Shown here piece after piece: positions 1 to 64,000 of a stretch of DNA of 64,000 bases (position 1 is its first letter; every line of letters starts with the position of its first letter). The position numbers and the translations under genes were made by a program. This DNA comes from Azospirillum brasilense. GTDB taxonomy: Bacteria; Pseudomonadota; Alphaproteobacteria; Azospirillales; Azospirillaceae. The notes beneath the pieces are model-generated. The model ran no database searches. It worked only from the letters and a program-made list of their open reading frames with translations, and was not told the DNA's origin. The stretch is taken from assembly GCF_001315015.1 (NCBI RefSeq), contig NZ_CP012915.1:1530001-1594000 (forward strand). Direction: 5' to 3'.

Positions 1-755
1 GCCTGTCGGGGCTCGGGCTGGCGACCTCGCTGCGCATCGGCCTGCTGCTGTCGCAAGGCGGCGAGTTCGCCTTCGTGCTGATCGGCAAGGCGACGCGGCT
101 GACGGTGCTGGAGGGCGAGACGGGGCTGCTGCTGTCCTCCTGCGTGGCGCTCAGCATGGCGGTCACGCCGCTGGTCGGCGCCATCGCCCAGCGGCTGGCC
201 CAGAGGGTCGAGGCCCGCTACGGCGCCGAGGCCTTCGGCGTGGAGACCAGCGACATCACCGGCCATGTGCTGATCGCCGGCTACGGCCGGGTCGGGCGCG
301 CCGTCGCCCGGCTGCTGCGCACCCACGACATCCCCTACGTCGCATTGGACCTCGACCCGCAGCGGGTGGCGGCGGCGCGGGCCGAGGGGCTGCCGGTCTA
401 TTACGGCGATTCCAGCCAGATCGGCGTGCTGCGCGCCGCCGGGATCGAGCGGGCGCGGGCCGCCGTCATCACCGTCAACCGCCCCGACATGGCGGAGCGC
501 GCCGTGGAGGCGATCCGCCGGGCCGCCCCGCGCCTGGCCATCGCCGCCCGCGCCCACGACCTCGACCGCGGCGCGCGGCTGAAGAGGGCCGGAGCCAGCG
601 CCGTGGTGCCGGAAACGCTGGAGGCCAGCCTGCAACTCGCCAGCCTCGTGCTGCGCAACACCGGGTTGGACGCCGAGACCATCGACCGGAGCCTGAAAAG
701 CGTCCGCGACCGCGGCTACGACGCCCTCAGCGAGCCGGCCGGCGAGAACGACTGA
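1..755 (+). CDS. KefB/KefC-type monovalent cation:proton antiporter, C-terminal part
   Basis: The reading frame is open from base 3, so the true start lies left of the window. The first visible residues (LLSQGGEFAFVLIG) are the signature of the last membrane segments of CPA2-family antiporters such as KefB/KefC, which extrude K+ in exchange for H+ at the inner membrane. A cytoplasmic RCK/TrkA-N domain follows, with the nucleotide-binding glycine motif GYGRVGRAVARLL and an acidic residue at the end of the second strand (ALDLDP). The family assignment is firm; whether glutathione gates this copy cannot be judged because most of the transport domain is missing. Confidence 0.9.
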   Translation, partial: LSGLGLATSLRIGLLLSQGGEFAFVLIGKATRLTVLEGETGLLLSSCVALSMAVTPLVGAIAQRLAQRVEARYGAEAFGVETSDITGHVLIAGYGRVGRAVARLLRTHDIPYVALDLDPQRVAAARAEGLPVYYGDSSQIGVLRAAGIERARAAVITVNRPDMAERAVEAIRRAAPRLAIAARAHDLDRGARLKRAGASAVVPETLEASLQLASLVLRNTGLDAETIDRSLKSVRDRGYDALSEPAGEND

Positions 756-764
756 CCGTTTGAG

Positions 765-2489
765 TCAGCGCTCGACCCGCCACAGGTCGAAGACGGTGCC
801 GCGGTAGACCTCCTGCACGCCCGGCGGCGGTTTCAGCCCGGCGGCGTGGAAGACGTTGGAGAACATCACCAGCACGTAATCGTACTTGTCCCGCCAGCCG
901 ATGTAGTGCGGGCAGGGCTCCACATGGTCGCGCAGGGTCGCCTCTTCGGGGCGGGAGAGCAGGCGCACGTCCACCGGAACCCCCTCGTAGATCGCCATGC
1001 AGCGGTCGCGGTAGGGCTGGGTCACGGTCAACGGCTGCTTGCCGGGATGGCTGAACAGGGTCGGGACGAAGGCGCGCCGCTCCACGGTGATCAGCGACGG
1101 CAGATGGATCAGGCTGGGCAAGGCGACCAGCGCATGCCGCCAGGGCGGCTGGGTGAGCAGAAATTCCCGCGTGTTGCAGCAGCCAGCCTCCTGCCCCGCC
1201 CAGGCGATCAGGACGGACCGTCCGGGCTCGATCCGCTCCATGGCATGGCGCAGGTCGGCCACATCGTCCTCGTAGGCCAGCCAGTTGAGCGTCAGCACGC
1301 CGGTCCGCACCGTCAGCAGGGCGAGCAGCCCGGCGGCGAAAGCCGCCGCGGCGCGGGCGCTGGGAAAGCGGATGTCGGTGCCGGCCACCAGCAGGAAGGC
1401 CGCCAGAATCCAGAAGCGGATCGACACGAAATAGGTGCCGAAGAAGGGGTCCGGCACGACGAAGAAGGCCAGCACGAACAGCCCCACCGCCAGCATCATC
1501 GCCGGCGCAGCGCGCAGCCAGCCGGCCAGACGCGCCGCCACCATGCCGCTGAGGATCAGCAGCAAGGTCGCCACATCCAGCAGCGTGTTGTAGTTCAGGA
1601 CCGGGGCCAGCATGTCGTGCAGCCGGTAGCGCCACTGCTTCAGCTCGGTCAGCTTCTTCAGCCGCCAGTAGACCTCCTTCAGCAGCAGGACCGGCGTGCT
1701 GTCGCGCGCACCCACCGCCGCCGCGTCGGACTGCAGGAGGTGCGTCCCCACCGTGCCGGCGAACAGCGCCGCGGGAAGGGCCAGCAGCGCGGCGAAACGC
1801 AGGGCGTCGCGCCCGAGGTTGGCGAACGTCAGCGGCTTGCGCCCCTGCCCCACATATTTCACCGCCTCGACCGCGAACAGGCACATCAGGAAGGAGCCGA
1901 GCACGATGGCGTGGGCGAAATAGAGGAACAGGGCGCAGCCCATCCCCACCGGCACCTGCCAGCGCCGTCCCGCCAGCGCGATCCACAGCGACAGCCCGAC
2001 CAGCAGAAAGCCGAGGCCGAGCGAAAAACTCATGAAGCCGCCGATCAGCGTCGCGTTGTAGATGAACAGCGCGCCGCACAGCGGCCACAGGCTCCACCGC
2101 CCGAACAGCGTGCGGTTCAGCAGCATCGCCCCGAACAGGGTCAGCACTCCGGCCAGCGCCATGTAGACCCGCCCGGCGACGTACAGCGGCAGCACGCTGG
2201 CGAGCGGCAGCATCACCGCCTCCATCAGCAGGTTCGGAACCGGCGTCAGGGAGGCGGTGTAATGGTCGCCCAGAAAGGGGTCGGTCCGGTAATGCAGCAG
2301 CACGTCCACACGCGCCAGATGGTTCGGGTAGTCGAGCAGCGGCGGCATCTCCACCAGCACGAGCGGCAGCAGAAGCAACGCCAGGATCACCGGCAGCGTG
2401 AGCGCCAGCGGCGGCGACCAGGCTCCGGCCCCGGCGCCCGTCCGCAGGGCGGCGGAGCCGGTGGCCTGCGACAGTCCTGAATGATCCAC
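765..2489 (-). CDS. multi-pass membrane protein, GT-C glycosyltransferase-like
   Basis: About ten hydrophobic helices occupy the first 400 residues and a soluble, slightly acidic tail ends the protein. The first extracytoplasmic loop carries PPLLDYPNHLARV, an acidic loop typical of GT-C fold lipid-linked sugar transferases, but no further motif allows a substrate to be named. I chose the GTG at 2489 because a perfect AGGAGG lies five bases upstream; an ATG at 2504 and one at 2558 are also in frame but have no ribosome binding site. It runs towards the antiporter gene and stands alone upstream. The function as a glycosyltransferase is inference only. Confidence 0.75.
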   Translation of the reverse strand: MDHSGLSQATGSAALRTGAGAGAWSPPLALTLPVILALLLLPLVLVEMPPLLDYPNHLARVDVLLHYRTDPFLGDHYTASLTPVPNLLMEAVMLPLASVLPLYVAGRVYMALAGVLTLFGAMLLNRTLFGRWSLWPLCGALFIYNATLIGGFMSFSLGLGFLLVGLSLWIALAGRRWQVPVGMGCALFLYFAHAIVLGSFLMCLFAVEAVKYVGQGRKPLTFANLGRDALRFAALLALPAALFAGTVGTHLLQSDAAAVGARDSTPVLLLKEVYWRLKKLTELKQWRYRLHDMLAPVLNYNTLLDVATLLLILSGMVAARLAGWLRAAPAMMLAVGLFVLAFFVVPDPFFGTYFVSIRFWILAAFLLVAGTDIRFPSARAAAAFAAGLLALLTVRTGVLTLNWLAYEDDVADLRHAMERIEPGRSVLIAWAGQEAGCCNTREFLLTQPPWRHALVALPSLIHLPSLITVERRAFVPTLFSHPGKQPLTVTQPYRDRCMAIYEGVPVDVRLLSRPEEATLRDHVEPCPHYIGWRDKYDYVLVMFSNVFHAAGLKPPPGVQEVYRGTVFDLWRVER

Positions 2490-2697
2490 CGGAGCCTCCT
2501 GCATTGGGTGCAATGCGGAAGGCTCAACACATCCACCGTCCGCATCGCCAGAAGGCAATGGCGTTACGATTCGGCGTTGGACTTAGTCCGCGACCCGGAC
2601 GGAGCAGGCCCCATGGCCCGCCGGGACTCCGTTGGCAGGAGGCCGGGCGCCCTCCCCGCCCCTTTTCGCGGATAGGGCGGGCGCCATGCGTATGCCG

Positions 2698-3738
2698 TCA
2701 CGGCTGCGGGAAGACGCGGGCGCGGGCGATGTGGACGGCGCACTGGTCGCCGGGGCGCAGGCCCAGGGCGGACAGGCGCTCGCGGTCCATCTCGGCCTCC
2801 AGCGGCAGGCCGGCGAGGTCGATCTCGATCCGCGCGTCCGGCCCCACCACATGGATGCCCGACACCCGGCCCGGCCCCGCGGCGCTGGGGCTCAGCCCCA
2901 GATCGTGCGGGCGCACATAGGCGATGGCCGGGCCGCGGACCGTGCCATCGGCGGGGATGGACAGCGCGCCGTTGGCGGTCCGCGCCACCCCATCCGTCAC
3001 CACGCAGTCGAAACGGTTCACCTGCCCGAGGAACTCGTAGACGAAGGCCGAGGCCGGGCGGTCGTAGACCTCCGCCGGGCTGCCCACCTGCTCGATCCGG
3101 CCCTGGCTCATCACCACGACGCGGTCGGCCAGCTCCAGCGCCTCCTCCTGGTCGTGGGTGACGAAGACGGAGGTGATGTGGATGTCCTCGTGCAGCTTGC
3201 GCAGCCAGCGCCGCAGCTCCTTGCGCACCTTGGCGTCGAGCGCGCCGAACGGTTCGTCGAGCAGCAGCACCTTCGGCTCGATGGCGAGCGCGCGGGCCAG
3301 CGCCACGCGCTGCCGCTGCCCGCCGGAGAGCTGCGCCGGATAGCGGTCGGCGAAATGGGCGAGTTGGACCAGCTCCAGCAGCTCCATGACGCGCCGCTTG
3401 ATCTCGGTCGAGGCCGGGCGCTGGCCGCGCGGCCGCACCTTCATCCCGAAGGCCACGTTCTCGAAGACGGTCATGTGGCGGAACAGCGCGTAATGCTGGA
3501 AGACGAAGCCGACCTGCCGCTCCCGCGGGGTCAGGCTCAGCGCCTCCTCCCCGTTGAGCAGGAGGCTGCCGGAATCGGCGAACTCCAGCCCCGCCATGAT
3601 GCGCAGCAGGGTCGTCTTGCCCGACCCCGACGGGCCGAGCAGGGCCAGAAGCTCGCCGGAACGGACCTCGAGGTCCACCGCATCGAGCGCGCGGAAACTG
3701 CCGAATTGCTTGGTGATGCCGGAAACCTGGATCGCCAT
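2698..3738 (-). CDS. cysA: sulfate/thiosulfate ABC transporter ATP-binding protein CysA
   Basis: This is the ATPase of the sulfate importer. It has Walker A (GPSGSGKTT, residues 35-43), the Q-loop, the ABC signature [15 protein letters not shown], Walker [12 protein letters not shown] and the switch histidine in [11 protein letters not shown]-terminal extension of about 110 residues with the regulatory TOBE-like fold ([14 protein letters not shown]) matches CysA, and 346 residues is usual for the family. It is the last gene of the cysPTWA set, 13 bases after cysW, and should be cotranscribed with it. Confidence 0.95.
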
Positions 3739-3751
3739 GACGTGCGTCGCC

Positions 3752-4612
3752 TCAATGCCGGGTGGCCGCCAGCTCAGCCCCGAAGCGCCATTCCAGAACC
3801 GTCTTCACGACCAGCGTGACGAGGGCGAGCATGGCCAGCACCGAGGCCACCGCGAAGGCAGCGACCAAGTTGTATTCGTTGTAGAGGATCTCGACATGCA
3901 AGGGCATCGTGTTGGTCTCGCCCCGGATGTGACCGGACACCACCGACACCGCGCCGAACTCCCCCATCGCGCGGGCGTTGCACAGCAGGACGCCGTACAG
4001 CAGGCCCCATTTGATGTTGGGCAGGGTGACGCGCCAGAAGGTCTGCCAGCCGGACGCGCCCAGCACCAGCGCCGCCTCCTCCTCCTCGTTGCCCTGCTCC
4101 TGCATCAGCGGGATCAGCTCGCGGGCGACGAAGGGGAAGGTGACGAAGACGGTGGCGAGCACCAGCCCCGGAACGGCGAAGATGATCTGGATGCCCTGTG
4201 ACTTCAGGAACGGCCCCATCAGCCCGTGCAGCCCGAACAGCAGCACGTAGATCAGGCCGGAGATCACCGGCGACACCGAAAACGGCAGGTCGATCAGGGT
4301 GATCAGCACGTCCTTGCCGCGGAAGTCGAACTTGGCGATGCACCAGGACGCCGCCACGCCGAAGAGGAGGTTCATCGGCACGGCGATGGCCGCGACGATC
4401 AGCGTCAGCTTGATCGCCGCCACCGCGTCCGGCTCCACCAGGGCCGCCCAGTAGGCGTCCGTGCCGCGGCGCAGCGCCTCGACGAAGACCGAGACCAGCG
4501 GCAGGACCAGGAACAGCAGCAGGAAGGCCAGCGCCGTGGCGATCAGAAGCCCCTTCACCCAGCGGCTGTCGGCCAGCGCCGGCGTGAAGCCGACGGCCTT
4601 CTTAACGAGCAT
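3752..4612 (-). CDS. cysW: sulfate ABC transporter permease CysW
   Basis: This inner-membrane permease has six predicted membrane helices and the CysW-type EAA loop ([23 protein letters not shown]), which contacts the CysA ATPase. The segment [19 protein letters not shown] is characteristic of CysW. The start overlaps the end of cysT by 11 bases, showing translational coupling. Its 286 residues are the normal length. Together with CysT it forms the membrane channel for sulfate or thiosulfate. Confidence 0.95.
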
Positions 4613-5489
4613 GGCGCGACCTCATCCAGGCTTGCAGCAGGTTCAGGGCCAGCAGCAGAACGAAGGACGCCATCAGCATCAGCACGCCGACCGCGGCGGC
4701 GCCGGCATAGTCGTACTGCTCCAGCTTGATGACGATCAGCAGCGGAATGATCTCCGACAGGCCGGGGATGTTGCCGGCGATGAAGATCACCGAACCGTAC
4801 TCCCCCACCCCGCGGGCGAAGGCCAAAGCGAAGCCGGTCAGCAGGGCCGGCAGGAGCGCCGGGAACACCACCCGCCGGAACGACTGCCAGCGCGTGGCGC
4901 CCAGCGCCGCGGCGGCCTCCTCCTCCTCCGGCGGCAGGTCCTGGAGGATCGGCTGCACGGTGCGCACCACGAAGGGCAGACCGATGAAGGTCAGGGCGAT
5001 GGCGATGCCCAACGGCGTGAAGGCCACCCTCAGCCCGAACCACTCCATCAGCAGCGAGCCGATCCAGCCGTTGGGCGCGTAGAGCGCGCTGAGCGCGATG
5101 CCGGCCACCGCGGTGGGCAGGGCGAAGGGCAGGTCCACCAGCGCGTCGACGATCCGGTCGCCGGGGAAGCGGTAGCGCACCAGCACCCAGGCGACGATGA
5201 AGCCGAAGACGGCGTTGACCGCGGCGGCGGCCAGCGACAGCCCGAAGCTGACCTTGAAGGCGGCCAGGACGCGCGGCGTCAGCACCGCGTCCCAGAAGCC
5301 GGACCAGCCCAGCCCCGCCGCCTTCAGCGCCAGCGCGGCCAGCGGCAGCAGGACGATCAGGGACAGATAGGTCAGCGTGAATCCCAGGGTCAGTCCGAAG
5401 CCGGGGAGGACGCTGGGTTTTCGAAGAACGCTCAACACCGTGCCCCCCGCATTGGGAAGCACGGCGTCGCTGGTGGTTGCCGCGACCAC
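4602..5489 (-). CDS. cysT: sulfate ABC transporter permease CysT
   Basis: This is the second permease of the sulfate importer. It carries the EAA loop ([20 protein letters not shown]), the CysT-specific stretch [19 protein letters not shown] and the [13 protein letters not shown] segment between helices. It begins three bases after the stop of the binding-protein gene and overlaps cysW at its end, so the four genes form one transcription unit. Its 295 residues are usual. Confidence 0.95.
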
Positions 5490-5492
5490 GGG

Positions 5493-6560
5493 TCAGCGGC
5501 CCTTCTGATAGATCTGGTCGAAGACGCCGCCATCCGCGAAGTGCTTCTCCTGGGCCGTGCGCCAGCCCCCGAAGGAACCGTCGATGGTCACAAGCTTAAC
5601 ATTCGGGAAGCGATCCGCATACCGCGCAGCGACCTCCGGCAGACGCGGGCGGTAGAAGTTCTTCGCCGCGATCTCCTGCGCTTCGGGGGTATAGAGGAAG
5701 TTCAGGTAGGCTTCCGCCGCCTTCCGCGTTCCCTTGCGGTCGACCACCGAGTCGACGACCGTGACCGGCGGCTCCGCCAGGATCGACAGCGACGGCACGA
5801 CGATGTCGAACTTGTCGGCGCCGAATTCCTGGAGCGACAGGAAGGCCTCGTTCTCCCAGGCCAGCAGCACGTCGCCGAGCTGCCGCTGGGTGAAGGTGAC
5901 GGTGGAGCCGCGGGCGCCGCTGTCCAGCACCGGCACGTTCTTGAACAGGTCGGCGACGAACTGCTTGGCCTTGGCCTCGTCGTTGCCGTTCTTCTCCAGC
6001 GAATAGGCCCAGGCCGCCAGATAGTTCCAGCGCGCACCGCCCGAGGTCTTCGGGTTCGGGGTGATGACCTGGACGCCCGGCTTCAGCAGGTCGTCCCAGT
6101 CCTTGATCTGCTTCGGGTTGCCCTTGCGGACCAGGAAGACGATCGTCGAGGTGTAGGGGGAGCTGTTGTTCGGCAGGCGCGTCTGCCACGTCTTCGGCAG
6201 GGCGCCGGAGTCGGCGATGGCGTCGATGTCGTAGGCCAGCGCCAGCGTCACCACGTCGGCGTCGAGCCCGTCGATGACCGAACGCGCCTGCTTGCCCGAC
6301 CCGCCGTGCGACTGCTTGACGGTCACCGTCTGGCCGTTTTCCGCCTGCCATTTCTTGGCGAACGCCTTGTTGAACTCCACATAGAATTCACGGGTGGGGT
6401 CGTAGGAGACGTTCAGCAAGGTAGTCTGCGCCTTGGCGGGCGCGATGGTCAGCATGGCGAGGGCGACGCCCGCGGCCAGTGCGGACAGCCGGCCCATGGA
6501 AAGCCTGCCCAGGGGAAACCGGTTCGCGCGGAGCGCGGAGAGCCGATTGCGAAACGACAT
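5493..6560 (-). CDS. cysP: periplasmic sulfate-binding protein
   Basis: This is the first gene of the sulfate import operon and encodes the periplasmic receptor. An N-terminal signal peptide ends near residue 45 (LTIAPAKAQ). The family motifs are clear: [17 protein letters not shown] near the mature N-terminus, [13 protein letters not shown], which binds the anion, and [16 protein letters not shown]. The length of 355 residues fits Sbp/CysP proteins. Sequence alone does not show whether it prefers sulfate or thiosulfate. Confidence 0.95.
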
Positions 6561-6881
6561 GGCACACTCCCTCGGTATGGTTCATTGGGGAACGGAGAGC
6601 GGCCCTGAAGGCCACGCGCCGCACCGCTGTTCACAAAGTCGGCCATGGCACCGGACCGACCGGGCCATATTCACACTCTTTATAATGTATATGTAATATC
6701 CATTTGCCTCCTAGAGTTTGCATGATTTCTCGAAGGCCGCAAGGCTGTTTTTTGTCACTCCCCACGCCAAAGAAAGACAATTTCACATAAATTTGTGAAA
6801 TCAGAGGCTTTGGATCGCGCTGGAAGCGTTGCATGGGATCGCTATCATGCGCGCCCTCTCCGTCTCCTGTCCCGAACGGCC
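6561..6881. promoter_or_regulatory. AT-rich divergent promoter region between cysP and the DUF1612 gene
   Basis: These 321 bases contain no convincing gene. The stretch 6665-6715 is markedly AT-rich against a GC-rich background and probably carries the cysP promoter. An imperfect inverted repeat, ATTTCACA at 6780-6787 and TGTGAAAT at 6794-6801 with a six-base spacer, looks like a binding site for a dimeric regulator. The regulator is unknown. Confidence 0.5.
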
Positions 6882-8030
6882 ATGCCCGAAACAGCCCAGC
6901 CCCTCTCCCCCGCACTTCTGGCCGCCCTTTTGGAAGCCGAACGCGCGCTTGGCCGGCTGGCCGAAGTGGTCCAGGACCCGGCGCGCCGGCGGCGGTTATG
7001 GGCCGACGCGGCGCGCCGGGAGTCCTGCGCGGCGGCGCGGCTCGACGGTGTGGCGGTGGACCCGGCGGACTTCCTTGTGGCGACCATCGGCACCGACCTC
7101 GTTCCCACCGCCGGACGGGGAGCGGCCCAATCGGTCCGTGCGCTGTGGCAAGGCGCCCTGTTCACGCAAGGGCTTATCGCAGCCCCCACCCGCCATGTGG
7201 GAAACGCCCGCGCGCCGCTGCCATCCCGTGGGGCCGCCGCCGACGCTTGGCGCGCGGTGGCGGAGTTGGAGGCCGGGTCGGATGCCCGCCTCCCCTTCCC
7301 GCCCGATGACGAAGATGACGACGCCGCGCCCGTCGCGGACGACGCGCCCCCAGCCTGGACCCTGGGCTGGTCGGAGGCGCTGTGGCGCTGCCTTCAGGCG
7401 GAGGTGTCCGGCCGCGATCCCGGACGGCTGGCCTTCTCCGCGAACCGGGAGGCGGAGGCGGCCACCCTTCTCAAGCGGCTGGACCAAGCCGGCGATTCGC
7501 CGGCGTTGCTCGGCGGCGTGGGGATGCTGGCAGAACTGCTCCGCCCCGCGCCCGATCTGCGGATTCCCGGCTGGGCGGTGCCCTCGGCCCGGCTGATGGG
7601 GGCGCTGGCGCTGGCGCGCTGCTGCCGGGTGCCGAACGTCTGGCTGCCGATGTCCGTCTCGCTGCACGCCGACCGCACGACCGCCGGCCTCGCCGCCTGC
7701 GGGCGGGAGGAAGGGTGGCGGCTGTGGCTGGCCGACACGGTGGCGGAAACGGCGCGGCGGGAGCGGGAGCGCGCCCTGTCGCTGGACCGCATGGCGGAGG
7801 GCTGGCACCAGCGGGTGGGGGCCAAGCGCCGCAATTCCCGCACCCCGGACCTGCTGGAGCTTCTGTTCGAGGAACCCGCCCTGACGGTGCGGCGGGTGCA
7901 GAAACGGCTGGGCAGCACCTTTCGCGGCGCCCAGTTGCTGGTCGACGAACTTCTGGATACCGGAATCCTGCGCGAGGCGACGAACCGCGCGCTGGACCGC
8001 GTGTTCATCGCCGTCGATCTGGTGCCTTAA
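6882..8030 (+). CDS. DUF1612/Fic-like protein with C-terminal winged helix
   Basis: The N-terminal third (LWADAARRESCAAARLDGVAVDPADFLVA) resembles the helical N-terminal region of Fic-related proteins and the DUF1612 family found in alphaproteobacteria. The last 65 residues form a helix-turn-helix (LTVRRVQKRLGSTFRGAQLLVDELLDTGIL), suggesting DNA binding. I see no HPFxxGNGR Fic active-site motif, so AMP-transferase activity is not supported. The ATG at 6882 was chosen because the protein similarity starts there; a GTG at 6795 lies inside the inverted repeat upstream. The gene stands alone and its role is unknown. Confidence 0.75.
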   Translation: MPETAQPLSPALLAALLEAERALGRLAEVVQDPARRRRLWADAARRESCAAARLDGVAVDPADFLVATIGTDLVPTAGRGAAQSVRALWQGALFTQGLIAAPTRHVGNARAPLPSRGAAADAWRAVAELEAGSDARLPFPPDDEDDDAAPVADDAPPAWTLGWSEALWRCLQAEVSGRDPGRLAFSANREAEAATLLKRLDQAGDSPALLGGVGMLAELLRPAPDLRIPGWAVPSARLMGALALARCCRVPNVWLPMSVSLHADRTTAGLAACGREEGWRLWLADTVAETARRERERALSLDRMAEGWHQRVGAKRRNSRTPDLLELLFEEPALTVRRVQKRLGSTFRGAQLLVDELLDTGILREATNRALDRVFIAVDLVP

Positions 8031-8045
8031 ACGATCGGGACCGGT

Positions 8046-8498
8046 TCAGATGTCGAAGTTGACGGGCAGGCCGCCGGTCGCCTGACGGTGGCGCAGGGCA
8101 TCGGACAGGGTCTGGTTGTCGAGCACTTGGGCGGTGGCGTCGCGCACCTGGACCATCAGCCAGCGCACCGAGCAGGTCGGCGGGTCGATGCAGTCCTCGC
8201 AGGGACGGAAGGAATTCTTGCTGGCGCAGGGAATCGGCGCCAGATGCCCGTCGATCAGCCGAATCACCTCGCCGAAGGAAATCTCCTCCGCCGGGCGCGC
8301 CAGACGATAGCCGCCACTCTTGCCGCGCTTGGCGAACAGCAGGCCATGTTTGCGCAGCTCCACCAGGATGGCTTCCAGGAACTTGCGCGGAATGTTCTCC
8401 CGCTCGGCGATTTCGGCGATCAGGACGAGTTCGTCATCCGTCCGTTCGGCCAGCATGATCAGCGCACGCAGGGCGTATTTGGCTTTTTGCGACAGCAT
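8046..8498 (-). CDS. Rrf2-family transcriptional regulator
   Basis: This is a 150-residue Rrf2 repressor with the N-terminal winged helix (LSQKAKYALRALIMLAE, then FLEAILVELRKHGLL and the wing KRGKSGGYRLARP). Four cysteines (C91, C100, C103 and C109 counted from the ATG at 8498) lie where IscR and RirA bind an Fe-S cluster, so iron, redox or cysteine sensing is likely. An in-frame ATG four codons earlier (8510) is possible. It is divergent from the MBL hydrolase gene and 1.5 kb from the sulfate import operon, but a regulatory link to either is only a guess. Confidence 0.9.
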   Translation of the reverse strand: MLSQKAKYALRALIMLAERTDDELVLIAEIAERENIPRKFLEAILVELRKHGLLFAKRGKSGGYRLARPAEEISFGEVIRLIDGHLAPIPCASKNSFRPCEDCIDPPTCSVRWLMVQVRDATAQVLDNQTLSDALRHRQATGGLPVNFDI

Positions 8499-8667
8499 TC
8501 GGTCCGGCACCGCCCCCCGCGGCGGAATGGGATAAAGATAAAGTGCCCTCCATATAGCCGTGTTGCCCAGGAATTGGTACCGGTTCTTGCCCTGGAAAAC
8601 CGTGGCGCGTAAGGTCGTGAACGAATCGTTCCCTGACCATTGATCTTAGACCGGCGAAGGACGCGGC

Positions 8668-9300
8668 ATGCAGACCATCATCGTTCCCGTCACTCCGTTC
8701 CAGCAGAACTGCACGGTGCTCTGGTGTCCGGAGACGATGAAGGGCGCCGCCGTCGATCCCGGCGGCGATCTGCCGCGCGTCCTGCGCGCCGCCCAGTCGA
8801 AGGGCGTGACTCTGGAAAAGATCCTGGTCACCCACGGCCACATCGACCATGCCGGCGCCGTCGCCGACCTCGCCGACGAGCTGAAACTGCCCATCGAGGG
8901 GCCGCACCGCGAGGACCAGTTCTGGATCGACGGCATGCCGATGCAGAGCCAGATGTTCGGCTTCCCGCCGGTCCGCTCCTTCACGCCGGACCGCTGGCTG
9001 GACGAAGGCGACACGGTGACGGTCGGCAACCTGACGCTGGACGTTCACCACTGCCCGGGCCACACGCCGGGCCATGTGGTCTTCGTTCACAAGCCGAGCA
9101 AGATCGCCATCGTCGGCGACGTGCTGTTCCAGGGCTCCATCGGCCGCACCGACTTCCCCAAGGGCAACCACGGCGACCTGATCGAGTCGATCCGCAGCAA
9201 GCTGTTCCCGCTGGGCGACGACGTGACCTTTATCCCCGGCCACGGCCCGACCTCGACCATCGGGGAGGAGCGCCTCTACAATCCTTTCCTCAACGACTGA
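8668..9300 (+). CDS. MBL-fold metallohydrolase (GloB/YcbL-like)
   Basis: This 210-residue protein has the metallo-beta-lactamase metal-binding motif THGHIDHAG, a downstream HCPGHTPGH histidine, the bridging aspartate in AIVGDVLFQGSIGRTD and the last histidine in IPGHGPTSTIGEE. The short length without the GloB C-terminal domain matches the YcbL subgroup, which hydrolyses thioesters such as S-lactoylglutathione. It is divergent from the Rrf2 gene, with 169 bases between the starts, which suggests possible control by that regulator. Confidence 0.92.
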   Translation: MQTIIVPVTPFQQNCTVLWCPETMKGAAVDPGGDLPRVLRAAQSKGVTLEKILVTHGHIDHAGAVADLADELKLPIEGPHREDQFWIDGMPMQSQMFGFPPVRSFTPDRWLDEGDTVTVGNLTLDVHHCPGHTPGHVVFVHKPSKIAIVGDVLFQGSIGRTDFPKGNHGDLIESIRSKLFPLGDDVTFIPGHGPTSTIGEERLYNPFLND

Positions 9301-9308
9301 CGGTGGGG

Positions 9309-9354
9309 AATGGCCGGTTGGGATGGCCGACCCGGACCCGCCGGACCGGCCATT
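9309..9354. terminator. hairpin between convergent MBL and OsmC genes
   Basis: AATGGCCGGT at 9309-9318 pairs perfectly with ACCGGCCATT at 9345-9354. It lies between two convergent genes and probably ends transcription from both sides, although the flanking T-run is weak. Confidence 0.5.
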
Positions 9355-9360
9355 CTTCCA

Positions 9361-9873
9361 TCAGGTTCCCGTCTCGATGGACAGCGCCATCGGCGGCGGG
9401 TTGGCCAGCGTCTGGTAGACGACGCAATAGCGCTCGGTCAGCTTGGTCAGGGTGGCGATGCGCTCCGCCGGCTCGTCGGTGTCCAGGTCGAAGCGCAGGC
9501 GGATGGCGCGGAAGCCGACCGGCGCGTCCTTCGCCACGCCCAGCGTGCCGCGGAAATCAAGGTCCCCTTCCGCCGACACGGTGCCGCCGCGCAGCTTGAA
9601 CTCCAGCGCCGTGGCGACCGCCTTCAGCGTCACCCCCGCGCAGGCCACCAGCGCCTCCAGCAGCATGTCGCCGGAGCAGGCCTGGGTGCCCGGCCCGCCG
9701 GTCGCCGGATGCAGGCCGGCTTCGACCAGCGCGCGGCCCGTCTCGACCTTGCAGGCGATGCCGGAATCGTCCAGCGCCCCGCGGGCCTTCAGCGTGACCA
9801 CCGCCGAGTCCGGGGCGTCCTTGTACTTGTCCTTCAGCGGCGCCTGGAGCGCGCGCAGATCCTGTGCATCCAT
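9361..9873 (-). CDS. OsmC-family peroxiredoxin-like protein
   Basis: The protein contains the two conserved cysteines of the OsmC/Ohr fold, one in ACSGDMLLEALVACAG and one in LTERYCVVYQTL. These reduce organic hydroperoxides in characterised members. The N-terminus (residues 1-40) is longer than in Ohr and resembles the YhfA/OsmC-like subgroup. It has a ribosome binding site (GAGGAAA) and stands divergent from the TRAP binding protein gene. Confidence 0.9.
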   Translation of the reverse strand: MDAQDLRALQAPLKDKYKDAPDSAVVTLKARGALDDSGIACKVETGRALVEAGLHPATGGPGTQACSGDMLLEALVACAGVTLKAVATALEFKLRGGTVSAEGDLDFRGTLGVAKDAPVGFRAIRLRFDLDTDEPAERIATLTKLTERYCVVYQTLANPPPMALSIETGT

Positions 9874-10062
9874 GCCCGTGCGTTTCCTCTTCGCGGTTCG
9901 GGTTCTTTATTGTGCGACCGGCGGATGATGGACCGCAAACACCATCCCGGCAATGCCCAAAGCGAAGCCCAGCTCCGCAGCCGGCACCACTGGCCCGCCC
10001 CGATGTTTTCCGCTAAGACCGGCGGTATAAACATAATGAATGGGAAGGGAGATTTCCCCGCC

Positions 10063-11157
10063 ATGAAACGTCGTTCCTTCCTCGCCAGCGCCGGGGTCGG
10101 TCTGGCCGCCAGCACCGTCGTAGCCGCACCGGCCCTCGCGCAGAGCCAGCCCGAGATCAAGTGGCGCATGGCGTCGAGCTACCCCAAGAGCCTCGACACC
10201 ATCTTCGGCGGGGCGGAGCTGATTGCCCGCCGGGTCGCCGCGGCCACCGACAACAAGTTCCAGATCCGCACCTTCGCAGCGGGCGAGATCGTGCCGGCGC
10301 TCCAAGTGCTGGACGCGGTGCAGAACGGCACGGTCGAGTGCGGCCAGTCCGCCGCCTATTTCTACATCGGCAAGGACCCGACCTTCTGCTTCGACACGGC
10401 CATGCCCTTCGGCCTGAACACGCGCCAGCACATCTCCTGGATGATGCACGGCGGCGGGCTGGAGTTGATGCGGGAGCTGTTCCGGGAGCACAACATTTAC
10501 AACATCCCCGCCGGCAACACGACGGCCCAGATGGGCGGCTGGTTCCGCAAGGAAATCAAGACGGTGGAGGATCTGAGCGGCCTCAAGATGCGGGTCGGCG
10601 GGCTGGCCGGGCAGATCATGGGCAAGCTGGGCCTCGTCCCGCAGCAGATCGGCGGCGGCGACATCTACCCGGCCCTGGAGCGCGGCACCATCGACGCGGC
10701 GGAGTTCGTCGGCCCCTACGACGACGAGAAGCTGGGCTTCCACAAGGTCGCCAAATACTACTACTCGCCGGGCTGGTGGGAAGGCTCCGCCCAGATCCCG
10801 CTGATGATCAACATCACCGCGTGGGAGCAGCTTCCCGAGTCCTACAAGACGATCCTCGAGCAGGCCTGCTGGGAGGCCAACACCTGGATGATCGCCAAGT
10901 ACGACGCCGTCAACGCCGCGGCGCTGAAGCGTCTGGTGGCCGGCGGCGCCCAGCTCCGCGCCTTCCCGCGCGACGTCATGATGGCCTGCGAGAAGATCGC
11001 CAACGAGCTGTATGACGAGCTGTCGGCGAAGAACCCGCGCTTCAAGAAGGTCTACGAGGCGTGGAAGCCCTTCCGCGACGAGGAGCGGCTGTGGTTCCGC
11101 GTCGCCGAGAACAGCTTCGACTCCTACATCTACTCCCAGTCGGCGCAGCGCCGCTGA
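10063..11157 (+). CDS. TRAP transporter solute-binding protein (DctP family), Tat-exported
   Basis: The protein begins with a twin-arginine signal (MKRRSFLASAGVGL, cleavage after APALAQ) and continues as a DctP-type TRAP receptor: KWRMASSYPKSLDTIFGGAE, then DLSGLKMRVGGLAG with the conserved arginine that contacts the ligand carboxylate, and GTIDAAEFVGPYDDEKLGF. The start at 10063 follows a good GGGAGA site; an open frame continues upstream without a signal. No DctQ or DctM membrane gene is adjacent, so its partners must lie elsewhere. The subgroup usually binds 2-oxo or hydroxy acids; the ligand here is not known. Confidence 0.92.
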   Translation: MKRRSFLASAGVGLAASTVVAAPALAQSQPEIKWRMASSYPKSLDTIFGGAELIARRVAAATDNKFQIRTFAAGEIVPALQVLDAVQNGTVECGQSAAYFYIGKDPTFCFDTAMPFGLNTRQHISWMMHGGGLELMRELFREHNIYNIPAGNTTAQMGGWFRKEIKTVEDLSGLKMRVGGLAGQIMGKLGLVPQQIGGGDIYPALERGTIDAAEFVGPYDDEKLGFHKVAKYYYSPGWWEGSAQIPLMINITAWEQLPESYKTILEQACWEANTWMIAKYDAVNAAALKRLVAGGAQLRAFPRDVMMACEKIANELYDELSAKNPRFKKVYEAWKPFRDEERLWFRVAENSFDSYIYSQSAQRR

Positions 11158-11182
11158 GGAAAGCACGGCCCTGAAAGAGGCA

Positions 11183-11224
11183 CGGCCCCTTTCCTTCCTG
11201 GAGAAGGAGAGGGGCCGTTTTCGT
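11183..11224 (+). terminator. Rho-independent terminator after the TRAP receptor gene
   Basis: ACGGCCCCT (11183-11191) pairs with AGGGGCCGT (11211-11219), with further pairing in the CCTTC/GAAGG interior, followed by TTTT. It lies 26 bases after the stop codon of the TRAP gene. Confidence 0.8.
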
Positions 11225-11231
11225 CACAAGG

Positions 11232-12902
11232 TCAGTGCGAAACCGCGCCGGCCGCGCCCAGACCGGTTTCCGAGCGGATGTACTGGTACTCGTAGGCCTT
11301 CGCCTCCGCCGCCGCCCGCGCGCTGCGGTCGGTCACCGAGAAGAGCCAGGTCGTCGCGAAGGCGATGACCATCGAGAACAGCGCCGGATGCTCGTAGGGG
11401 AAGATCGGCGTCGGGAACTTGAAGACGCTGACCCACACGGTCGGCCCCAGCACCACGAAGGCGACGCAGCTCACCAGACCGGCGAAGCCGCCGATGAAGG
11501 CGCCGCGCGTGGTCAGCCCTTTCCAGAAGATCGACAGGATCAGCACCGGGAAGTTCACCGACGCCGCCAGACCGAAGGCCAGACCGACCATGAAGGCGAT
11601 GTTCTGGTTCTCGAACAGCAGGCCCAGCGTGATGGCAATGACGCCCAGCGCCAACGTGGCGAAGCGCGACACACGCATCTCCGACGCCTCGGTGGCGTTG
11701 CCCTTCTTGAGGACGCGGGCGTAGAGGTCGTGGCTGACCGCCGACGCGCCGGCCAGCGTCAGGCCGGCGACCACCGCCAGGATGGTGGCGAAGGCGACCG
11801 CCGAGATGAAGCCCAGGAAGAGATTGCCGCCGATGGCCTTGGACAGATGGATGGCCGCCATGTTGCCACCGCCCAGGATCTTGCCCGCCGTGTCGAGATA
11901 GGCTGGGTTGGTGCCGACGATCACGATGGCGAGGAAGCCGATGGTCACCGTCAGGATGAAGAAGTAGCCGATGAAGCCGGTGGCGTAGACGACCGACTTG
12001 CGCGCCTCCTTGGCGTCGGGAACCGTGAAGAAGCGCATCAGGATGTGCGGCAGCCCCGCCGGGCCGCACATCAGCGCGAGGCTGAGCGACACCGCGGCGA
12101 TGGGGTCGGCCATGGCGGCGCTGGGGCGCAGGATGGCGGCGTTCGCGGCGTGGGCGGCGACGGCCTGCTGGAGCAGCCGCTCCGGGTTGAAGCCGAACTG
12201 GGCCAGCGCCAGCCCGACCAGCACGGTGCAGCCGCCGAGCAGCATCACAGCCTTGATGATCTGCACCCAGGTCGTGGCGAGCATGCCGCCGAAGGTCACG
12301 TACAGGATCATCAGCACGCCGACCATCACCACGGCATAGGTGTAGTCCAGCCCGAACAGAAGCTGGATCAGCTTGCCCGCCCCGACCATCTGCGCAATCA
12401 GGTAGAAGCAGACCACGGTCAGCGACCCCACCGCCGCCAGCGAGCGGATCGGCGTCTGGCCCAGCCGGTAGGACGCCACGTCGGCGAAGGTGAAGCGGCC
12501 GAGGTTGCGCAGCCGCTCGGCGATCAGGAACAGCATGAGCGGCCAGCCGACCAGGAAGCCGATGGTGTAGATCACCCCGTCGAAGCCCTTGGCGAAGACC
12601 ATGCCCGACAGGCCGAGGAAGGCCGCCGCCGACATGTAGTCGCCGGCGATGGCCAGCCCGTTCTGGAAGCCGCTGATCCCGCCGCCCGCGGTGTAGAAGT
12701 CCGACGCCGAGCGGGTGCGCTTGGACGCCCAATAGGTGATGCCCAGCGTGCCCGCGACGAACAGCAGGAACATGGCGATGGCCGTCACGTTGACTGGCTG
12801 GCGCTCCACCGCGCCGTCGATGGCGGCGGCCTGGGCGGTCCCCACGATCAGCGCCGGCAGCAGCGCGGCGCAGGCGGAAACAAGACGACGCGCGGCGTTC
12901 AT
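11232..12902 (-). CDS. actP: cation/acetate symporter ActP
   Basis: This is a 556-residue sodium:solute symporter of the ActP subgroup, with a cleavable N-terminal signal-like segment followed by about 13 membrane helices. Diagnostic stretches are [28 protein letters not shown] reading through the first core helix (shown only in part: [18 protein letters not shown]) and [17 protein letters not shown]. It imports acetate and other short carboxylates. The start overlaps the end of the DUF485 gene by four bases, the usual yjcH-actP arrangement. Confidence 0.95.
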
Positions 12903-13210
12903 CGGCCCACCTCATTCAGCAGGTCACGGTTCATCGCGTCGTAGCGGCTGTTGGCGCGCAGCACGTAGACACCGGTCATCAGCGAGCAGAAGACGGTGAT
13001 GACGATGCCGGCGGCCAGCCCGACCGGGAAGGTCATGCCCTCGGCCAGCGGGCGCGCCATCAGGTCGGGCGCCAGCGCCGAAGCGAGCACGAAGGCGTAG
13101 TAGACCGCTAGAACGATCAGCGCCAGCCGCCAGCTGAAGCGCGCGCGGCTCGCCGTCATCGCGGCGAACTTGGGGTTGGACAGCACCCGCTCGTAAATCT
13201 CGTCGGACAT
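12899..13210 (-). CDS. yjcH: DUF485 membrane protein YjcH, partner of ActP
   Basis: This 103-residue protein has two membrane helices ([18 protein letters not shown] and [20 protein letters not shown]) and the DUF485 N-terminal motif [14 protein letters not shown]. It is always found in front of actP and is thought to assist the symporter. The upstream 13211-13443 stretch is AT-rich and probably holds the operon promoter. Confidence 0.93.
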
Positions 13211-13443
13211 GGTTTTTTATCGCTTTTTTCTTGGAACCCAGGCATTGCGCATCGCAGCAATACCTTGAGTGCATGGCAGCAAAAAGCGAAATTAAATTTC
13301 TTTGAAGGCGAAATAACGAAATATTCGCTCAAAACCCTCCAAAGTTAACCTTCGGTAGGTTAATCATTAGCTCAATCCCGGTTGATCCACGGATGCGGAA
13401 TGCGACAACGGGTCGCGCTGCGACGCAACATGAGGCAACGCTG

Positions 13444-14226
13444 TTATCCCGCCGTCCGCCCCTTCAGCCGGACATCCTTCAGCCGGACATGGATCAGGCC
13501 GCTGCCGGTGGGGTCGGAGCGGTCGGGCTTGACCATCGCCTCCAGCAGCTTCTCGTCGCTCGACCAGTAGGGCACGTACCACAGCCGGTCCACGTCCATG
13601 ACCAGCACCCGGTGGGTCTCCGCGTCGTAGGCGCCGAGCGGCGCGATGTGGCCCACCGTGGCATCGCCGGTCAGCGTGCCCTGATCGTAGGCCAGCAGGA
13701 TGATGTCGCTGTCGTCGCGCTCGTTCTCGTCCAGGATGCGCCGCAGCTCGCCCAGCGTTTCCGGCGAGGCGTCCTTCGGCCGGAAGACCTCCACCGTGGC
13801 GTCCAGCCCGAAGGCGTCCACGGACTTCTGGACCAGCCCGGCGAAATCGGCGAAGGACACGCCGTCCCCGTTCTCCGCGGTGGCCGCCTTCCAGCCGTCG
13901 TCGTCCACCTCGTTCAGCACCCGCGCCTGGGTGACCAGACGGTTGGACGAGAGCGGCGGCAGGCCGCGCAGCGCGTTGATCATCATCGCCACGCTGGCGA
14001 CCGAACAGGCGCTGCCCGTCTGCTGGGCCGTGTAATAAGGCATCATCGCCCAGAAGTCCGGCGCCCCGGCCCGGCGCAGATAGTCGCGGTCCTGGGTCAT
14101 CGGCACGGCGTCGGGTCCGAACTTCGGCTTGGTCTCGCTCTGCGCGTCCTGCGCCGCGGCGGGGGAACCGGCCAGACACGCGAAGGCGCACAGGGCCAGC
14201 AGAGCCGAGCGGAACGGTGCCTTCAT
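13444..14226 (-). CDS. exported phytochelatin synthase-like protein
   Basis: The protein has a signal peptide (cleavage near AGSPAAAQ, residue 25) and a papain-like phytochelatin synthase domain. The catalytic triad is visible: cysteine in TGSACSVASVAMMINAL, histidine in GHIAPLGAYD, and aspartate in VLVMDVDRLW. Bacterial homologues, which lack the plant C-terminal domain, cleave glycine from glutathione and may make little phytochelatin. The start at 14226 has a GAGGAAAA site; the upstream in-frame extension has no signal peptide. It neighbours a lipoprotein gene on the same strand, 47 bases upstream. Export to the periplasm is inferred from the signal. Confidence 0.85.
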   Translation of the reverse strand: MKAPFRSALLALCAFACLAGSPAAAQDAQSETKPKFGPDAVPMTQDRDYLRRAGAPDFWAMMPYYTAQQTGSACSVASVAMMINALRGLPPLSSNRLVTQARVLNEVDDDGWKAATAENGDGVSFADFAGLVQKSVDAFGLDATVEVFRPKDASPETLGELRRILDENERDDSDIILLAYDQGTLTGDATVGHIAPLGAYDAETHRVLVMDVDRLWYVPYWSSDEKLLEAMVKPDRSDPTGSGLIHVRLKDVRLKGRTAG

Positions 14227-14273
14227 CACCGGCGTTTTCCTCGATGGTTTCACGGTGGATGCCTCTGCCGGCT

Positions 14274-14786
14274 CTAGCCGGACGGGGTGGGCCTTGGCGG
14301 AAGGCTCTGCGGCACGAGCGCCATGCAGTTTTGCACGATCGCGGCACAGGCGCCCAGCGACGACGCCCGGTAGACCAGCTGCTCGACGGCTCCGTTCCTC
14401 AAGGTGAAGGTCGCCTCGCACCGGTTGTCCACCACGTCACCAGGCCGCGGAGGATAGTAGTCCCACGGGTCGTAGTCGAGCCCGCGATGACGCCAGCCGG
14501 GATAGCCCCACGGATACCCCCATCCGTAGCCCACCGGCGGCGGCGGTGGAGCATAGTAATCGATGGAGCCCGCGCGGTAGGTGAAGAACTCCAGGGCGCC
14601 GCTGGCCGCCTGCCGGTGCGGCACGCCGGCGCAGGACAGCAGCGTTCCCTTGGGCATGCCGACCAGCGCGCTCTGGGCGGCCAGCGCGACGTCGGCCCGG
14701 GGGTCGGCGCACCCCGCCAGCCCCCCGGCCGCGATGAGCAGAAGGACGGCGGCGGACCGCCGCAAGGCGTGTGGACGCGGGAGCAC
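14274..14786 (-). CDS. hypothetical lipoprotein
   Basis: A lipobox (LLLIAAGGLAGC) near residue 26 predicts a lipid-anchored envelope protein of 170 residues. The centre is rich in proline, tyrosine and glycine (YYAPPPPPVGYGWGYPWGYP), and three more cysteines follow. I recognise no domain of known function. It is probably cotranscribed with the phytochelatin-synthase-like gene downstream. Confidence 0.8.
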   Translation of the reverse strand: MLPRPHALRRSAAVLLLIAAGGLAGCADPRADVALAAQSALVGMPKGTLLSCAGVPHRQAASGALEFFTYRAGSIDYYAPPPPPVGYGWGYPWGYPGWRHRGLDYDPWDYYPPRPGDVVDNRCEATFTLRNGAVEQLVYRASSLGACAAIVQNCMALVPQSLPPRPTPSG

Positions 14787-14875
14787 GGGCGGAGCCTCCT
14801 TCCCCGGGGACCTGTCCCGGAAGAACGAGCCTCCGCCCGCTTTTGATCCCGCTCAGGCCCGGTCCGGACCGGGGA

Positions 14876-17800
14876 TCAGGCGTCCCAGAAGTGCGGCATG
14901 CCGTCCGATGCCGTGTAGCCGCTGTGGCCGATCATCGCCCAGTCCAGGTCATGGATGCCCATGGCCAGCGCCGGGGAGTTCGGCTGGAGCGAGTAGTCGC
15001 CCCAATAGGGGTTGTTGAACAGCGGCTTGCCCGTCACGTCGTTGTCGCCGTAGCGCGGCACGTTGTGGACGAGGTTGCCGTCGATCACCGGGTTCCCGGC
15101 GGTCAGCAGCTCCATGTAGTCGTCCAGCGGCAGGGTCCCGCTGATGACGTTGCCGGTGATGGTGTTGTTGCGCGGCAGGCCCGGATCGCCGTGCTTGGGC
15201 GCCCAGCCGACGCGGATGAACTCCTCCGCGTTGCTGGCGATGATCGAGAAGTTGTTGGTGACGAGGTTGTTGTCGCCGCCGTGGATGTGCACCCCGGCCA
15301 GCCCGGTGTCCTTCAGGAAATTGCCGGTCACCGTGACGCCGCCGGCCATGTCGTCCAGATAGATGCCGAAGCCCTTGTGGTTGGTCAGCCACTGGTCGGT
15401 GTTGCTGGTCGCCAGCCCGCCGACATGCTCCACCCAGTTGCCGCGGATGATCGTGCCGGTGTCGACGCTGGACCGGCCCAGCACCTCGATGCCGCCGCCG
15501 TCCGCCGTCTCCAGGTTGGTGTTGGTGACGCGGTTGTACTCGATGACGTTGTTGCGGTTGATGTTGCTGGAGTCCCAGTTCTTCAGCGAGATCCCGTAAC
15601 GCGCGCTGGAGTCCACGTCGTTGTGGGCGATCAGGTTGTTGTCCACCCCGGTGCCGATGATCCCGGCAACCCCCTTCCGGACCTCCCCGATATGGGAGAT
15701 GTCGTTGGCGTAGATGGTGTTGCCGTTGCTGCGGCCGTCCAATTCGATGCCGTTGACCGCCAGATGGTCCAGCGTGTTGCCGCCCACCAGGTTGTTGGAG
15801 GAGGCCGAGGTCAGCTTGATCGCCGTGCCGACGTTGAGGAAGCTGTTGTTGCCGATGCTGTTGCCCGACGCCCCCTTCAGCTCCACCGCGTAGCCCCAGG
15901 TGGTGGTGTTGGTGAAGCCCAGCCCCTCGATGGTCACGTCACTGCTGCCGGTCAGGCGGATCAGCGTGCCCAGCCGCGCCACCTCGACGCCGTCCTGCGC
16001 CAGGGTGGCCGGGTTTTCCGGCTTGAACACCAGCGCCTTGTCCGACGCCCGCCACGCGAACTCGCCCGCCTGATCGACGAAGGACGGGTTGTTCAGCAGC
16101 TTGTAGGTCGTCCCCTCGGCGAAGGGCAGCGAGGTGCCGTTCTTCAGAGTGATGGTGCGGGTGGCGTCGTTGACGCCGGCGATCTCGGTCAGCGTGTCGG
16201 ACAGCCGTTCGGCGTCCATCAGCTGGATCTTCATGCCGGCGACGATGTCGCCCGACGACATGTCGCCGGTGTGGTAGCGCACCGACCAGCCGCTGGGGCC
16301 ACCGTTGGCCGCGTCGGCGAAGTACCATCCGGTGGTGGTGGGGTTGTCAGCGTCGACGATGCCCTTGCTGGCCAGCGTCTGCCGCACCCCGCCGATGGTC
16401 AGGTCGAGGTCGGTGGCCTGCGACAGCTTCGCGGAATAGATCCCGTTGCCCTCGCTGACGAAGTTCGTGACCTTCTCCGCCCCGTTGAGCACCGGCGTCT
16501 CGCCGGGATAGTTGCGGAAGCTGTGGCCGTTGTCGGCGCCGGTCAGCTCCAGCGTCTTGGTCAGGCGGTAGGTGCCCTCGCGCACATAGGTGGTGTCGAC
16601 GTCGCTGTCGCGCATGGCGTCGCGGGCGCGCTCCAGCGAGGCGAAGGGACCGTCGGTGCCGTCGGCGTTCGGCGCGGACAGCTTGCCCGACCAGCTGTCC
16701 TTGCCGTTGGCCGCGACGTAGAAGGCCGGGCCGGTCGGCGGCGCGGGGGGCGGCTCGGCCGAGGGCTGGAACAGCGACGCCGGGGCGTCCACGTTCAGAG
16801 CACCGCCCCAGAACAGCCCTTCCTGCCCCTTCACCACGTCCTTTCCGTCCACCGCGCCCTTGTCATAGGTGACGATGGAGTCGGTCGCCGCGACGGTGTG
16901 GCCGTTGATGGAGACCGACTTGACGTACAGGTTGCGGTCCTGGCCGTTGACCACGGAATCGTTGTCGTAGTGGATCTGGATCTTATGGGCTTCCTTGGCG
17001 TCCAGATCGACGGTGAAGCGGAAAGGCTGCGGGTCGCTGGAGGTCGCGCGGCCCTCGCCGACCACCTTGCCGTCCACCAGCAGCTTGAAGTGCGGCGCCA
17101 CCCCGCCGGCCGACTGGCCCCAGGCGTTGACGACGATGTCCGTCGGGGTCAGCTTGACCGGCGGCGGCGGCGGCGGCGGCGGGACGTAGGGGCCGTCGAA
17201 ATACTCCTCCGGCACGCCGAAGGTGAGCGCGCCGCCCCAGAACAGCCCTTCCTGGCCGGCGACCACGAACTTGCCGTCCACCGGACCCTTGTCGTAGGAG
17301 GCCATCGGGGAGGTCGACTTGATCTCCTGCCCGTCGATGGTGATGCCCTGGACGAACAGGTTGCGGTCCTGGCCGTTGACGGTGGCGTCGTTGTCGTAGT
17401 GGATCTGGATCTTGTGGGCCTCGTTGGGGTCCACATCGACTTTGAAGGTGTAGCCGGTCGGGCTGGTCGCGCTGACCCAGGCGTCGCCGACCACCTTGTC
17501 GTCCACCAGCAGCTTGAAATGCGGCGGTGTGCCGTTGGCGGCGGCGCCCCAAGCCTTCACGACGATCTCGGTCGTCATGGTGGCCGGCGCCTCGGGCTCC
17601 GGCTCTTGCGCGCTGGCGAACATGGCCTTGGGCAGATCGACGTTCAGCGCGCCGCGCCAGTACATCTCGGTCTGCCCGGCGATGACGTTCTTGCCGTCAA
17701 TGTCGCCGGTGTCGTAGGTCACCAGCGGGTCGATGCTGAGGATCGGTTTCCCGTTCACCTCGAACGACTTGACGAAGAGGTTGCGGTCCTCCCCGTTCAC

Positions 17801-18022
17801 GGAGCCGTCGTTGTCGTACTGAAGCTGAAGCTTGTGGGCCTTGTCGGCCGGAACGCGGGCGTTGAAGGTGTAGCGGCCCAGCGACGCCGAAGCGACGGTC
17901 GCCTGTCCGATCTCAACCCCATCCAGCCGCAGCACGAAATGCGGCCACTTTCCGCCTGCGGGTGCGCCCCAGGCGTTCACCGTGAAGGTGACGTCCATCA
18001 GTTCGGTAGTTTCGGCAGCCAT
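14876..18022 (-). CDS. large beta-helix protein with three CBM60-like carbohydrate-binding domains
   Basis: Three tandem copies of about 122 residues, with a period of about 142, fill residues 10-414. Each holds a CBM36/CBM60-like calcium-dependent sugar-binding domain (for example HYDNDSVVNGQDRNLYVKS) followed by a D-K-G-x-V-D-G-K, GLFWGGAL tail. Acidic and proline-rich linkers separate them. The rest (about residue 433 onward, FYVAANGKDSWSG) is a right-handed parallel beta-helix with many N-N-x-I repeats, the fold of polysaccharide lyases, epimerases and some glycosidases; catalytic residues cannot be assigned. There is no N-terminal signal peptide and no RTX repeat. The ATG at 18022 is preceded by GAGGT; an ATG at 18034 is an alternative. 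The likely target is a cell-surface or plant polysaccharide. Confidence 0.85.
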   Translation of the reverse strand: MAAETTELMDVTFTVNAWGAPAGGKWPHFVLRLDGVEIGQATVASASLGRYTFNARVPADKAHKLQLQYDNDGSVNGEDRNLFVKSFEVNGKPILSIDPLVTYDTGDIDGKNVIAGQTEMYWRGALNVDLPKAMFASAQEPEPEAPATMTTEIVVKAWGAAANGTPPHFKLLVDDKVVGDAWVSATSPTGYTFKVDVDPNEAHKIQIHYDNDATVNGQDRNLFVQGITIDGQEIKSTSPMASYDKGPVDGKFVVAGQEGLFWGGALTFGVPEEYFDGPYVPPPPPPPPVKLTPTDIVVNAWGQSAGGVAPHFKLLVDGKVVGEGRATSSDPQPFRFTVDLDAKEAHKIQIHYDNDSVVNGQDRNLYVKSVSINGHTVAATDSIVTYDKGAVDGKDVVKGQEGLFWGGALNVDAPASLFQPSAEPPPAPPTGPAFYVAANGKDSWSGKLSAPNADGTDGPFASLERARDAMRDSDVDTTYVREGTYRLTKTLELTGADNGHSFRNYPGETPVLNGAEKVTNFVSEGNGIYSAKLSQATDLDLTIGGVRQTLASKGIVDADNPTTTGWYFADAANGGPSGWSVRYHTGDMSSGDIVAGMKIQLMDAERLSDTLTEIAGVNDATRTITLKNGTSLPFAEGTTYKLLNNPSFVDQAGEFAWRASDKALVFKPENPATLAQDGVEVARLGTLIRLTGSSDVTIEGLGFTNTTTWGYAVELKGASGNSIGNNSFLNVGTAIKLTSASSNNLVGGNTLDHLAVNGIELDGRSNGNTIYANDISHIGEVRKGVAGIIGTGVDNNLIAHNDVDSSARYGISLKNWDSSNINRNNVIEYNRVTNTNLETADGGGIEVLGRSSVDTGTIIRGNWVEHVGGLATSNTDQWLTNHKGFGIYLDDMAGGVTVTGNFLKDTGLAGVHIHGGDNNLVTNNFSIIASNAEEFIRVGWAPKHGDPGLPRNNTITGNVISGTLPLDDYMELLTAGNPVIDGNLVHNVPRYGDNDVTGKPLFNNPYWGDYSLQPNSPALAMGIHDLDWAMIGHSGYTASDGMPHFWDA
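16781..17995 (-). repeat. three tandem coding repeats of the CBM60-like unit
   Basis: The same domain is encoded three times inside the beta-helix protein gene. Each copy contains Y-D-N-D, a V-N-G-(Q/E)-D-R-N-L motif and a closing W-(R/G)-G-A-L. Copies 2 and 3 are more alike (G-Q-E-G-L-F-W-G-G-A-L in both), suggesting a more recent duplication. Confidence 0.85.
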
Positions 18023-18428
18023 CTCGGACCTCATAGAACTCTAGACCAACGTCTTAGCCCAGAGGTTGAGGTGGTTCGCTTAACGGAAAAATAAGAATCT
18101 TGGTAAAAATTTTACTAACGCCCGCGATTCCCGTGACATAAACAGGCCGCCTGTAGTCGGGCAAAAATGCTTTCGCATTAAAAAGAAAGTCTTCTCATCG
18201 ACAAATATGCCTTCTTCTGGCTCAGCTTGAGCTTGGACTTATTCACCCCGCGTTCATTTCCCCATCGTCTGCTTCACCCTGCCATCGATGAAAGCGCAGG
18301 ACGCCTCCGAACTGACATGATTCACTCCCGGGCATGGTTCAGGAGCTGCGGAGCAGCCTCCCGCCGGAGCGGCGTTAAAACTGTTGGCAAGCCGGTTGGT
18401 CATAGTGGGCGGCCGCCATGGCGACCGT
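18023..18428. promoter_or_regulatory. AT-rich intergenic region upstream of the beta-helix gene
   Basis: About 400 bases without a credible gene. The part 18060-18240 is AT-rich and holds the palindrome GTAAAAATTTTAC at 18103-18115, a possible operator or promoter element for the minus-strand beta-helix gene. The remainder up to the SDR stop codon shows nothing recognisable. Confidence 0.4.
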
Positions 18429-19160
18429 TCAATAGGGCAACCGCTGACCGTCCCATGCGAACAGTCCGCCGCTGTCCGTTGGCGTCAACCCGCCAAGGAT
18501 GCTGAGCAGGTGCGCGGCGGCAAGCGCAGGAGTAAACAGCCGGTCCTGGGCCACGGCAGCTTGGAACGGTTGCGACAGGGGGGTATCGACGGTGCCCGGA
18601 TGCAGCGCAACGCAGATTGCATCCGGTCGCGAACGCGCCAGTTCGATGGCCGTGGTGCGAATGATCTGATTGAGTGCCGCCTTGGACGCCCGGTAGCCAT
18701 ACCAGCCGCCAAGGCGGTTGTCCGCGATGCTGCCGACCTTGGCGGATAGAGCGGCGAAGACCGTCCGTCCGTGCCGCGGCATCCGTGGCAGGAAGTGCTT
18801 GGCGACCAGCGCCGGGCCGATGGCGTTGACCTGGAACAGCCGCGCCATGGCGGTCGGATCCAGCGTGCGCCAGCTCTTCTCCGGTTGCACCGCATCCTGG
18901 TGCAGCAGGCCGCTGGCGATGAAAACGAGATCGACCGCTTCGGCCAAAGCCGCCGCATCGATGATGGAGGACTCATCGGCAAGGTCGAGGAAGCCGGTGC
19001 GCAGCTTGCCCGCCGGCGCGACCGGGCGGCGGGACAAGGCCAACACCTCCGTCACCCCGGGATCGGCGAGCAATCGATGCGTCACGGCGGCGCCGATGCC
19101 ACCGCTCGCCCCGATCACAACCGCCCGGACCGAGCCAGCGAAGCCTGCAATGCCACTCAT
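18429..19160 (-). CDS. SDR-family oxidoreductase
   Basis: A 243-residue short-chain dehydrogenase/reductase. The cofactor motif is VIGASGGIGAAV, and the catalytic tyrosine and lysine are in YGYRASKAALNQ with the serine in FAALSAKVGS. The arrangement and the wording LHPGTVDTPLS resemble the CsgA-like group of SDRs. The substrate cannot be named. The gene is flanked by unrelated genes and appears to stand alone. Confidence 0.9.
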   Translation of the reverse strand: MSGIAGFAGSVRAVVIGASGGIGAAVTHRLLADPGVTEVLALSRRPVAPAGKLRTGFLDLADESSIIDAAALAEAVDLVFIASGLLHQDAVQPEKSWRTLDPTAMARLFQVNAIGPALVAKHFLPRMPRHGRTVFAALSAKVGSIADNRLGGWYGYRASKAALNQIIRTTAIELARSRPDAICVALHPGTVDTPLSQPFQAAVAQDRLFTPALAAAHLLSILGGLTPTDSGGLFAWDGQRLPY

Positions 19161-19267
19161 GCCCCACCCTTCCTGCGGAGTGCGACAACAGACCGGTCTG
19201 GCGGTCGGTTCGCTCGTGTTGTCCGGGGAGGGTGCCGCAGTTCCAAGCCGGGAACTGCGGCCGCGCC

Positions 19268-19765
19268 CTACGCTGCCCTGAAGGCACGCATGTTGATGTC
19301 ACCCTCGGCGAGTTGGTTGAGTTTCTGATCGGTTGCCTTTTCCTCTTCGAGGGTCTGTTCGAGCAGACGGGCGATATCGGTCATCCCGCAGGTTTCGGCC
19401 AATGTCCTCAGCGAGCCGTAGCTGGCGATCTCATAATGCTCGACCTTTTGCGCCGCCATGATGAGCGCGACATCGAGCACTTCCGCCGGCAGGCCCTCCC
19501 CGATGATCTCCTCGGCTTCCTCGATCAGGCCCTGGGTTGCTTCGCAGGTGTTCCCGCCCGGGTCGGCCTGGAGGATCTGGAAAATCTGCTCCAGGCGTTT
19601 GACCTGACCGTCGGTCTCGCGCAGATGGGTTTCGAAAGCCTGCTTGAGCTGAGGCGACGAGGCGGCCTCGACCATGGCCGGCAGGGCCTCGATGATCTGC
19701 GTTTCCGAGCTGTAGGTGTCCTGCAACTCCTTGATGAAAAGTTCCTTCAGTGCTTGTTCCGACAT
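19268..19765 (-). CDS. YciE/YciF-family (DUF892) ferritin-like protein
   Basis: The 165-residue protein is an all-helical ferritin-like bundle of the DUF892 family. Residues typical of its di-metal site are visible in KELQDTYSSETQIIEALP and in QKVEHYEIASYGSLRTLAE. Members are stress-induced and have been linked to metal binding. The start at 19765 is preceded by AGGAAGG, so the longer in-frame extension to 19939 is not used. Confidence 0.9.
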   Translation of the reverse strand: MSEQALKELFIKELQDTYSSETQIIEALPAMVEAASSPQLKQAFETHLRETDGQVKRLEQIFQILQADPGGNTCEATQGLIEEAEEIIGEGLPAEVLDVALIMAAQKVEHYEIASYGSLRTLAETCGMTDIARLLEQTLEEEKATDQKLNQLAEGDINMRAFRAA

Positions 19766-20019
19766 GAGTGCCTTCCTGGTGGGATGGATAATGGTTCTGC
19801 CGATGGCTGGAATAGCTTGGCCACCATCCTGCAACAGGAGTTGGAGGCGGTTCTCGCGGCGCAAAAATCCGCCCATCAAGGATTCTGTTGCCGCTGGAGC
19901 CAAAGGGAAGGGAAGCGAGGCGACGGTTTCGCCCCGCAATTGGACGACGTTGGAGCGGAAGCGTATCCTGCCCTCGTCAGCCTGCTGAGGTTGATCCGTT
20001 GCCCTGGAGGGATCCTGTG

Positions 20020-20859
20020 ATGGCTGACCACGACCGAGCCCGTGCTGCTTTCGCCGACCTTCACCAGACCGGCTGCTTCGTCATTCCCAATCCGTGGGAT
20101 GTCGGAAGCGCCGTGATGCTGAAGCAGCTCGGGTTCCGCGCGTTGGCCACGACCTCGGCGGGCTTCGCCTTCGCGCGTGGGCTTCCCGATGCCGATTGGG
20201 CCGTGCCGTGCAGCGACATGCTGGCCCACATCGCCGAGATGGTGGCGGCAACCGACCTGCCGGTGAACGCCGATTTCGAGTCCGGCTACGCCCATGACTG
20301 CGAGGGGCTGGCCCGCAACATACGCCTTTGCGCCGACACCGGCGTGGCGGGCCTGTCGATCGAGGACGCCACGGGCGACCCGATAAAGCCGCTGTACGAG
20401 TTCCATCACGCCGTCGAGCGCGTGGCCGCGGCGGCGGAGGCGCTGCGGGGAACCGGCGTCCTCCTGACCGCACGTTGCGAGTCCCTGCTGGTGGATCACC
20501 CGGCGGCCGTCGATGAGGCGTTGCGTCGCTTGCCGGCCTACGCCGCGGCGGGAGCGGATGTCCTCTACGCGCCGGGCTTGCGGACCCCGGACGTCATCAA
20601 GGCGGCGGTCGACGCCGTCCATCCGAAGCCCCTCAACCTGCTGGTCTCGTCCCCGATCGGCCTGTCGGTGGAGCAGATCGCTGCCTTGGGCGTCCGGCGC
20701 ATCAGTCTGGGCAGCGGCCTCAACCGTGCCGCTTGGGGCGGCTTCCTGCGGGCGGCCCGCATGCTGGCCGACCACGGGCGCTTCGACGCCCTCGGCGAGG
20801 CCGAACCGTTCGACGCGCTCAATGGGTTCTTCCGGACGCACGGCCGGCGAGCGCCCTGA
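20020..20859 (+). CDS. isocitrate lyase/PEP mutase superfamily protein
   Basis: The 279-residue TIM-barrel enzyme shows superfamily motifs NPWDVGSA, TSAGFAFARGLPD, the metal-binding NADFESGYA, SIEDATG and ARCESLL. Members cleave or rearrange carbon bonds of 2-oxo acid-related substrates (2-methylisocitrate, oxaloacetate, phosphonopyruvate); the exact reaction is not clear because the gating-loop cysteine motif KKCGH is absent. The ATG at 20020 follows CTGGAGGG. It converges on the PHB depolymerase gene. Confidence 0.9.
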   Translation: MADHDRARAAFADLHQTGCFVIPNPWDVGSAVMLKQLGFRALATTSAGFAFARGLPDADWAVPCSDMLAHIAEMVAATDLPVNADFESGYAHDCEGLARNIRLCADTGVAGLSIEDATGDPIKPLYEFHHAVERVAAAAEALRGTGVLLTARCESLLVDHPAAVDEALRRLPAYAAAGADVLYAPGLRTPDVIKAAVDAVHPKPLNLLVSSPIGLSVEQIAALGVRRISLGSGLNRAAWGGFLRAARMLADHGRFDALGEAEPFDALNGFFRTHGRRAP

Positions 20860-20868
20860 ACGACCGAA

Positions 20869-22098
20869 CTATGGCGCGGATGACCGGCGTCGCGGGTTTT
20901 CGAGGAAGAAGCGCAGCATCTCCCGTGAAGCGTCCGGCCCCCGCGGATCGGTGTAGGAGCCGGCTGGGCTGCCTCCCGCCCAGGCGTGCCCGGCGCCCTG
21001 GATCGTCCACTGCTCGCACAGCGCATGGCCGGAGGCGTCCATGTGGAGGCGACGGGTGTAGCCGTGCCCGCCCGGCACCCGGCCATGCTCCATCGTCGTT
21101 CGCGCGCCCGCCGCGCTCGCCCCGGACTGCGCGATCACGTCGTCGGCGTTGCGCGGATGAACCGTGCTGTCGCGGTCGCCGTGAAAGACGATGGTCGGCA
21201 CCGGCCGGGCGAACGACCGTCCCGCCGCTCCACCACCCTGGCGCATAGCGGCAAAAGCGGAAGGAATGTCATGTGCGGCACCCTGGGGAAGGCCGGAATG
21301 CACCCCGACGGCGGCATAAAGGTCGGGATACGCCGCTCCCATGATGGCCGCCGCCGCACCGCCGGCCGAGAGCCCGGCGACGAACACGCGGTCGGCGTCA
21401 ACGGCGTGGTCGCTCATGACCCGCTTGGTGATCCCCGCGATCAGCGAGGGCTCGCCGTCGCCGCGCCGTTGGTCGGCAGGGTTGAACCAGTTCCAGCACC
21501 GTTGGGCGTTGGCCGAGGACGGCTGCTCCGGATAGACGACCAGACAGCCATGCTCCTCCGCCAGCCGGTTCATACCGGTGCCCGCGGCGAAGTCGTCCGG
21601 CGACTGGGTGCAGCCATGCAGCATCACCACCAGCGGAAGCGGTTGCCCGTCGCGGCGGTTGGCCGGGACGTAAAGCTTGTAGGAGCGTGTCCCGGCCGCG
21701 TTGCCATAGGACGCCGTGGTGAAGGAGGCGCCGTCCGGCAGCGGGTCGGCGGCCGGTCGGGCGACGCCGCCCATCCCAAGGTCGAGTCCCGCCGGCATGG
21801 CGCGGGCGGCGAGGCCGCGCAGGGTCTCGCCCAGGCCAGCCCGTGGTCCGGGATGGAGCCGGCCGGCGAAGGCGCTGGCGGGCTTGAAGGCCGCGGCGCG
21901 GCGCGGCGGCGCGTCAGCGAGGTCCGGTGAAGTGTCCACCCGCAGCGGCTCGACGTCGATGACGGTCGGGCCGGCACCGGGAGGCGCATCGGACGTCCCA
22001 CGCAGCAGGCGTTGAATGAGGGCGGTTGCCCCGGTGAGGTCGCCGGCCCGGGTGAGGCGCAACGCCTCGGCCATTCCGGCAGGGACGCGGTCGGTCAT
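20869..22098 (-). CDS. PHB depolymerase-family esterase
   Basis: An alpha/beta hydrolase of the Esterase_phd family. The oxyanion strand VVMLHGCTQSPDDFA, the nucleophile elbow GLSAGGAAA, the aspartate in FHGDRDSTVHP and the histidine in GAGHAWAGG are all present. About 150 N-terminal residues precede the catalytic domain, and there is no signal peptide, so the substrate may be cytoplasmic polyester or an unrelated ester. The start at 22098 was chosen because translation upstream reads through low-quality sequence. A CopG regulator gene lies 80 bases upstream on the same strand. Confidence 0.88.
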   Translation of the reverse strand: MTDRVPAGMAEALRLTRAGDLTGATALIQRLLRGTSDAPPGAGPTVIDVEPLRVDTSPDLADAPPRRAAAFKPASAFAGRLHPGPRAGLGETLRGLAARAMPAGLDLGMGGVARPAADPLPDGASFTTASYGNAAGTRSYKLYVPANRRDGQPLPLVVMLHGCTQSPDDFAAGTGMNRLAEEHGCLVVYPEQPSSANAQRCWNWFNPADQRRGDGEPSLIAGITKRVMSDHAVDADRVFVAGLSAGGAAAAIMGAAYPDLYAAVGVHSGLPQGAAHDIPSAFAAMRQGGGAAGRSFARPVPTIVFHGDRDSTVHPRNADDVIAQSGASAAGARTTMEHGRVPGGHGYTRRLHMDASGHALCEQWTIQGAGHAWAGGSPAGSYTDPRGPDASREMLRFFLENPRRRSSAP

Positions 22099-22177
22099 GT
22101 CGGGTGCTTTCTGTGCTCGGACAGGGGCGTGCGGGGCAGCCCCGCCCGTCGTCTTTCGGAAAAGCGGCCTTGCGCCC

Positions 22178-22597
22178 TCAGCGCATACGGTCCGCAAGTG
22201 CCGCCCTGACGGCGCTGCTGGCGTGCAGCGCGCCCAGCACTGCGATCGAGGCGATGGTGGCGCGGGCGAGGTCCGGGGTGACGTCCTGGGCGATCGTGGC
22301 CAGCCCGAGGACACGGATGTCGAGCATCTCCCCGGCATCCCGTGCCGCCTCCAGATCGCCGCGGCTGTAATGGCGCAGGCCGAGATCGACGCGTTTGCGC
22401 GTCACCGCCTGCCGCAAGGCGTCGCCATGGCGGTCGATCTGGTTGCGGATGGCGGTGCGGATGAGGTCGGTGCGGTTCGCATAAAACCCCTCCTGCACCA
22501 GCAGATCGATGTGACCGAGGTCGACATAGCCGAGATTGATCGTGATTTTCTCACTGTCTCCGGCCTTCGGCTTCTGATCGCGGGCGTGCCCAGACAT
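22178..22597 (-). CDS. CopG-family ribbon-helix-helix regulator
   Basis: The first 65 residues form a ribbon-helix-helix: the strand KITINLGYVDLGHIDLLVQ, then a helix with YANRTDLIRTAIRNQI. The remaining 75 residues form a helical region (EMLDIRVLGLATIAQDVTPD) of unknown use. It precedes the PHB depolymerase gene and is probably cotranscribed with it. An 18-base perfect palindrome directly in front of its ribosome binding site suggests autorepression. No toxin gene is nearby, so it is not an obvious antitoxin. Confidence 0.85.
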   Translation of the reverse strand: MSGHARDQKPKAGDSEKITINLGYVDLGHIDLLVQEGFYANRTDLIRTAIRNQIDRHGDALRQAVTRKRVDLGLRHYSRGDLEAARDAGEMLDIRVLGLATIAQDVTPDLARATIASIAVLGALHASSAVRAALADRMR

Positions 22598-22614
22598 CCT
22601 CACACCATCCTTTC

Positions 22615-22632
22615 ACCATCCACGTGGATGGT
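22615..22632. promoter_or_regulatory. 18-bp perfect palindrome, probable CopG operator
   Basis: ACCATCCACGTGGATGGT reads the same on both strands. It lies 17 bases in front of the copG-like start codon; half-sites ACCATCC recur at 22604-22610. The rest of the gap to 22925 holds a TTGACA hexamer at 22812-22817 as a possible -35 element for the next gene and nothing else recognisable. Confidence 0.6.
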
Positions 22633-22925
22633 ATATGGACACAACGGCGCACCGATCAAGGGGCCGAGCCTCGTCATGATGGCGAATGGTTCACAGCCCG
22701 ACGCAACGGACCGACACATCGGACTGACGCATCGGCCTCGACGACCCCGGCCGCAGCTTTGATGTGCATTCGATCAGCGCACCCGCCTTGAACAATTGGT
22801 CGCACGGGTTGTTGACAACCCACCATTGTGAAATACTGGGGCGCTCATCCGTTGAGGCGCGCCCTCGGACGGACAGACCAGAATTGGCGGGCCATCGTCT
22901 TCAGGACCACGGAAAGGCAGGCAGG

Positions 22926-23744
22926 ATGCGCTCTGGACGACCGAACGGCGGCCGCGGGCCGGACGCCGCTCTTGATCTGAACACGGCTTTCGATCGGCGC
23001 GACACGCTGTTCACCCGAGCCGCGGAGCAGATGTCCGACATCGTCGCCAACCCGCCGAGCGGTCCCTACGCCTTCGACCTCCTGAACGGCGGCATCCGCG
23101 AATTGTCGAGCCTGATGATCCGGCAACTGCCCTTGACGACGGCGAGGGAGGCGCGCCTTGCCCACGCCCTCTGCCAGGAGGGAATCGTCGAGGACACCAA
23201 GGCCTTGGCCCTCGGGGAGGGCGTGGCGTTGTTCCTCGACCGGCTTCAATCCGCCGCCGATCATGCGGGCATCAATCCAGCCGCGCCCCCCGCGACTGAC
23301 CGCGATCACGCGTTGATCCGCCTGGAGCGGCATGTGCAAGCGATGGCGCAGGCCCGGCCCGGCGCGCGGGATGCGGACCTTCATCGAACCCTGGACGCCA
23401 TGGCGGCGACCCCTGCGCAAGGCTTGGAGGGTGTTCTCGCCAAATTGCGGGCGTGCCGCACCGCGATGGCCGACCAGGGGAACCGCGTCGATGGGGTGGC
23501 CCCCCTGCTGAACGATGCCGTGGCGGTCCTGGAGCGTATGGCGCTGCGGGAAGCCGTCGCCCGCTTCGACAGCGCGGCCGACGCCTTCGAGGCGGCGATG
23601 CCGAAAGCCCTGCCGAGCAAGCCGACCGAGCGGATGCTCGCCGCCGGGGCCAAGGCGGGGAGTGTGGCTCTGGACGCGGCACGGCGGATCTATCAGGCGA
23701 TGGCGTCGGAATTTCTGTCGCCAAGGAAGGGGGTCGGCGAGTGA
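22926..23744 (+). CDS. hypothetical helical protein
   Basis: I do not recognise this 272-residue protein. It appears almost wholly alpha-helical, with no signal peptide or membrane helix, and it carries repeated A-x-x-L patterns such as LLNDAVAVLERMALREAVARFDSA cut here to LNDAVAVLERMALREAV. The ATG at 22926 is preceded by GGAAAGGCAGGCAGG. It overlaps the PAS-like gene by four bases (GTGA), so the two are translationally coupled and probably work together. Confidence 0.7.
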   Translation: MRSGRPNGGRGPDAALDLNTAFDRRDTLFTRAAEQMSDIVANPPSGPYAFDLLNGGIRELSSLMIRQLPLTTAREARLAHALCQEGIVEDTKALALGEGVALFLDRLQSAADHAGINPAAPPATDRDHALIRLERHVQAMAQARPGARDADLHRTLDAMAATPAQGLEGVLAKLRACRTAMADQGNRVDGVAPLLNDAVAVLERMALREAVARFDSAADAFEAAMPKALPSKPTERMLAAGAKAGSVALDAARRIYQAMASEFLSPRKGVGE

Positions 23745-24337
23745 CGGACGTCATGCCCATCACACCGTCACTGACCGCTTCCTTCAAGGATCGCGCCGGC
23801 AAAGAGCACGGGTTTTGGACGCTTGCCCGTGGCTTGGTGAGCATCCTGCACGGCCACCGCGGCGACCCGCCGCCCCAACAACCGGCGGAAACCCATGTCG
23901 ATATCCACCGTCAGCCCTTGCGCACAGCGCTGGACTGGCATCAGGACATGATTGCCGTGTGGAAACGGAATCCCACCTTCGGTCCGGGCCTGCACGGCGA
24001 CCTGAGAAGCACGGGTCTGCTGCCGCGCTGTGTCATCCTGACGGCGCGGGACGGCGGGCCGCTGTGCTTCCGCTACATCGGGGAGCCGACCCGACGGGTC
24101 TTCGGCGACCGCTGGGCCGATCAGAACATCGGCAAGCCTCATCTCGAGGATGTGCACAGCGCCTATGCCCAGGCCATCGACGCGCAGTACCGCGAGGCGG
24201 TGGAGGGCGGGGAGCCGGTTTACAACCATCTGGTGATCACCGGACTTCCCCGACCGCCCGTCAATTACCGGCACCTCCTGTTCGGCTGGTCACTGGGCCA
24301 TCGCCGTCAGGCCCTGCTGGCGCTGATCGATTCCTGA
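23741..24337 (+). CDS. PAS-like domain protein
   Basis: Residues 55-190 resemble the alphaproteobacterial PAS-type sensory fold: LPRCVILTARDGGPLCFRYIG, GDRWADQNIGKP, then a strand-rich C-terminus with VYNHLVITGLPRP. No output domain is attached. The GTG at 23741 overlaps the preceding stop and has AAGGGGG in front; an ATG at 23753 is an alternative. The coupling with the helical gene upstream suggests a sensor pair of unknown purpose. Confidence 0.7.
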   Translation: MTDVMPITPSLTASFKDRAGKEHGFWTLARGLVSILHGHRGDPPPQQPAETHVDIHRQPLRTALDWHQDMIAVWKRNPTFGPGLHGDLRSTGLLPRCVILTARDGGPLCFRYIGEPTRRVFGDRWADQNIGKPHLEDVHSAYAQAIDAQYREAVEGGEPVYNHLVITGLPRPPVNYRHLLFGWSLGHRRQALLALIDS

Positions 24338-24355
24338 GACGGACGGGATTCTCCG

Positions 24356-25135
24356 TCAAGCCGCCTGGGCGAGGTCCGCGGCGAGCTGCGCCAGATCGCC
24401 CAGGAACTGCGCGCGGCTGAAGCGCACGAGATGCATCGGCAGCGTCTTCAGGCCGATCTGGTTGTAGGTGATGGCCGGCTCGTCGTCGATGTGGCGCGGC
24501 CCCATCTTGCGCTCCGCCCAGACCGGGACGATGTCCGGGTCGACGACCGAAATGAACCAGGTCGGCGACCACAGCAGCCACGCCGCCAGCTTGTTCACCC
24601 GTTGGCAAATCGGGAACAGGCCACGGCCCTGGAAATCGGGGCGCGTCCATCCTGCGTTCGTCCACACCACCTGCCCCCGCGTGCCGTTGGCGGTGTCGGA
24701 CGTGCAGGTGCACCATTCGCCCTCCGGAGCCTGCACGGCGGGATCGTCGTAGAACACCGTCATGGCGTTGAAGCGGTCGCCGATGGACTGCGTCGTGCAA
24801 TCGTAGAGCAGCCCGGCCTGGGCGGTGACCACATCACCGGAGGATGCTCTCCCGCAGATCCAGAAGGCGTTGGCCGGCGTCAGGGAACGGCAGGCCGGAT
24901 GGGCCGCCGGAAGCATCGGCTCCCAGGAGCCCGCGGCCACCGCCGCCTCGTTCACGCGCACCAGCGCCGGCATGTCGAACACGACGGAGAGCGCGACCCC
25001 GCGGACAGCCGCCAAGTCGACGAGTTCGTCGCGGGCGGCCTGGAGCAAGCCGGACAGGGGTCCTGACGGAACCGGGAGAGCGGACAGGGCGATGGAGGCC
25101 GGTTGCGTGCCGGTAAACTGCGTGCCGGTAAACAT
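24356..25135 (-). CDS. hypothetical protein
   Basis: I do not recognise a family for this 259-residue protein. It has no signal peptide or membrane helix. A cysteine pair lies in EGEWCTCTSDTANG, and the stretch RGLFPICQRVNKLAAWLLW followed by PVWAERKMGPRHI is faintly like the second half of acetyltransferase folds. The start at 25135 is preceded by GGAAGAG. It faces the PAS-like gene convergently. Confidence 0.7.
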   Translation of the reverse strand: MFTGTQFTGTQPASIALSALPVPSGPLSGLLQAARDELVDLAAVRGVALSVVFDMPALVRVNEAAVAAGSWEPMLPAAHPACRSLTPANAFWICGRASSGDVVTAQAGLLYDCTTQSIGDRFNAMTVFYDDPAVQAPEGEWCTCTSDTANGTRGQVVWTNAGWTRPDFQGRGLFPICQRVNKLAAWLLWSPTWFISVVDPDIVPVWAERKMGPRHIDDEPAITYNQIGLKTLPMHLVRFSRAQFLGDLAQLAADLAQAA

Positions 25136-25332
25136 GGATGTCTCTTCCTTGGGTTGGAAAGGATTGGCGTCAGCCACCAAGCGGGGCGCGACCCGCCCCG
25201 CACATCCACATCATCGTCGCTGCCAAGCCGGCATTACTACTTTTGCGAATGCCTTTCCCCGGAAACGCACGGGGCGCCCGACCCACCGGACCGGACGCCC
25301 CGCCTTTTTCGCCTGCCCGTGGAGCGGGCGTC

Positions 25333-26379
25333 TTACTGGCCCTTGCCGTCCGAGGACACCGCGGCCGCATCGCTGGAGGAGGCCGGGGTCGAACCGCCGG
25401 CACCCTTGGCCGGGCTGCCGGGCACCCACCAGCGTCGGGCCTCGCCGTCCGCGGCGTCAGGAGCCGCATCCGCGCGGGTCTTCAGCATCGAGAAGACGAT
25501 GGAACCGCCGACCAGGAAGGCGGTGATGCCCAGCGCCACCGCCGTCGGCATCTTGTAGATGTCGACCAACATCATCTTGGCGCCGACCACCACCAGAACC
25601 AGCGACAGGCCGTACTTCAGGTAATGGAAGCGGTGGATGATCGAGGCCAGCGCGAAGTAGAGGGCGCGCAGGCCGAGGATCGCGAAGACGTTGGAGGTCC
25701 AGACGATGAACGGGTCGGTGGTCACCGAGAAGACCGCCGGGATGGAGTCCACGGCGAAGACCAGATCGGTGAATTCGATCAGGATCAGAACGAGGAACAG
25801 CGGCGTCATCATCCGCACGCCGTCGCGCATCACGAAGAACTTCTGCCCCTCATAGCCGTTGGTCATGCGGAAGCGGGAGCGGACGAACTTGACAATCCGG
25901 TTGTTCTCCATGTCCGGCTCGTCGTCCACCGACATCAGCATCTTGATGCCGCTGAAGATCAGGAAGGCGCCGAAGATGTAGATGATCCAGTGGAATTCCT
26001 GAATCAGCGCCGTGCCCGCCACGATCAGCACGCCGCGCATCACCAGCGCGCCCAGGATGCCCCAGAACAGCACCCGGTGCTGGTATTGCGGCGGCACCGC
26101 GAAATGCGTGAAGATCAGCGCGATGACGAAGATGTTGTCGACGCTCAGGCTGTATTCGATCAGGTAGCCGGTCAGGAACTCCAGCCCCTTCTCGGAGCCC
26201 TGGAAATGAAAGACGCCGGCCGCGAAAATCATCGCCAGCGTGGAATAGGCCGCGCAGCGCATCAGCGCCTCGCGGCCGGAGATCACATGGGATTTCTTGG
26301 AAAATACACCAAGATCAAAGGCCAAAAGCACGCCAACGAAAACGGCGAAGCCGGCCCACATTAAAACGATCTGGTCCAT
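25333..26379 (-). CDS. terC: TerC-family integral membrane protein
   Basis: The protein has about eight membrane helices with the two acidic motifs of the TerC/Alx family, EYSLSVDNIFVIALIF and IEFTDLVFAVDSIPAVF, which form the likely metal-ion path. Family members export manganese or work with metal-stress proteins. A soluble alanine- and serine-rich tail of about 45 residues ends the protein. The start at 26379 is MDQIVLMWAG; it is preceded by a leader region with two copies of a structured element, suggesting RNA-level or translational control. Confidence 0.92.
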   Translation of the reverse strand: MDQIVLMWAGFAVFVGVLLAFDLGVFSKKSHVISGREALMRCAAYSTLAMIFAAGVFHFQGSEKGLEFLTGYLIEYSLSVDNIFVIALIFTHFAVPPQYQHRVLFWGILGALVMRGVLIVAGTALIQEFHWIIYIFGAFLIFSGIKMLMSVDDEPDMENNRIVKFVRSRFRMTNGYEGQKFFVMRDGVRMMTPLFLVLILIEFTDLVFAVDSIPAVFSVTTDPFIVWTSNVFAILGLRALYFALASIIHRFHYLKYGLSLVLVVVGAKMMLVDIYKMPTAVALGITAFLVGGSIVFSMLKTRADAAPDAADGEARRWWVPGSPAKGAGGSTPASSSDAAAVSSDGKGQ

Positions 26380-26442
26380 GGAACTGTCCCTTGCTTCATG
26401 CACTCCGCTCCCGCAAGCGGAGACTTCGATCGTCACATGAGC

Positions 26443-26498
26443 AGTCCGACATCACCGATGCGCCACGGCGGGACGCATCGGCCAGAGGGGCCCGGACT
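26443..26498 (-). repeat. structured element, copy 1 (proximal to terC)
   Basis: On the plus strand AGTCCGACATCAC and GCCAGAGGGGCCCGGACT flank a seven-base-pair hairpin, CGATGCG at 26456-26462 with CGCATCG at 26474-26480. The outer ends AGTCCG and CGGACT also pair. Copy 2 shares the flanks but has a different hairpin. Confidence 0.65.
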
Positions 26499-26760
26499 GG
26501 AATCTCGGCCGCAAGGTCTGCGGCCAATGAGAAAGCGCGCGCAACGGCTCGGCCACGGCGCGTCAGGTCACCCGTCTCCATCGTTCGCCGTGGAGACGTG
26601 GCGGTCGGTCAGGATGTTGGTTCGGTGCGGTCCATGTCGATGTCTCCCAAAGGCCCGTCGGGTGCCGTCGTCCGGCGGTGGACCTTGTGGGGGGCGGGAC
26701 CCAGGGGGAAGAACAGGGCCAGCTTCCGCAAGGCCGCGCCAAGGCGACGGCTCAATGGGA

Positions 26761-26806
26761 AGTCCGACATCACAGCGCCGGGCGACGCTGCCAGAGGGGC
26801 CCGGAC
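26761..26806 (-). repeat. structured element, copy 2 (distal to terC)
   Basis: AGTCCGACATCAC (26761-26773) and GCCAGAGGGGCCCGGAC (26790-26806) are identical to the flanks of copy 1. The hairpin between them is AGCG/CGCT instead of CGATGCG/CGCATCG, so pairing is kept while sequence changes, as expected of a selected RNA structure. Confidence 0.65.
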
Positions 26807-27037
26807 CTCACCCGTCATGTAGTCAGGCCCCCTCCCGGCGACAAGAGGGGGGCGCGCTCTTTACGGGCCGTGATCGGTGCGATAGCCGCAGGCAACGGTA
26901 CCGTCCGGTTGATCGCCCATGGGTTGCCGGATTTCCGGCCGGAAGCCGACTTTGCGAATTCTGCATCGCCGATGGATGATTCCGCACCGGTGGGTTGTTC
27001 ATAGCGATTGACGGTAATTCACGGCAGGACACCCACA

Positions 27038-27496
27038 ATGATGCGGCGTTCCATTTTGCTCGGCTGCCTGTTGGCGGCCGGATTGGCCGGTTGCGGTCCG
27101 CGTTTCGAGACGGTCGCAAGCTATTTTCCACCCGTCAGCGAGGCGGGAAAGCTCTGTGTCGCCCAGTGCAAGCAGGCACAGACGATCTGCCAATCCGCAA
27201 GAGAACTGGCCGTTCAGACCTGCCGGGCCGAAGCGACGACCCGCGCCCAGGGCGAATATCAGGCCTATCTCCGATCCTTGCCCAAGGATGCGGACAAGAA
27301 GAAGATCAAGACGTTCAGCGATTTCGACCGGAACCCCAGCTGCTACAGCAACCTCACCTGCTCCTCCGATTACAACGATTGCTACAAATCCTGCGGCGGC
27401 CGGATCGAGGCGCAGACCTATTGCGTCGGCAATTGCAAGGAGATGAATCCCCCTATACCGGATGGGTCCGCGGTCGGGCCGAGAACCACGCTCTGA
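27038..27496 (+). CDS. cysteine-rich lipoprotein of unknown function
   Basis: A lipobox (LLAAGLAGC) gives a lipid-anchored protein of about 150 residues. Ten cysteines remain after the lipidated one, several in C-x3-C spacing (CVAQC, CYKSC, CVGNC), so up to five disulfides or a metal site are possible. I do not recognise the family. It lies directly upstream of the B12 riboswitch on the same strand but ends before it, so it is not obviously part of the B12 operon. Two adjacent ATG codons at 27038 and 27041 are possible starts. Confidence 0.75.
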   Translation: MMRRSILLGCLLAAGLAGCGPRFETVASYFPPVSEAGKLCVAQCKQAQTICQSARELAVQTCRAEATTRAQGEYQAYLRSLPKDADKKKIKTFSDFDRNPSCYSNLTCSSDYNDCYKSCGGRIEAQTYCVGNCKEMNPPIPDGSAVGPRTTL

Positions 27497-27562
27497 CACC
27501 GGTCGGACGAGGGCGGGCGGATTGCGGCTTGACCGGAGCCGTTCCGCCCGCGTAGCTTCGCA

Positions 27563-27770
27563 CCCGACGGTTGCCCGAAAGGGCTGAAAATGGGAACACG
27601 GTGCGGACCCCGCGGCGATTGGCCGTGCGAGGGTTCTACGCCGGGGCTGCCCCCGCAACTGTAAGCGGCGAGTCGTCCATCGGAATGCCACTGGGATCGC
27701 GATCCTGGGAAGGCGATGGGCCGACGATAACCCGCGAGCCAGGAGACCTGCCGTCAGTCGTGGTCACACG
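27563..27770 (+). ncRNA. cobalamin riboswitch
   Basis: Conserved cobalamin riboswitch blocks appear in order: AAAATGGGAACACGGTG at about 27587, GCTGCCCCCGCAACTGTAAG near 27648, and the B12 box GAGCCAGGAGACCTGCC at 27736-27752. It sits in the leader of btuB and would shut off the uptake operon when adenosylcobalamin is plentiful. Ends are approximate. Confidence 0.95.
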
Positions 27771-27885
27771 CGAACACGTTCGGGCGGGGTGCACCGAAGG
27801 TCGTCGAACCGGGGGTCCGTTCGCGGAACGTCCGGTGGGGCTTCGTTCGCGGTGACGTGCCACCGGCGTCCCGCCCGAGGTCTCA

Positions 27886-29814
27886 ATGAGTGTCCGCGTT
27901 CCCCGCCTTCACTGGACGGCGTCCTTCGCCGCCCTTCTGGGAAGCCTTGCCCTTCCCGTGTCGGCCATCCCCACGTCGGCCTTCGCCGATTCCCCCACCA
28001 TCACGACGCTTCCGCCGGTCTCGGTGACCGCCAACCGCGTTCCCACCGCCGCCGAGGAAACCGGCAGCGCCCTGACCGTCATCACCCGCGAGGAGTTGGA
28101 GCAGCGCCAGACCCAGCTGCTGTCCGACGCGCTGCGCACGGTGCCCGGCGTCGCCGTCAACCGCACCGGCCCGATGGGCACCCTGACCCAGCTCCGCATC
28201 CGCGGGTCGGAGGGCAACCAGACGCTCGTCCTGATCGACGGGATCGAGGTGAACGATCCCGCCGCCGGTTCCGAATATGATTTCGCCAACCTGCTGGCCG
28301 GTGATGTCGAGCGCGTCGAGGTGCTGCGCGGTCCGCAGAGCGCGCTCTACGGCTCCGACGCGGTCGGCGGCGTCGTCAACATCGTGACCCGCCGCGGCAC
28401 CGGCGCCCCCCGGTTCCGCGCCGCCATGGAGGGTGGGTCCTTCGGCACCGCCGCCGGGCGAGCCTCCTTCGGCACGGGGACCGACCGCTACGACCTGTTC
28501 CTCAGCGGCCAGGGCGTCACCAGCGACGGCGTGTCGGTCGCCGACAAGCGGCTCGGCAACCCGGAGAAGGACGGCTACCGCAACGGCACGCTGACCGGAA
28601 ACGCCGCCGTCCGCCCGACCGAGCGCAGCGAGATCGCGGTGACCGGCCGCTACACCCGCTTCCGCACCGACACCGACGGCTTCGTCGGCGGGCGCGGCGC
28701 CGTCGACGACGGGACCAGCACCGCCGGGGAGCAGTATTTCGGGCGCATCCAGGGCAAGATCGCCCTTCTCGACGGAAAGTGGGAGCACATCGTCGGCCTG
28801 ACCCATGGCCGCCAGCAGCGCGACTACCGCGACGACTCCAAGACGGTGACCAGCCGCTACGACGGGCGCAAGACCAAGGCCGACTACCAGACCAACCTGA
28901 CCCTGAACAGCGGCCCCGCCGACCATGTGCTGACCGCCGCCGTGGAGCATGAGGAAGACAAGGCGATCAGCCGCAGCAGCTTCTCCAGCTTCGACCGTTC
29001 CATCGGCTCCACCGGGCTGGTGGGCCAGTACAAGCTGGGCCTGTTCGATCGGCTGACCCTGACCGGCAGCGTCCGCCACGACGCGAACGACCTGTTCCGC
29101 GACGCCACCACATGGCGCACCACGGCGGCCTATCTGATCGAAGACAGCGGGACCAAGCTGCGCGCCTCCTACGGCACCGGCGTCAAGAATCCCACCCTGT
29201 TCGAGCTGTACGGCTACACCGCCACCTACGCCGGCAACCCGAACCTGAAGCCGGAACGGGCGCGCGGCTGGGACGCCGGCTTCGATCAGGCACTGTGGGG
29301 CACGCGGGCGTCGGTGGATGGCACATGGTTCGACCAGCGCATCCGCGACCTCATCACCGGCACCGGGCGGACCTCCGTCAACATGCCGGGCGAGTCCCAC
29401 ATCCGCGGCTTCGAGCTTGGCCTGTCGGTGGAGCCGATCGACCGGCTGACCGTCCGCGGCTCCTACACCTGGACCGACGGCGAGGATTCCACGGGGGCGG
29501 AGCTGGTGCGCCGGCCCAAGCAGCTCGCCAGCCTGACCGTCAACCACCGCTTCCTGGAGGACCGCGCGAACGTAAACCTCGGCGTCGTCTACAACGGTCG
29601 GTCCAGCGACTGGGCCTACGATCCCTTCTACAACCGGCAGGTCGTAAACCTCGCCCCCTACACGCTGGTCAACATGGCCGGGTCCTACGCGCTGTCCGAG
29701 GGGGTCGAACTCTTCGGGCGCGTGGAGAACCTGTTCGACCGCCGGTATCAGGAGGTCTGGACCTACGGCGCGCCGGGACGGGCCGGGTATCTCGGGCTGC
29801 GGCTGTCGCTGTGA
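27886..29814 (+). CDS. btuB: TonB-dependent vitamin B12 receptor BtuB
   Basis: A 642-residue outer-membrane receptor: signal peptide (cleavage near ALPVSAIPTSAFA), a TonB box-like PPVSVTANRV, a plug domain (LSDALRTVPGVAVNRTG, IDGIEVNDP, VEVLRGPQSALYGSDAVGG) and a 22-strand barrel ending in the phenylalanine-poor LGLRLSL. The cobalamin riboswitch 116 bases upstream and the downstream btuFCD genes fix the substrate as a corrinoid. It is the first gene of the operon. Confidence 0.95.
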   Translation: MSVRVPRLHWTASFAALLGSLALPVSAIPTSAFADSPTITTLPPVSVTANRVPTAAEETGSALTVITREELEQRQTQLLSDALRTVPGVAVNRTGPMGTLTQLRIRGSEGNQTLVLIDGIEVNDPAAGSEYDFANLLAGDVERVEVLRGPQSALYGSDAVGGVVNIVTRRGTGAPRFRAAMEGGSFGTAAGRASFGTGTDRYDLFLSGQGVTSDGVSVADKRLGNPEKDGYRNGTLTGNAAVRPTERSEIAVTGRYTRFRTDTDGFVGGRGAVDDGTSTAGEQYFGRIQGKIALLDGKWEHIVGLTHGRQQRDYRDDSKTVTSRYDGRKTKADYQTNLTLNSGPADHVLTAAVEHEEDKAISRSSFSSFDRSIGSTGLVGQYKLGLFDRLTLTGSVRHDANDLFRDATTWRTTAAYLIEDSGTKLRASYGTGVKNPTLFELYGYTATYAGNPNLKPERARGWDAGFDQALWGTRASVDGTWFDQRIRDLITGTGRTSVNMPGESHIRGFELGLSVEPIDRLTVRGSYTWTDGEDSTGAELVRRPKQLASLTVNHRFLEDRANVNLGVVYNGRSSDWAYDPFYNRQVVNLAPYTLVNMAGSYALSEGVELFGRVENLFDRRYQEVWTYGAPGRAGYLGLRLSL

Positions 29815-30671
29815 GGCCCATTCGTCTCGGGCTGGCCGCCGCCCTCCTGCTGATTGCGGGAGGGCCGGCGGCGGCATGGGAGGCGCCGCCCGCCACGCCC
29901 CCCGGCAAACCGCAGCGCATCGTCTCCCTGAATCTCTGCGCCGACGAGCTGCTGTTGCGGCTCGTCGGGCCGGAGCGCCTCGCCGCGGTGACGTGGCTGG
30001 CGCGCGATCCCCGCGCCTCCACCGTGGCGCCGCTGGCGGCGCGGGTGCCGATCAACCATGGGCTGGCGGAAGAGATCCTGCCGCTCGACCCCGACCTGAT
30101 CGTCGCCGGACGCTACACCACGCGGGTCGCGGTCGGGCTGTTGACCCGGCTGGACGCCCCGCTCCTGGAGCTGGACGTCCCCCAGAGCGTGGCCGGGGTG
30201 GCGGAGCAGATCCGCGGCCTCGCCCGCGCCGTCGGCGAGCCGGAGCGGGGGGAGGAGCTGGTCGCCGCAATGCGCTCCCGCCTGGACGCCCTGCCCCCCG
30301 CGGCGCCGGGACCGCGCCCGACCGCGGTGGTGCTGCGCCCCAACGGTTTCGTCGCCGGGTCCGGGTCGCTGGTCGACGAACTCCTGAGCCGCGCCGGTTT
30401 GGAGAACATGGCCGACCGCCTGCCGCTGGGCAGCCAGGGCGCCCTGCCGCTGGAGGCCATCATTCTGGGCGGCGCGGACGTGCTGATCGTCGACGCCGCG
30501 CCCGACGCGCCGCCATCGCTGGCCGGCGCCCTGCTGCACCACCCGGCCCTGAAAGCTTTGAAGCGTCAGGTTCGCACGCTGTCGCTGCCCTCCCGCCTGT
30601 GGACCTGCCCCGGCCCGCAGATCGCCGAGGCCGCGGAACGGCTGGCCGCCGTGCGGGAGGCGCCGCCATGA
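29811..30671 (+). CDS. btuF: cobalamin-binding periplasmic protein (BtuF-like)
   Basis: A 286-residue class III binding protein. A signal peptide ends near GGPAAAWEA; the helical-backbone fold begins RIVSLNLCADELLLRLVGPERL and includes LDPDLIVAGRYTT. The GTG start at 29811 overlaps the btuB stop by four bases, and no later start keeps the signal peptide. It should deliver B12 from the periplasm to BtuCD. The next gene again overlaps by four bases. Confidence 0.9.
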   Translation: MRPIRLGLAAALLLIAGGPAAAWEAPPATPPGKPQRIVSLNLCADELLLRLVGPERLAAVTWLARDPRASTVAPLAARVPINHGLAEEILPLDPDLIVAGRYTTRVAVGLLTRLDAPLLELDVPQSVAGVAEQIRGLARAVGEPERGEELVAAMRSRLDALPPAAPGPRPTAVVLRPNGFVAGSGSLVDELLSRAGLENMADRLPLGSQGALPLEAIILGGADVLIVDAAPDAPPSLAGALLHHPALKALKRQVRTLSLPSRLWTCPGPQIAEAAERLAAVREAPP

Positions 30672-31686
30672 GCTGGGCCATGAGTTGGGACTCGCGCATC
30701 CCCTACCCCGCCCTGGTCGCCGGGCTGACGCTCCTCGCGCTGATGCTCTGCGCGGTGTCGGCGGCGGTCGGCTATGTGCCGTTCGACCTGGGCACCGCTT
30801 TGTCCGACTGGCTCGCCGGGCGCCCCACCCTGGGCGCGCTGGTGCTGGCCGAATTGCGCCTGCCGCGCGCCCTGCTCGGCTTGCTGGTCGGCTTCAGCCT
30901 GGGGCTGACCGGGGCGGCGATGCAGGGCTGGCTGCGCAACCCGCTGGCCGAGCCGGGACTGGTCGGCGTGTCGAGCGCCGCGGCGCTGGGCGCGGTCATC
31001 GTCTTCTACAGCGGCCTGTCCGCCGCGCTGTCGCTGGCCCTGCCGCTCGGCGGCATGGCCGGAGCAGCCACCGCCGCGGTGCTGCTGAACCTGATGGCGG
31101 CGCGGGGTGCCGGAACGACGGCGCTGGTCATCGGCGGCATCGCCATCAACAGCCTCGCCGGGTCGCTGACCGCGCTGGCCCTCAACCTCGCCCCCAACCC
31201 CTACGCGGCGCTGGAGATCGTGTTCTGGCTGATGGGGTCGCTGGCCGACCGCGGCACCGACCAGCTCTGGCTCGTCCTGCCGCCGATGCTGGCGGGCTGG
31301 GCGCTCTGCCTGTCCGGCGCCCGCGCGCTCGACGCGCTGACCCTGGGGGAGGACGCGGCGCGCAGCCTTGGCTTCGACCTGACCGGGCTGCGCGTCCGGC
31401 TGATCGCCGGGGCGGCGCTGGCGGTGGGCAGCGCGGTGTCGGTCACCGGCGCCGTGGGCTTCGTCGGTCTGGTGGCGCCGCACCTGATGCGCCCTCTGGC
31501 CGGGGCGCGGCCCGGACGGCTGCTGCTGCTGGCGGGCCTCGCCGGAGCGTGCCTGACCCTGGCCGCGGACATCGCCGTCCGGCTGCTGCCGACGCGGCCG
31601 GAACTGAAGCTGGGCGTGGTCACCGCCCTGATCGGGGCGCCCTTCCTGATCGTCCTGATCGCCCGGCTGCGGCGGGAGGAGGCGTG

Positions 31687-31687
<1 letters not shown>
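30668..31687 (+). CDS. btuC: cobalamin ABC transporter permease (BtuC/FecCD family)
   Basis: A FecCD-type permease of 339 residues with about ten membrane helices. Family motifs include LRLPRALLGLLVGFSLGLTGAAMQG, NPLAEPGLVGVSS and VTGAVGFVGLVAPHLMRP, the latter contacting the ATPase. It starts in an ATGA overlap with btuF. An ATG at 30680 is a possible alternative start. Confidence 0.93.
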
Positions 31688-32486
<799 letters not shown>

Positions 32487-32487
<1 letters not shown>

Positions 32488-33200
32488 TGAGCGACCTGAC
32501 TTCCCTGCTGCGCAACGCGCTGAACGACCCGGCCACCGGCTGGAGCCTCGGCGCCTTCGGTGCCATCGCGGAGTTCATCCGCGACCCGGACGAACCCGCC
32601 ACCCTGCGCGACGACGGCCCGGAGCTGGAGGCGCGGACCGCCCGCGGCGGGCTGCGCCTCCGCCCCACGCCGGCGATCCGCGCGGTGCCCTACCGGACGC
32701 GCAGCGGCAGCCTCGCCGTGGCCCTCTGCCTGCCCCGTCACGTCGGCGCGATGAACCGGCGCGGCGTGGTGACCGAGCTGGGTCCCGACCGCGAGGCCAT
32801 CGCCGAAGCGGACCGCGACGCCCTGCTGTTCGACCTCGGGCTGGGCGTCTTCCAGACCGACGTCTGCGTCCGCAGCTCCGACCCCGTCACCATCGCCCGC
32901 CTGCGCGCGGTCGCCGGGACGGAGCTGCTGGCGCCGGGCAACCCGCTGCCGCCCGACCTGCCGGCGCTCAGCCCCGACCGCGTCTTCATCGGCCCCTTCG
33001 GCCGGATCGAGGTCAGCCAGCCGATCCCGCCGCCCGACGGCCGCAGCCCGGAGGGTCCGCACACCCATGTCCTGCCGAAGCTGTTGGCCCACAACCGGAC
33101 CCACGCGGCGACCGTGCCGATTCCGGACGGCTGGGTGCCCAGCCTGTACCTGTCGCCGCCCGCGGAGTCCTTCGCCGCGTGGGAGGGGTTGGGGCACTGA
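32487..33200 (+). CDS. uncharacterised protein linked to B12 uptake
   Basis: A soluble 237-residue protein with no signal peptide or membrane helix. The start overlaps the btuD stop by one base (TGATG), so it belongs to the operon. The N-terminus (LNDPATGWSLGAFGAIAEF) and a histidine-bearing segment (GPHTHVLPKLLAHNRTHA) stand out; the latter could bind a metal or corrinoid. I know conserved proteins of this kind in alphaproteobacteria but no experimentally shown function. A role in corrinoid trafficking is inference from position only. Confidence 0.75.
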
Positions 33201-33205
33201 GGTCC

Positions 33206-33307
33206 TGCCCCCACCCTGACCCTCCCCCGCTACGAGGTGGAGGGGACTGCCGCCGCTTCGCTCAAGCCCCCCTCTCCCGCGAAGCGGGGGAGGGTTGGGG
33301 AGGGGGC
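33206..33307. repeat. dispersed GC-rich intergenic repeat, copy A
   Basis: A palindromic element bounded by TGCCCCCACCCTGACC on one side and GGTTGGGGAGGGGGCA on the other fills the gap between the convergent B12 operon and P-type ATPase gene. The same pattern recurs near 49.4 and 58.7 kb. Confidence 0.7.
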
Positions 33308-35400
33308 ACCGACGCCGCCGGCGCGCGGCGCAGCGCGTTGAGCAGAATCCCGATCGTGGTCCCGTTGTGCAGCACGGCGGTGCCCACCGGGGACAGCAGG
33401 CCCAGCGCGGCGGCGCCGAGGATCGCGCTGTTCAGTCCGACCGTCAGCCGATAGTTGCGGGCGATCAGCGCCATGGCGGCGTTCGCCGTCTCCTTGGCGT
33501 CGGCCACCCGCTCGATCCGATCCTCCAGAAGCGCCACATCGGCGGTCAGCCGGGCGATGTCCGCCCCTTTCTGCATGGCGATGCCGACATGGGCGCCGGC
33601 CAGCGCCGGGGCGTCGTTGATGCCGTCGCCAACGAAGGCGATGCGCGCGCCTTCGCGGCTGAGATCCTCGATGATGCGGGCCTTGTCGGTGGGCAGCAGG
33701 TCGGCGTGGAAGCCGTCGAGATGCAGCTCCGCGGCCAGCTCGGCGGCGCGGTCCTGGTGGTCGCCGGTCAGCATCAGCACCCGCTTCACCCCGGCCCGCC
33801 GCAGCCGCGCGATGGTCGCCGCGCTGGCCGCGCGCACGCTGTCCTTCAACGCCAGCACGCCGGCCAGCACCCCGCCGAAGCCGATGAACAGCAGCGTCTT
33901 GCCGTCGCGGTGCAGCGCGTCGATGGCCCCGCGGTGGGCGGTGGTATCGATGCCCTCGTCGTCCTCGATGAAGTGGCGGGAGCCGACGACGATGCGCTTG
34001 CCGTCGATGACGCTGGCCACCCCGTGGGCGACGATGAACTTGACCTCCTGATGGTCGAAGTGGCGGTTGTGCGTTTCCTTGGCGGCGTTGACCACGGCCA
34101 TCGCCAGCGGGTGGAAGTAATGCTCCTCCACCGAGGCGGCGAGGCAGATCAGGTCATCGGGGCTGAAGGTCGGGTCGAAGGCGATGGAATCGGTCACCTG
34201 AAGGTCGCCGGTGGTCAGCGTGCCGGTCTTGTCGAAGATGACCGTGTCGGCCTGGGCCAGCCGTTCCAACGCGTTGGCGCCCTTGATCAGGATGCCCGCC
34301 TGCCCCGCCCCGTACATGGCCGACTTGAAGGCCACCGGGGTCGCCAGCTTCAGCGCGCAGGAATAGTCGGCCTGGAGCACCGACGCGGCGCTGCGCCAGT
34401 CGCCGGTCATCAGGAAGGAGCCGCCGGCCAGCTTCAGCACCGTGGGAACCAGCCGGTCGGCCAACCGCGCCGCGTCGAGCTGCGCCTCGCTCTTGGCGGT
34501 CAGCGACTGTTCGACGTAATCGGCGATGCGGGCCGCGGCGGTGTGGCTGCCGACATGCTCGGCGTAGACGACCAGCCGCCCCTCCTCCATCAGCGTGCCG
34601 GACAGGACGGCGGAACCGCGCTGCTTGACCACCGGGGCGCTCTCGCCGGTCATGGCGGCCTCGTTGACGGTCGCCTCCCCGCTCAGCACCGTGCCGTCCA
34701 CCGGGATCACCGTCCCGGCGCCGATGACCACGCTGTCGCCGACCAGGACGGTGTCGGCGGGCAACTGGATCTCCACGCCGTCGCGCAGCAGCCACACCTG
34801 ATCGCTCGACGGGCGGAGCAGCCGCTTCAGCAGCGCGTCCGACCGGCGGGCGATGGACTCCTCCATGTATTCGCCGAGCGCCAGCATGAAGACGGTGGTG
34901 TTGGCCGCGGTGAAATCCCGTCGCGCCAGGGAGATCGCCACCGCCGCCGCTTCCAGAACATGGGAGTTGACACCCTCCCGCCCGTAGATGGCCACGCCCT
35001 CGCGCAGCATCGGCATCGCGACGGCCAGCGACAGCGGCAGGCGCAGCGGCATGGGCAGAAGGAAACCGCCGACCAGCGTGGCGAGGCTGCGGACCAGCGT
35101 CGCGCCGTGATTTTCCCCGCCCTCCGCCGCCGGGGCGGGCGGTGGCGGTTCGGGAATCGGCAGGGCGGCCAGCGCAAGGCACAGCGCCGTGGCGTCCGTC
35201 ACCGCGGGATCGTAGCGGACGGCCAGTGACCGCGCAGCGCGGCTCACCCGAACCGACGTCACCCCGGCGACCGCCTCCACCACCCGGTGCAGGGTCGTCG
35301 TGTCGTCGGGGGCGCCGGGACGGCAGGCGTAGCGCAGCCGGACGCGCCCCGGAACCCGATGGACCGGCTCCAGCCGCAGGAACCAGGGCAGGCCGCTCAT
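33262..35400 (-). CDS. heavy-metal P-type ATPase with SCALKL motif
   Basis: A 712-residue P1-type ATPase. The actuator TGES (residues 251-254), phosphorylation DKTGTLTTG (Asp390), the HP of the nucleotide domain (EEHYFHPLA) and the hinge GDGINDAPAL are intact. The membrane helix that holds CPC in copper and zinc pumps here reads YSCALKLATP (346-355), so the metal is not predictable. Residues 9-70 form a degenerate HMA-like domain without CxxC, sharing VPGRVRL and YDPAV with two small proteins of the same operon. It is the last gene of that operon. The last few codons lie inside the dispersed repeat. Confidence 0.92.
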   Translation of the reverse strand: MSGLPWFLRLEPVHRVPGRVRLRYACRPGAPDDTTTLHRVVEAVAGVTSVRVSRAARSLAVRYDPAVTDATALCLALAALPIPEPPPPAPAAEGGENHGATLVRSLATLVGGFLLPMPLRLPLSLAVAMPMLREGVAIYGREGVNSHVLEAAAVAISLARRDFTAANTTVFMLALGEYMEESIARRSDALLKRLLRPSSDQVWLLRDGVEIQLPADTVLVGDSVVIGAGTVIPVDGTVLSGEATVNEAAMTGESAPVVKQRGSAVLSGTLMEEGRLVVYAEHVGSHTAAARIADYVEQSLTAKSEAQLDAARLADRLVPTVLKLAGGSFLMTGDWRSAASVLQADYSCALKLATPVAFKSAMYGAGQAGILIKGANALERLAQADTVIFDKTGTLTTGDLQVTDSIAFDPTFSPDDLICLAASVEEHYFHPLAMAVVNAAKETHNRHFDHQEVKFIVAHGVASVIDGKRIVVGSRHFIEDDEGIDTTAHRGAIDALHRDGKTLLFIGFGGVLAGVLALKDSVRAASAATIARLRRAGVKRVLMLTGDHQDRAAELAAELHLDGFHADLLPTDKARIIEDLSREGARIAFVGDGINDAPALAGAHVGIAMQKGADIARLTADVALLEDRIERVADAKETANAAMALIARNYRLTVGLNSAILGAAALGLLSPVGTAVLHNGTTIGILLNALRRAPAASVPPPQPSPASRERGA

Positions 35401-35747
35401 AACGCTCCGGCCTGTTCCGCCTCCAGCTCGGCCTGGAGGTCGGCCATCTGCTCCTTCATCTCGGCGAGGCCGCCGGCGAGGTTGCCGTAGAGCTTCAGGC
35501 CGGACTTCACGATCTTGCCGCGCAGTTCCTCGTCGGACAGCACATAGGCCGCCGCCGCCCCGACCAGCAGCCCGATCAGAAACTGCTCGGACCGGCGCGA
35601 CGGGAGAAGACCGCTCAGCCCGCCGAGAAGCCCCTGCCCCCGCGCCGCATTGGCGCCCATCGGCGTACCGCCGGCGGCCATGGCGGCTTCGTACTGGCGT
35701 TGCTGCTTCTTCAGCTTCTTCAACGCCTTCTTGGTCTTCTTAGCCAT
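35397..35747 (-). CDS. small YtxH-like protein
   Basis: A 116-residue protein. The first 20 residues are lysine-rich (KKTKKALKKLKKQQRQ), a single hydrophobic helix follows (EQFLIGLLVGAAAAYVLS), and the C-terminal half is a probable amphipathic coiled coil (AEMKEQMADLQAELEAEQ). This layout resembles YtxH-like proteins of unknown function. It overlaps the ATPase start by four bases. Confidence 0.75.
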   Translation of the reverse strand: MAKKTKKALKKLKKQQRQYEAAMAAGGTPMGANAARGQGLLGGLSGLLPSRRSEQFLIGLLVGAAAAYVLSDEELRGKIVKSGLKLYGNLAGGLAEMKEQMADLQAELEAEQAGAL

Positions 35748-36096
35748 GGGGGTCCTCGTGTTTCGGCCGTTCTTGCGGCGGCTCTTCCGCCGGATTCAGC
35801 AGATGTTCGATCATGACCACGCCCGCCGCCCCGGCGGCGACCGCCAACGCGAGGCGCGCGTAGTCGCGGTTGCGCAGGGCGTCGGCGGCGACGCTGGCGG
35901 CGGCCAGCGCCGCACCACCCTGCAGGCCGTGGCGCAGGACGGTGCGCGGCGCGGGGGGCTCAGCCCCCGTCACCCAGCGGTCCTGGACAGCGGTCAGCAG
36001 GCCGGTCGCCACCATGCCGCGCGTGAAGTCGCGCGTGATGTTGGCGGCGAGCGTGCCGGAGCCCCGCGCCTTGCCGCGCCGTTTCGCGCGTTTCAC
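35740..36096 (-). CDS. small basic membrane-associated protein
   Basis: A 118-residue protein with a strongly basic N-terminus (MKRAKRRGKARG), two hydrophobic segments (GGAALAAASVAADAL and LALAVAAGAAGVVMIEHLL) and an acidic tail. I recognise no family. It overlaps both neighbours by a few bases, so it is translated as part of the ATPase operon. Confidence 0.72.
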   Translation of the reverse strand: MKRAKRRGKARGSGTLAANITRDFTRGMVATGLLTAVQDRWVTGAEPPAPRTVLRHGLQGGAALAAASVAADALRNRDYARLALAVAAGAAGVVMIEHLLNPAEEPPQERPKHEDPHG

Positions 36097-36449
36097 GCGG
36101 CCCCCGGTGCGGCGGACGGCGCCGGCTCAGACTTTGCCGGCTCCGCCACATCTTCCTTTGCCGGCTCCGCCTCGGCGGGCGCCGCCTCGACGGGGGCTTC
36201 CTCCACCGGCGTGGCGAGATGGGAGCGCAGACCGGCGGAGGTCCGCTCGATGGCGAGCAGGCCGGTGACCGCGGCCTCGCGCACCGCGGTCTGGGCCTTG
36301 CCGGCGCCCTCGCGGGCGGCGGCCTTCACATCGATGGACTTGAGGTCGGCGATCTTGGGATCGGCCTTGGCCTTGGCGTTTTTCACCATCCGGACGCCGA
36401 TGGCCCCGGCGATCACGCCGGACGCGAATGTCAGAAGCGGCAGCATCAT
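36093..36449 (-). CDS. small protein with one membrane helix and Ala/Glu-rich tail
   Basis: The N-terminus (LLTFASGVIAGAIGVRMV) is a glycine-rich membrane helix of the type seen in DUF5132-like proteins; a lysine/alanine-rich region and an acidic Pro-Ala-Glu tail follow. The start at 36449 follows AAAGGAG. It overlaps the gene upstream by four bases. Function unknown; the assignment to DUF5132 is tentative. Confidence 0.72.
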   Translation of the reverse strand: MMLPLLTFASGVIAGAIGVRMVKNAKAKADPKIADLKSIDVKAAAREGAGKAQTAVREAAVTGLLAIERTSAGLRSHLATPVEEAPVEAAPAEAEPAKEDVAEPAKSEPAPSAAPGAA

Positions 36450-36808
36450 GGTCTCCTTTCGAGCGCGCCGCCCGCAAAGCCGGCGGTGGCGATGCGCAGC
36501 AGCGTCGCGGCCGCCGCGCTGGCTTCCCCGCTCAGCAGATCCGGCCACGCCGAGGGCGGAATCACTGCGGGGTCGTATTCGATGGTGCAGGACCGGGCGA
36601 GCGGGTTCAGCGCGACGGAGCGGATGCCCTCCGCACCGGTGAGCGCCCGGTGCAGCGCCCTGGCGTCGTCGGCCAGCGACGCCAGGGCGCGCTCCGCGGC
36701 GCCGTCGAGCTTCAGCCGCACCCGACCCGGAATGTGGTGCGCGATGGTCAGGGCGGCGGCCAACCGGCTGAGAAAGTCGTCGGGCATGTTCGGGGCGTGG
36801 TCGATCAT
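36446..36808 (-). CDS. free-standing HMA-like (HMA_2 type) domain protein
   Basis: A 120-residue soluble protein consisting of one ferredoxin-like HMA fold: HHIPGRVRLKLDG at the first strand and SCTIEYDPAVIP at the last. The CxxC metal motif is missing; the only cysteine, in RSCTIEYD, is not at the metal loop. The motif pair matches the N-terminal domain of the ATPase in the same operon, so it probably docks with or regulates that pump. Confidence 0.8.
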   Translation of the reverse strand: MIDHAPNMPDDFLSRLAAALTIAHHIPGRVRLKLDGAAERALASLADDARALHRALTGAEGIRSVALNPLARSCTIEYDPAVIPPSAWPDLLSGEASAAAATLLRIATAGFAGGALERRP

Positions 36809-36821
36809 TGAAGGTGGTCGG

Positions 36822-37301
36822 TCATTGGAAGAGGCGTTTGCGCTGAACGGTCATGTGGACGAGCATGAAGGCGACGAACAGCGTGCCGAAGCCGGCATGG
36901 ACGCGCTTGCCCACCCCCAGCGCCGCCAGGGTCGCCGCCATGCTGCCCATCATTCCGATCTTGGCCGCGCGGTTGATCCGCCATTTCAACTCGGGCACGG
37001 CCGGCTTGCTGTCCGCGACGGGGGCGGGGGCGTCCGGCGACGGTGCGGCCTCCGCGGGGTGCAGGACCGCCGACAGCAGCGCCTCCACCTGGGACCGGGC
37101 GTCATCCGGCGTCAACACAGCGGGGTCGTAGCTCAGCAGGACGCTGCCCACCGCCGGGTTGCTCTCGGTCACCCGGACGGCATCCAACGCCTCCAAACGC
37201 CCCAGCGCTTCCTGGAACCGGTCCGTCCGGCGCAGCAGCGGGTGGCGCACGCGGATGCGTCCAGGCACCGCCGATGCGATGGGGGAGGTTCGTCCGGTCA
37301 T
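36822..37301 (-). CDS. HMA-like domain protein with C-terminal membrane anchor
   Basis: First gene of the six-gene ATPase operon. Residues 8-85 form an HMA_2-like domain (VPGRIRVRHPLL near the start, VLLSYDPAVLTPDD at the end) again without CxxC. An acidic proline-rich linker follows and then two hydrophobic segments (IGMMGSMAATLAALGVG and FGTLFVAFMLVHMTV). The 195-base gap upstream carries an inverted repeat. The function is unknown; a partner role for the pump is inferred. Confidence 0.8.
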   Translation of the reverse strand: MTGRTSPIASAVPGRIRVRHPLLRRTDRFQEALGRLEALDAVRVTESNPAVGSVLLSYDPAVLTPDDARSQVEALLSAVLHPAEAAPSPDAPAPVADSKPAVPELKWRINRAAKIGMMGSMAATLAALGVGKRVHAGFGTLFVAFMLVHMTVQRKRLFQ

Positions 37302-37375
37302 TGCCCGTTCTCCTGCGTCAGCCGCGATCCGCCCACGCGGTCAAGGGCCTTCATGGTTGCGCAGGATATCCATAA

Positions 37376-37391
37376 TTTCACAATGGTGAAA
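37376..37391. promoter_or_regulatory. inverted repeat upstream of the P-type ATPase operon
   Basis: TTTCAC-aatg-GTGAAA is a perfect six-base inverted repeat in an AT-rich stretch 75 bases upstream of the first gene of the operon. It looks like an operator overlapping the promoter. Confidence 0.5.
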
Positions 37392-37495
37392 CATTTCCGC
37401 GGCGTTGCGCGCAGGCGCCGGACGCAAGGCGGCGTTGCGGAAAAACCGCGTCCTCACCCAAGAAGTGCAGGAACGGGGGAAGGGGTGGAATTCGC

Positions 37496-38695
37496 CTACA
37501 GATCCGGCGGGGTGCGGACCGGCAGATGCAACGTCGCCAGCGTGCCGCCGCCGGAGCGCGAGGCGATGGTGAAGGTGCCGCCCAGCCGGTCCGACGCCAG
37601 ATTGTCCACGATGTTCAGGCCGAGCCCGACCGACCCGGTGCCGCGGCGGGTGGTGAAGAAGGGCTCCAGGATGCGCCCGGCGGTGCCCTCCGCGATGCCG
37701 GCGCCGTCGTCGGCGACGGACAGCAGGACGGTGTCCGGCCCCGACCCCGCGGCCCCCACCGTCACCAGCCCGTGCCGCCCCGCCGGAAAGGCGTGCTCCA
37801 GCGCGTTGCGGACGAGCTGCTCCAGGACCGCCGACAGGATCGCCGGGTTGCTGACCATCCGCAGGTCGGCGGGGCAGTCCACGGCCATGCGGTGCCCCAG
37901 CGGCTCCCACTGCGGGCGCAGGCTCTCCGTCACCTGTTCCAGGAAAGGCCGCAACGCGATGGTCTGGCGCAGCCCGCCATGGTCCGCCGCCACCCCCTTG
38001 AAGCAGCGCACGATCTCCCCGGCGCGGGCGATGGTGCTGGACAGCAGGGCCGCCAGTTCCCCGGCGCTCGCCAGGAAACGCTCCAGCTCGGCCCGGCGGA
38101 GCTGGTTGGCGGTCAGCCGCTCGGTCATCGCGGCCACCCGGTCGCCGAGGTGGGACGCGCTGCCCAGCGCCACGCCGATGGGCGTGTTGATCTCGTGGGC
38201 CACGCCGGCGACCATCTGGCGCAGCGCCGCCATCTTCTCGCGCTGGGCCTGGGCCAGCTTGCGCGTGCGCTCGCGGACCAGCGCCTCCAGATGCTCGTTC
38301 TCGTCCTTCAGGCTGCGGTTGGCCCGGCGCAGCGACAGGTGGGTGGCGACGCGGGCGCGCACGATGGCCGGGCTGAAGGGCTTCGTCACGTAATCGACGG
38401 CCCCGGTCTCCAGTCCGAAGGCCTCCTCCTCCGGGCTGGACAGCGAGGTGATGAAGATCACCGGGACGTCGGCGGTGGCCGGGTCGGTCTTCAGCAGCCG
38501 GCACACCGCGTAGCCGTCCAGCCCCGGCATCATCACGTCGAGCAGCACCAGCTCCGGCGGATCGGCAGAGGCCAGTTCCAGCGCGCGGCGGCCGGAGGTC
38601 GCGAAACGCACCTCGTGGCGGTCCTCCAGCACGCTGGCGAGCGCGCGGATGTTGGCCGTATCGTCATCGACGATCAGTATGTGACCACCGCTCAC
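37496..38695 (-). CDS. response regulator-histidine kinase fusion
   Basis: A 399-residue protein with an N-terminal receiver domain ([13 protein letters not shown], phosphoacceptor in [13 protein letters not shown], lysine in [10 protein letters not shown]), a short coiled coil ([18 protein letters not shown]), a HisKA-type phosphoacceptor ([14 protein letters not shown]) and a HATPase domain ([28 protein letters not shown]). There is no membrane helix. The GTG at 38695 overlaps the stop of the hybrid kinase gene and has GGGAG in front; an ATG at 38728 is in frame. It probably receives signal from the hybrid kinase. Confidence 0.88.
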
Positions 38696-41600
38696 GGCGT
38701 CGTCTCCCAGTCCCGTTCCCTGATCCATGCGGCGGCGAGCCGTTCCAGCGCCGCGCGGGCCGCGGCGAAATCCAACGCTTCCACGGCCCGCCCCACCTTG
38801 TCCACCGCCTCGTCATGGCCGCGTCCGGCCAGCAGGCCGCGCAGAGCGTCGAAGCGGGCCGCCGCCGACAGGCTGCCGCTGCGCAGCGCCTCCTCCAGCG
38901 CGCGCAACGCCCCCTCCAGCCCATCGAGGTTGAGAGGAACCGCCGGAACGTCCGGCACCGCCTCCACGGCCATCTCCACAGCCACTTCCACGGCGCGCAG
39001 CGTTTCCGCCGAGGCCAGCGCGGGACCGAGGGCGGCGGACAGGTCGGCCACGAGCCCCGGCACCGCATCCCACCGCTTCTCGCGCGCCGCCAGTTCCAGC
39101 GCCGCGGCGGCGGCGCTGGCCGCCATCGCCCCGACCGTCCCGGCGCTGCCGCGCAGTCCATGAGCGTAACGCTCCAGCGCCGGCCCGTCTCCCGCGCTGC
39201 GCAGATGCTCCAGCCGGACCGGCGCGTCGCCGTAGCGGTCGAGAAAGTCCAGGATCGCCCGGCGCAGCGTGCCCGCCCGCCCGTTCATCCGCGCCAGCGC
39301 CGGGGCGAGGTCGAACCCCTCCAAGCCGTCAGGAAGCACGGCATCCATCTCCACGCCCTTGGCAATCGGCGAAGCCTTCCGCCGACCGAACGGCTTCAGC
39401 CAGCGGTTCAGCACGGCGACGAGGCGGTGCGGCTCCACCGGTTTGGCGATGTGGTCGTCCATCCCCGCATCCAGACAACGCCGCCGCTCCTCCTCCAAGG
39501 CGTGGGCGGTCATCGCGATGATCGGCAGACGGTCGGGGCCGCACTGGCGGCGGATCGCCCGCGCGACCGCGAAGCCGTCCATGTCCGGCATTTGGACGTC
39601 GGTCAGCAGCGCGGCGTAGCCCGCCCCCGGCTCCAGCGCCAGCCGCACCGCCTCCCCACCGCTGGCCACGGCGGTGACGGCCAACCCGGCGTCCTCCAGC
39701 AGTTCACGGGCGACCAAGCGGTTTACGGCGTTGTCGTCGGCGACCAGCACGCGCAGGCCACGCAGCGGCTCGTCCACCTGCAAGCCCGCAAGCCCTGGAT
39801 CGGCCAGGGCGGGCAGCGCCGTCGCGGCGTCGTCCTGCACGCCGACCGCGACCATGAAGCGGAAGGTGCTGCCCAGGCCGGGGGCGCTGTCCACGGCGAT
39901 GCCGCCGCCCATCATGACAGCCAGCCGCCGGCTGATCGCCAGCCCCAGCCCGGTCCCGCCATAGCGGCGGGTGGTCGAGCTGTCGGCCTGGGCGAAGGGC
40001 TGGAACAGGCGGGCCACCTGCTCCGCCGTCATGCCGATGCCGGTGTCGCGCACGGCGAAGCGCAGTTCGGTCTCCGTGTCCTCCGGCCCGCGCGGCGCGG
40101 CGGCCACGCCGAGAACCACGCTGCCGCTCTCGGTGAACTTCACCGCGTTGTTGACGAGGTTGAGGAGCACCTGCCCCAGCCGCAGCGGGTCGCCCAGCAG
40201 GGCCGTGGGCACGTCCGGAGCGACCTCCAACCGCAATGCCAGCCCCTTCTCCTCGGCGGAGAGGGCGGCGGTGCCGGCCACCATGTCGAGCACGGCGGAC
40301 AGGTCGAAGGGCACGCGCTCCAGCGTCAGCATGCCCGCCTCGATCTTCGAGACGTCGAGGATGTCGTTGATGATGCCGAGCAGCGCCGTGGCCGAGGCGC
40401 GGATCCGCGTCAGGTAGCCGCGCTGGCGCGGCGGCGGCCCGGCGCGCAGGGCGAGGTGGCTGAGGCCGAGGATGGCGTTCATCGGCGTGCGGATCTCGTG
40501 GCTCATGTTCGCCAGGAAATCACCCTTGGCGCGCGACGCCTCCTCGGCGCGGCGGCGGGCCTCCTCCACCTGCTGCTGGCGGCGCGCGATCTCGTCGAGG
40601 AAGTGGCGGATCGAGCGGGAGATGGTGGCGATCTCGTCGGTGCCGCCGTCGGGCAGCGGCGTCTCCCGCCCCTCCACCCGGTCGAGCACCGCGTCGTTCA
40701 GCCGGACCAGACGCAGGGTCAGGAAGCGTCGCAGGTACAGATACACGCCGAGCGCCACCAGGAAGCCCAACGCCCCCAGCCCGACCAGGATGCGGTTCTG
40801 CGTCGCGGCCATTTCGGACAGGCCGTCCGCCTCGCCCGCCGCCGCCGCGTTGATCCGTTCGAACAGCGCGTGGGCGATCTTCACGACCTCCTCGACCATC
40901 ACCAGCACCTGGTTGGTCAGCGCCTTGCTGCGGGCGATGGCCGCCTGCCGCTCCATCAAGCTGGGCAGCAGGCCGGTGGGGCCGAGCAGCGCCGTCTCCA
41001 GCCGCCCGTGCAGGGCAGCGAAGCGTTCCGCCTGCTCCGGCGGCAGCCCGGCGTGGAGCGCCGGCAGGGCCGACAGCGCCGCCGCGGCGTCGCGCTGGGC
41101 GCGCACAATCTCGCGCTGGAAACGGCTGTTGCCGGCGTGGGTGCTCTCGTTCAACACGCGGTTGACGGTGTTGGTCCAGGCGGTCAGCGGCCCCAGCCGG
41201 TCCGCCGGCAGGGTCGGCAGCACGGCGGCGACCAGCGCGCCGGCCTCCGCCGACAGGCGGCGGGTCTCGTCCAGCGCGTCGTCGGTGCGCGCCGCCGCAT
41301 CGATGCGCTCGGCGACCAGCCGGTCGAGGTCCGCCAGCGTCGGGACGAGGGTCCCCAGGACGCCGGCCAGCGTGGCGCCGCCCTCGATGTCGGACAGTGC
41401 CTGGGCCGACCGGGTGACCGCCGTCAGGTTGGCCGTCAGCTCGGCCAGGGTGACCCGCCGTTCGGGGTGGCTCGTCGCACCGCCCAGCCGGGTCGCCTGC
41501 GACAGCACCTGCTGCAGGCCGCCGTTCAGCACCGCCCCGGTGGTGATGCGCGGCAGCGCCCCGTTGGACAGGTCCGACAGGGCGTGCCGGAACTGCGCGA

Positions 41601-41730
41601 GGTCGTAGAGCGCCGCACCCGACACGCCCAGCAGCACCCCCACCATGACCAGCAGGCCCAGCCCGACGCGCCGCCCGACGCCGCCCCGGAAGGGGGCGCG
41701 CGGGACCGGTGCGGTGGAGGCTGGCTCCAT
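38692..41730 (-). CDS. TorS-like membrane hybrid sensor histidine kinase
   Basis: A 1012-residue hybrid kinase. A first membrane helix ([18 protein letters not shown]), about 260 residues of periplasmic helical sensor like that of TorS, a second helix ([20 protein letters not shown]), HAMP, HisKA ([18 protein letters not shown], His about 411), HATPase ([24 protein letters not shown]), receiver ([14 protein letters not shown]) and a histidine phosphotransfer domain ([13 protein letters not shown]). It begins five bases after the stop of the nucleotidase-like gene and overlaps the REC-kinase gene, so the three form one operon. Confidence 0.92.
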
Positions 41731-41735
41731 CGTCT

Positions 41736-43268
41736 TCAACGCTCGGTGATGCGGCCGTCGATGCGGGGCGACACCGTCCCCCGGTCGGTCAGGTGCTGGG
41801 CCATGATCTCCCACAGCAGCTTGCCGCCGGCCCCAGAAGAGGAGGAGGCGGAGGGGGAGGAAACGCCGGGCGACTTCAGCATGCTGTAGCCGTCGCCGCC
41901 CTGGGCCAGATAGGTGGGCAGGGCCACCGAATAGGTTGCGTTCGGGTCGAGCGGCTTGCCGCCCACCGTGACGGAGACGACGCGGCTGCCCGCCGGCTGC
42001 TTCAGGTCGTAGACCACCGCCATGTTGGACGGGTGGAGGAAACTGCCCTTCTGGTTGTTCACCCCGGCGGCGCTGACCTCCAGCGCCTCGCGCAGGGCCT
42101 TGCCGGTCAGCGGGACGGCGATGATGGAGTCGCGGAAGGGCAGTTCGCGCTGGATGTCGCGGCGGGTGAGCACGGTCCCCGCCTCATACTGGCGGTTGCC
42201 GCGGATGTTGCCGCCGTTGATGAAGGCCAGGTCAGTGTTGAAATGGCCGCGCATGGCGTCGGCGATCAGCGAGGCGAAGGCGTTCTCGCCGGTGCGCATC
42301 GCGGCGCGGCGGGTGTCGAGCGGGGTCGCCGTCGTCCCGATGGTGATGTCCAGCAGTTCCGACAGGCGGGTCAGATAGACGCCGACCCGCTTTTCCATCG
42401 CCGGATCCGGCGGCAGCCCGGCGAGCGGCACGATGTCGGCGCCGGTCAGCGCGGGCGGCGCCTTGCCGTCGCCGTCCAGCCGCAGGACGAAGGCCGATCC
42501 CTTCACGTTGACATGGACGCCGAAGACTTTTCCATTGCCGTCCTCCAGCACGTCCTTGCCGCTGGCGGAGAGTTGGAGCAGCGCATCGATGGCGGGCTCG
42601 CCGCGCAGCGCCTCCACCGCCTCCGGGGCGTTGTCCAGGATGGCGACCACATAAACGGCCCCCTGCGCGCGCAGGGCGCGGGCCTCGGCGGCGATCGTGG
42701 CGGGCGGGCGCACCTCAATGTCCGGCACGATGTACTGGACCGTCAGTTCCGGCGAGATCGCCGAGACCACCCCGATCTTGCCCACGGGCGTATCGAGCAG
42801 CGCCGACGGTTCCAGCCCCTCCATCACCTTGCCGGTGTTGCGGTCGATGGTGTTGGCGCTGACGAAGGGGAAGCGCGCCTCGTAGCTGCGCAGCGTCAGC
42901 TCATCCTTGCCAAAGCCGAGATCGCGCTTGGTCACCGCCATCATGTCGGGCTGAAGCTCGTTCAGCAGGTCGATCATGTGGGCGCCCCGGTCAAAGGTGG
43001 ACAGAACACCCGCGGCCAGCGACGCACCGCCGTGCAGGAACAGGGTGCCGCCCTCCGCCCGCTTGGTGCGCAGCAGAGTGGCGAGGTTGGCGAGACCGCC
43101 CTCGCCTTCCACCGGCTCGATATCGGCCATCGTCGAGGTGAAGACGATCGACAGCTCCGCCGCCGACGCGGCCGGCGCGATGGCGCCGAGCGCCGCGACG
43201 GTGCAGGCGGCCATGACGGCACGCCAGCCGGAAAAACGCCCCGTCTCCCCATTGCCGCGCTTCGGCAT
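41736..43268 (-). CDS. exported 5'-nucleotidase-like protein with degenerate metal site
   Basis: The protein has a signal peptide (cleavage near APAASAAE), a metallophosphatase-like domain and an intact 5'-nucleotidase C-terminal domain ([37 protein letters not shown]). The N-terminal domain lacks the metal ligands: the NDxHG position reads STMADIE, the GD motif reads GGAS, GNHEFD reads TKRDLG, and no GHTH occurs. A ligand-binding role rather than hydrolysis is likely. It is the first gene of an operon with two sensor kinases, and a serine-rich insert lies near the C-terminus. The SD AAGGGGG supports the start. Confidence 0.88.
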
Positions 43269-43412
43269 GGTTACCCCCTTCTGCCATCCCTGTTCCTTCA
43301 GGATGGTTCTTCCCGTATTCGGGCGGGGGAGTTCAAGGCATATCCATGCATGCCCGGGAACATTCCGGTGACAAAATCCCCTGCCGGAACAAGGACAAAG
43401 GGAACAAGCGGA

Positions 43413-43739
43413 TCAGGCCGCCTCGTCCTGCCAGGGATAGGCCAGCGGAACCTCGCGGAAGGCGAAACGGTCGAGGTGGCGCTCCAGCGCGCCCTTGAGG
43501 GCTGACAGATGCTCGGCGGAGCTGGCGACCAGCCGGCACTCCAGCGCGTCCGGCCGGGCCTGGAGCGTCAGGGTGGCGTCGCCCGGCCAGTCGGCGCCGC
43601 GGGCGTTGTGCGGGAAGACGACACTCCCCGCCTCCGGCGTGTACGCCACCGTCAGATTGTGCGCCCAATGCTTGCAAAGCTGTTGGAGGTAGCGGCTGCC
43701 GTTCGGGGTCGGGACGCGGACGCTGCTGGCGTGTCTCAT
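43413..43739 (-). CDS. DUF2218 protein
   Basis: A 108-residue protein with the DUF2218 pattern: a conserved LCKHWAHN segment, FPHNARG, and an acidic end. Such genes are regularly found in siderophore uptake loci and may handle iron or siderophore, although no activity is known to me. The start at 43739 is preceded by GAAGGAT; the longer frame to 43772 overlaps the PadR gene. It is probably cotranscribed with padR. Confidence 0.85.
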   Translation of the reverse strand: MRHASSVRVPTPNGSRYLQQLCKHWAHNLTVAYTPEAGSVVFPHNARGADWPGDATLTLQARPDALECRLVASSAEHLSALKGALERHLDRFAFREVPLAYPWQDEAA

Positions 43740-43768
43740 GATGATCCTTCGCTGCGGTGACGGTGTGT

Positions 43769-44398
43769 TCAAGGAAGACGTTCAATGCGCTGGGCCGCCT
43801 CGTCGAGGATTGAGACGGCAGCGTGCACCGTATCGGCGTCGACGCCCTCGCGCCCCAGCCGGTGCATCAACACGGCCTTCAAATTCTCCATGGCGCGGCG
43901 GATCGGGGCGCCGTCGGTGTGGGCCCGCCGGGTCGCCAGGGCGGCAAGGCGGGCGAACAGCGCCTCGACGGTGGCCGCGTCCTGGGCGAGCTGGGCGGTG
44001 CCGTCCTGGGTCACGGCGAAGGGCTTGCGCGCGCCGTCGGCATCCGCCTTGGCGATGTGACCCATCTCCTCCAGAAGCGACAGCGTCGGGTAGATCACGC
44101 CGGGGCTCGGCACATAGCCGCCACCGGTCAGCTCCTCGACGGCGCGGATCAGGTCGTAGCCGTGCCGCGGCTCGTCGGCGATCAGCCGCAGCAGGACCAG
44201 CCGCAGCTCCGGCGCCTCGAAGACGCCGCGCCGGCCGCCGCGGCCACCCCGCCGCTCGTGACGCTCATGGCTCCAGCCGTCCCCCACGGCGTGGCGCCCA
44301 CCGCCATGACGGGGACCGCCGCTATGGGGACCGTCGCCGTGCGGACCTGGATGATGGCGGCGCATCCGGCCGCACCAGGGATTCGGGAAAAACTTCAT
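43769..44398 (-). CDS. PadR-family metal-responsive repressor (YqjI-like)
   Basis: A 209-residue PadR regulator. Residues 1-60 are packed with histidine, glycine and arginine (RRHHPGPHGDGPHSGG, HERHERRGGRGG), a likely metal-binding extension as in E. coli YqjI, which senses nickel or iron and controls a siderophore reductase. A winged helix follows (LRLVLLRLIADEPRHGYDLI, PSPGVIYPTLSLLEEMG) and a helical dimerisation end. It is divergent from the siderophore importer, and a 16-base inverted repeat lies 15 bases upstream of its start. Confidence 0.9.
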   Translation of the reverse strand: MKFFPNPWCGRMRRHHPGPHGDGPHSGGPRHGGGRHAVGDGWSHERHERRGGRGGRRGVFEAPELRLVLLRLIADEPRHGYDLIRAVEELTGGGYVPSPGVIYPTLSLLEEMGHIAKADADGARKPFAVTQDGTAQLAQDAATVEALFARLAALATRRAHTDGAPIRRAMENLKAVLMHRLGREGVDADTVHAAVSILDEAAQRIERLP

Positions 44399-44412
44399 GA
44401 CGGGTGTTCTCC

Positions 44413-44457
44413 TGTGTTTCGATATGTTCAAGATATATCGCAACATGTCGAAACACA
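44413..44457. promoter_or_regulatory. large inverted repeat, probable PadR operator
   Basis: TGTGTTTCGATATGTT (44413-44428) and AACATGTCGAAACACA (44442-44457) are complementary at 15 of 16 positions, around a 13-base AT-rich centre. It lies just upstream of the padR-like start and may control it and the divergent importer. Confidence 0.75.
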
Positions 44458-44540
44458 AGCCCTCACACGGTCTTTTCCCCTCTCCCAACCTGGGGGAGGG
44501 AAAGCGGGAATCCTCAGCCACGCCCGTCAAGCATACTGCG

Positions 44541-44559
44541 AATGCGAGCAATTCGCATT
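44541..44559. promoter_or_regulatory. Fur-like box upstream of the siderophore importer
   Basis: AATGCGA-gcaat-TCGCATT is a perfect 7-5-7 inverted repeat, 81 bases before the binding-protein start. It resembles alphaproteobacterial iron-regulator sites. Confidence 0.55.
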
Positions 44560-44640
44560 GACGATCCGCCGCGTTCGGGACCACAGTGCGCCCGCCCATC
44601 CGGCATAGGCCGTCCCGGCAAAGTTGAAGGAGAGTCAAGG

Positions 44641-45570
44641 ATGAAGCTGACCCGACGCCACGCCCTCGCCATGACCGCCGCCGTGGTCGGCCTCGCCGCC
44701 CTGGCTCCCATCCCGGGTTACGCTCAGGACATGACGGTGCGGCACGCGCAGGGCGAGACCCGGCTTCCCGCCAAGCTCGACCCCGTCCTGGTCTTCGACA
44801 TGACCGCGCTGGACACGCTGGACGCGCTGGGCGTGGCGATCGCCGGGGTGCCCACGGGGCTGAAGCCGCCGCACCTCGCCAAGTATGACGGGCCGTCCTA
44901 CGCGAAGATCGGCACGCTGTTCGAACCGGACTACGAGGCGGTGAACGCCGCCGAGCCCGGCCTGATCATCGCCGGCGGCCGGTCGGCCCCAAAATACGCC
45001 GAGCTGTCGCGCATCGCGCCGACGCTCGACATGACGACCGACCAGACCGACTTCCTGAACAGCGCCATCGCCAACGCTGAGACGCTGGGCCGCATCTTCG
45101 GCAAGACCGCCGAGGTCAAGCAGAAGCTGGACCGGCTGCGCGCCTCCATCGCCGAGCTGAAGGCGGTGGCGGGCAACGCCGGTAAGGGCCTGCTGGTCCT
45201 GACCACCGGCGGCAAGATGAGCGCCTACGGGCCGGGGTCGCGCTTCGGCATTCTGCACACGGAGTTCGGCATCCAGCCGGCCGCCCCCGGCCTGAAGGTC
45301 GCCAACCATGGGCAGGCCATCTCCTTCGAATTCATCCTGGAGACCAACCCCGACTGGCTGTTCGTGATCGACCGCGACGCCGCCATCGGGCAGGACGGCA
45401 AGCCGGCCCGGCAGTTCCTCGACAACGACATCGTCCGCCGCACCACCGCCTGGCAGAAGAACCAGGTCGTCTATCTGAACGGCGGCAACTGGTACATCGT
45501 CGGCGGCGGGCTGTCGGCGCTCCAGCAGGATGTGGACGATCTCCTGGCGGCGCTGTCCAAGAAGTCCTGA
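44641..45570 (+). CDS. siderophore ABC transporter substrate-binding protein (FatB/CeuE family)
   Basis: A 309-residue periplasmic binding protein with a signal peptide beginning MKLTRRHALAM (cleavage after PGYAQ). Class III motifs are VLVFDMTALDTLDALG, FEPDYEAVNAAEPGLIIAGGR and LSALQQDVDDLLAAL. The subgroup (FatB, CeuE, YclQ) binds catecholate siderophores such as petrobactin or enterobactin fragments. GAAGGAGAG precedes the ATG. It heads a four-gene importer operon divergent from the PadR repressor. Confidence 0.9.
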   Translation: MKLTRRHALAMTAAVVGLAALAPIPGYAQDMTVRHAQGETRLPAKLDPVLVFDMTALDTLDALGVAIAGVPTGLKPPHLAKYDGPSYAKIGTLFEPDYEAVNAAEPGLIIAGGRSAPKYAELSRIAPTLDMTTDQTDFLNSAIANAETLGRIFGKTAEVKQKLDRLRASIAELKAVAGNAGKGLLVLTTGGKMSAYGPGSRFGILHTEFGIQPAAPGLKVANHGQAISFEFILETNPDWLFVIDRDAAIGQDGKPARQFLDNDIVRRTTAWQKNQVVYLNGGNWYIVGGGLSALQQDVDDLLAALSKKS

Positions 45571-45573
45571 TCC

Positions 45574-46548
45574 GTGAAGACCCTGCCAATCGCCACGCTC
45601 CCGCTGGCGACCGTGGGCATCGGCCTGCTGGCCGTGTGGAGCCTGTTCGTCGGCGTCAGCGACGTGAGCCTCGCGACCCTGTTCGGCGGCGCCCCGGACC
45701 AAGCCACCCAGGTGCTGCTGGTCAGCCGGCTGCCCCGGACGCTGGCCCTGATCCTGGCCGGCGCCGCCATGGCGGTGTCGGGCCTGCTCCTCCAGATGCT
45801 GGTGCGCAACCGCTTCGTCGAGCCCTCGACCACCGGGACCGCGGAATCGGCCATCTTCGGCATGATGATGGTCTCGCTGCTGGCGCCGGAGATGCCGGTG
45901 TTCGGGCGCATGGCCGTCGCCAGCCTGTGCGCGCTGGCCGGGACGGGTCTGTTCCTGGCGATCCTGCGGCAGGTGCCGCTGCGCTCGCCGCTGGTGGTGC
46001 CGCTGGTCGGCATCATGCTGGGCGGGGTCATCACGGCGATGACCGAGTTCATCGCCTACCGCCAGGACCTGATCCAGTCGGTGCGCGGCTGGGAGACCGG
46101 AGACTTCTCCGCCATCCTGCTCGGCCGCTACGAGCTGCTGTGGCTGAGCGCCGCCCTGACCGGCGTCGCCTATCTGGCGGCGGACCGCTTCACCGTCGCC
46201 GGGATGGGGCGGGACGTCGCCACCAACCTGGGCATCGACCACCGCAAGGTGATGGCGCTGGGGCTGGTCATCGTGTCGATGACCACCGCGGCGGTGATCG
46301 CCACCTGCGGCATGATCCCCTTCCTGGGGCTGATCGTTCCCAACGTCGTCAGCCTCGTGCGCGGCGACAACATGCGCGGGTCCCTGCCCTGGGTCGCGCT
46401 GATGGGGGCCGGGCTGGTGCTGGCCTGCGACATCGCCGGGCGGCTGGTGATCCATCCCTACGAGATCCCGATCGGGACGATGATGGGGGTCATCGGCAGC
46501 GCCCTGTTCCTCTACCTGCTGCTGCGGAGGAACGGCCATGCCGGCTGA
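45574..46548 (+). CDS. siderophore ABC transporter permease (FatD/CeuB family)
   Basis: FecCD-type permease of 324 residues with about nine membrane helices. Diagnostic stretches are LLVSRLPRTLALILAGAAMAVSG, RFVEPSTTGTAESAIFG and MIPFLGLIVPNVVSLV. The GTG start lies three bases after the binding-protein stop. It pairs with the next permease to form a heterodimeric channel. Confidence 0.92.
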   Translation: MKTLPIATLPLATVGIGLLAVWSLFVGVSDVSLATLFGGAPDQATQVLLVSRLPRTLALILAGAAMAVSGLLLQMLVRNRFVEPSTTGTAESAIFGMMMVSLLAPEMPVFGRMAVASLCALAGTGLFLAILRQVPLRSPLVVPLVGIMLGGVITAMTEFIAYRQDLIQSVRGWETGDFSAILLGRYELLWLSAALTGVAYLAADRFTVAGMGRDVATNLGIDHRKVMALGLVIVSMTTAAVIATCGMIPFLGLIVPNVVSLVRGDNMRGSLPWVALMGAGLVLACDIAGRLVIHPYEIPIGTMMGVIGSALFLYLLLRRNGHAG

Positions 46549-47521
46549 CCGCCGCATCCTCTCGCCGACGGTCGTCCTGGGCGGCCTGTCGGCGCTGACC
46601 CTGCTGTCGATCGCGCTGTTCATGACGCTGGGCGCGCGCGGCAAGTGGGACTTCATCCTGGCCTTCCGCGGCACCAAGGTCGCTGCGATGGTGCTGGTCG
46701 GCTACGCCGTCGCCGTGTCGACCGTCCTGTTCCAGACGATCACCAACAACCGCATCCTCACCCCGTCAGTGATGGGCTTCGACCATCTCTACCGGATGAT
46801 CCAGACGGTGCTGGTCTTCCAGTTCGGCAGCGGGCTGGTGGCGTCGCTCGATCCGCGGCTGCGCTTCGGGGTGGAGGTGGCGTCAATGGTCGTCTTCTCC
46901 GGCCTGCTCTACTGGTGGCTGTTCAACGGGGCCGGGCGCGGCGACAACCGGCGCAGCCTGCATCTGCTGCTCCTCGTCGGCATCGTGTTCGGCGTGCTGT
47001 TCCGCAGCCTGACCAGCTTTCTTCAGCGCATCATCGACCCCAACGAGTTCCTGACGGTGCAGGACCGGCTGTTCGCCAACTTCAACCGGGTGGACGTCGA
47101 GCTGCTGACGGTGTCGGCGCTGGTGGTGCTGGCGGTGTCGCTGGCCGGCTGGCGGTGGCGGCGCACCTTCGACGTGCTGGCGCTGGGGCGCGACGCCGCG
47201 ATCAACCTCGGCGTGGAGCACCGGCGCGCGGTGATGGCGGTGCTGGTGATGGTGTCCATCCTGGTGTCGGTGTCCACGGCGCTGGTCGGGCCGATCACCT
47301 TCTTCGGGCTGCTGGTCGCCAACCTCGCCTATCTGGTGGTCCGCTCGCACCGGCACGCGCTGATCCTGCCGGCCGCGGTGCTGCTCGCCGTGCTGACTCT
47401 GGTCGCCGGCCAGCTCGTGCTGGAGCGGGTGTTCGGCTACAACGCCGCGCTCAGCATCGTCATCGAGTTCGTGGGCGGTCTCGCCTTCCTGTTCATCCTG
47501 GTGCGGGGTTCGGCCCGATGA
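46538..47521 (+). CDS. siderophore ABC transporter permease (FatC/CeuC family)
   Basis: A second FecCD permease of 327 residues, with the subgroup markers TNNRILTPSVMGFDHLY, FGVLFRSLTSFLQRIIDPNEF and GPITFFGLLVANLAY. It overlaps the first permease gene by 11 bases and the ATPase gene by four, so all are translated together. Confidence 0.92.
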   Translation: MPADRRILSPTVVLGGLSALTLLSIALFMTLGARGKWDFILAFRGTKVAAMVLVGYAVAVSTVLFQTITNNRILTPSVMGFDHLYRMIQTVLVFQFGSGLVASLDPRLRFGVEVASMVVFSGLLYWWLFNGAGRGDNRRSLHLLLLVGIVFGVLFRSLTSFLQRIIDPNEFLTVQDRLFANFNRVDVELLTVSALVVLAVSLAGWRWRRTFDVLALGRDAAINLGVEHRRAVMAVLVMVSILVSVSTALVGPITFFGLLVANLAYLVVRSHRHALILPAAVLLAVLTLVAGQLVLERVFGYNAALSIVIEFVGGLAFLFILVRGSAR

Positions 47522-48276
47522 TCGACGTCAAGAACATCACGAAGCGCTACAACGGCACCGTCGTCGTGGACGGGGTGTCCCTGTCCCTGCCGGCGGGCGG
47601 GGTGATCTCGCTGATCGGGGCGAACGGGGCCGGCAAGTCGACGCTGCTGTCGATCATCAGCCGCCTGCTGCCGATGTCCTCGGGCACGGTCGCGGTCGAC
47701 GGGCTGGACGTGACCACCACGCCGGGCGAGGTGCTGGCCCGCCGCCTGTCCATCCTGCGCCAGGACAACCAGATCATGTCCCGCCTGACGGTGGAGGACC
47801 TCGTCGCCTTCGGCCGCTACCCGCACAGCAAGGGCCGCCTGACCGACGCCGACCGCAAGCACATCCGCAACGCGCTGCGCTATCTGGACCTGGAGCCTCT
47901 GGCCGGCCGCTTCCTGGACGAGCTGTCGGGCGGCCAGCGCCAGCGCGCCTTCATCGCCATGGTGCTGTGCCAGGACACCGAATACATCCTGCTCGACGAG
48001 CCGTTGAACAACCTCGACGTCAAGCACGCCGTGGCGATGATGAAGCTGTTCCGCCGCACCGCCGACGAATTCGGCAAGACCATCGTGCTGGTGCTGCACG
48101 ACATCAACTTCGCCTCCTGCTACTCCGACCGCATCGTCGCGATGCGCGAGGGCCGGGTGGTGCACCAGGGGCCGCCGGAGGTCATCATCACGCCCGAGGT
48201 GATCCGCGACGTCTACGGCGTCGAGGCCCAGGTGATGGAGAACGCCGGCCAGCGCATCGCGCTGTATTACCAGTAA
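47518..48276 (+). CDS. siderophore ABC transporter ATP-binding protein (CeuD/YclP family)
   Basis: A 252-residue ABC ATPase with Walker A GANGAGKSTLL, signature [15 protein letters not shown], Walker B YILLDEPLNNLD and the switch histidine in LHDINFASCY. The LDEPLNNLD wording is usual for FepC-like siderophore ATPases. It is the last gene of the importer operon and converges on the lldD-like gene. Confidence 0.93.
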   Translation: MIDVKNITKRYNGTVVVDGVSLSLPAGGVISLIGANGAGKSTLLSIISRLLPMSSGTVAVDGLDVTTTPGEVLARRLSILRQDNQIMSRLTVEDLVAFGRYPHSKGRLTDADRKHIRNALRYLDLEPLAGRFLDELSGGQRQRAFIAMVLCQDTEYILLDEPLNNLDVKHAVAMMKLFRRTADEFGKTIVLVLHDINFASCYSDRIVAMREGRVVHQGPPEVIITPEVIRDVYGVEAQVMENAGQRIALYYQ

Positions 48277-48283
48277 GTTCTTT

Positions 48284-49372
48284 TCAAATGCGCGGCGGGT
48301 CGAAGATCACCGAACGGTCGATGTCGGCCAGCCGCGCCCGCCCGCTCAGCGCCATGGCGACCTCCAACTCGGTCTGAAGAATGGTCAGCATGTGGGCCAC
48401 CCCCGCCATGCCGCCGACCGCCAGGGCGTGCAGCACCGGCTGGCCCACCAGCACCGCGTCGGCGCCCAGCGCCAGCGCCTTCAGGATGTCGGTGCCGCGC
48501 CGGATGCCGCCGTCGGCCAGGATGGGCAGGCGGCCCGCCGCGCGGGCGGCGACCAGCGGCAGCACCTCCGCCACCGCGGGCAGCGTGTCGAGCGTCCGCC
48601 CGCCATGGTTCGACACGATGATGCCCGCCGCCCCCGCCTCGATGGCGGGGTCGACGTCGTCGGGGTTCATGATCCCCTTCAGCAGCACCGGCAGCCGCGT
48701 CTCGGCGCACAGCCAGCGCACCGTGTCCCAGGTGGCGGCGGCGTGCAGCATGCCCTGGAAGACCGGGCTGCCGGGCCGCGGCGGGGTGAAGCTGTCCGGC
48801 GCCAGACCGGCCAGATTGACCGGGGCGATGCCGTCCGGCAGGCGGAAGCCGGCGCGCTGCTCGATGTTGCGCAGGCCGCTGACCGGCGCGTCCACCGTCA
48901 GCACCAGCGCGCGGTAGCCAGCGGCTTCCGCCCGCCGCACCAGGGCCAGCGTGTCCTCCGGCCGCGGCTGGGTGTAGAGTTGGAACCACAGCGGCCCGCC
49001 GGCGACCGCCGCGACCTCCTCCAGCGTCACGCTGGACTGGGTGCTGACGGTCATCCAGGTGCCGGTGAGGCCAGCCGCCTGGGCGGTGGCCCGCTCCCCG
49101 TCGCGATGGACCAGCCGGTGGAAGGCCATCGGCGCGATCAGGATGGGATAGGGCATGGCCTGCCCGAACAGGCTCGTCGCCGCGCTGGCCCCCGACAGGT
49201 CGCGCAACGCCCGCGGCATCAGGCGCATCCGGTCGTAGGCGTCGCGGTTGGCCTGCCGGGTGATGCCGTCCGCCCCGGTCCCCGCGATGTAGGCGCGGGT
49301 CGCCGCATCGACGCGGGCGGTGAAGTGGCGCTCGTAGTCGTAGAGCGAGACGGTGTCGGCGGGAACGCTCAT
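48284..49372 (-). CDS. FMN-dependent alpha-hydroxy-acid dehydrogenase/oxidase
   Basis: A 362-residue TIM-barrel flavoenzyme of the glycolate oxidase/lactate dehydrogenase family. The active-site histidine motif IIVSNHGGRTLD, the FMN-binding PILIAPMAFHRL and QLYTQP, and the catalytic LLKGIM and DGGIRRGTDILKAL segments are present. The substrate (lactate, glycolate, mandelate or another) cannot be told. The start at 49372 is followed by SVPADTVSLYDYERH; upstream sequence belongs to a dispersed repeat. Confidence 0.9.
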   Translation of the reverse strand: MSVPADTVSLYDYERHFTARVDAATRAYIAGTGADGITRQANRDAYDRMRLMPRALRDLSGASAATSLFGQAMPYPILIAPMAFHRLVHRDGERATAQAAGLTGTWMTVSTQSSVTLEEVAAVAGGPLWFQLYTQPRPEDTLALVRRAEAAGYRALVLTVDAPVSGLRNIEQRAGFRLPDGIAPVNLAGLAPDSFTPPRPGSPVFQGMLHAAATWDTVRWLCAETRLPVLLKGIMNPDDVDPAIEAGAAGIIVSNHGGRTLDTLPAVAEVLPLVAARAAGRLPILADGGIRRGTDILKALALGADAVLVGQPVLHALAVGGMAGVAHMLTILQTELEVAMALSGRARLADIDRSVIFDPPRI

Positions 49373-49384
49373 CGCGGGTGTCCT

Positions 49385-49512
49385 CAAAGATTGTCCCCTC
49401 TCCCCTCCGGGGAGAGGGTTAGGGTGAGGGGGTTGCGCGTGGCGAGACGTCCGGCACAAGCGCATCCCCCTCACCGGCCCTCCGGGCCACCCTCTCCCCA
49501 GAGGGGAGAGGG
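49385..49512. repeat. dispersed GC-rich intergenic repeat, copy B
   Basis: Two palindromic units, CTCCCCTCCGGGGAG with GGTTAGGGTGAGGGG, then CCCTCACC through GGCCCTCCGGGCC to GAGGGGAGAGGG, fill the gap between two minus-strand genes. Of the three copies in the window, this one differs most. Confidence 0.7.
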
Positions 49513-49515
49513 TTA

Positions 49516-50187
49516 TTAAGAACAGCCCTCAGCCAACTCGCTTGCCCGTCGCGCCAACGCGCGCAGGCGCGGGTCGGGCTGGTCGGCCAGGGCGGCGGCC
49601 ATGCCGCGGTAAAAGTCGGGGAAGCCGGTCTCCAGCGCCCGCGCGAACCACGCCAGCGCCTCCTCCGTCCGCCCGTCCTGGAGCAGCAGCCGGGCGTGGT
49701 TGAAGCGGCCCCAGCAGTCCCCGCCCTCGGCGGCGGCCTGGAAGAGCTGGCGGGCGCCCGCCCCGTCCTCGGCCACCGCGCGCCCGGCCTCGTGGAACAG
49801 GCCCAGCATGTTCAGCGCCTTCACGTTGCCTCCGCGCGCCGCGGCGGCGTAGAGCCGGTAGGCTTCGGTGTCGTCCGCCGGAACGCCCAGGCCGCGGCAA
49901 TGCAGGTCGGCCAGATTGAACAACGCCCACGCATCGCCCAGCTCGGCCGCCCGGCGGTAATGGGCGGCGGCCAGGACGGGATCGGCGGGCACGCCCCAGC
50001 CGTGCTCGTGGCAGCGTCCCAGCATGTTGACGGCGCGGGCGTCGCCGCTGCGGGCGGCGATGCGGAACCACTCCACCGCCTGCGCCCGCTCGGCCCCGCC
50101 ACGGTCGAGGCACTGCTGCCCCAGGGCGAGCTGCACGTCGATGATGTCCGGACCCTCCGCGGGAAGGGCCGCCGCAACACCGCTCAT
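49516..50187 (-). CDS. Sel1/TPR-repeat protein
   Basis: A 223-residue soluble protein of Sel1-like repeats (EWFRIAARSGDARAVNMLGR, AAELGDAWALFNLADLHCRG and following units), each about 36 residues. It overlaps the piuC gene by three bases (ATGA). In Pseudomonas a Sel1-like gene likewise follows piuC. The role in iron uptake is unproven. Confidence 0.88.
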   Translation of the reverse strand: MSGVAAALPAEGPDIIDVQLALGQQCLDRGGAERAQAVEWFRIAARSGDARAVNMLGRCHEHGWGVPADPVLAAAHYRRAAELGDAWALFNLADLHCRGLGVPADDTEAYRLYAAAARGGNVKALNMLGLFHEAGRAVAEDGAGARQLFQAAAEGGDCWGRFNHARLLLQDGRTEEALAWFARALETGFPDFYRGMAAALADQPDPRLRALARRASELAEGCS

Positions 50188-50873
50188 CACACCTCCGCCC
50201 AGCGCCGCAGCAGGTTGTGGTAGTGGTTGACCAGGGCCAGCACGGACAGGTGCTGGTCGCCCAGTTCCCGGCGCAGGTCGATGATCGCGACGTCGAGGTC
50301 GTAAAGCATCGCCCGCAGCCCATCGTCCTTGACCAGCGACTGCGTGAAGAAGAAGGAGGCCCAGCGCGAGCCGCGCGTCACCGGGGTCACCCGGTGCAGG
50401 CTGCTGGACGGATAAACCACCGCGTGCCCCGCCGGCAGCTTCACGCCCTTGGTGCCGTAGGTGTCCTCGACGACCAGATTGCCACCGTCATACTCGCCGG
50501 GATCGCTGAGGAAGATCGTGGTGGAGACGTCGGCCCGCATCCGCAGGCCGCCGGTGCCCGGAATGGCCCGGATGGCGTTGTCCACATGGTTGCCGTAGGT
50601 CATGTCCAGGTCGTAGCGGTTGAACATGGGCGGCAGGACGCGCAGCGGCAGGGCCGCGGAATTGAAGGCCGGGTTGCGCCCCAACGCCTTCAGGATGACC
50701 ACGCCCAACTCGCGGGCGGTGTCGCTCTCCTCCGGGATCTGCAGGTTGTTCTTGGCCAGCACCGCCTGGGAGCCCGCGGTGACGCGCCCATCGACCCAGG
50801 GCGACGCCTCCAGCACGGCGCGGCAGTGGGCGACCTCGTCGGCGGTCAGAACGTCGGGGATTTGCAGAAGCAC
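50187..50873 (-). CDS. piuC: PKHD-type Fe(II)/2-oxoglutarate dioxygenase (PiuC/YbiX)
   Basis: A 228-residue prolyl-4-hydroxylase-like oxygenase. The iron ligands are His and Asp in MTYGNHVDNAI and the distal His in SSLHRVTPVTRGSR, whose arginine binds 2-oxoglutarate. The C-terminal helix YDLDVAIIDLRRELGD is typical of YbiX/PiuC. The gene is located next to Fiu/PiuA receptors in many proteobacteria, as here, 79 bases after the receptor gene. Its substrate is unknown. Confidence 0.92.
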   Translation of the reverse strand: MLLQIPDVLTADEVAHCRAVLEASPWVDGRVTAGSQAVLAKNNLQIPEESDTARELGVVILKALGRNPAFNSAALPLRVLPPMFNRYDLDMTYGNHVDNAIRAIPGTGGLRMRADVSTTIFLSDPGEYDGGNLVVEDTYGTKGVKLPAGHAVVYPSSSLHRVTPVTRGSRWASFFFTQSLVKDDGLRAMLYDLDVAIIDLRRELGDQHLSVLALVNHYHNLLRRWAEV

Positions 50874-50952
50874 GGGGAGGAATCCTTTTGCAGAAGAAGG
50901 CCGGACCGGCCTCCGGAGGATGGTCCGGGAACGCGGTCCGGCCTGGCCGGGA

Positions 50953-53256
50953 TCAGAAGGTGGCGCCGGCGGTCAGCATGAAGGTGCGGCCCGAGGCCGG
51001 CACCGCGCGCGAGGCGTTGAAGGCCGAGGCGTAGTTGCGGTGGTCGGTCAGGTTGTAGGCGTTGAGCGCCAGGGACAGGTTGTTGATCTCATAGGACACC
51101 ACGCTGTCCAGCGAGACCGTCTCCGGCACGCGGCCGGTGTTGGCGCTGTCGGCCCAATATTCCGAGGCGTACTGGATGCCGCCGCCGACCATGACCTTGC
51201 CGGGCACGACGCCGGGGGCGAACTCGTAGGTCGACCACAGGCTGGCGTTGTGCTTCGGCACGTTCGGAGCCTCGTTGCCGACGACCGCCGCGTTGGTCCG
51301 CGACTCCTTGATCTCGCCGTCGAGGTAGGCGTAGCTGGCGTAGACGCTCCAGCCCTCGACCACCTTGCCGCTCACCCCGGCCTCGAAGCCGCGGATGCGG
51401 GTGCCGAGACCGGCCTCGGAGAAGCCGTCGGTGACCGTGCCGGTGGCCGGATCGACCGAGTAGGTGTTGCTCTTCTCGATCTGGAACAGGGCGCCGTTCA
51501 GACCCAGCCGCCCGCCGAGGAAGTCGGCCTTGCCGCCGATCTCGTAGAGGTCGGTCTTCTCCGGATCGAAGTCACGCCCGTTGCGCGGGGTCTCCGCCGT
51601 GCCGTTGGTGAGCTGCGCGGCGATGTCCACGCCGATCGGCTTGTTGGAGCGCGCGTAGGAGACATACAGCGACGCGTCCTTGGTCGGCTCGTAGATCAGG
51701 CTGGCCGACGGGCTGAGCGTCCGGGTGCTGGCGCTGCCGCCCGCCACCGCCGGGTCGGAGGCGCGGAAGGTGCTGCGGAAGTAATCCCAGCGCAGGCCGC
51801 CCTGCACCGACAGCTGCTCGAACAGCCACACGCGGTCGGTGATGAACAGGCCGGTGTTGGCGACGCTCGATTCACGCACGCCGGTCGCCGGGTAGGTGAG
51901 GAAGGCGTTGGCCGGGTAGTTGTGGCTGGGGTTGCGGATGGTCTGGGTGTTGGTGCGGTTGACCCAGCTGCCGCCGCGACGCTCGTCCTTCTGGTAGCTG
52001 AGGTCCAGGCCGCCGTTGACCTTGTGGTAGAGGCCGAGGAAGGTGCCCTCCGCCTTCGCGCCCGCGACGTTCTGGACGCCCCAGCCCTTCTGCTTGAAGG
52101 CAAGGCCGCCGCCGGCGCCGTAGGCGATCACCGGGTTGCCGCCGTTCAGGAAGAGCGTGCTGTTGGCCGCGGTCAGCGCGGTCGGGGTGGTGGAGACGAA
52201 ATCGCGCTCGTAATGGCTGTAGCGGCTGTCGTTGTAGAAGGACAGGGTCTTGCTGACCTCATGCGCCAGGGTCGAGGTCACGACGTGGTTGTCGGTGTCG
52301 TCGCGGTCCTGGTTGCGGACGTAGGACGTGGACCGGTCGAGCCCGAACTCGGGCGCCGGACGGAACGTGCCGTCGCGGCCGCGGATCATCGGCACGCCCA
52401 TGTCCGGAATCTTGTCGCCGTCGAGGTACGAGTAGTTCAGGTGCCAGGTCGTCGGGGTGCCCAGCCCCACGCCCAGATCGGCGGCGATGCCCTTGCGCTT
52501 GGCCTCGACCTTGTCGCGGTCGGCGACGTCCTGGTCGTGGTACAGGCCGTTGATGCGCAGCGCCGTCGTCTCGTTGATCGGCTGGTTCACGTCCACCGTG
52601 GTGCGGTAGGTGGGGCCGGAGCCGACCGACTGCTCGACCTTGTAGCGCTTGTCCAGCCCGGCCTTCTTGGTGCCCTGGTTGATGACGCCGCCGGAGTTGC
52701 CGACGCCGAAGCCGTTGCCCGACGGCCCCTTGAAGACCTGCACCGTCTCGGTGTTGAAGACGTCGTGGGTGTAGACGCCGAAGTCCTTCAGGCCGTCGGT
52801 GTAGATGTCGCCGCGGGCGGTCAGGCCGCGGATGCGGAACTGGTCGCCGTTCTGGCCGCCGTTGCCCTCACCGGTCGAGATGGTGATGCCGGGGACGTTG
52901 CGCAGAACCTGCTCCAGCGTCGTGGCGCGCTGCTGCTCGATGATCTCTTCCGGAACGACGTTGACGACGCGGGGCGTGTCCTTGACCGTGTCGGGCAGAC
53001 GGGAGATGCCGGTGGGCTTGGCGTTCACGTTGCCGCTGTCGGCCGGGCGGTCGGCGCCCACCCGCACCGGGTCGAGGACAGTGGCGGCGCCGGCCGCGGT
53101 GCCCGGCGCGGTCCCCGCGCCAGACCCGGCCCCCATTCCAGCCGTCTGAGCCTCGGCCACCGTCGCCAGGGTGGAGAAGGACATCGCCAGCCCCGCCGTC
53201 GCGGCGGCGCCGGCGATGATGGGTCGGAGGCGGTCGGGGACATTCGATTGCAACAT
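50953..53256 (-). CDS. fiu: TonB-dependent catecholate siderophore receptor (Fiu/PiuA-like)
   Basis: A 767-residue outer-membrane receptor: signal peptide near residue 36 (ATVAEAQTAG), plug domain (LPDTVKDTPRVVNVVPEE, VPGITISTGEGNGGQ, VFKGPSGNGFGVGNSGGVIN), and a barrel ending in the terminal phenylalanine ASGRTFMLTAGATF. The plug and the neighbouring piuC/ybiX gene indicate the Fiu/PiuA group, which takes up iron bound to small catechols. The upstream region carries two Fur-like boxes. The start at 53256 follows GGGAGAG. Confidence 0.93.
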   Translation of the reverse strand: MLQSNVPDRLRPIIAGAAATAGLAMSFSTLATVAEAQTAGMGAGSGAGTAPGTAAGAATVLDPVRVGADRPADSGNVNAKPTGISRLPDTVKDTPRVVNVVPEEIIEQQRATTLEQVLRNVPGITISTGEGNGGQNGDQFRIRGLTARGDIYTDGLKDFGVYTHDVFNTETVQVFKGPSGNGFGVGNSGGVINQGTKKAGLDKRYKVEQSVGSGPTYRTTVDVNQPINETTALRINGLYHDQDVADRDKVEAKRKGIAADLGVGLGTPTTWHLNYSYLDGDKIPDMGVPMIRGRDGTFRPAPEFGLDRSTSYVRNQDRDDTDNHVVTSTLAHEVSKTLSFYNDSRYSHYERDFVSTTPTALTAANSTLFLNGGNPVIAYGAGGGLAFKQKGWGVQNVAGAKAEGTFLGLYHKVNGGLDLSYQKDERRGGSWVNRTNTQTIRNPSHNYPANAFLTYPATGVRESSVANTGLFITDRVWLFEQLSVQGGLRWDYFRSTFRASDPAVAGGSASTRTLSPSASLIYEPTKDASLYVSYARSNKPIGVDIAAQLTNGTAETPRNGRDFDPEKTDLYEIGGKADFLGGRLGLNGALFQIEKSNTYSVDPATGTVTDGFSEAGLGTRIRGFEAGVSGKVVEGWSVYASYAYLDGEIKESRTNAAVVGNEAPNVPKHNASLWSTYEFAPGVVPGKVMVGGGIQYASEYWADSANTGRVPETVSLDSVVSYEINNLSLALNAYNLTDHRNYASAFNASRAVPASGRTFMLTAGATF

Positions 53257-53348
53257 GAGGCTCTCCCGAAAAGTCGTCGTGGCGGATGCGCCGATCAGCG
53301 GCGGGTATCTACCAAGCGGGGAGGCGCCCCCTTCAACGGCGATCATTC

Positions 53349-53359
53349 AGAATAATTCT
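53349..53359. promoter_or_regulatory. Fur-box core AGAATAATTCT before the receptor gene
   Basis: A perfect 5-1-5 inverted repeat 93 bases before the receptor start in an AT-rich region, identical to the reverse complement of the site at 53576-53586. It is a probable Fur operator controlling the fiu-piuC operon. Confidence 0.6.
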
Positions 53360-53568
53360 AAATTGCAAAATCACCATCATTCAGCCCCAGTGCATGCAGG
53401 GATATGCTGTTTGTCGGAGGCTCATGGCGGGCCCACCGGCGGTTCGCATAGCGACCCGCCGGGGAGCACTTTCCTATTGTTTTTCAGTAATTTAAAACGC
53501 CTGTTCATGGGCTTGCACAGCCCTCGGCGGGGATGGGAGGGACTCGACTGTTGCGGCGCGGCAACATC

Positions 53569-53587
53569 GATAATAAGAATTATTCTC
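53569..53587. promoter_or_regulatory. Fur box upstream of fiu
   Basis: GATAATAAGAATTATTCTC matches the classical 19-base Fur consensus GATAATGATAATCATTATC at 15 positions. It lies in the 370-base gap 53257-53626 between the receptor start and the trpD2-like stop; no gene was found in that gap. Confidence 0.7.
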
Positions 53588-53626
53588 AATATGCTGAGCG
53601 GCCGCGGCTCGAACGTCTTTTATACG

Positions 53627-55171
53627 TCAGCCCGGAATCCGCACGGCCAGCGCCGTCTGGCCGAGACGGGCCTTCCAGAGCTGCTCGGCCAGCCGCAGGG
53701 CGTCGGCGAAGGCCGGCCCGGTGGCGCCGGGAAGGGCGAACAGGGCGAAGGCCGCAGTCCCGATGATGATCCGCTCGGCCCGCGTGTCACGCACGGCACC
53801 GGTCCACACACCCTGCCAATATTCCAGGCTGGTGCCGCGTGGGCGCGGTGTGGGCGGCGGCTCCTCCATGCAGGCGGGCAGGATGAGATCCTCCGCCTCG
53901 CCGTTGACCAGCCGGTGGATGGAGGAGGGGCGGAAGGGTGTGAACTGGGCGACGTCGCGCACGCTGCCCAGCACGGCCATGTGCTTCCAGCCGAGGATGC
54001 GGGCGGCGTCGCGGTGCAGTTCCCGATAGGTCGGCTTGGCCGCGCCCAGCAGGGAGGTCTTGGCCTTGGACGGCTTCAGCAGATGCACGGCCTCGAACAC
54101 GGCGGAGCGGGTCTGGGTCAGCCGGTGCAGCCCGATCAGCCGGTAGATCTGCGGGGACAAGGCGGCGAGCGGGGCGTAGGCGATCCGCTGCGCCGCCAGC
54201 GCCGCCGCGATCTCCCGCGTGTTGGTGCAGACCGGGATGCCCACGGTGGGCGCGATGAACTCGTAACGGCCGGAGACCGTGCTGCAGCCCGTGCCGCCGT
54301 GCAGCAACACCCGATGGCCGGCCTGCGCGACCAGCCGCGCCGCGTGAAAGAACCAGGGCGGGTTGTGGTAGTTGGGCGAGGTGAAGCAGGGCCAGTCGAT
54401 GTCCGCCTGGATCGTCCGGCCCAGCCCGGCGGCGACATGCGCCCGCATCGCCCGCACCAGTCCGGCCAGTTCCGGCGCGGTGGAGCCGCGCATCCGCATC
54501 ATGCCGAGAAGCGCGCCGACCTGGACCGGATCGGCCTCGCCCGCCAGGATGATGGTCATCGCCTCCTCCGCCTCCTCGGCGGTCAGCGGGCGTCCGTGGC
54601 CGCCGCCGGCGATGCCCAGCACACCGATGTGGCGGGCCAGACGGTCCTGCGCGGTCGCGTCCGGCGCGATCCTCTCCAGTTTCGCGTCGATCTGCGCCGG
54701 CGAGGGCTGCCCCTCCAGCAGGCCGGCGGGCCGCACCTGAAGCGGCGGGGCGTCGATGCCGGTCGGCACGTTCCAGCGCGGATCGAAGGTTTCGTCAAGC
54801 GCCGGGCGCTCCGCCGACGGCTCGAACAAAGCGTCGATCCCACGGGCCAGCATCTGGACCCGCGGGCGCAACGCTTCGGCGAAGGGCGTGGGCACCAGGC
54901 CGCGGCCAGAGCGGATGAACAGGGGATCGCCGAACTCCTCGCGCATCTGCGCCAGGAGCCGGCTGAGCGCCGAGGTCTGAAGCCCAAGGTCGCGGGCGGC
55001 AAGCGTGACGTTGCGTTTCGACAGCAGCGCGTCCAGCGCGACGATCAACCGTCCGCGCGGCAGCCGGTTCTCCTGGTCGCGGGGAACGGCCTTGACCTGA
55101 CCGGACGCCTCCGGTTTCGGCACCGGCACCGACGCTGGACAAGGCGCCGCGTCCTTCCTCTTGCCCATCAT
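53627..55171 (-). CDS. ybiB: LysR-type HTH fused to a TrpD2/YbiB glycosyltransferase-family-3 domain
   Basis: Residues about 40-100 form a LysR-type helix-turn-helix (LIVALDALLSKRNVTLAARD, ALSRLLAQMREEFGDPLFIR). The rest is a phosphoribosyltransferase-like fold of the TrpD2/YbiB group: GRPLTAEEAEEAMTIIL, LLHGGTGCSTVSGRYEF in place of the phosphate-binding GTGGD loop, and a helical end. E. coli YbiB is a DNA-binding homologue without transferase activity and lies near fiu-ybiX; here too it is close to the receptor and PiuC. A Fur-box-like site is 50 bases upstream. The fusion suggests a DNA-binding regulator. Confidence 0.85.
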   Translation of the reverse strand: MMGKRKDAAPCPASVPVPKPEASGQVKAVPRDQENRLPRGRLIVALDALLSKRNVTLAARDLGLQTSALSRLLAQMREEFGDPLFIRSGRGLVPTPFAEALRPRVQMLARGIDALFEPSAERPALDETFDPRWNVPTGIDAPPLQVRPAGLLEGQPSPAQIDAKLERIAPDATAQDRLARHIGVLGIAGGGHGRPLTAEEAEEAMTIILAGEADPVQVGALLGMMRMRGSTAPELAGLVRAMRAHVAAGLGRTIQADIDWPCFTSPNYHNPPWFFHAARLVAQAGHRVLLHGGTGCSTVSGRYEFIAPTVGIPVCTNTREIAAALAAQRIAYAPLAALSPQIYRLIGLHRLTQTRSAVFEAVHLLKPSKAKTSLLGAAKPTYRELHRDAARILGWKHMAVLGSVRDVAQFTPFRPSSIHRLVNGEAEDLILPACMEEPPPTPRPRGTSLEYWQGVWTGAVRDTRAERIIIGTAAFALFALPGATGPAFADALRLAEQLWKARLGQTALAVRIPG

Positions 55172-55222
55172 GTGAATTCAGCCCGAATGCGGTTGCTTGG
55201 CCGGTTCACGGCTGCATACCAT

Positions 55223-55241
55223 GATAATGATACGCATTCGC
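55223..55241. promoter_or_regulatory. Fur box upstream of the LysR/TrpD2 fusion gene
   Basis: GATAATGATACGCATTCGC matches the 19-base Fur consensus at 15 positions and sits 52 bases upstream of the gene start in an otherwise GC-rich region. Confidence 0.65.
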
Positions 55242-55308
55242 ATGCAAACGCAACACGCCTAGCCTTCCCCCAGCCCTCTCGGAAGAAGGGCCGGGGGGCT
55301 ATGGAAAC

Positions 55309-55680
55309 TCAGTCTTCGGACGCTGCGGGATTGGGGGCGGCGGCCTGCTCCGCCTGGATCCGCTCGACGATGCGGGTCAGCGCCGCCGCGTCCAGGGAAC
55401 TGTCCATGTTCAGGTCCTGGGCAAACTTGCGGATCACGCCGATGGCGCGGCGCCGGGTCACGATCTCGATGTCACCCGGCCGCGTCCGCTCGACCACCGG
55501 CCCCTTGTAGTAGCCGCTGCCGACACGCCACTGGCGCTGGCCGTCCGCCCGCCATTTTGTGCCGTCGGACAGCACCATGCAGCGGTTGCCCTCGGTGAAG
55601 GCATCGACCGTGGCGATCCTCTCCGGGCCGGTCTGGCTGTTGTGGATCGTCACCTGATCCCCGACCCTGAACGCTGTCAT
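55309..55680 (-). CDS. hypothetical protein
   Basis: A 123-residue protein. The first half is beta-rich (FRVGDQVTIHNSQTGPERIA and CMVLSDGTKWRADG), like a small SH3/KOW-type barrel; the second half is helical (AALTRIVERIQAEQAAA). I recognise no family. It lies 22 bases after another unknown minus-strand gene. Confidence 0.7.
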   Translation of the reverse strand: MTAFRVGDQVTIHNSQTGPERIATVDAFTEGNRCMVLSDGTKWRADGQRQWRVGSGYYKGPVVERTRPGDIEIVTRRRAIGVIRKFAQDLNMDSSLDAAALTRIVERIQAEQAAAPNPAASED

Positions 55681-55702
55681 TCTGTGATCTTCCTCATCTC
55701 GG

Positions 55703-56293
55703 TCAGTCGCTGTCCGACACCGGACCTCCGGAACGGAACCGCGCGCCCTGGTCGCTCTCGCGCCGCTCCTCCACCGCCGCCATCAGCCGCGACTTCGCGG
55801 TGGCGCGGCTGTCGAACGTCCCGTCCTCCGTCCTCTGGCCCGGCGGCTGGCTCCGCGCGGCGGAGCGCACGCCGTTCAACGCCGCCAGGAAACCGGTGGC
55901 CGGACGCATCGTCCTGCCGCCGCGCAAGCCGGGCGGCGGGCCCGCTGACGGCGCCAAGGGCGGCAACGCCGGGGGTTGCGGCTTCGCTGCGGCGACGGGA
56001 ACCATGTCGACCTCCACCTCCTCATGCGGCGCCCGCCGTTCGGCGGCCTCGGCATGGGCGAGGCTGGTGGCGCGCTCCACGACCATCGTCCGGCATTCGC
56101 CGTCCAGCGTTTCGTAAACGCGCTTGGCCTCGTTCAGTTCATGCAGGTCTTCCGTTTCCAGCGTGCGGTCCAGCGCGCTGGAGAGCAGCCGGAACTCCAG
56201 CACACCCGGCACCCGTGCCTCGTCCACGGCGCGCTTCAGCACGCCGACGGCTTGCAGGGTTTCACGGTCTAGTGCGCCTTCGGACATCGACAT
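55703..56293 (-). CDS. hypothetical protein
   Basis: A 196-residue protein with a helical N-terminal half (LEFRLLSSALDRTLETEDL, followed by KRVYETLDGECRTMVVE) and a proline/arginine-rich disordered second half. No known domain is apparent. It is probably cotranscribed with the next unknown gene. Confidence 0.68.
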   Translation of the reverse strand: MSMSEGALDRETLQAVGVLKRAVDEARVPGVLEFRLLSSALDRTLETEDLHELNEAKRVYETLDGECRTMVVERATSLAHAEAAERRAPHEEVEVDMVPVAAAKPQPPALPPLAPSAGPPPGLRGGRTMRPATGFLAALNGVRSAARSQPPGQRTEDGTFDSRATAKSRLMAAVEERRESDQGARFRSGGPVSDSD

Positions 56294-56346
56294 GCTGTGG
56301 GTTGAACGGCGGGATCACCCGAAATATCGGCTGAGGCCGGGCGGGG

Positions 56347-57105
56347 TCAAGTGCGATCCGGCACCGGTCCGGCTTCACCCTCCGGTTCGACGGCACCGCG
56401 TCTTTGCAGCCACAGGGCGACGAGCCAGCACAGCGTCGCCCAGCCCGCCCCGACGCACCAGCCGGCCAGGACGTCGGTCGGCCAATGGACGCCCAGATAA
56501 ATGCGGCTGAACCCGACCAGCAGGGTCACCGCCATCGCCACGACGAGCACATAAGCCTTCTGCCGCCTCCCCTCGACAAAGCGCGCCAGCATCGCGCCCA
56601 ACGTCAGGAAAACGACCGCCGACAGCAGCGAATGGCCGCTTGGGAAACTGGCGGTGAAGACGATGTCACCGTGGGGGACGATGTCCGGACGCTCCCGCCC
56701 GATCTGGTTCTTCAACAGGCCGCTGATCGCCATGCCGCCGCCGACCGACAGCAGCACCAGGAGCGACGCCCCGCGCTTTCCCCGAAGCAGCAGGAAGCCC
56801 ACCGTCACCGCGGTGATCAGCGACAGCACGGTGATGCTGCCCAGCGCCGTGATGTCGCGGGCCGCGTTGTGAAGCCAGGGCGGCCCCAACGGCGTCGTTG
56901 GATCGCCGGCCACCCGCAACGCCATCAGCACAGCACGGTCGAAGGCCGCCGTCTCGCCCTCGATCACTTCGCCCGCCAGCAGGGCGAAGGCCAGGATCAG
57001 CCCGGCGCTGACCGCCATGCCGACGAGAAGCCTCAATTCGTGCCGGCCGAGCCTCGTCCAGAAGCCGGGTGTCCTCAATCCTGCCAGCGCCATCGCCCGC
57101 CCCAT
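56347..57105 (-). CDS. PAP2-family membrane phosphatase
   Basis: A six-helix membrane protein with all three PAP2 phosphatase motifs: [15 protein letters not shown] and [12 protein letters not shown]. Members dephosphorylate lipid phosphates such as undecaprenyl diphosphate or phosphatidate. The start is uncertain (ATG at 57105, 57093 or 57186); the middle choices avoid a poor upstream extension. It is divergent from ahcY. Confidence 0.9.
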
Positions 57106-57202
57106 GCCTCCCGTCCGTCGCAGACCGGTTATGGGAACGCCGGCCTCCGGGGAAAAGGTCCGCCGGACCGGAACGGGTACGACCAAGCGGTCACACCATA
57201 AA

Positions 57203-57220
57203 CATAAAGATATCTTTATG
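57203..57220. promoter_or_regulatory. 18-bp palindrome upstream of ahcY
   Basis: CATAAAGATATCTTTATG is a perfect palindrome in an AT-rich pocket 104 bases before the ahcY start. Such AT-rich ATAAAGATATCTTTAT-like sites fit the ArsR-type regulators (SahR/SamR) that control the methionine cycle; that match is from memory and tentative. Confidence 0.65.
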
Positions 57221-57323
57221 CTTGCGGGGTTCCGAATGCGCTGCTACACCAACGCCACAGCGGGCCGGTGCGCCCGCCCCTTTTCATTGCTGTACCGCAA
57301 ACAGCCGCGCAGGAGACCCCCCG

Positions 57324-58628
57324 ATGGCCGCGCCCGCCAACTTCACCGACTTCAAGGTCAAGGACATCAGCCTCGCCGAGTGGGGCCGCAAGGAAATCAC
57401 CATCGCCGAGACCGAGATGCCCGGCCTGATGGCGCTGCGCGCGGAGTTCGGCGAGACGAAGCCGCTGGCCGGCGCCCGCATCGTCGGCTGCCTGCACATG
57501 ACCATCCAGACCGCCGTGCTGATCGAGACGCTGACCGCTCTCGGCGCGACCGTCCGCTGGTCGTCCTGCAACATCTTCTCGACCCAGGACCAGGCCGCCG
57601 CCGCCATCGCCGCCGCCGGCATCCCGGTCTTCGCCTGGAAGGGCGAGACGGAGGAGGAGTTCTGGTGGTGCATCGAGCAGACCCTGCGCGGCCCGGACGG
57701 CTGGGTGCCGAACATGATCCTGGACGACGGCGGCGACGTCACCCAGATCATGCACGACAAGTATCCGGAGATGCTGGCCGAGGTCCGCGGCCTGTCGGAG
57801 GAGACCACCACCGGCGTCCACCGTCTCTATGAGATGATGAAGAAGGGCACGCTGAAGGTTCCGGCCATCAACGTGAACGACAGCGTCACCAAGTCGAAGT
57901 TCGACAACCTCTACGGCTGCCGCGAGTCGCTGGTCGACGGCATCAAGCGCGCCACCGACGTGATGGTGGCCGGCAAGGTCGCCGTGGTCGCCGGCTACGG
58001 CGACGTGGGCAAGGGCTCGGCCGCCTCGCTGCGCTCGCAGGGCGCGCGCGTCCTGGTGACGGAGATCGACCCGATCACCGCGCTCCAGGCCGCCATGGAA
58101 GGCTATCAGGTCGTCACCATGGACGAGGCCGCCCCGCAGGGCGACATCTTCGTCACCGCGACCGGCAACGTGGACGTCATCACGCTGGACCACATGCGCC
58201 AGATGAAGGACCGCGCCATCGTCTGCAACATCGGCCACTTCGACAGCGAGATCCAGATCGAGGCTCTGCGCAACTACAAGTGGGAAGAGGTCAAGCCGCA
58301 GGTCGACGAGGTCGTCTTCCCCGACGGCAAGCGCCTGATCGTCCTGGCCCAGGGCCGCCTGGTGAACCTGGGCTGCGCCACCGGCCACCCGAGCTTCGTG
58401 ATGAGCGCCAGCTTCACCAACCAGGTGCTGGCCCAGATCGAGCTGTGGACCAACGCCGCCAGCTACGAGAACAAGGTCTACGTCCTACCGAAGCACCTGG
58501 ACGAGAAGGTCGCCCGCCTGCATCTGGACAAGATCGGCGCCAAACTGACCACGCTGTCGGCCAAGCAGGCCGAGTACATCGGCGTGAAGGTCGAAGGCCC
58601 GTTCAAGCCGGACCACTACCGCTACTAA
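57324..58628 (+). CDS. ahcY: adenosylhomocysteinase
   Basis: A 434-residue S-adenosylhomocysteine hydrolase, which splits SAH to adenosine and homocysteine and so keeps methylation running. Motifs include the substrate site [32 protein letters not shown], the NAD-binding [15 protein letters not shown] and the C-terminal FKPDHYRY. The ATG at 57324 follows AGGAGAC. It stands alone with its own palindromic operator and terminator. Confidence 0.97.
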
Positions 58629-58652
58629 GCGGTTCCGGACGGATCGGAACGG

Positions 58653-58682
58653 AAAGGGCCGCCCAATGGGGCGGCCCTTTTT
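58653..58682 (+). terminator. Rho-independent terminator after ahcY
   Basis: AAAGGGCCGCCC (58653-58664) pairs with GGGCGGCCCTTT (58669-58680) around an AATG loop, followed by TTTTT. It lies 25 bases after the ahcY stop. Confidence 0.9.
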
Positions 58683-58705
58683 GCGTTTGGGGTGCTGGTG
58701 GTGGT

Positions 58706-58878
58706 TGCCCCCACCCTTCCCACGGCTTCGCCGCGGGCCCCTTCCCTCCCCCGCTGACGCAGGAGAGGGAGTAAAGTCCCCTCCCCTGCGAAGCTCTCGC
58801 GCAAACCAGAGGTTTGCGCTGACGCGGCAGGCGGACCTTTGGTCCGCCGAGAGCGGGGGAGGGCTAGGGAGGGGGCAA
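58706..58878. repeat. dispersed GC-rich intergenic repeat, copy C
   Basis: The outer parts match copy A: CCCCCACCC... on the left and AGCGGGGGAGGG, then CTAGGGAGGGGGCA on the right. The middle contains two further small hairpins (GCGCAAACC...GGTTTGCGC and GCGGACC...GGTCCGC). Confidence 0.7.
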
Positions 58879-58898
58879 CAGGTCCCTCCCGCAGAACC

Positions 58899-59486
58899 CT
58901 ACCGCCGCACCATCGGCGCCAGATCCTTGCGGATGCCTGCGTCCAGCCGGGCGTTCAAATCATCCATCATGCGGCGGACGAGGTCCTGCAAGGTCGCCTC
59001 GCGGTCGGCCACCGAGATGTTCTCCGGCACCGTGGTGGACTGGGTCACCGTCGCCTTGGTCATGCCGCGGAAGGTCGTTTCGCCGGGCAACTCGCCGCCG
59101 ATCTCGACCTCGATCCGGCCGTCGTAGCGCTGGGCCTGGTCGTTGGTGAAGTAGCCCTTCACCCCGCCGGTCTTGGGAAGCTGGACCTCTACGATGCTGG
59201 CGTCGCGGATGGTGACGCGGACGCGGCCCGGCCCGCCCGCGGCCTGGAGCCGTTCGTTGGCCCAGCGGCGCACCGCCTCGGCGGGCGGCAGGGGGATGCG
59301 CTGGTCGACGGCGGTGCCGGCCGGCCGGTGGGCGTCCACCACGTCGACGCCGCCCGCGTTCAGGACGATCGGGCCGAAGTTGGAATAGTCGATGGGCCGG
59401 GCCGCCGGACGCGGCGGCGTGCTCTGGCAGGCCGTCAGGGCCACGGTGGCGAGAGCGGCGGCGAGAACGAAACGGCGGGTGGGCAT
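58899..59486 (-). CDS. hypothetical lipoprotein
   Basis: A 195-residue lipoprotein with lipobox ALATVALTAC. The body is beta-strand rich (RVRVTIRDASIVEVQLPK, RYDGRIEVEIGGELPG) and ends in a helix (LVRRMMDDLNARLDAGIRK). I recognise no function. It follows hslO, with a terminator between them. Confidence 0.82.
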   Translation of the reverse strand: MPTRRFVLAAALATVALTACQSTPPRPAARPIDYSNFGPIVLNAGGVDVVDAHRPAGTAVDQRIPLPPAEAVRRWANERLQAAGGPGRVRVTIRDASIVEVQLPKTGGVKGYFTNDQAQRYDGRIEVEIGGELPGETTFRGMTKATVTQSTTVPENISVADREATLQDLVRRMMDDLNARLDAGIRKDLAPMVRR

Positions 59487-59520
59487 GATCGCTCCGGTTG
59501 GACAGGACGTCGATAGAACG

Positions 59521-59552
59521 AAAAACGGCGCGGCACTATAGCCGCGCCGTTT
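59521..59552 (-). terminator. Rho-independent terminator after hslO
   Basis: On the minus strand AAACGGCGCGGC pairs with GCCGCGCCGTTT (59541-59552 with 59523-59534), followed by TTTTT. It lies about 30 bases after the hslO stop. Confidence 0.9.
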
Positions 59553-59580
59553 CCCAAGCGCATCCGGAACCTGGAGCCCC

Positions 59581-60528
59581 TTACTTCGCCGTCCCGTAGA
59601 CCCGGTCGAGATCCGCGTCGTCGAAGTGGTAGGCGGTGGAGCAGAACTGGCAGACCACCTCGACGCGCCCGTCGTCGATCTTCAGATCCTGCACCTCCTC
59701 GCGCGGCAGGCTGGACAGCATGTCCGACACCCGCTCGCGCGAGCAGCGGCAGCCGAAGCGCAGGGCCTTGGGCTGCCACACCCGCACGCCGTCTTCGTGG
59801 AACAGGCGGAACAGCAGGGCGCTGGCCGCCAGTTCCGGGTCCAGAAGCTCGTCGCCGGTGGTGCTGGACAGCAGGACCATGGCGCGGCGCCACGCGTCCT
59901 CGTCGCCGGAGCCGAGCACCTTTTCCGTGGCGTCCTGCGGCAGGCGCTGGATCATGATGCCGCCGGCCCGCCAGGCGCCCTTGCTGCCGTCCGGCAGGGT
60001 CTCCTGGTCCACCGACACGGTCAGCCCGGTGTCGATCTGCTCCGACTGCCGGAAATAGTGCTGCACGCAGTCGGCCAGCGTCTTGCCGTACAGCTCGACG
60101 ATGCCCTGGTAGCGCTCGGTGTTCGGCCCCTGGTCCACGGTGAAGGCGATGTGGCCCTTGCCGAGCAGGGCCGGTGCCGGGGCGATGGCCACGTCGTCGG
60201 CGGCCTTGGCCAGCGCCTCTTCGTCGAACTGGGCGTAGGCGCGGATGTCGCCGACCGAGGTGATGTCCGCCACCATCAGCCGGACCGGCCCGTCGCCCTT
60301 GGTCTGGAGCGTGAAGATGCCGTCGTACTTCAGCATGCTGGACAGCAGCATGGCGAGCGTCATCGTCTCGGCCAGGAAGCGGGCGACCGGCTCCGGGTAG
60401 GCGTGGCGGGTCAGGATTTCGTCCAGCGCGGGGCCGAGCTTCACCATGCGGCCGCGCAGGCGCGACGCCTCGATCTGGAAAGGCAGAACGAGATCGTCGG
60501 TGATCGGTTGGACGGAAGGATCGTCCAT
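59581..60528 (-). CDS. hslO: redox-activated chaperone Hsp33
   Basis: A 315-residue Hsp33, a holdase that is switched on when oxidised. The C-terminal zinc-binding cysteines are present as FGCRCSRERV and VVCQFCSTAYHF. Earlier motifs include LLSSMLKYDGIFTLQTKGDG and GKGHIAFTVDQG. The start at 60528 is chosen because the upstream ATG at 60555 lies inside a strong hairpin. Confidence 0.95.
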   Translation of the reverse strand: MDDPSVQPITDDLVLPFQIEASRLRGRMVKLGPALDEILTRHAYPEPVARFLAETMTLAMLLSSMLKYDGIFTLQTKGDGPVRLMVADITSVGDIRAYAQFDEEALAKAADDVAIAPAPALLGKGHIAFTVDQGPNTERYQGIVELYGKTLADCVQHYFRQSEQIDTGLTVSVDQETLPDGSKGAWRAGGIMIQRLPQDATEKVLGSGDEDAWRRAMVLLSSTTGDELLDPELAASALLFRLFHEDGVRVWQPKALRFGCRCSRERVSDMLSSLPREEVQDLKIDDGRVEVVCQFCSTAYHFDDADLDRVYGTAK

Positions 60529-60553
60529 GATGTCCTCGAAGTTACGACAGGCC

Positions 60554-60603
60554 ATGGCCCGGCGCCGCCATCCCGCTCATCGCGGGGGGCGGCGCCGGGC
60601 CAT
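60554..60603. repeat. strong hairpin between argF and hslO
   Basis: ATGGCCCGGCGCCGCC (60554-60569) is fully complementary to GGCGGCGCCGGGCCAT (60588-60603), and a further CCCGC/GCGGG stem lies in the loop. No T-run follows on the minus strand. Confidence 0.6.
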
Positions 60604-60622
60604 GACTCCAATTCCAAGGGCT

Positions 60623-60652
60623 CTCAGCCCCAAGTGGCCTCAGCCCCAAGTG
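60623..60652. repeat. short tandem repeat after argF
   Basis: CTCAGCCCCAAGTG occurs twice (60623-60636 and 60639-60652) just before the argF stop region, with a 16-base period. Confidence 0.6.
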
Positions 60653-60655
60653 CTC

Positions 60656-61570
60656 TTAAATAGTGGCGCCGAGGCACCATGCCAGTATGGCCTTCTGGGC
60701 GTGCAGGCGATTTTCCGCCTCGTCCCAGACGACCGAGTGCCGGCCGTCGATCACCCCGTCGGTCACTTCCTCCCCGCGGTGGGCGGGCAGGCAGTGCATG
60801 AACAGGGCGTCGGGGGCGGCGAGATCCATCAGCGCCTCGTTGACCTGATAGGGACCGAGGACCGCCGCCCGCTCATCCACGTCGGTGTTGTGCATCGAGG
60901 CCCAGGCGTCGGTGACCACGCAGTCGGCGCCGCGCACGGCCTCCTCCGGCGAGGTGGTGACGGTGATCCGCCCGCCCTCGCGCTTCACCCAGTCGAGCAG
61001 CTCCGGCGCCGGGCCGTAGATCTCCGGGCAGCCGAGGCGGATTTCCACGCCGAGGCGCACCGCCACATGGACCCAGCTCACCGCCACGTTGTTCACGTCG
61101 CCGATCCAGGCCACCGTGCGCCCTTCGATGGGGCCGCGATGCTCCTCGAAGGTCATCACGTCGGCCATGATCTGGCAGGGGTGCGACTGGTCGGTCAGGC
61201 CGTTGATGATCGGCACCGAGGCGAACTCGGCCAGCTCCTGCACGCGCTCCTCGCCCATGGTGCGGACCATCACCGCGTCCACATAGCGGGACAGCACGCG
61301 GGCGGTGTCGCCGATGGTCTCGCCGCGGCCGAGCTGCATGTCGTCGGGCTTCAGCACCACCACGTCGCCGCCGAGCTGGCGCATGCCGACCTCGAAGGAG
61401 ACGCGGGTGCGGGTCGACGGCTTCTCGAAGATCATCGCCAGCGTGCGGCCCGCGAACAGCGAGCGGTAGGCCGGGATGTCCTTCTTGATGGTCGCGGCCA
61501 TGGCAAGGATCTGGCGCAGGGTCGCCTTGTCCAGCCGGTCGATGTCGAGGAAATGACGAACGGCGGACAT
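60656..61570 (-). CDS. argF: ornithine carbamoyltransferase
   Basis: The 304-residue enzyme that makes citrulline from ornithine and carbamoyl phosphate. Carbamoyl-phosphate site [15 protein letters not shown], then [24 protein letters not shown] and the ornithine/active-site [12 protein letters not shown] are all present. It starts one base inside the argD stop (TGATG), so the two are translated together. Confidence 0.97.
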
Positions 61571-62739
61571 CACACCAGCTCCTTGGCGGTCTTGGCGAGG
61601 ATGGCCACGGCCTCCTCGACCTCGGCCTCGCCGATGTTCAGCGGCGGCAGCAGCCGGACCACGTTGTCGCCCGCCGGAACGGACAGCAGGCCGTTGGCGC
61701 GCAGCGCCACCACCACATCGCCGACCGCCGGGCCGCAGGCGAGGCCGAGCATCAGCCCCTTGCCGCGCACGCCCTTGAAGACCGACGGGTTCTCGGCCAC
61801 CAGCCCGGCCAGACGGTCCTGGAGCAGGCCACCGATGCGCTGCACATGGTCGAGGAAGCCGGGCTCCAGCACCTTGTCCAGCACGGCGTTGCCGACCGCG
61901 GTAGCCAGCGGGTTGCCGCCGTAGGTCGAGCCGTGGGTGCCCGCGGTCATGCCCGACGCGGCTTTCTCGGTGGCGAGGCAGGCGCCCAGCGGGAAGCCGC
62001 CGCCGATGCCCTTGGCCACCGCCATGACGTCCGGCGTGATGCCGGCCCATTCATGGGCGAACAGCTTGCCGGTGCGGCCCATGCCGCACTGGATCTCGTC
62101 CAGGAACAGCAGCATCCCATGCTGGTCGCACAGGTCGCGCAGGCCGCGCAGGAACTCGACCGAGCCGGCGCGGATGCCGCCCTCGCCCTGGATCGGCTCC
62201 AGGCAGATGGCCGCGGTGCGGTCGGTGATGGCGGCGCGCACCGCCTCCAGATCGCCGAAGGGCACGAGGTCGAAGCCGTCGAGCAGAGGACCGAAGCCCT
62301 TAATCAGCTTCTCCTGCTGCGCCGCCGACACCGCGGCCAGCGTGCGGCCGTGGAAGGCCTGCTCGAAGGTGATGATGCGGGTGCGGGCCTTGTCGCCCTT
62401 CTCGTAATGGTATTTGCGGATCAGCTTGGCGCCGCACTCCCACGCCTCGGCGCCCGAGTTCGTGAAGAACACGGTGTCGGCGAAGGTGGCCTCGGTCAGC
62501 CGCTTGGCGAGGCTCTCCTGCCCGGCGACCCGGAACAGGTTGGAGGTGTGCCAGAGCTTGTGCGCCTGGGCGGTCAGCGCCTCGACCAGATAGGGATTCG
62601 CGTGGCCGAGGACGTTCACCGCCACACCGGCGGCGAAGTCGAGGAATCGTCGCCCGTCGGTCGCGTACAGATACGGACCTTCGCCCCGCTCGAACACGAT
62701 GTCGGCGCGGGCATATGTGGGCATGACGACCGGAATCAC
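61570..62739 (-). CDS. argD: acetylornithine aminotransferase
   Basis: The 389-residue PLP enzyme of arginine synthesis, a class III aminotransferase. The cofactor segment [19 protein letters not shown], the Schiff-base lysine in [16 protein letters not shown], and the N-terminal [16 protein letters not shown] motif are typical of ArgD. It lies upstream of argF in one operon. Confidence 0.95.
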
Positions 62740-62874
62740 AGCGAAAACCTCCGAATGAGGAAAGCCCGGCGGACACCCTCGCCCGCCGGGAACCGTCGAA
62801 TATCAAGATGTCACTTCAGCCTGTCAACGGATTGGCTACGCCGACCGGCTGAATTCGGCCGAATTCCGGCGGAT

Positions 62875-63678
62875 TTACGCCTTCAGCTTGTAGCCCGTCT
62901 TCAGCATGCGCCAGGCCAGCCACCACAGGCCGCCGTTGACCGCCAGCATCACGAGAATCCCGATCCCCAGCGTGCCGTCCGACCGCCCGATGAAGCCGTA
63001 GCGGAAGCCGTCGATCATGTAGAAGAACGGGTCGAAGTGGGCGATCCACCAGAACACCGGCGGCAGCGTCTCCACCGAATAGAAGGTGCCGGACAGGAAG
63101 GACAGCGGCGTCACCACGAAGTTGGTGACCGCCGCGATGTTGTCGAACTTCTCCGACCAGATGCCGCCGACCAGCCCGAGCAGCGACAGCAGCATCGAGG
63201 CCATCAGGGCGTGGAAGATCACGAACTCCGGATGGGCGATGCGCACCGGGACGAAGGCCCAGATCGCCAGACCGGTCACCAGCCCGACCAGCAGGCCGCG
63301 CGTCACGCCGCCCATGACGAAGCCGAAGGCCAGCTCCAGTGGGGCCATTGGCGGCATCAGGATGTCGACGATGTTGCCTTGGACCTTCGCGATCACCACG
63401 GAGGAGGAGGTGTTGGCGAAGGCGTTCTGGGCCATCGCCATCATGATCAGGCCGGGCGCCAGGAACTCCAGATAGGGCACCGTCCCGATCATCCGCACCG
63501 CACCGCCCAGCGCCAGCGCGAAGACGGCGTAGAACAGCAGGGTGGTGACCACGGGCGCCCAAACGGTCTGCTGGTGCACCTTCAGGAACCGGCGCACCTC
63601 GCGCGCGTAGAGGGTCCACAGGCCGACCCAGTTGACGGCGCCGACCTGGCGGGGCATGGGAGGGAGAGGATGAGTCAT
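62875..63678 (-). CDS. ABC-2 type transporter permease
   Basis: A 267-residue membrane protein with six helices and the ABC-2 family pattern (VWAPVVTTLLFYAVFALALG, APGLIMMAMAQNAFANTSSS, FFYMIDGFRYGFIG). The start at 63678 (MTHPLPPMPRQ) is preceded by an in-frame but poor extension to 63735. Its ATPase partner is not in the window. The substrate is unknown; relatives export polysaccharides or drugs. Confidence 0.88.
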   Translation of the reverse strand: MTHPLPPMPRQVGAVNWVGLWTLYAREVRRFLKVHQQTVWAPVVTTLLFYAVFALALGGAVRMIGTVPYLEFLAPGLIMMAMAQNAFANTSSSVVIAKVQGNIVDILMPPMAPLELAFGFVMGGVTRGLLVGLVTGLAIWAFVPVRIAHPEFVIFHALMASMLLSLLGLVGGIWSEKFDNIAAVTNFVVTPLSFLSGTFYSVETLPPVFWWIAHFDPFFYMIDGFRYGFIGRSDGTLGIGILVMLAVNGGLWWLAWRMLKTGYKLKA

Positions 63679-63758
63679 CGCACCACGATTCACAGGATTG
63701 GACCGGACTTTAGGGCGCGCCGCCCGTTCCGGCAACCGCCCCCGGACGGGAGACAGCC

Positions 63759-64000
63759 ATGACCCGCGACCAGCCGCCGGCCCGCAAGCCGCCGCGCCGC
63801 GTCACCGCCCAGTATCTGGAGAACGCGGCCCTGCACTATCTCCAGCGCTTCGCCAGCTCCTCGGCCAGCCTGCGCCGCGTGCTGATGCGCAAGGTCGACC
63901 GCTCCGCCCAGGCCCACGGCACCGACCCGGCGGAGGGCGCGCGCTGGGTCGAGGACCTGATCGCCCGCTACCTGCGCAGCGGCCTGCTCAACGACACGGC
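63759..64000 (+). CDS. recX: RecX-family regulatory protein, N-terminal part
   Basis: Eighty codons of the gene are visible and the frame is open at the window edge. The segment ALHYLQRFASSSASLRRVLMRKV and the following WVEDLIARYLRSGLLND are the first helical repeat of RecX, which limits RecA filament growth. An ATG at 63759 with GGGAGACAG in front supports the start. Confidence 0.85.
   Translation, partial: MTRDQPPARKPPRRVTAQYLENAALHYLQRFASSSASLRRVLMRKVDRSAQAHGTDPAEGARWVEDLIARYLRSGLLNDT

Follow-up and report, generated by a model that had tools for sequence, protein, structure and literature searches.

What does a P-type ATPase without the canonical CPx motif transport, and what is the role of the five small proteins encoded next to it? 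The question is raised by a run of six tightly spaced genes on the minus strand (33262-37301) of a 64,000-nucleotide stretch of the Azospirillum brasilense genome (hereinafter, the window). The observations presented here make it probable that this operon is a ferrosome (fez) gene cluster of the six-gene kind that would load Fe(II) into membrane-bound ferrosomes; the best reading is that of a new copy of an already known cluster type, now in Azospirillum. The initial annotation of the window had described six minus-strand genes with overlaps or short gaps, and all six were found, with joints between -8 and +13 bases: a 13-base gap separates G1 from G2, G4 overlaps G5 by 8 bases, and the G2/G3, G3/G4 and G5/ATPase joints are 4-base overlaps (Table 1). 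All six genes are annotated, with identical lengths, in the record of A. brasilense Cd.

Table 1. Genes of the operon and the region upstream of it (positions in the window).
Feature	Position	Strand	Product or content
G1	36822-37301	-	159 aa; HMA_2 domain at residues 8-83 or so, followed by a membrane hairpin of two helices (His135, His149)
G2	36446-36808	-	120 aa; HMA_2-like, not fused to another domain; no CxxC
G3	36093-36449	-	118 aa; single hydrophobic helix at the N-terminus; tail rich in Ala/Pro/Glu
G4	35740-36096	-	118 aa, GTG start; rich in glycine/alanine; three helices in model
G5	35397-35747	-	116 aa; YtxH/DUF5132-like; N-terminus basic, tail acidic, with a single glycine-zipper helix
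ATPase	33262-35400	-	712 aa; P1B-6, FezB-like; N-terminus Cys-poor, HMA_2-like
Upstream intergenic region	37302-37495	-	conserved block (from alignment of upstream regions)

By its sequence, the ATPase is a P1B-6 pump. It contains the DKTGT motif, matches TIGR01525 with 463.6 bits and, as pointed out in the initial annotation, has SCALKLATP in place of the CPC motif: TM4 reads DYSCALKLATP (with Asp345, Cys348 and Lys351) where CPx would stand, and the C-terminal helix reads LHNGTT (with His678 and Asn679). Both P1B-6 marks are accordingly present, namely, the single-Cys TM4 motif, [SA]C..K in place of CPx, as derived from the alignments of this analysis, and the HN motif in TM6, which is conserved in P1B-6 ATPases according to the part of the source consulted (PMC9374683). 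Phylogenetic analysis placed the ATPase in a 39-row P1B-6 clade (support 99/97), apart from the CPx and TG types and together with other pumps that bear both motifs, in a tree with no pump named P1B-6 in print. The SCALKL pump was originally considered unusual, but the P1B-6 pumps examined have this motif in common; a literature search for 'SCALKL' returned no paper.

A shared HMA-like domain had been attributed to three products of the operon. Iterated profiles started from G1 and from G2 recover each other and the ATPase N-terminus, in support of this attribution; in the comparison with Pfam HMA_2 (PF19991, cut-off 30 bits), the domain is slightly over the cut-off in G1 (E = 1.8e-7, 31.6 bits) and faint, below the cut-off, in G2 (E = 5.7e-6, 26.8 bits) and in the ATPase (E = 0.013, 15.9 bits). 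The reported lack of CxxC was borne out by the Cys counts: none in G1, one in G2 and four single ones in the ATPase. Residues 8-80 of G1 are modelled as a ferredoxin-like beta-alpha-beta-beta-alpha fold (block pLDDT 94-98 from residue 11), with HMA domains among the matches (Z 6.5-7.6), which supports the initial annotation on this point. The HMA domains are tied with other ferredoxin-like folds, and the best Foldseek E-value is 0.045; the fold matches were not accepted as proof of HMA identity because these other folds score equally.

The small genes accompany such ATPases in other genomes, across phyla, in support of the initial annotation. In the locus scan (at least 80 loci), a G5-type partner was detected at 54 of the 56 P1B-6 loci compared with none of the 60 CPx controls, and an HMA_2-type partner at 49 compared with one of the 60, with the neighbor profiles trained on part of the 56 loci; these loci are not independent because they include 17 Azospirillum copies along with other near relatives. 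The strict motif rule is satisfied by 50 of the 56; in L030, L037, L039, L068 and L113, the TM4 motif is present and the automatic end-motif test failed (some of the ORFs are cut), and L188, counted among the 56, is actually of the TG type. With single window proteins as queries, matches were obtained in 33 of the 39 non-Azospirillum loci, in none of the 60 CPx controls and in two of the six TG-type controls. Among three other matched genomes, one, G599, is of the TG type. The six families occur in identical order in all 15 other Azospirillum regions of sufficient length (in a sixteenth, L126, the contig ends too early) and also in the genomes G858, G888, G814 and G1026. The ORF starts were taken mechanically, and gene order was rechecked by the position of the matched domains; in this recheck, L143 has no separate place for G5, which the homologue search lists there, because the ATPase ORF called there extends too far in the upstream direction.

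Comparison of the genomic neighborhoods bears on the cargo. A soft-metal pump (Zn, Cd or Cu) with degenerate metal-binding domains, its CxxC-less HMA_2 companions being relics or weak chaperones, is favored by the best NCBIfam names of the ATPase (heavy-metal and cadmium families), and CtpC, called P1B6-like in the available text on that pump, handles zinc. We regard this explanation as very improbable, given the absence of CPx from the ATPase and of CxxC from all three HMA-like products, the invariance of Asp, Cys and Lys in TM4 and of His and Asn in TM6 (8 of 8 alignment rows), and the different company of the two kinds of pumps: in the sampled neighborhoods (150 of 251 and 150 of 260 ORFs scanned, some surely spurious), the 25 commonest Pfam families include MerR, ArsR, cupredoxin and HMA (PF00403) proteins for the control pumps, whereas FeoB, FeoA and TonB receptors are among those for the P1B-6 pumps. 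With one FeoB, the ferrous iron importer, as the query, FeoB was found within 5.4 kb at 5 of the 56 P1B-6 loci compared with 0 of the 66 controls, and was not found in the available stretch of the remaining 51. At one of these 5 loci, in Pseudothauera, the genes form the run HMA_2 - weakly ferritin-like - G3 - G4 - G5 - ATPase - FeoA - FeoB. The FeoA and FeoB neighbors of these relatives agree with the early suggestion that the pump might not carry a soft metal, and Fe(II) is the likely candidate.

In the model of G1, the hairpin helices span residues 104-130 and 132-158; residues 132-151 weakly match DUF4405 (E = 0.046), the homologous hairpin of L028 matches it more strongly, still below the cut-off (E = 2.9e-5), and the Rhodopseudomonas G1 (L182) yields no DUF4405 match. 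A profile of the hairpin produced matches at 30 of the 56 P1B-6 loci compared with 0 of the 66 controls; the 26 loci without a hairpin in reach include the Feo-linked one of Pseudothauera. H-x13-H is present in 30 of the 31 hairpin-matching ORFs, and the two His columns of the alignment are occupied by His in 28 and 29 of the 31 rows, the misses in L030 and L146 being wrongly cut segments; in the second copy of L031, the first hairpin His is truly missing. G1 appears to be an HMA_2 domain fused to a two-His hairpin as in FezC-type cytochromes, and is predicted to bind heme.

These features can be compared with the known fez systems. In Desulfovibrio magneticus, the genes stand in the order fezABC, and we take FezB to be a P1B-6 ATPase. 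The available text of the report on FezB and FezC (PMC10979944) describes FezC as a cytochrome with heme b and FezB as a putative transporter of ferrous iron; FezA and FezB are described, again in text available in part, as required for ferrosomes in C. difficile. Compared by description, the Azospirillum operon is like D. magneticus fezABC in that the pump is accompanied by a putative FezC-type protein, and unlike it in encoding the additional G2, G3 and G4. Mailhella (L037), of the Desulfovibrionaceae, has the arrangement DUF6110 - ATPase - HMA_2 with the two-His hairpin. Three of the genomes with the identical gene order, G858, G888 and G814, belong to one genus (g428) with reaction-centre genes and are placed here in Rhodopseudomonas, the M chain of G858 being nearly identical to that in PDB 6z5r/6z5s, from R. 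palustris; identity to the window proteins in the two genomes compared (G858 and G814) is 70-72% for the ATPase and 45-55% for the small proteins. R. palustris CGA009 is reported to form ferrosomes from six fez genes, RPA2333-2338 (PMC12016538, consulted in part); compared by this description, the two clusters agree in the number of genes, whereas ferrosomes are reported for CGA009 and the Azospirillum cluster is known here from its genes. In the literature searched, ferrosomes and Azospirillum are not linked (a review mentions both, separately), no listed paper joins 'ferrosome' to 'DUF6110', and the one listed for 'ferrosome' and 'PacL' is a review on breast cancer. For DUF5132, HMA2 or YtxH in combination with P-type ATPases, the paper found looks unrelated.

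Three further small proteins had been credited with single or double hydrophobic segments, which holds for G3 and G5 (one helix each) but not for G4, modelled with three helices rather than two (mean pLDDT 73). No Pfam family is matched by G4 or by G3, whose translation is counted from the second of its two ATGs; homologues of G3 are present at 22 of the 56 P1B-6 loci, 16 of these 22 in Azospirillum, and those of G4 at 36. G5 matches YtxH (E = 1.9e-4) and DUF5132 (E = 0.0026), both below the cut-offs and the only families listed at E up to 1, with no match to DUF1490 (PacL); its profile aligns with the DUF6110 set (hhalign probability 89), and it occupies the position held by DUF6110 (PacL-like) proteins beside other P1B-6 pumps. 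As in the PacL1-CtpC and DUF6110-P1B6 pairs, judging by the consulted portions of the reports, the pump adjoins a small single-helix protein and carries the HN motif in TM6; CtpC has CPC, which the Azospirillum ATPase lacks, PacL1 has a metal-binding motif, and the cargo of CtpC is zinc (PMC9374683, PMC13043812).

This parallel opens another route for iron, a plasma-membrane efflux platform, that is, an effluxosome exporting surplus Fe(II) across the inner membrane, with no organelle, like PacL1-CtpC for zinc in mycobacteria. The resemblance of the G5 profile to DUF6110 is compatible with such a platform, as are the Feo neighbors of the relatives; the available text proposes that P1B-6 partners of the DUF6110 type are scaffolds of such platforms and describes foci in which PacL1 and CtpC come together. 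We nevertheless consider it unlikely, because the layout of six genes and the hairpin of FezC-like kind agree with what is reported for ferrosome makers, and in the same portions of the reports neither these nor HMA_2 partners are described for the PacL1-CtpC or DUF6110-P1B6 pairs. The proposal that the small proteins gate or feed the pump seems too narrow, given that ferrosomes are made by the closest described systems that have such genes; by analogy, a PacL/DUF6110-type scaffold would be a better parallel than a metal donor for the small proteins with helices.

Under the ferrosome reading, the P1B-6 ATPase (FezB-like) would take up Fe(II) from the cytosol and deliver it to membrane vesicles or invaginations for storage as a mineral. 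G5, and probably also G3 and G4, as small helical proteins of the membrane, would assemble or shape the membrane patch and retain the pump there. G1 (FezC-like) would be a cytochrome whose two-His hairpin dimerises around heme b and that alters the redox state of the stored iron, whereas the CxxC-less HMA_2 domains of G1, G2 and the pump would be docking modules, not metal binders. More speculatively, and with the odds somewhat against the scheme as a whole, ferrosomes and PacL effluxosomes could be alternative outcomes of a single ancient assembly in which a P1B-6(-like) pump is combined with a single-helix scaffold (G5/DUF6110/PacL), and to which the six-gene version would add CxxC-less HMA_2 modules as sticky adaptors, one of them joined to a heme hairpin, such that pump, redox protein and scaffold dock as one iron-loading complex. 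If the ferrosome reading is correct, A. brasilense, a much-studied nitrogen-fixing plant associate, should make iron-storage organelles and would be a tractable host for ferrosome study; the HMA_2/two-His hairpin fusion, the partners of HMA_2 and G5 type that recur beside such pumps, and the Pseudothauera feoA-feoB run provide test cases for the small fez proteins.

Counting against the ferrosome reading, the operon has no adjoining iron gene in the window. The nearest gene upstream encodes a hybrid histidine kinase, and the convergent neighbors sit behind a cobalamin riboswitch; the ABC genes among them, which the Cd record names 'iron ABC transporter permease', were not counted in support of an iron cargo because this riboswitch stands before their cluster. 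Fur control of the fez genes is reported for C. difficile, in text available in part; no Fur site was recognised by eye in the upstream regions compared here, which share a conserved palindrome. The intergenic region upstream of G1 is the presumed promoter/operator. It contains a conserved block, TTTCACCATTGTGAAA, followed in most cases by TATTCT, for which a sigma-70 reading would be weak; the block is clear in 11 of the 16 aligned upstream regions (not in L142-L146) and is conserved among the copies in Azospirillum that are nearest to that of the window.

The six minus-strand genes of the operon, G1 to G5 followed by the ATPase gene, probably form a fez-type (ferrosome) cluster. The anatomy and conservation of the operon are directly observed: the genes are joined by overlaps of 4–8 bases and a single 13-base gap, and the same six are present in the A. 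brasilense Cd record (products named ‘HMA2 domain-containing protein’, ‘cation transporter’, two hypothetical, ‘YtxH domain-containing protein’ and ‘heavy metal translocating P-type ATPase’). Two A. brasilense plasmid records contain copies of the ATPase that match it with 100% identity over residues 1–688, and the gene order is kept in each of 15 further Azospirillum regions whose length allows all six genes to be seen.

The ATPase contains DYSCALKLATP in TM4 and LHNGTT in the last helix. In six distant relatives, [YF][SA]C[AG][LIV]K occupies the same place in TM4, and HNG[TA]T is found in all five with the C-terminus in view; Asp345, Cys348, Lys351, His678 and Asn679 are unchanged across an 8-row alignment. 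Pumps bearing both motifs group as a clade of 39 (starred; 99/97) in a tree of 52 rows, apart from the CPx pumps and the Cys-less TG type. A published description (PMC9374683) names the HN motif in TM6 as characteristic of P1B6, a class about which little has been established; a table in one review lists Fe(II) as a P1B-6 substrate (PMC7558416), and a passage in another paper states that, as of 2016, no such pump had been examined biochemically (PMC4932525).

The small partner proteins are conserved beside P1B-6 pumps. Among the 56 loci treated as P1B-6, which include 17 Azospirillum copies and other near relatives as well as one locus (L188) that is really of the TG type, partners at most 4 kb from the pump are of G5-type in 54, HMA_2-type in 49, G4 in 36 and G3 in 22, vs 2, 5, 0 and 0, respectively, of 66 other P-ATPase loci (G5 0/60 and HMA_2 1/60 in the CPx subset). 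Single window proteins used as queries produced matches in 33 of 39 non-Azospirillum P1B-6 loci, none of the 60 CPx loci and 2 of the 6 TG-type controls. In some P1B-6 loci, the G5 place is taken by DUF6110 proteins (L068, 3.3e-39; L094, 4e-35; L030, 2.2e-7; L037, 2.4e-7; L039, 2.7e-4, below the cut-off); the Pfam search produced no DUF6110 match in G5 itself, and the G5 and DUF6110 sets are alike (hhalign probability 89). A published proposal is that DUF6110 proteins serve P1B6 pumps as platform scaffolds.

HMA_2 exceeds the Pfam cut-off in G1 only, with weaker matches in G2 and the ATPase N-terminus; none of these three inspected sequences contains CxxC. The high-confidence model of the G1 N-terminal domain is beta-alpha-beta-beta-alpha; the best Foldseek match, the HMA domain of RAN1 (E 0.045), is not significant by itself, and VIA-align Z scores are 6.5–7.6 for many HMA domains and up to 8.8 for other ferredoxin-like folds. 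The C-terminal hairpin of G1 is present in 30/56 P1B-6 loci, some of which encode it as a small protein on its own, vs 0/66 controls, and 30 of the 31 ORFs matching it contain H-x13-H. One member weakly matches DUF4405 (2.9e-5) and cytochrome b561 (9.7e-4), both below cut-offs. G1 is thus a putative FezC-like protein; a preprint (PMC10979944) reports FezC to be a DUF4405-like, heme b-binding ferrosome protein with sites modelled by homodimerisation.

In the mechanism we propose, Fe(II) would enter the pump via the Asp/Cys/Lys and His/Asn ligands and be transported into a membrane compartment that G3–G5 hold together; G1 would use heme to cycle the iron redox state, and the HMA_2 modules would dock the parts of the complex. 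It is likely that the operon makes visible ferrosomes in Azospirillum. Our literature search, confined to a limited library and hence no proof of novelty, found no paper linking either Azospirillum or DUF6110 with ferrosomes.

A FeoB-like gene lies in the examined stretch of 5/56 P1B-6 loci (L025, L027, L031, L111 and L183; 0.5 to 5.4 kb from the pump, four on its strand) vs 0/66 controls. In Pseudothauera (L025), where the pump is 64% identical to that of the window, one strand encodes HMA_2, a weakly rubrerythrin/DUF2202-like protein, G3, G4, G5, ATPase, FeoA and FeoB, with FeoA overlapping the ATPase stop and FeoB about 220 bases further on. A sample of 150 P1B-6 neighbours contains FeoB (3), TonB receptor (3) and FeoA (2); the commonest families among sampled control-pump neighbours include MerR, ArsR, cupredoxin and HMA (PF00403). 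No iron gene adjoins the operon among its neighbours in the window.

The pump was found in 17 of 45 Azospirillum genomes, including that of the window, and is rare in the class (among 385 genomes searched at E 1e-150, it is in 3 apart from the window's own, one of these being of TG type). Outside Azospirillum, the full six-gene order is seen in four genomes (G858, G888, G814 and G1026), the first three sharing a genus, g428, in which all four genomes tested have reaction-centre genes. The G858 M chain aligns with PDB 6z5r/6z5s, which we take to be from R. palustris, with 7/307 differences (707 bits vs 558 for the next entry). Ferrosome formation by R. palustris CGA009, with a set of six fez genes (RPA2333-2338), is reported in PMC12016538. 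Genus g428 holds two cluster layouts, L183 (G870) differing from L180–L182, and the pumps of the two belong to different subclades. Similar clusters are found on Arcobacter, Cereibacter and Vibrio plasmids (L021, L022 and L023) and therefore may move between lineages; the Cereibacter plasmid is typed as conjugative, with FeoA, siderophore receptors and FecR close by.

Coordinates of the operon and other features (window positions unless a locus is named)
Feature	Position	Strand	Remark
Six-gene operon	33262-37301	-	
Upstream block	about 37360-37400		TTTCACCATTGTGAAA...TATTCT; kept in closest Azospirillum copies (upstream alignment); possible operator and promoter
terC RNA elements	26437-26503; 26755-26812	-	two, about 250 bases apart
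Cobalamin riboswitch	27551-27769	+	precedes the transporter run
Transporter run	27886-33200	+	ABC transporter genes per Cd record, one called iron permease; final gene matches DUF6925
835-aa ORF	L040:5888-8395		near TG-type ATPase; start resembles Cas9 RuvC segment by eye

The transporter run is probably for B12 uptake. The TG-type sister group of P-type ATPases, for which we know of no name, spans four phyla (L035, L036, L040, L043, L051, L071 and L188) and has D.(G/M)TG[IVL]R in TM4, with no Cys there; stand-alone HMA_2 and G5-like proteins adjoin some of its members.
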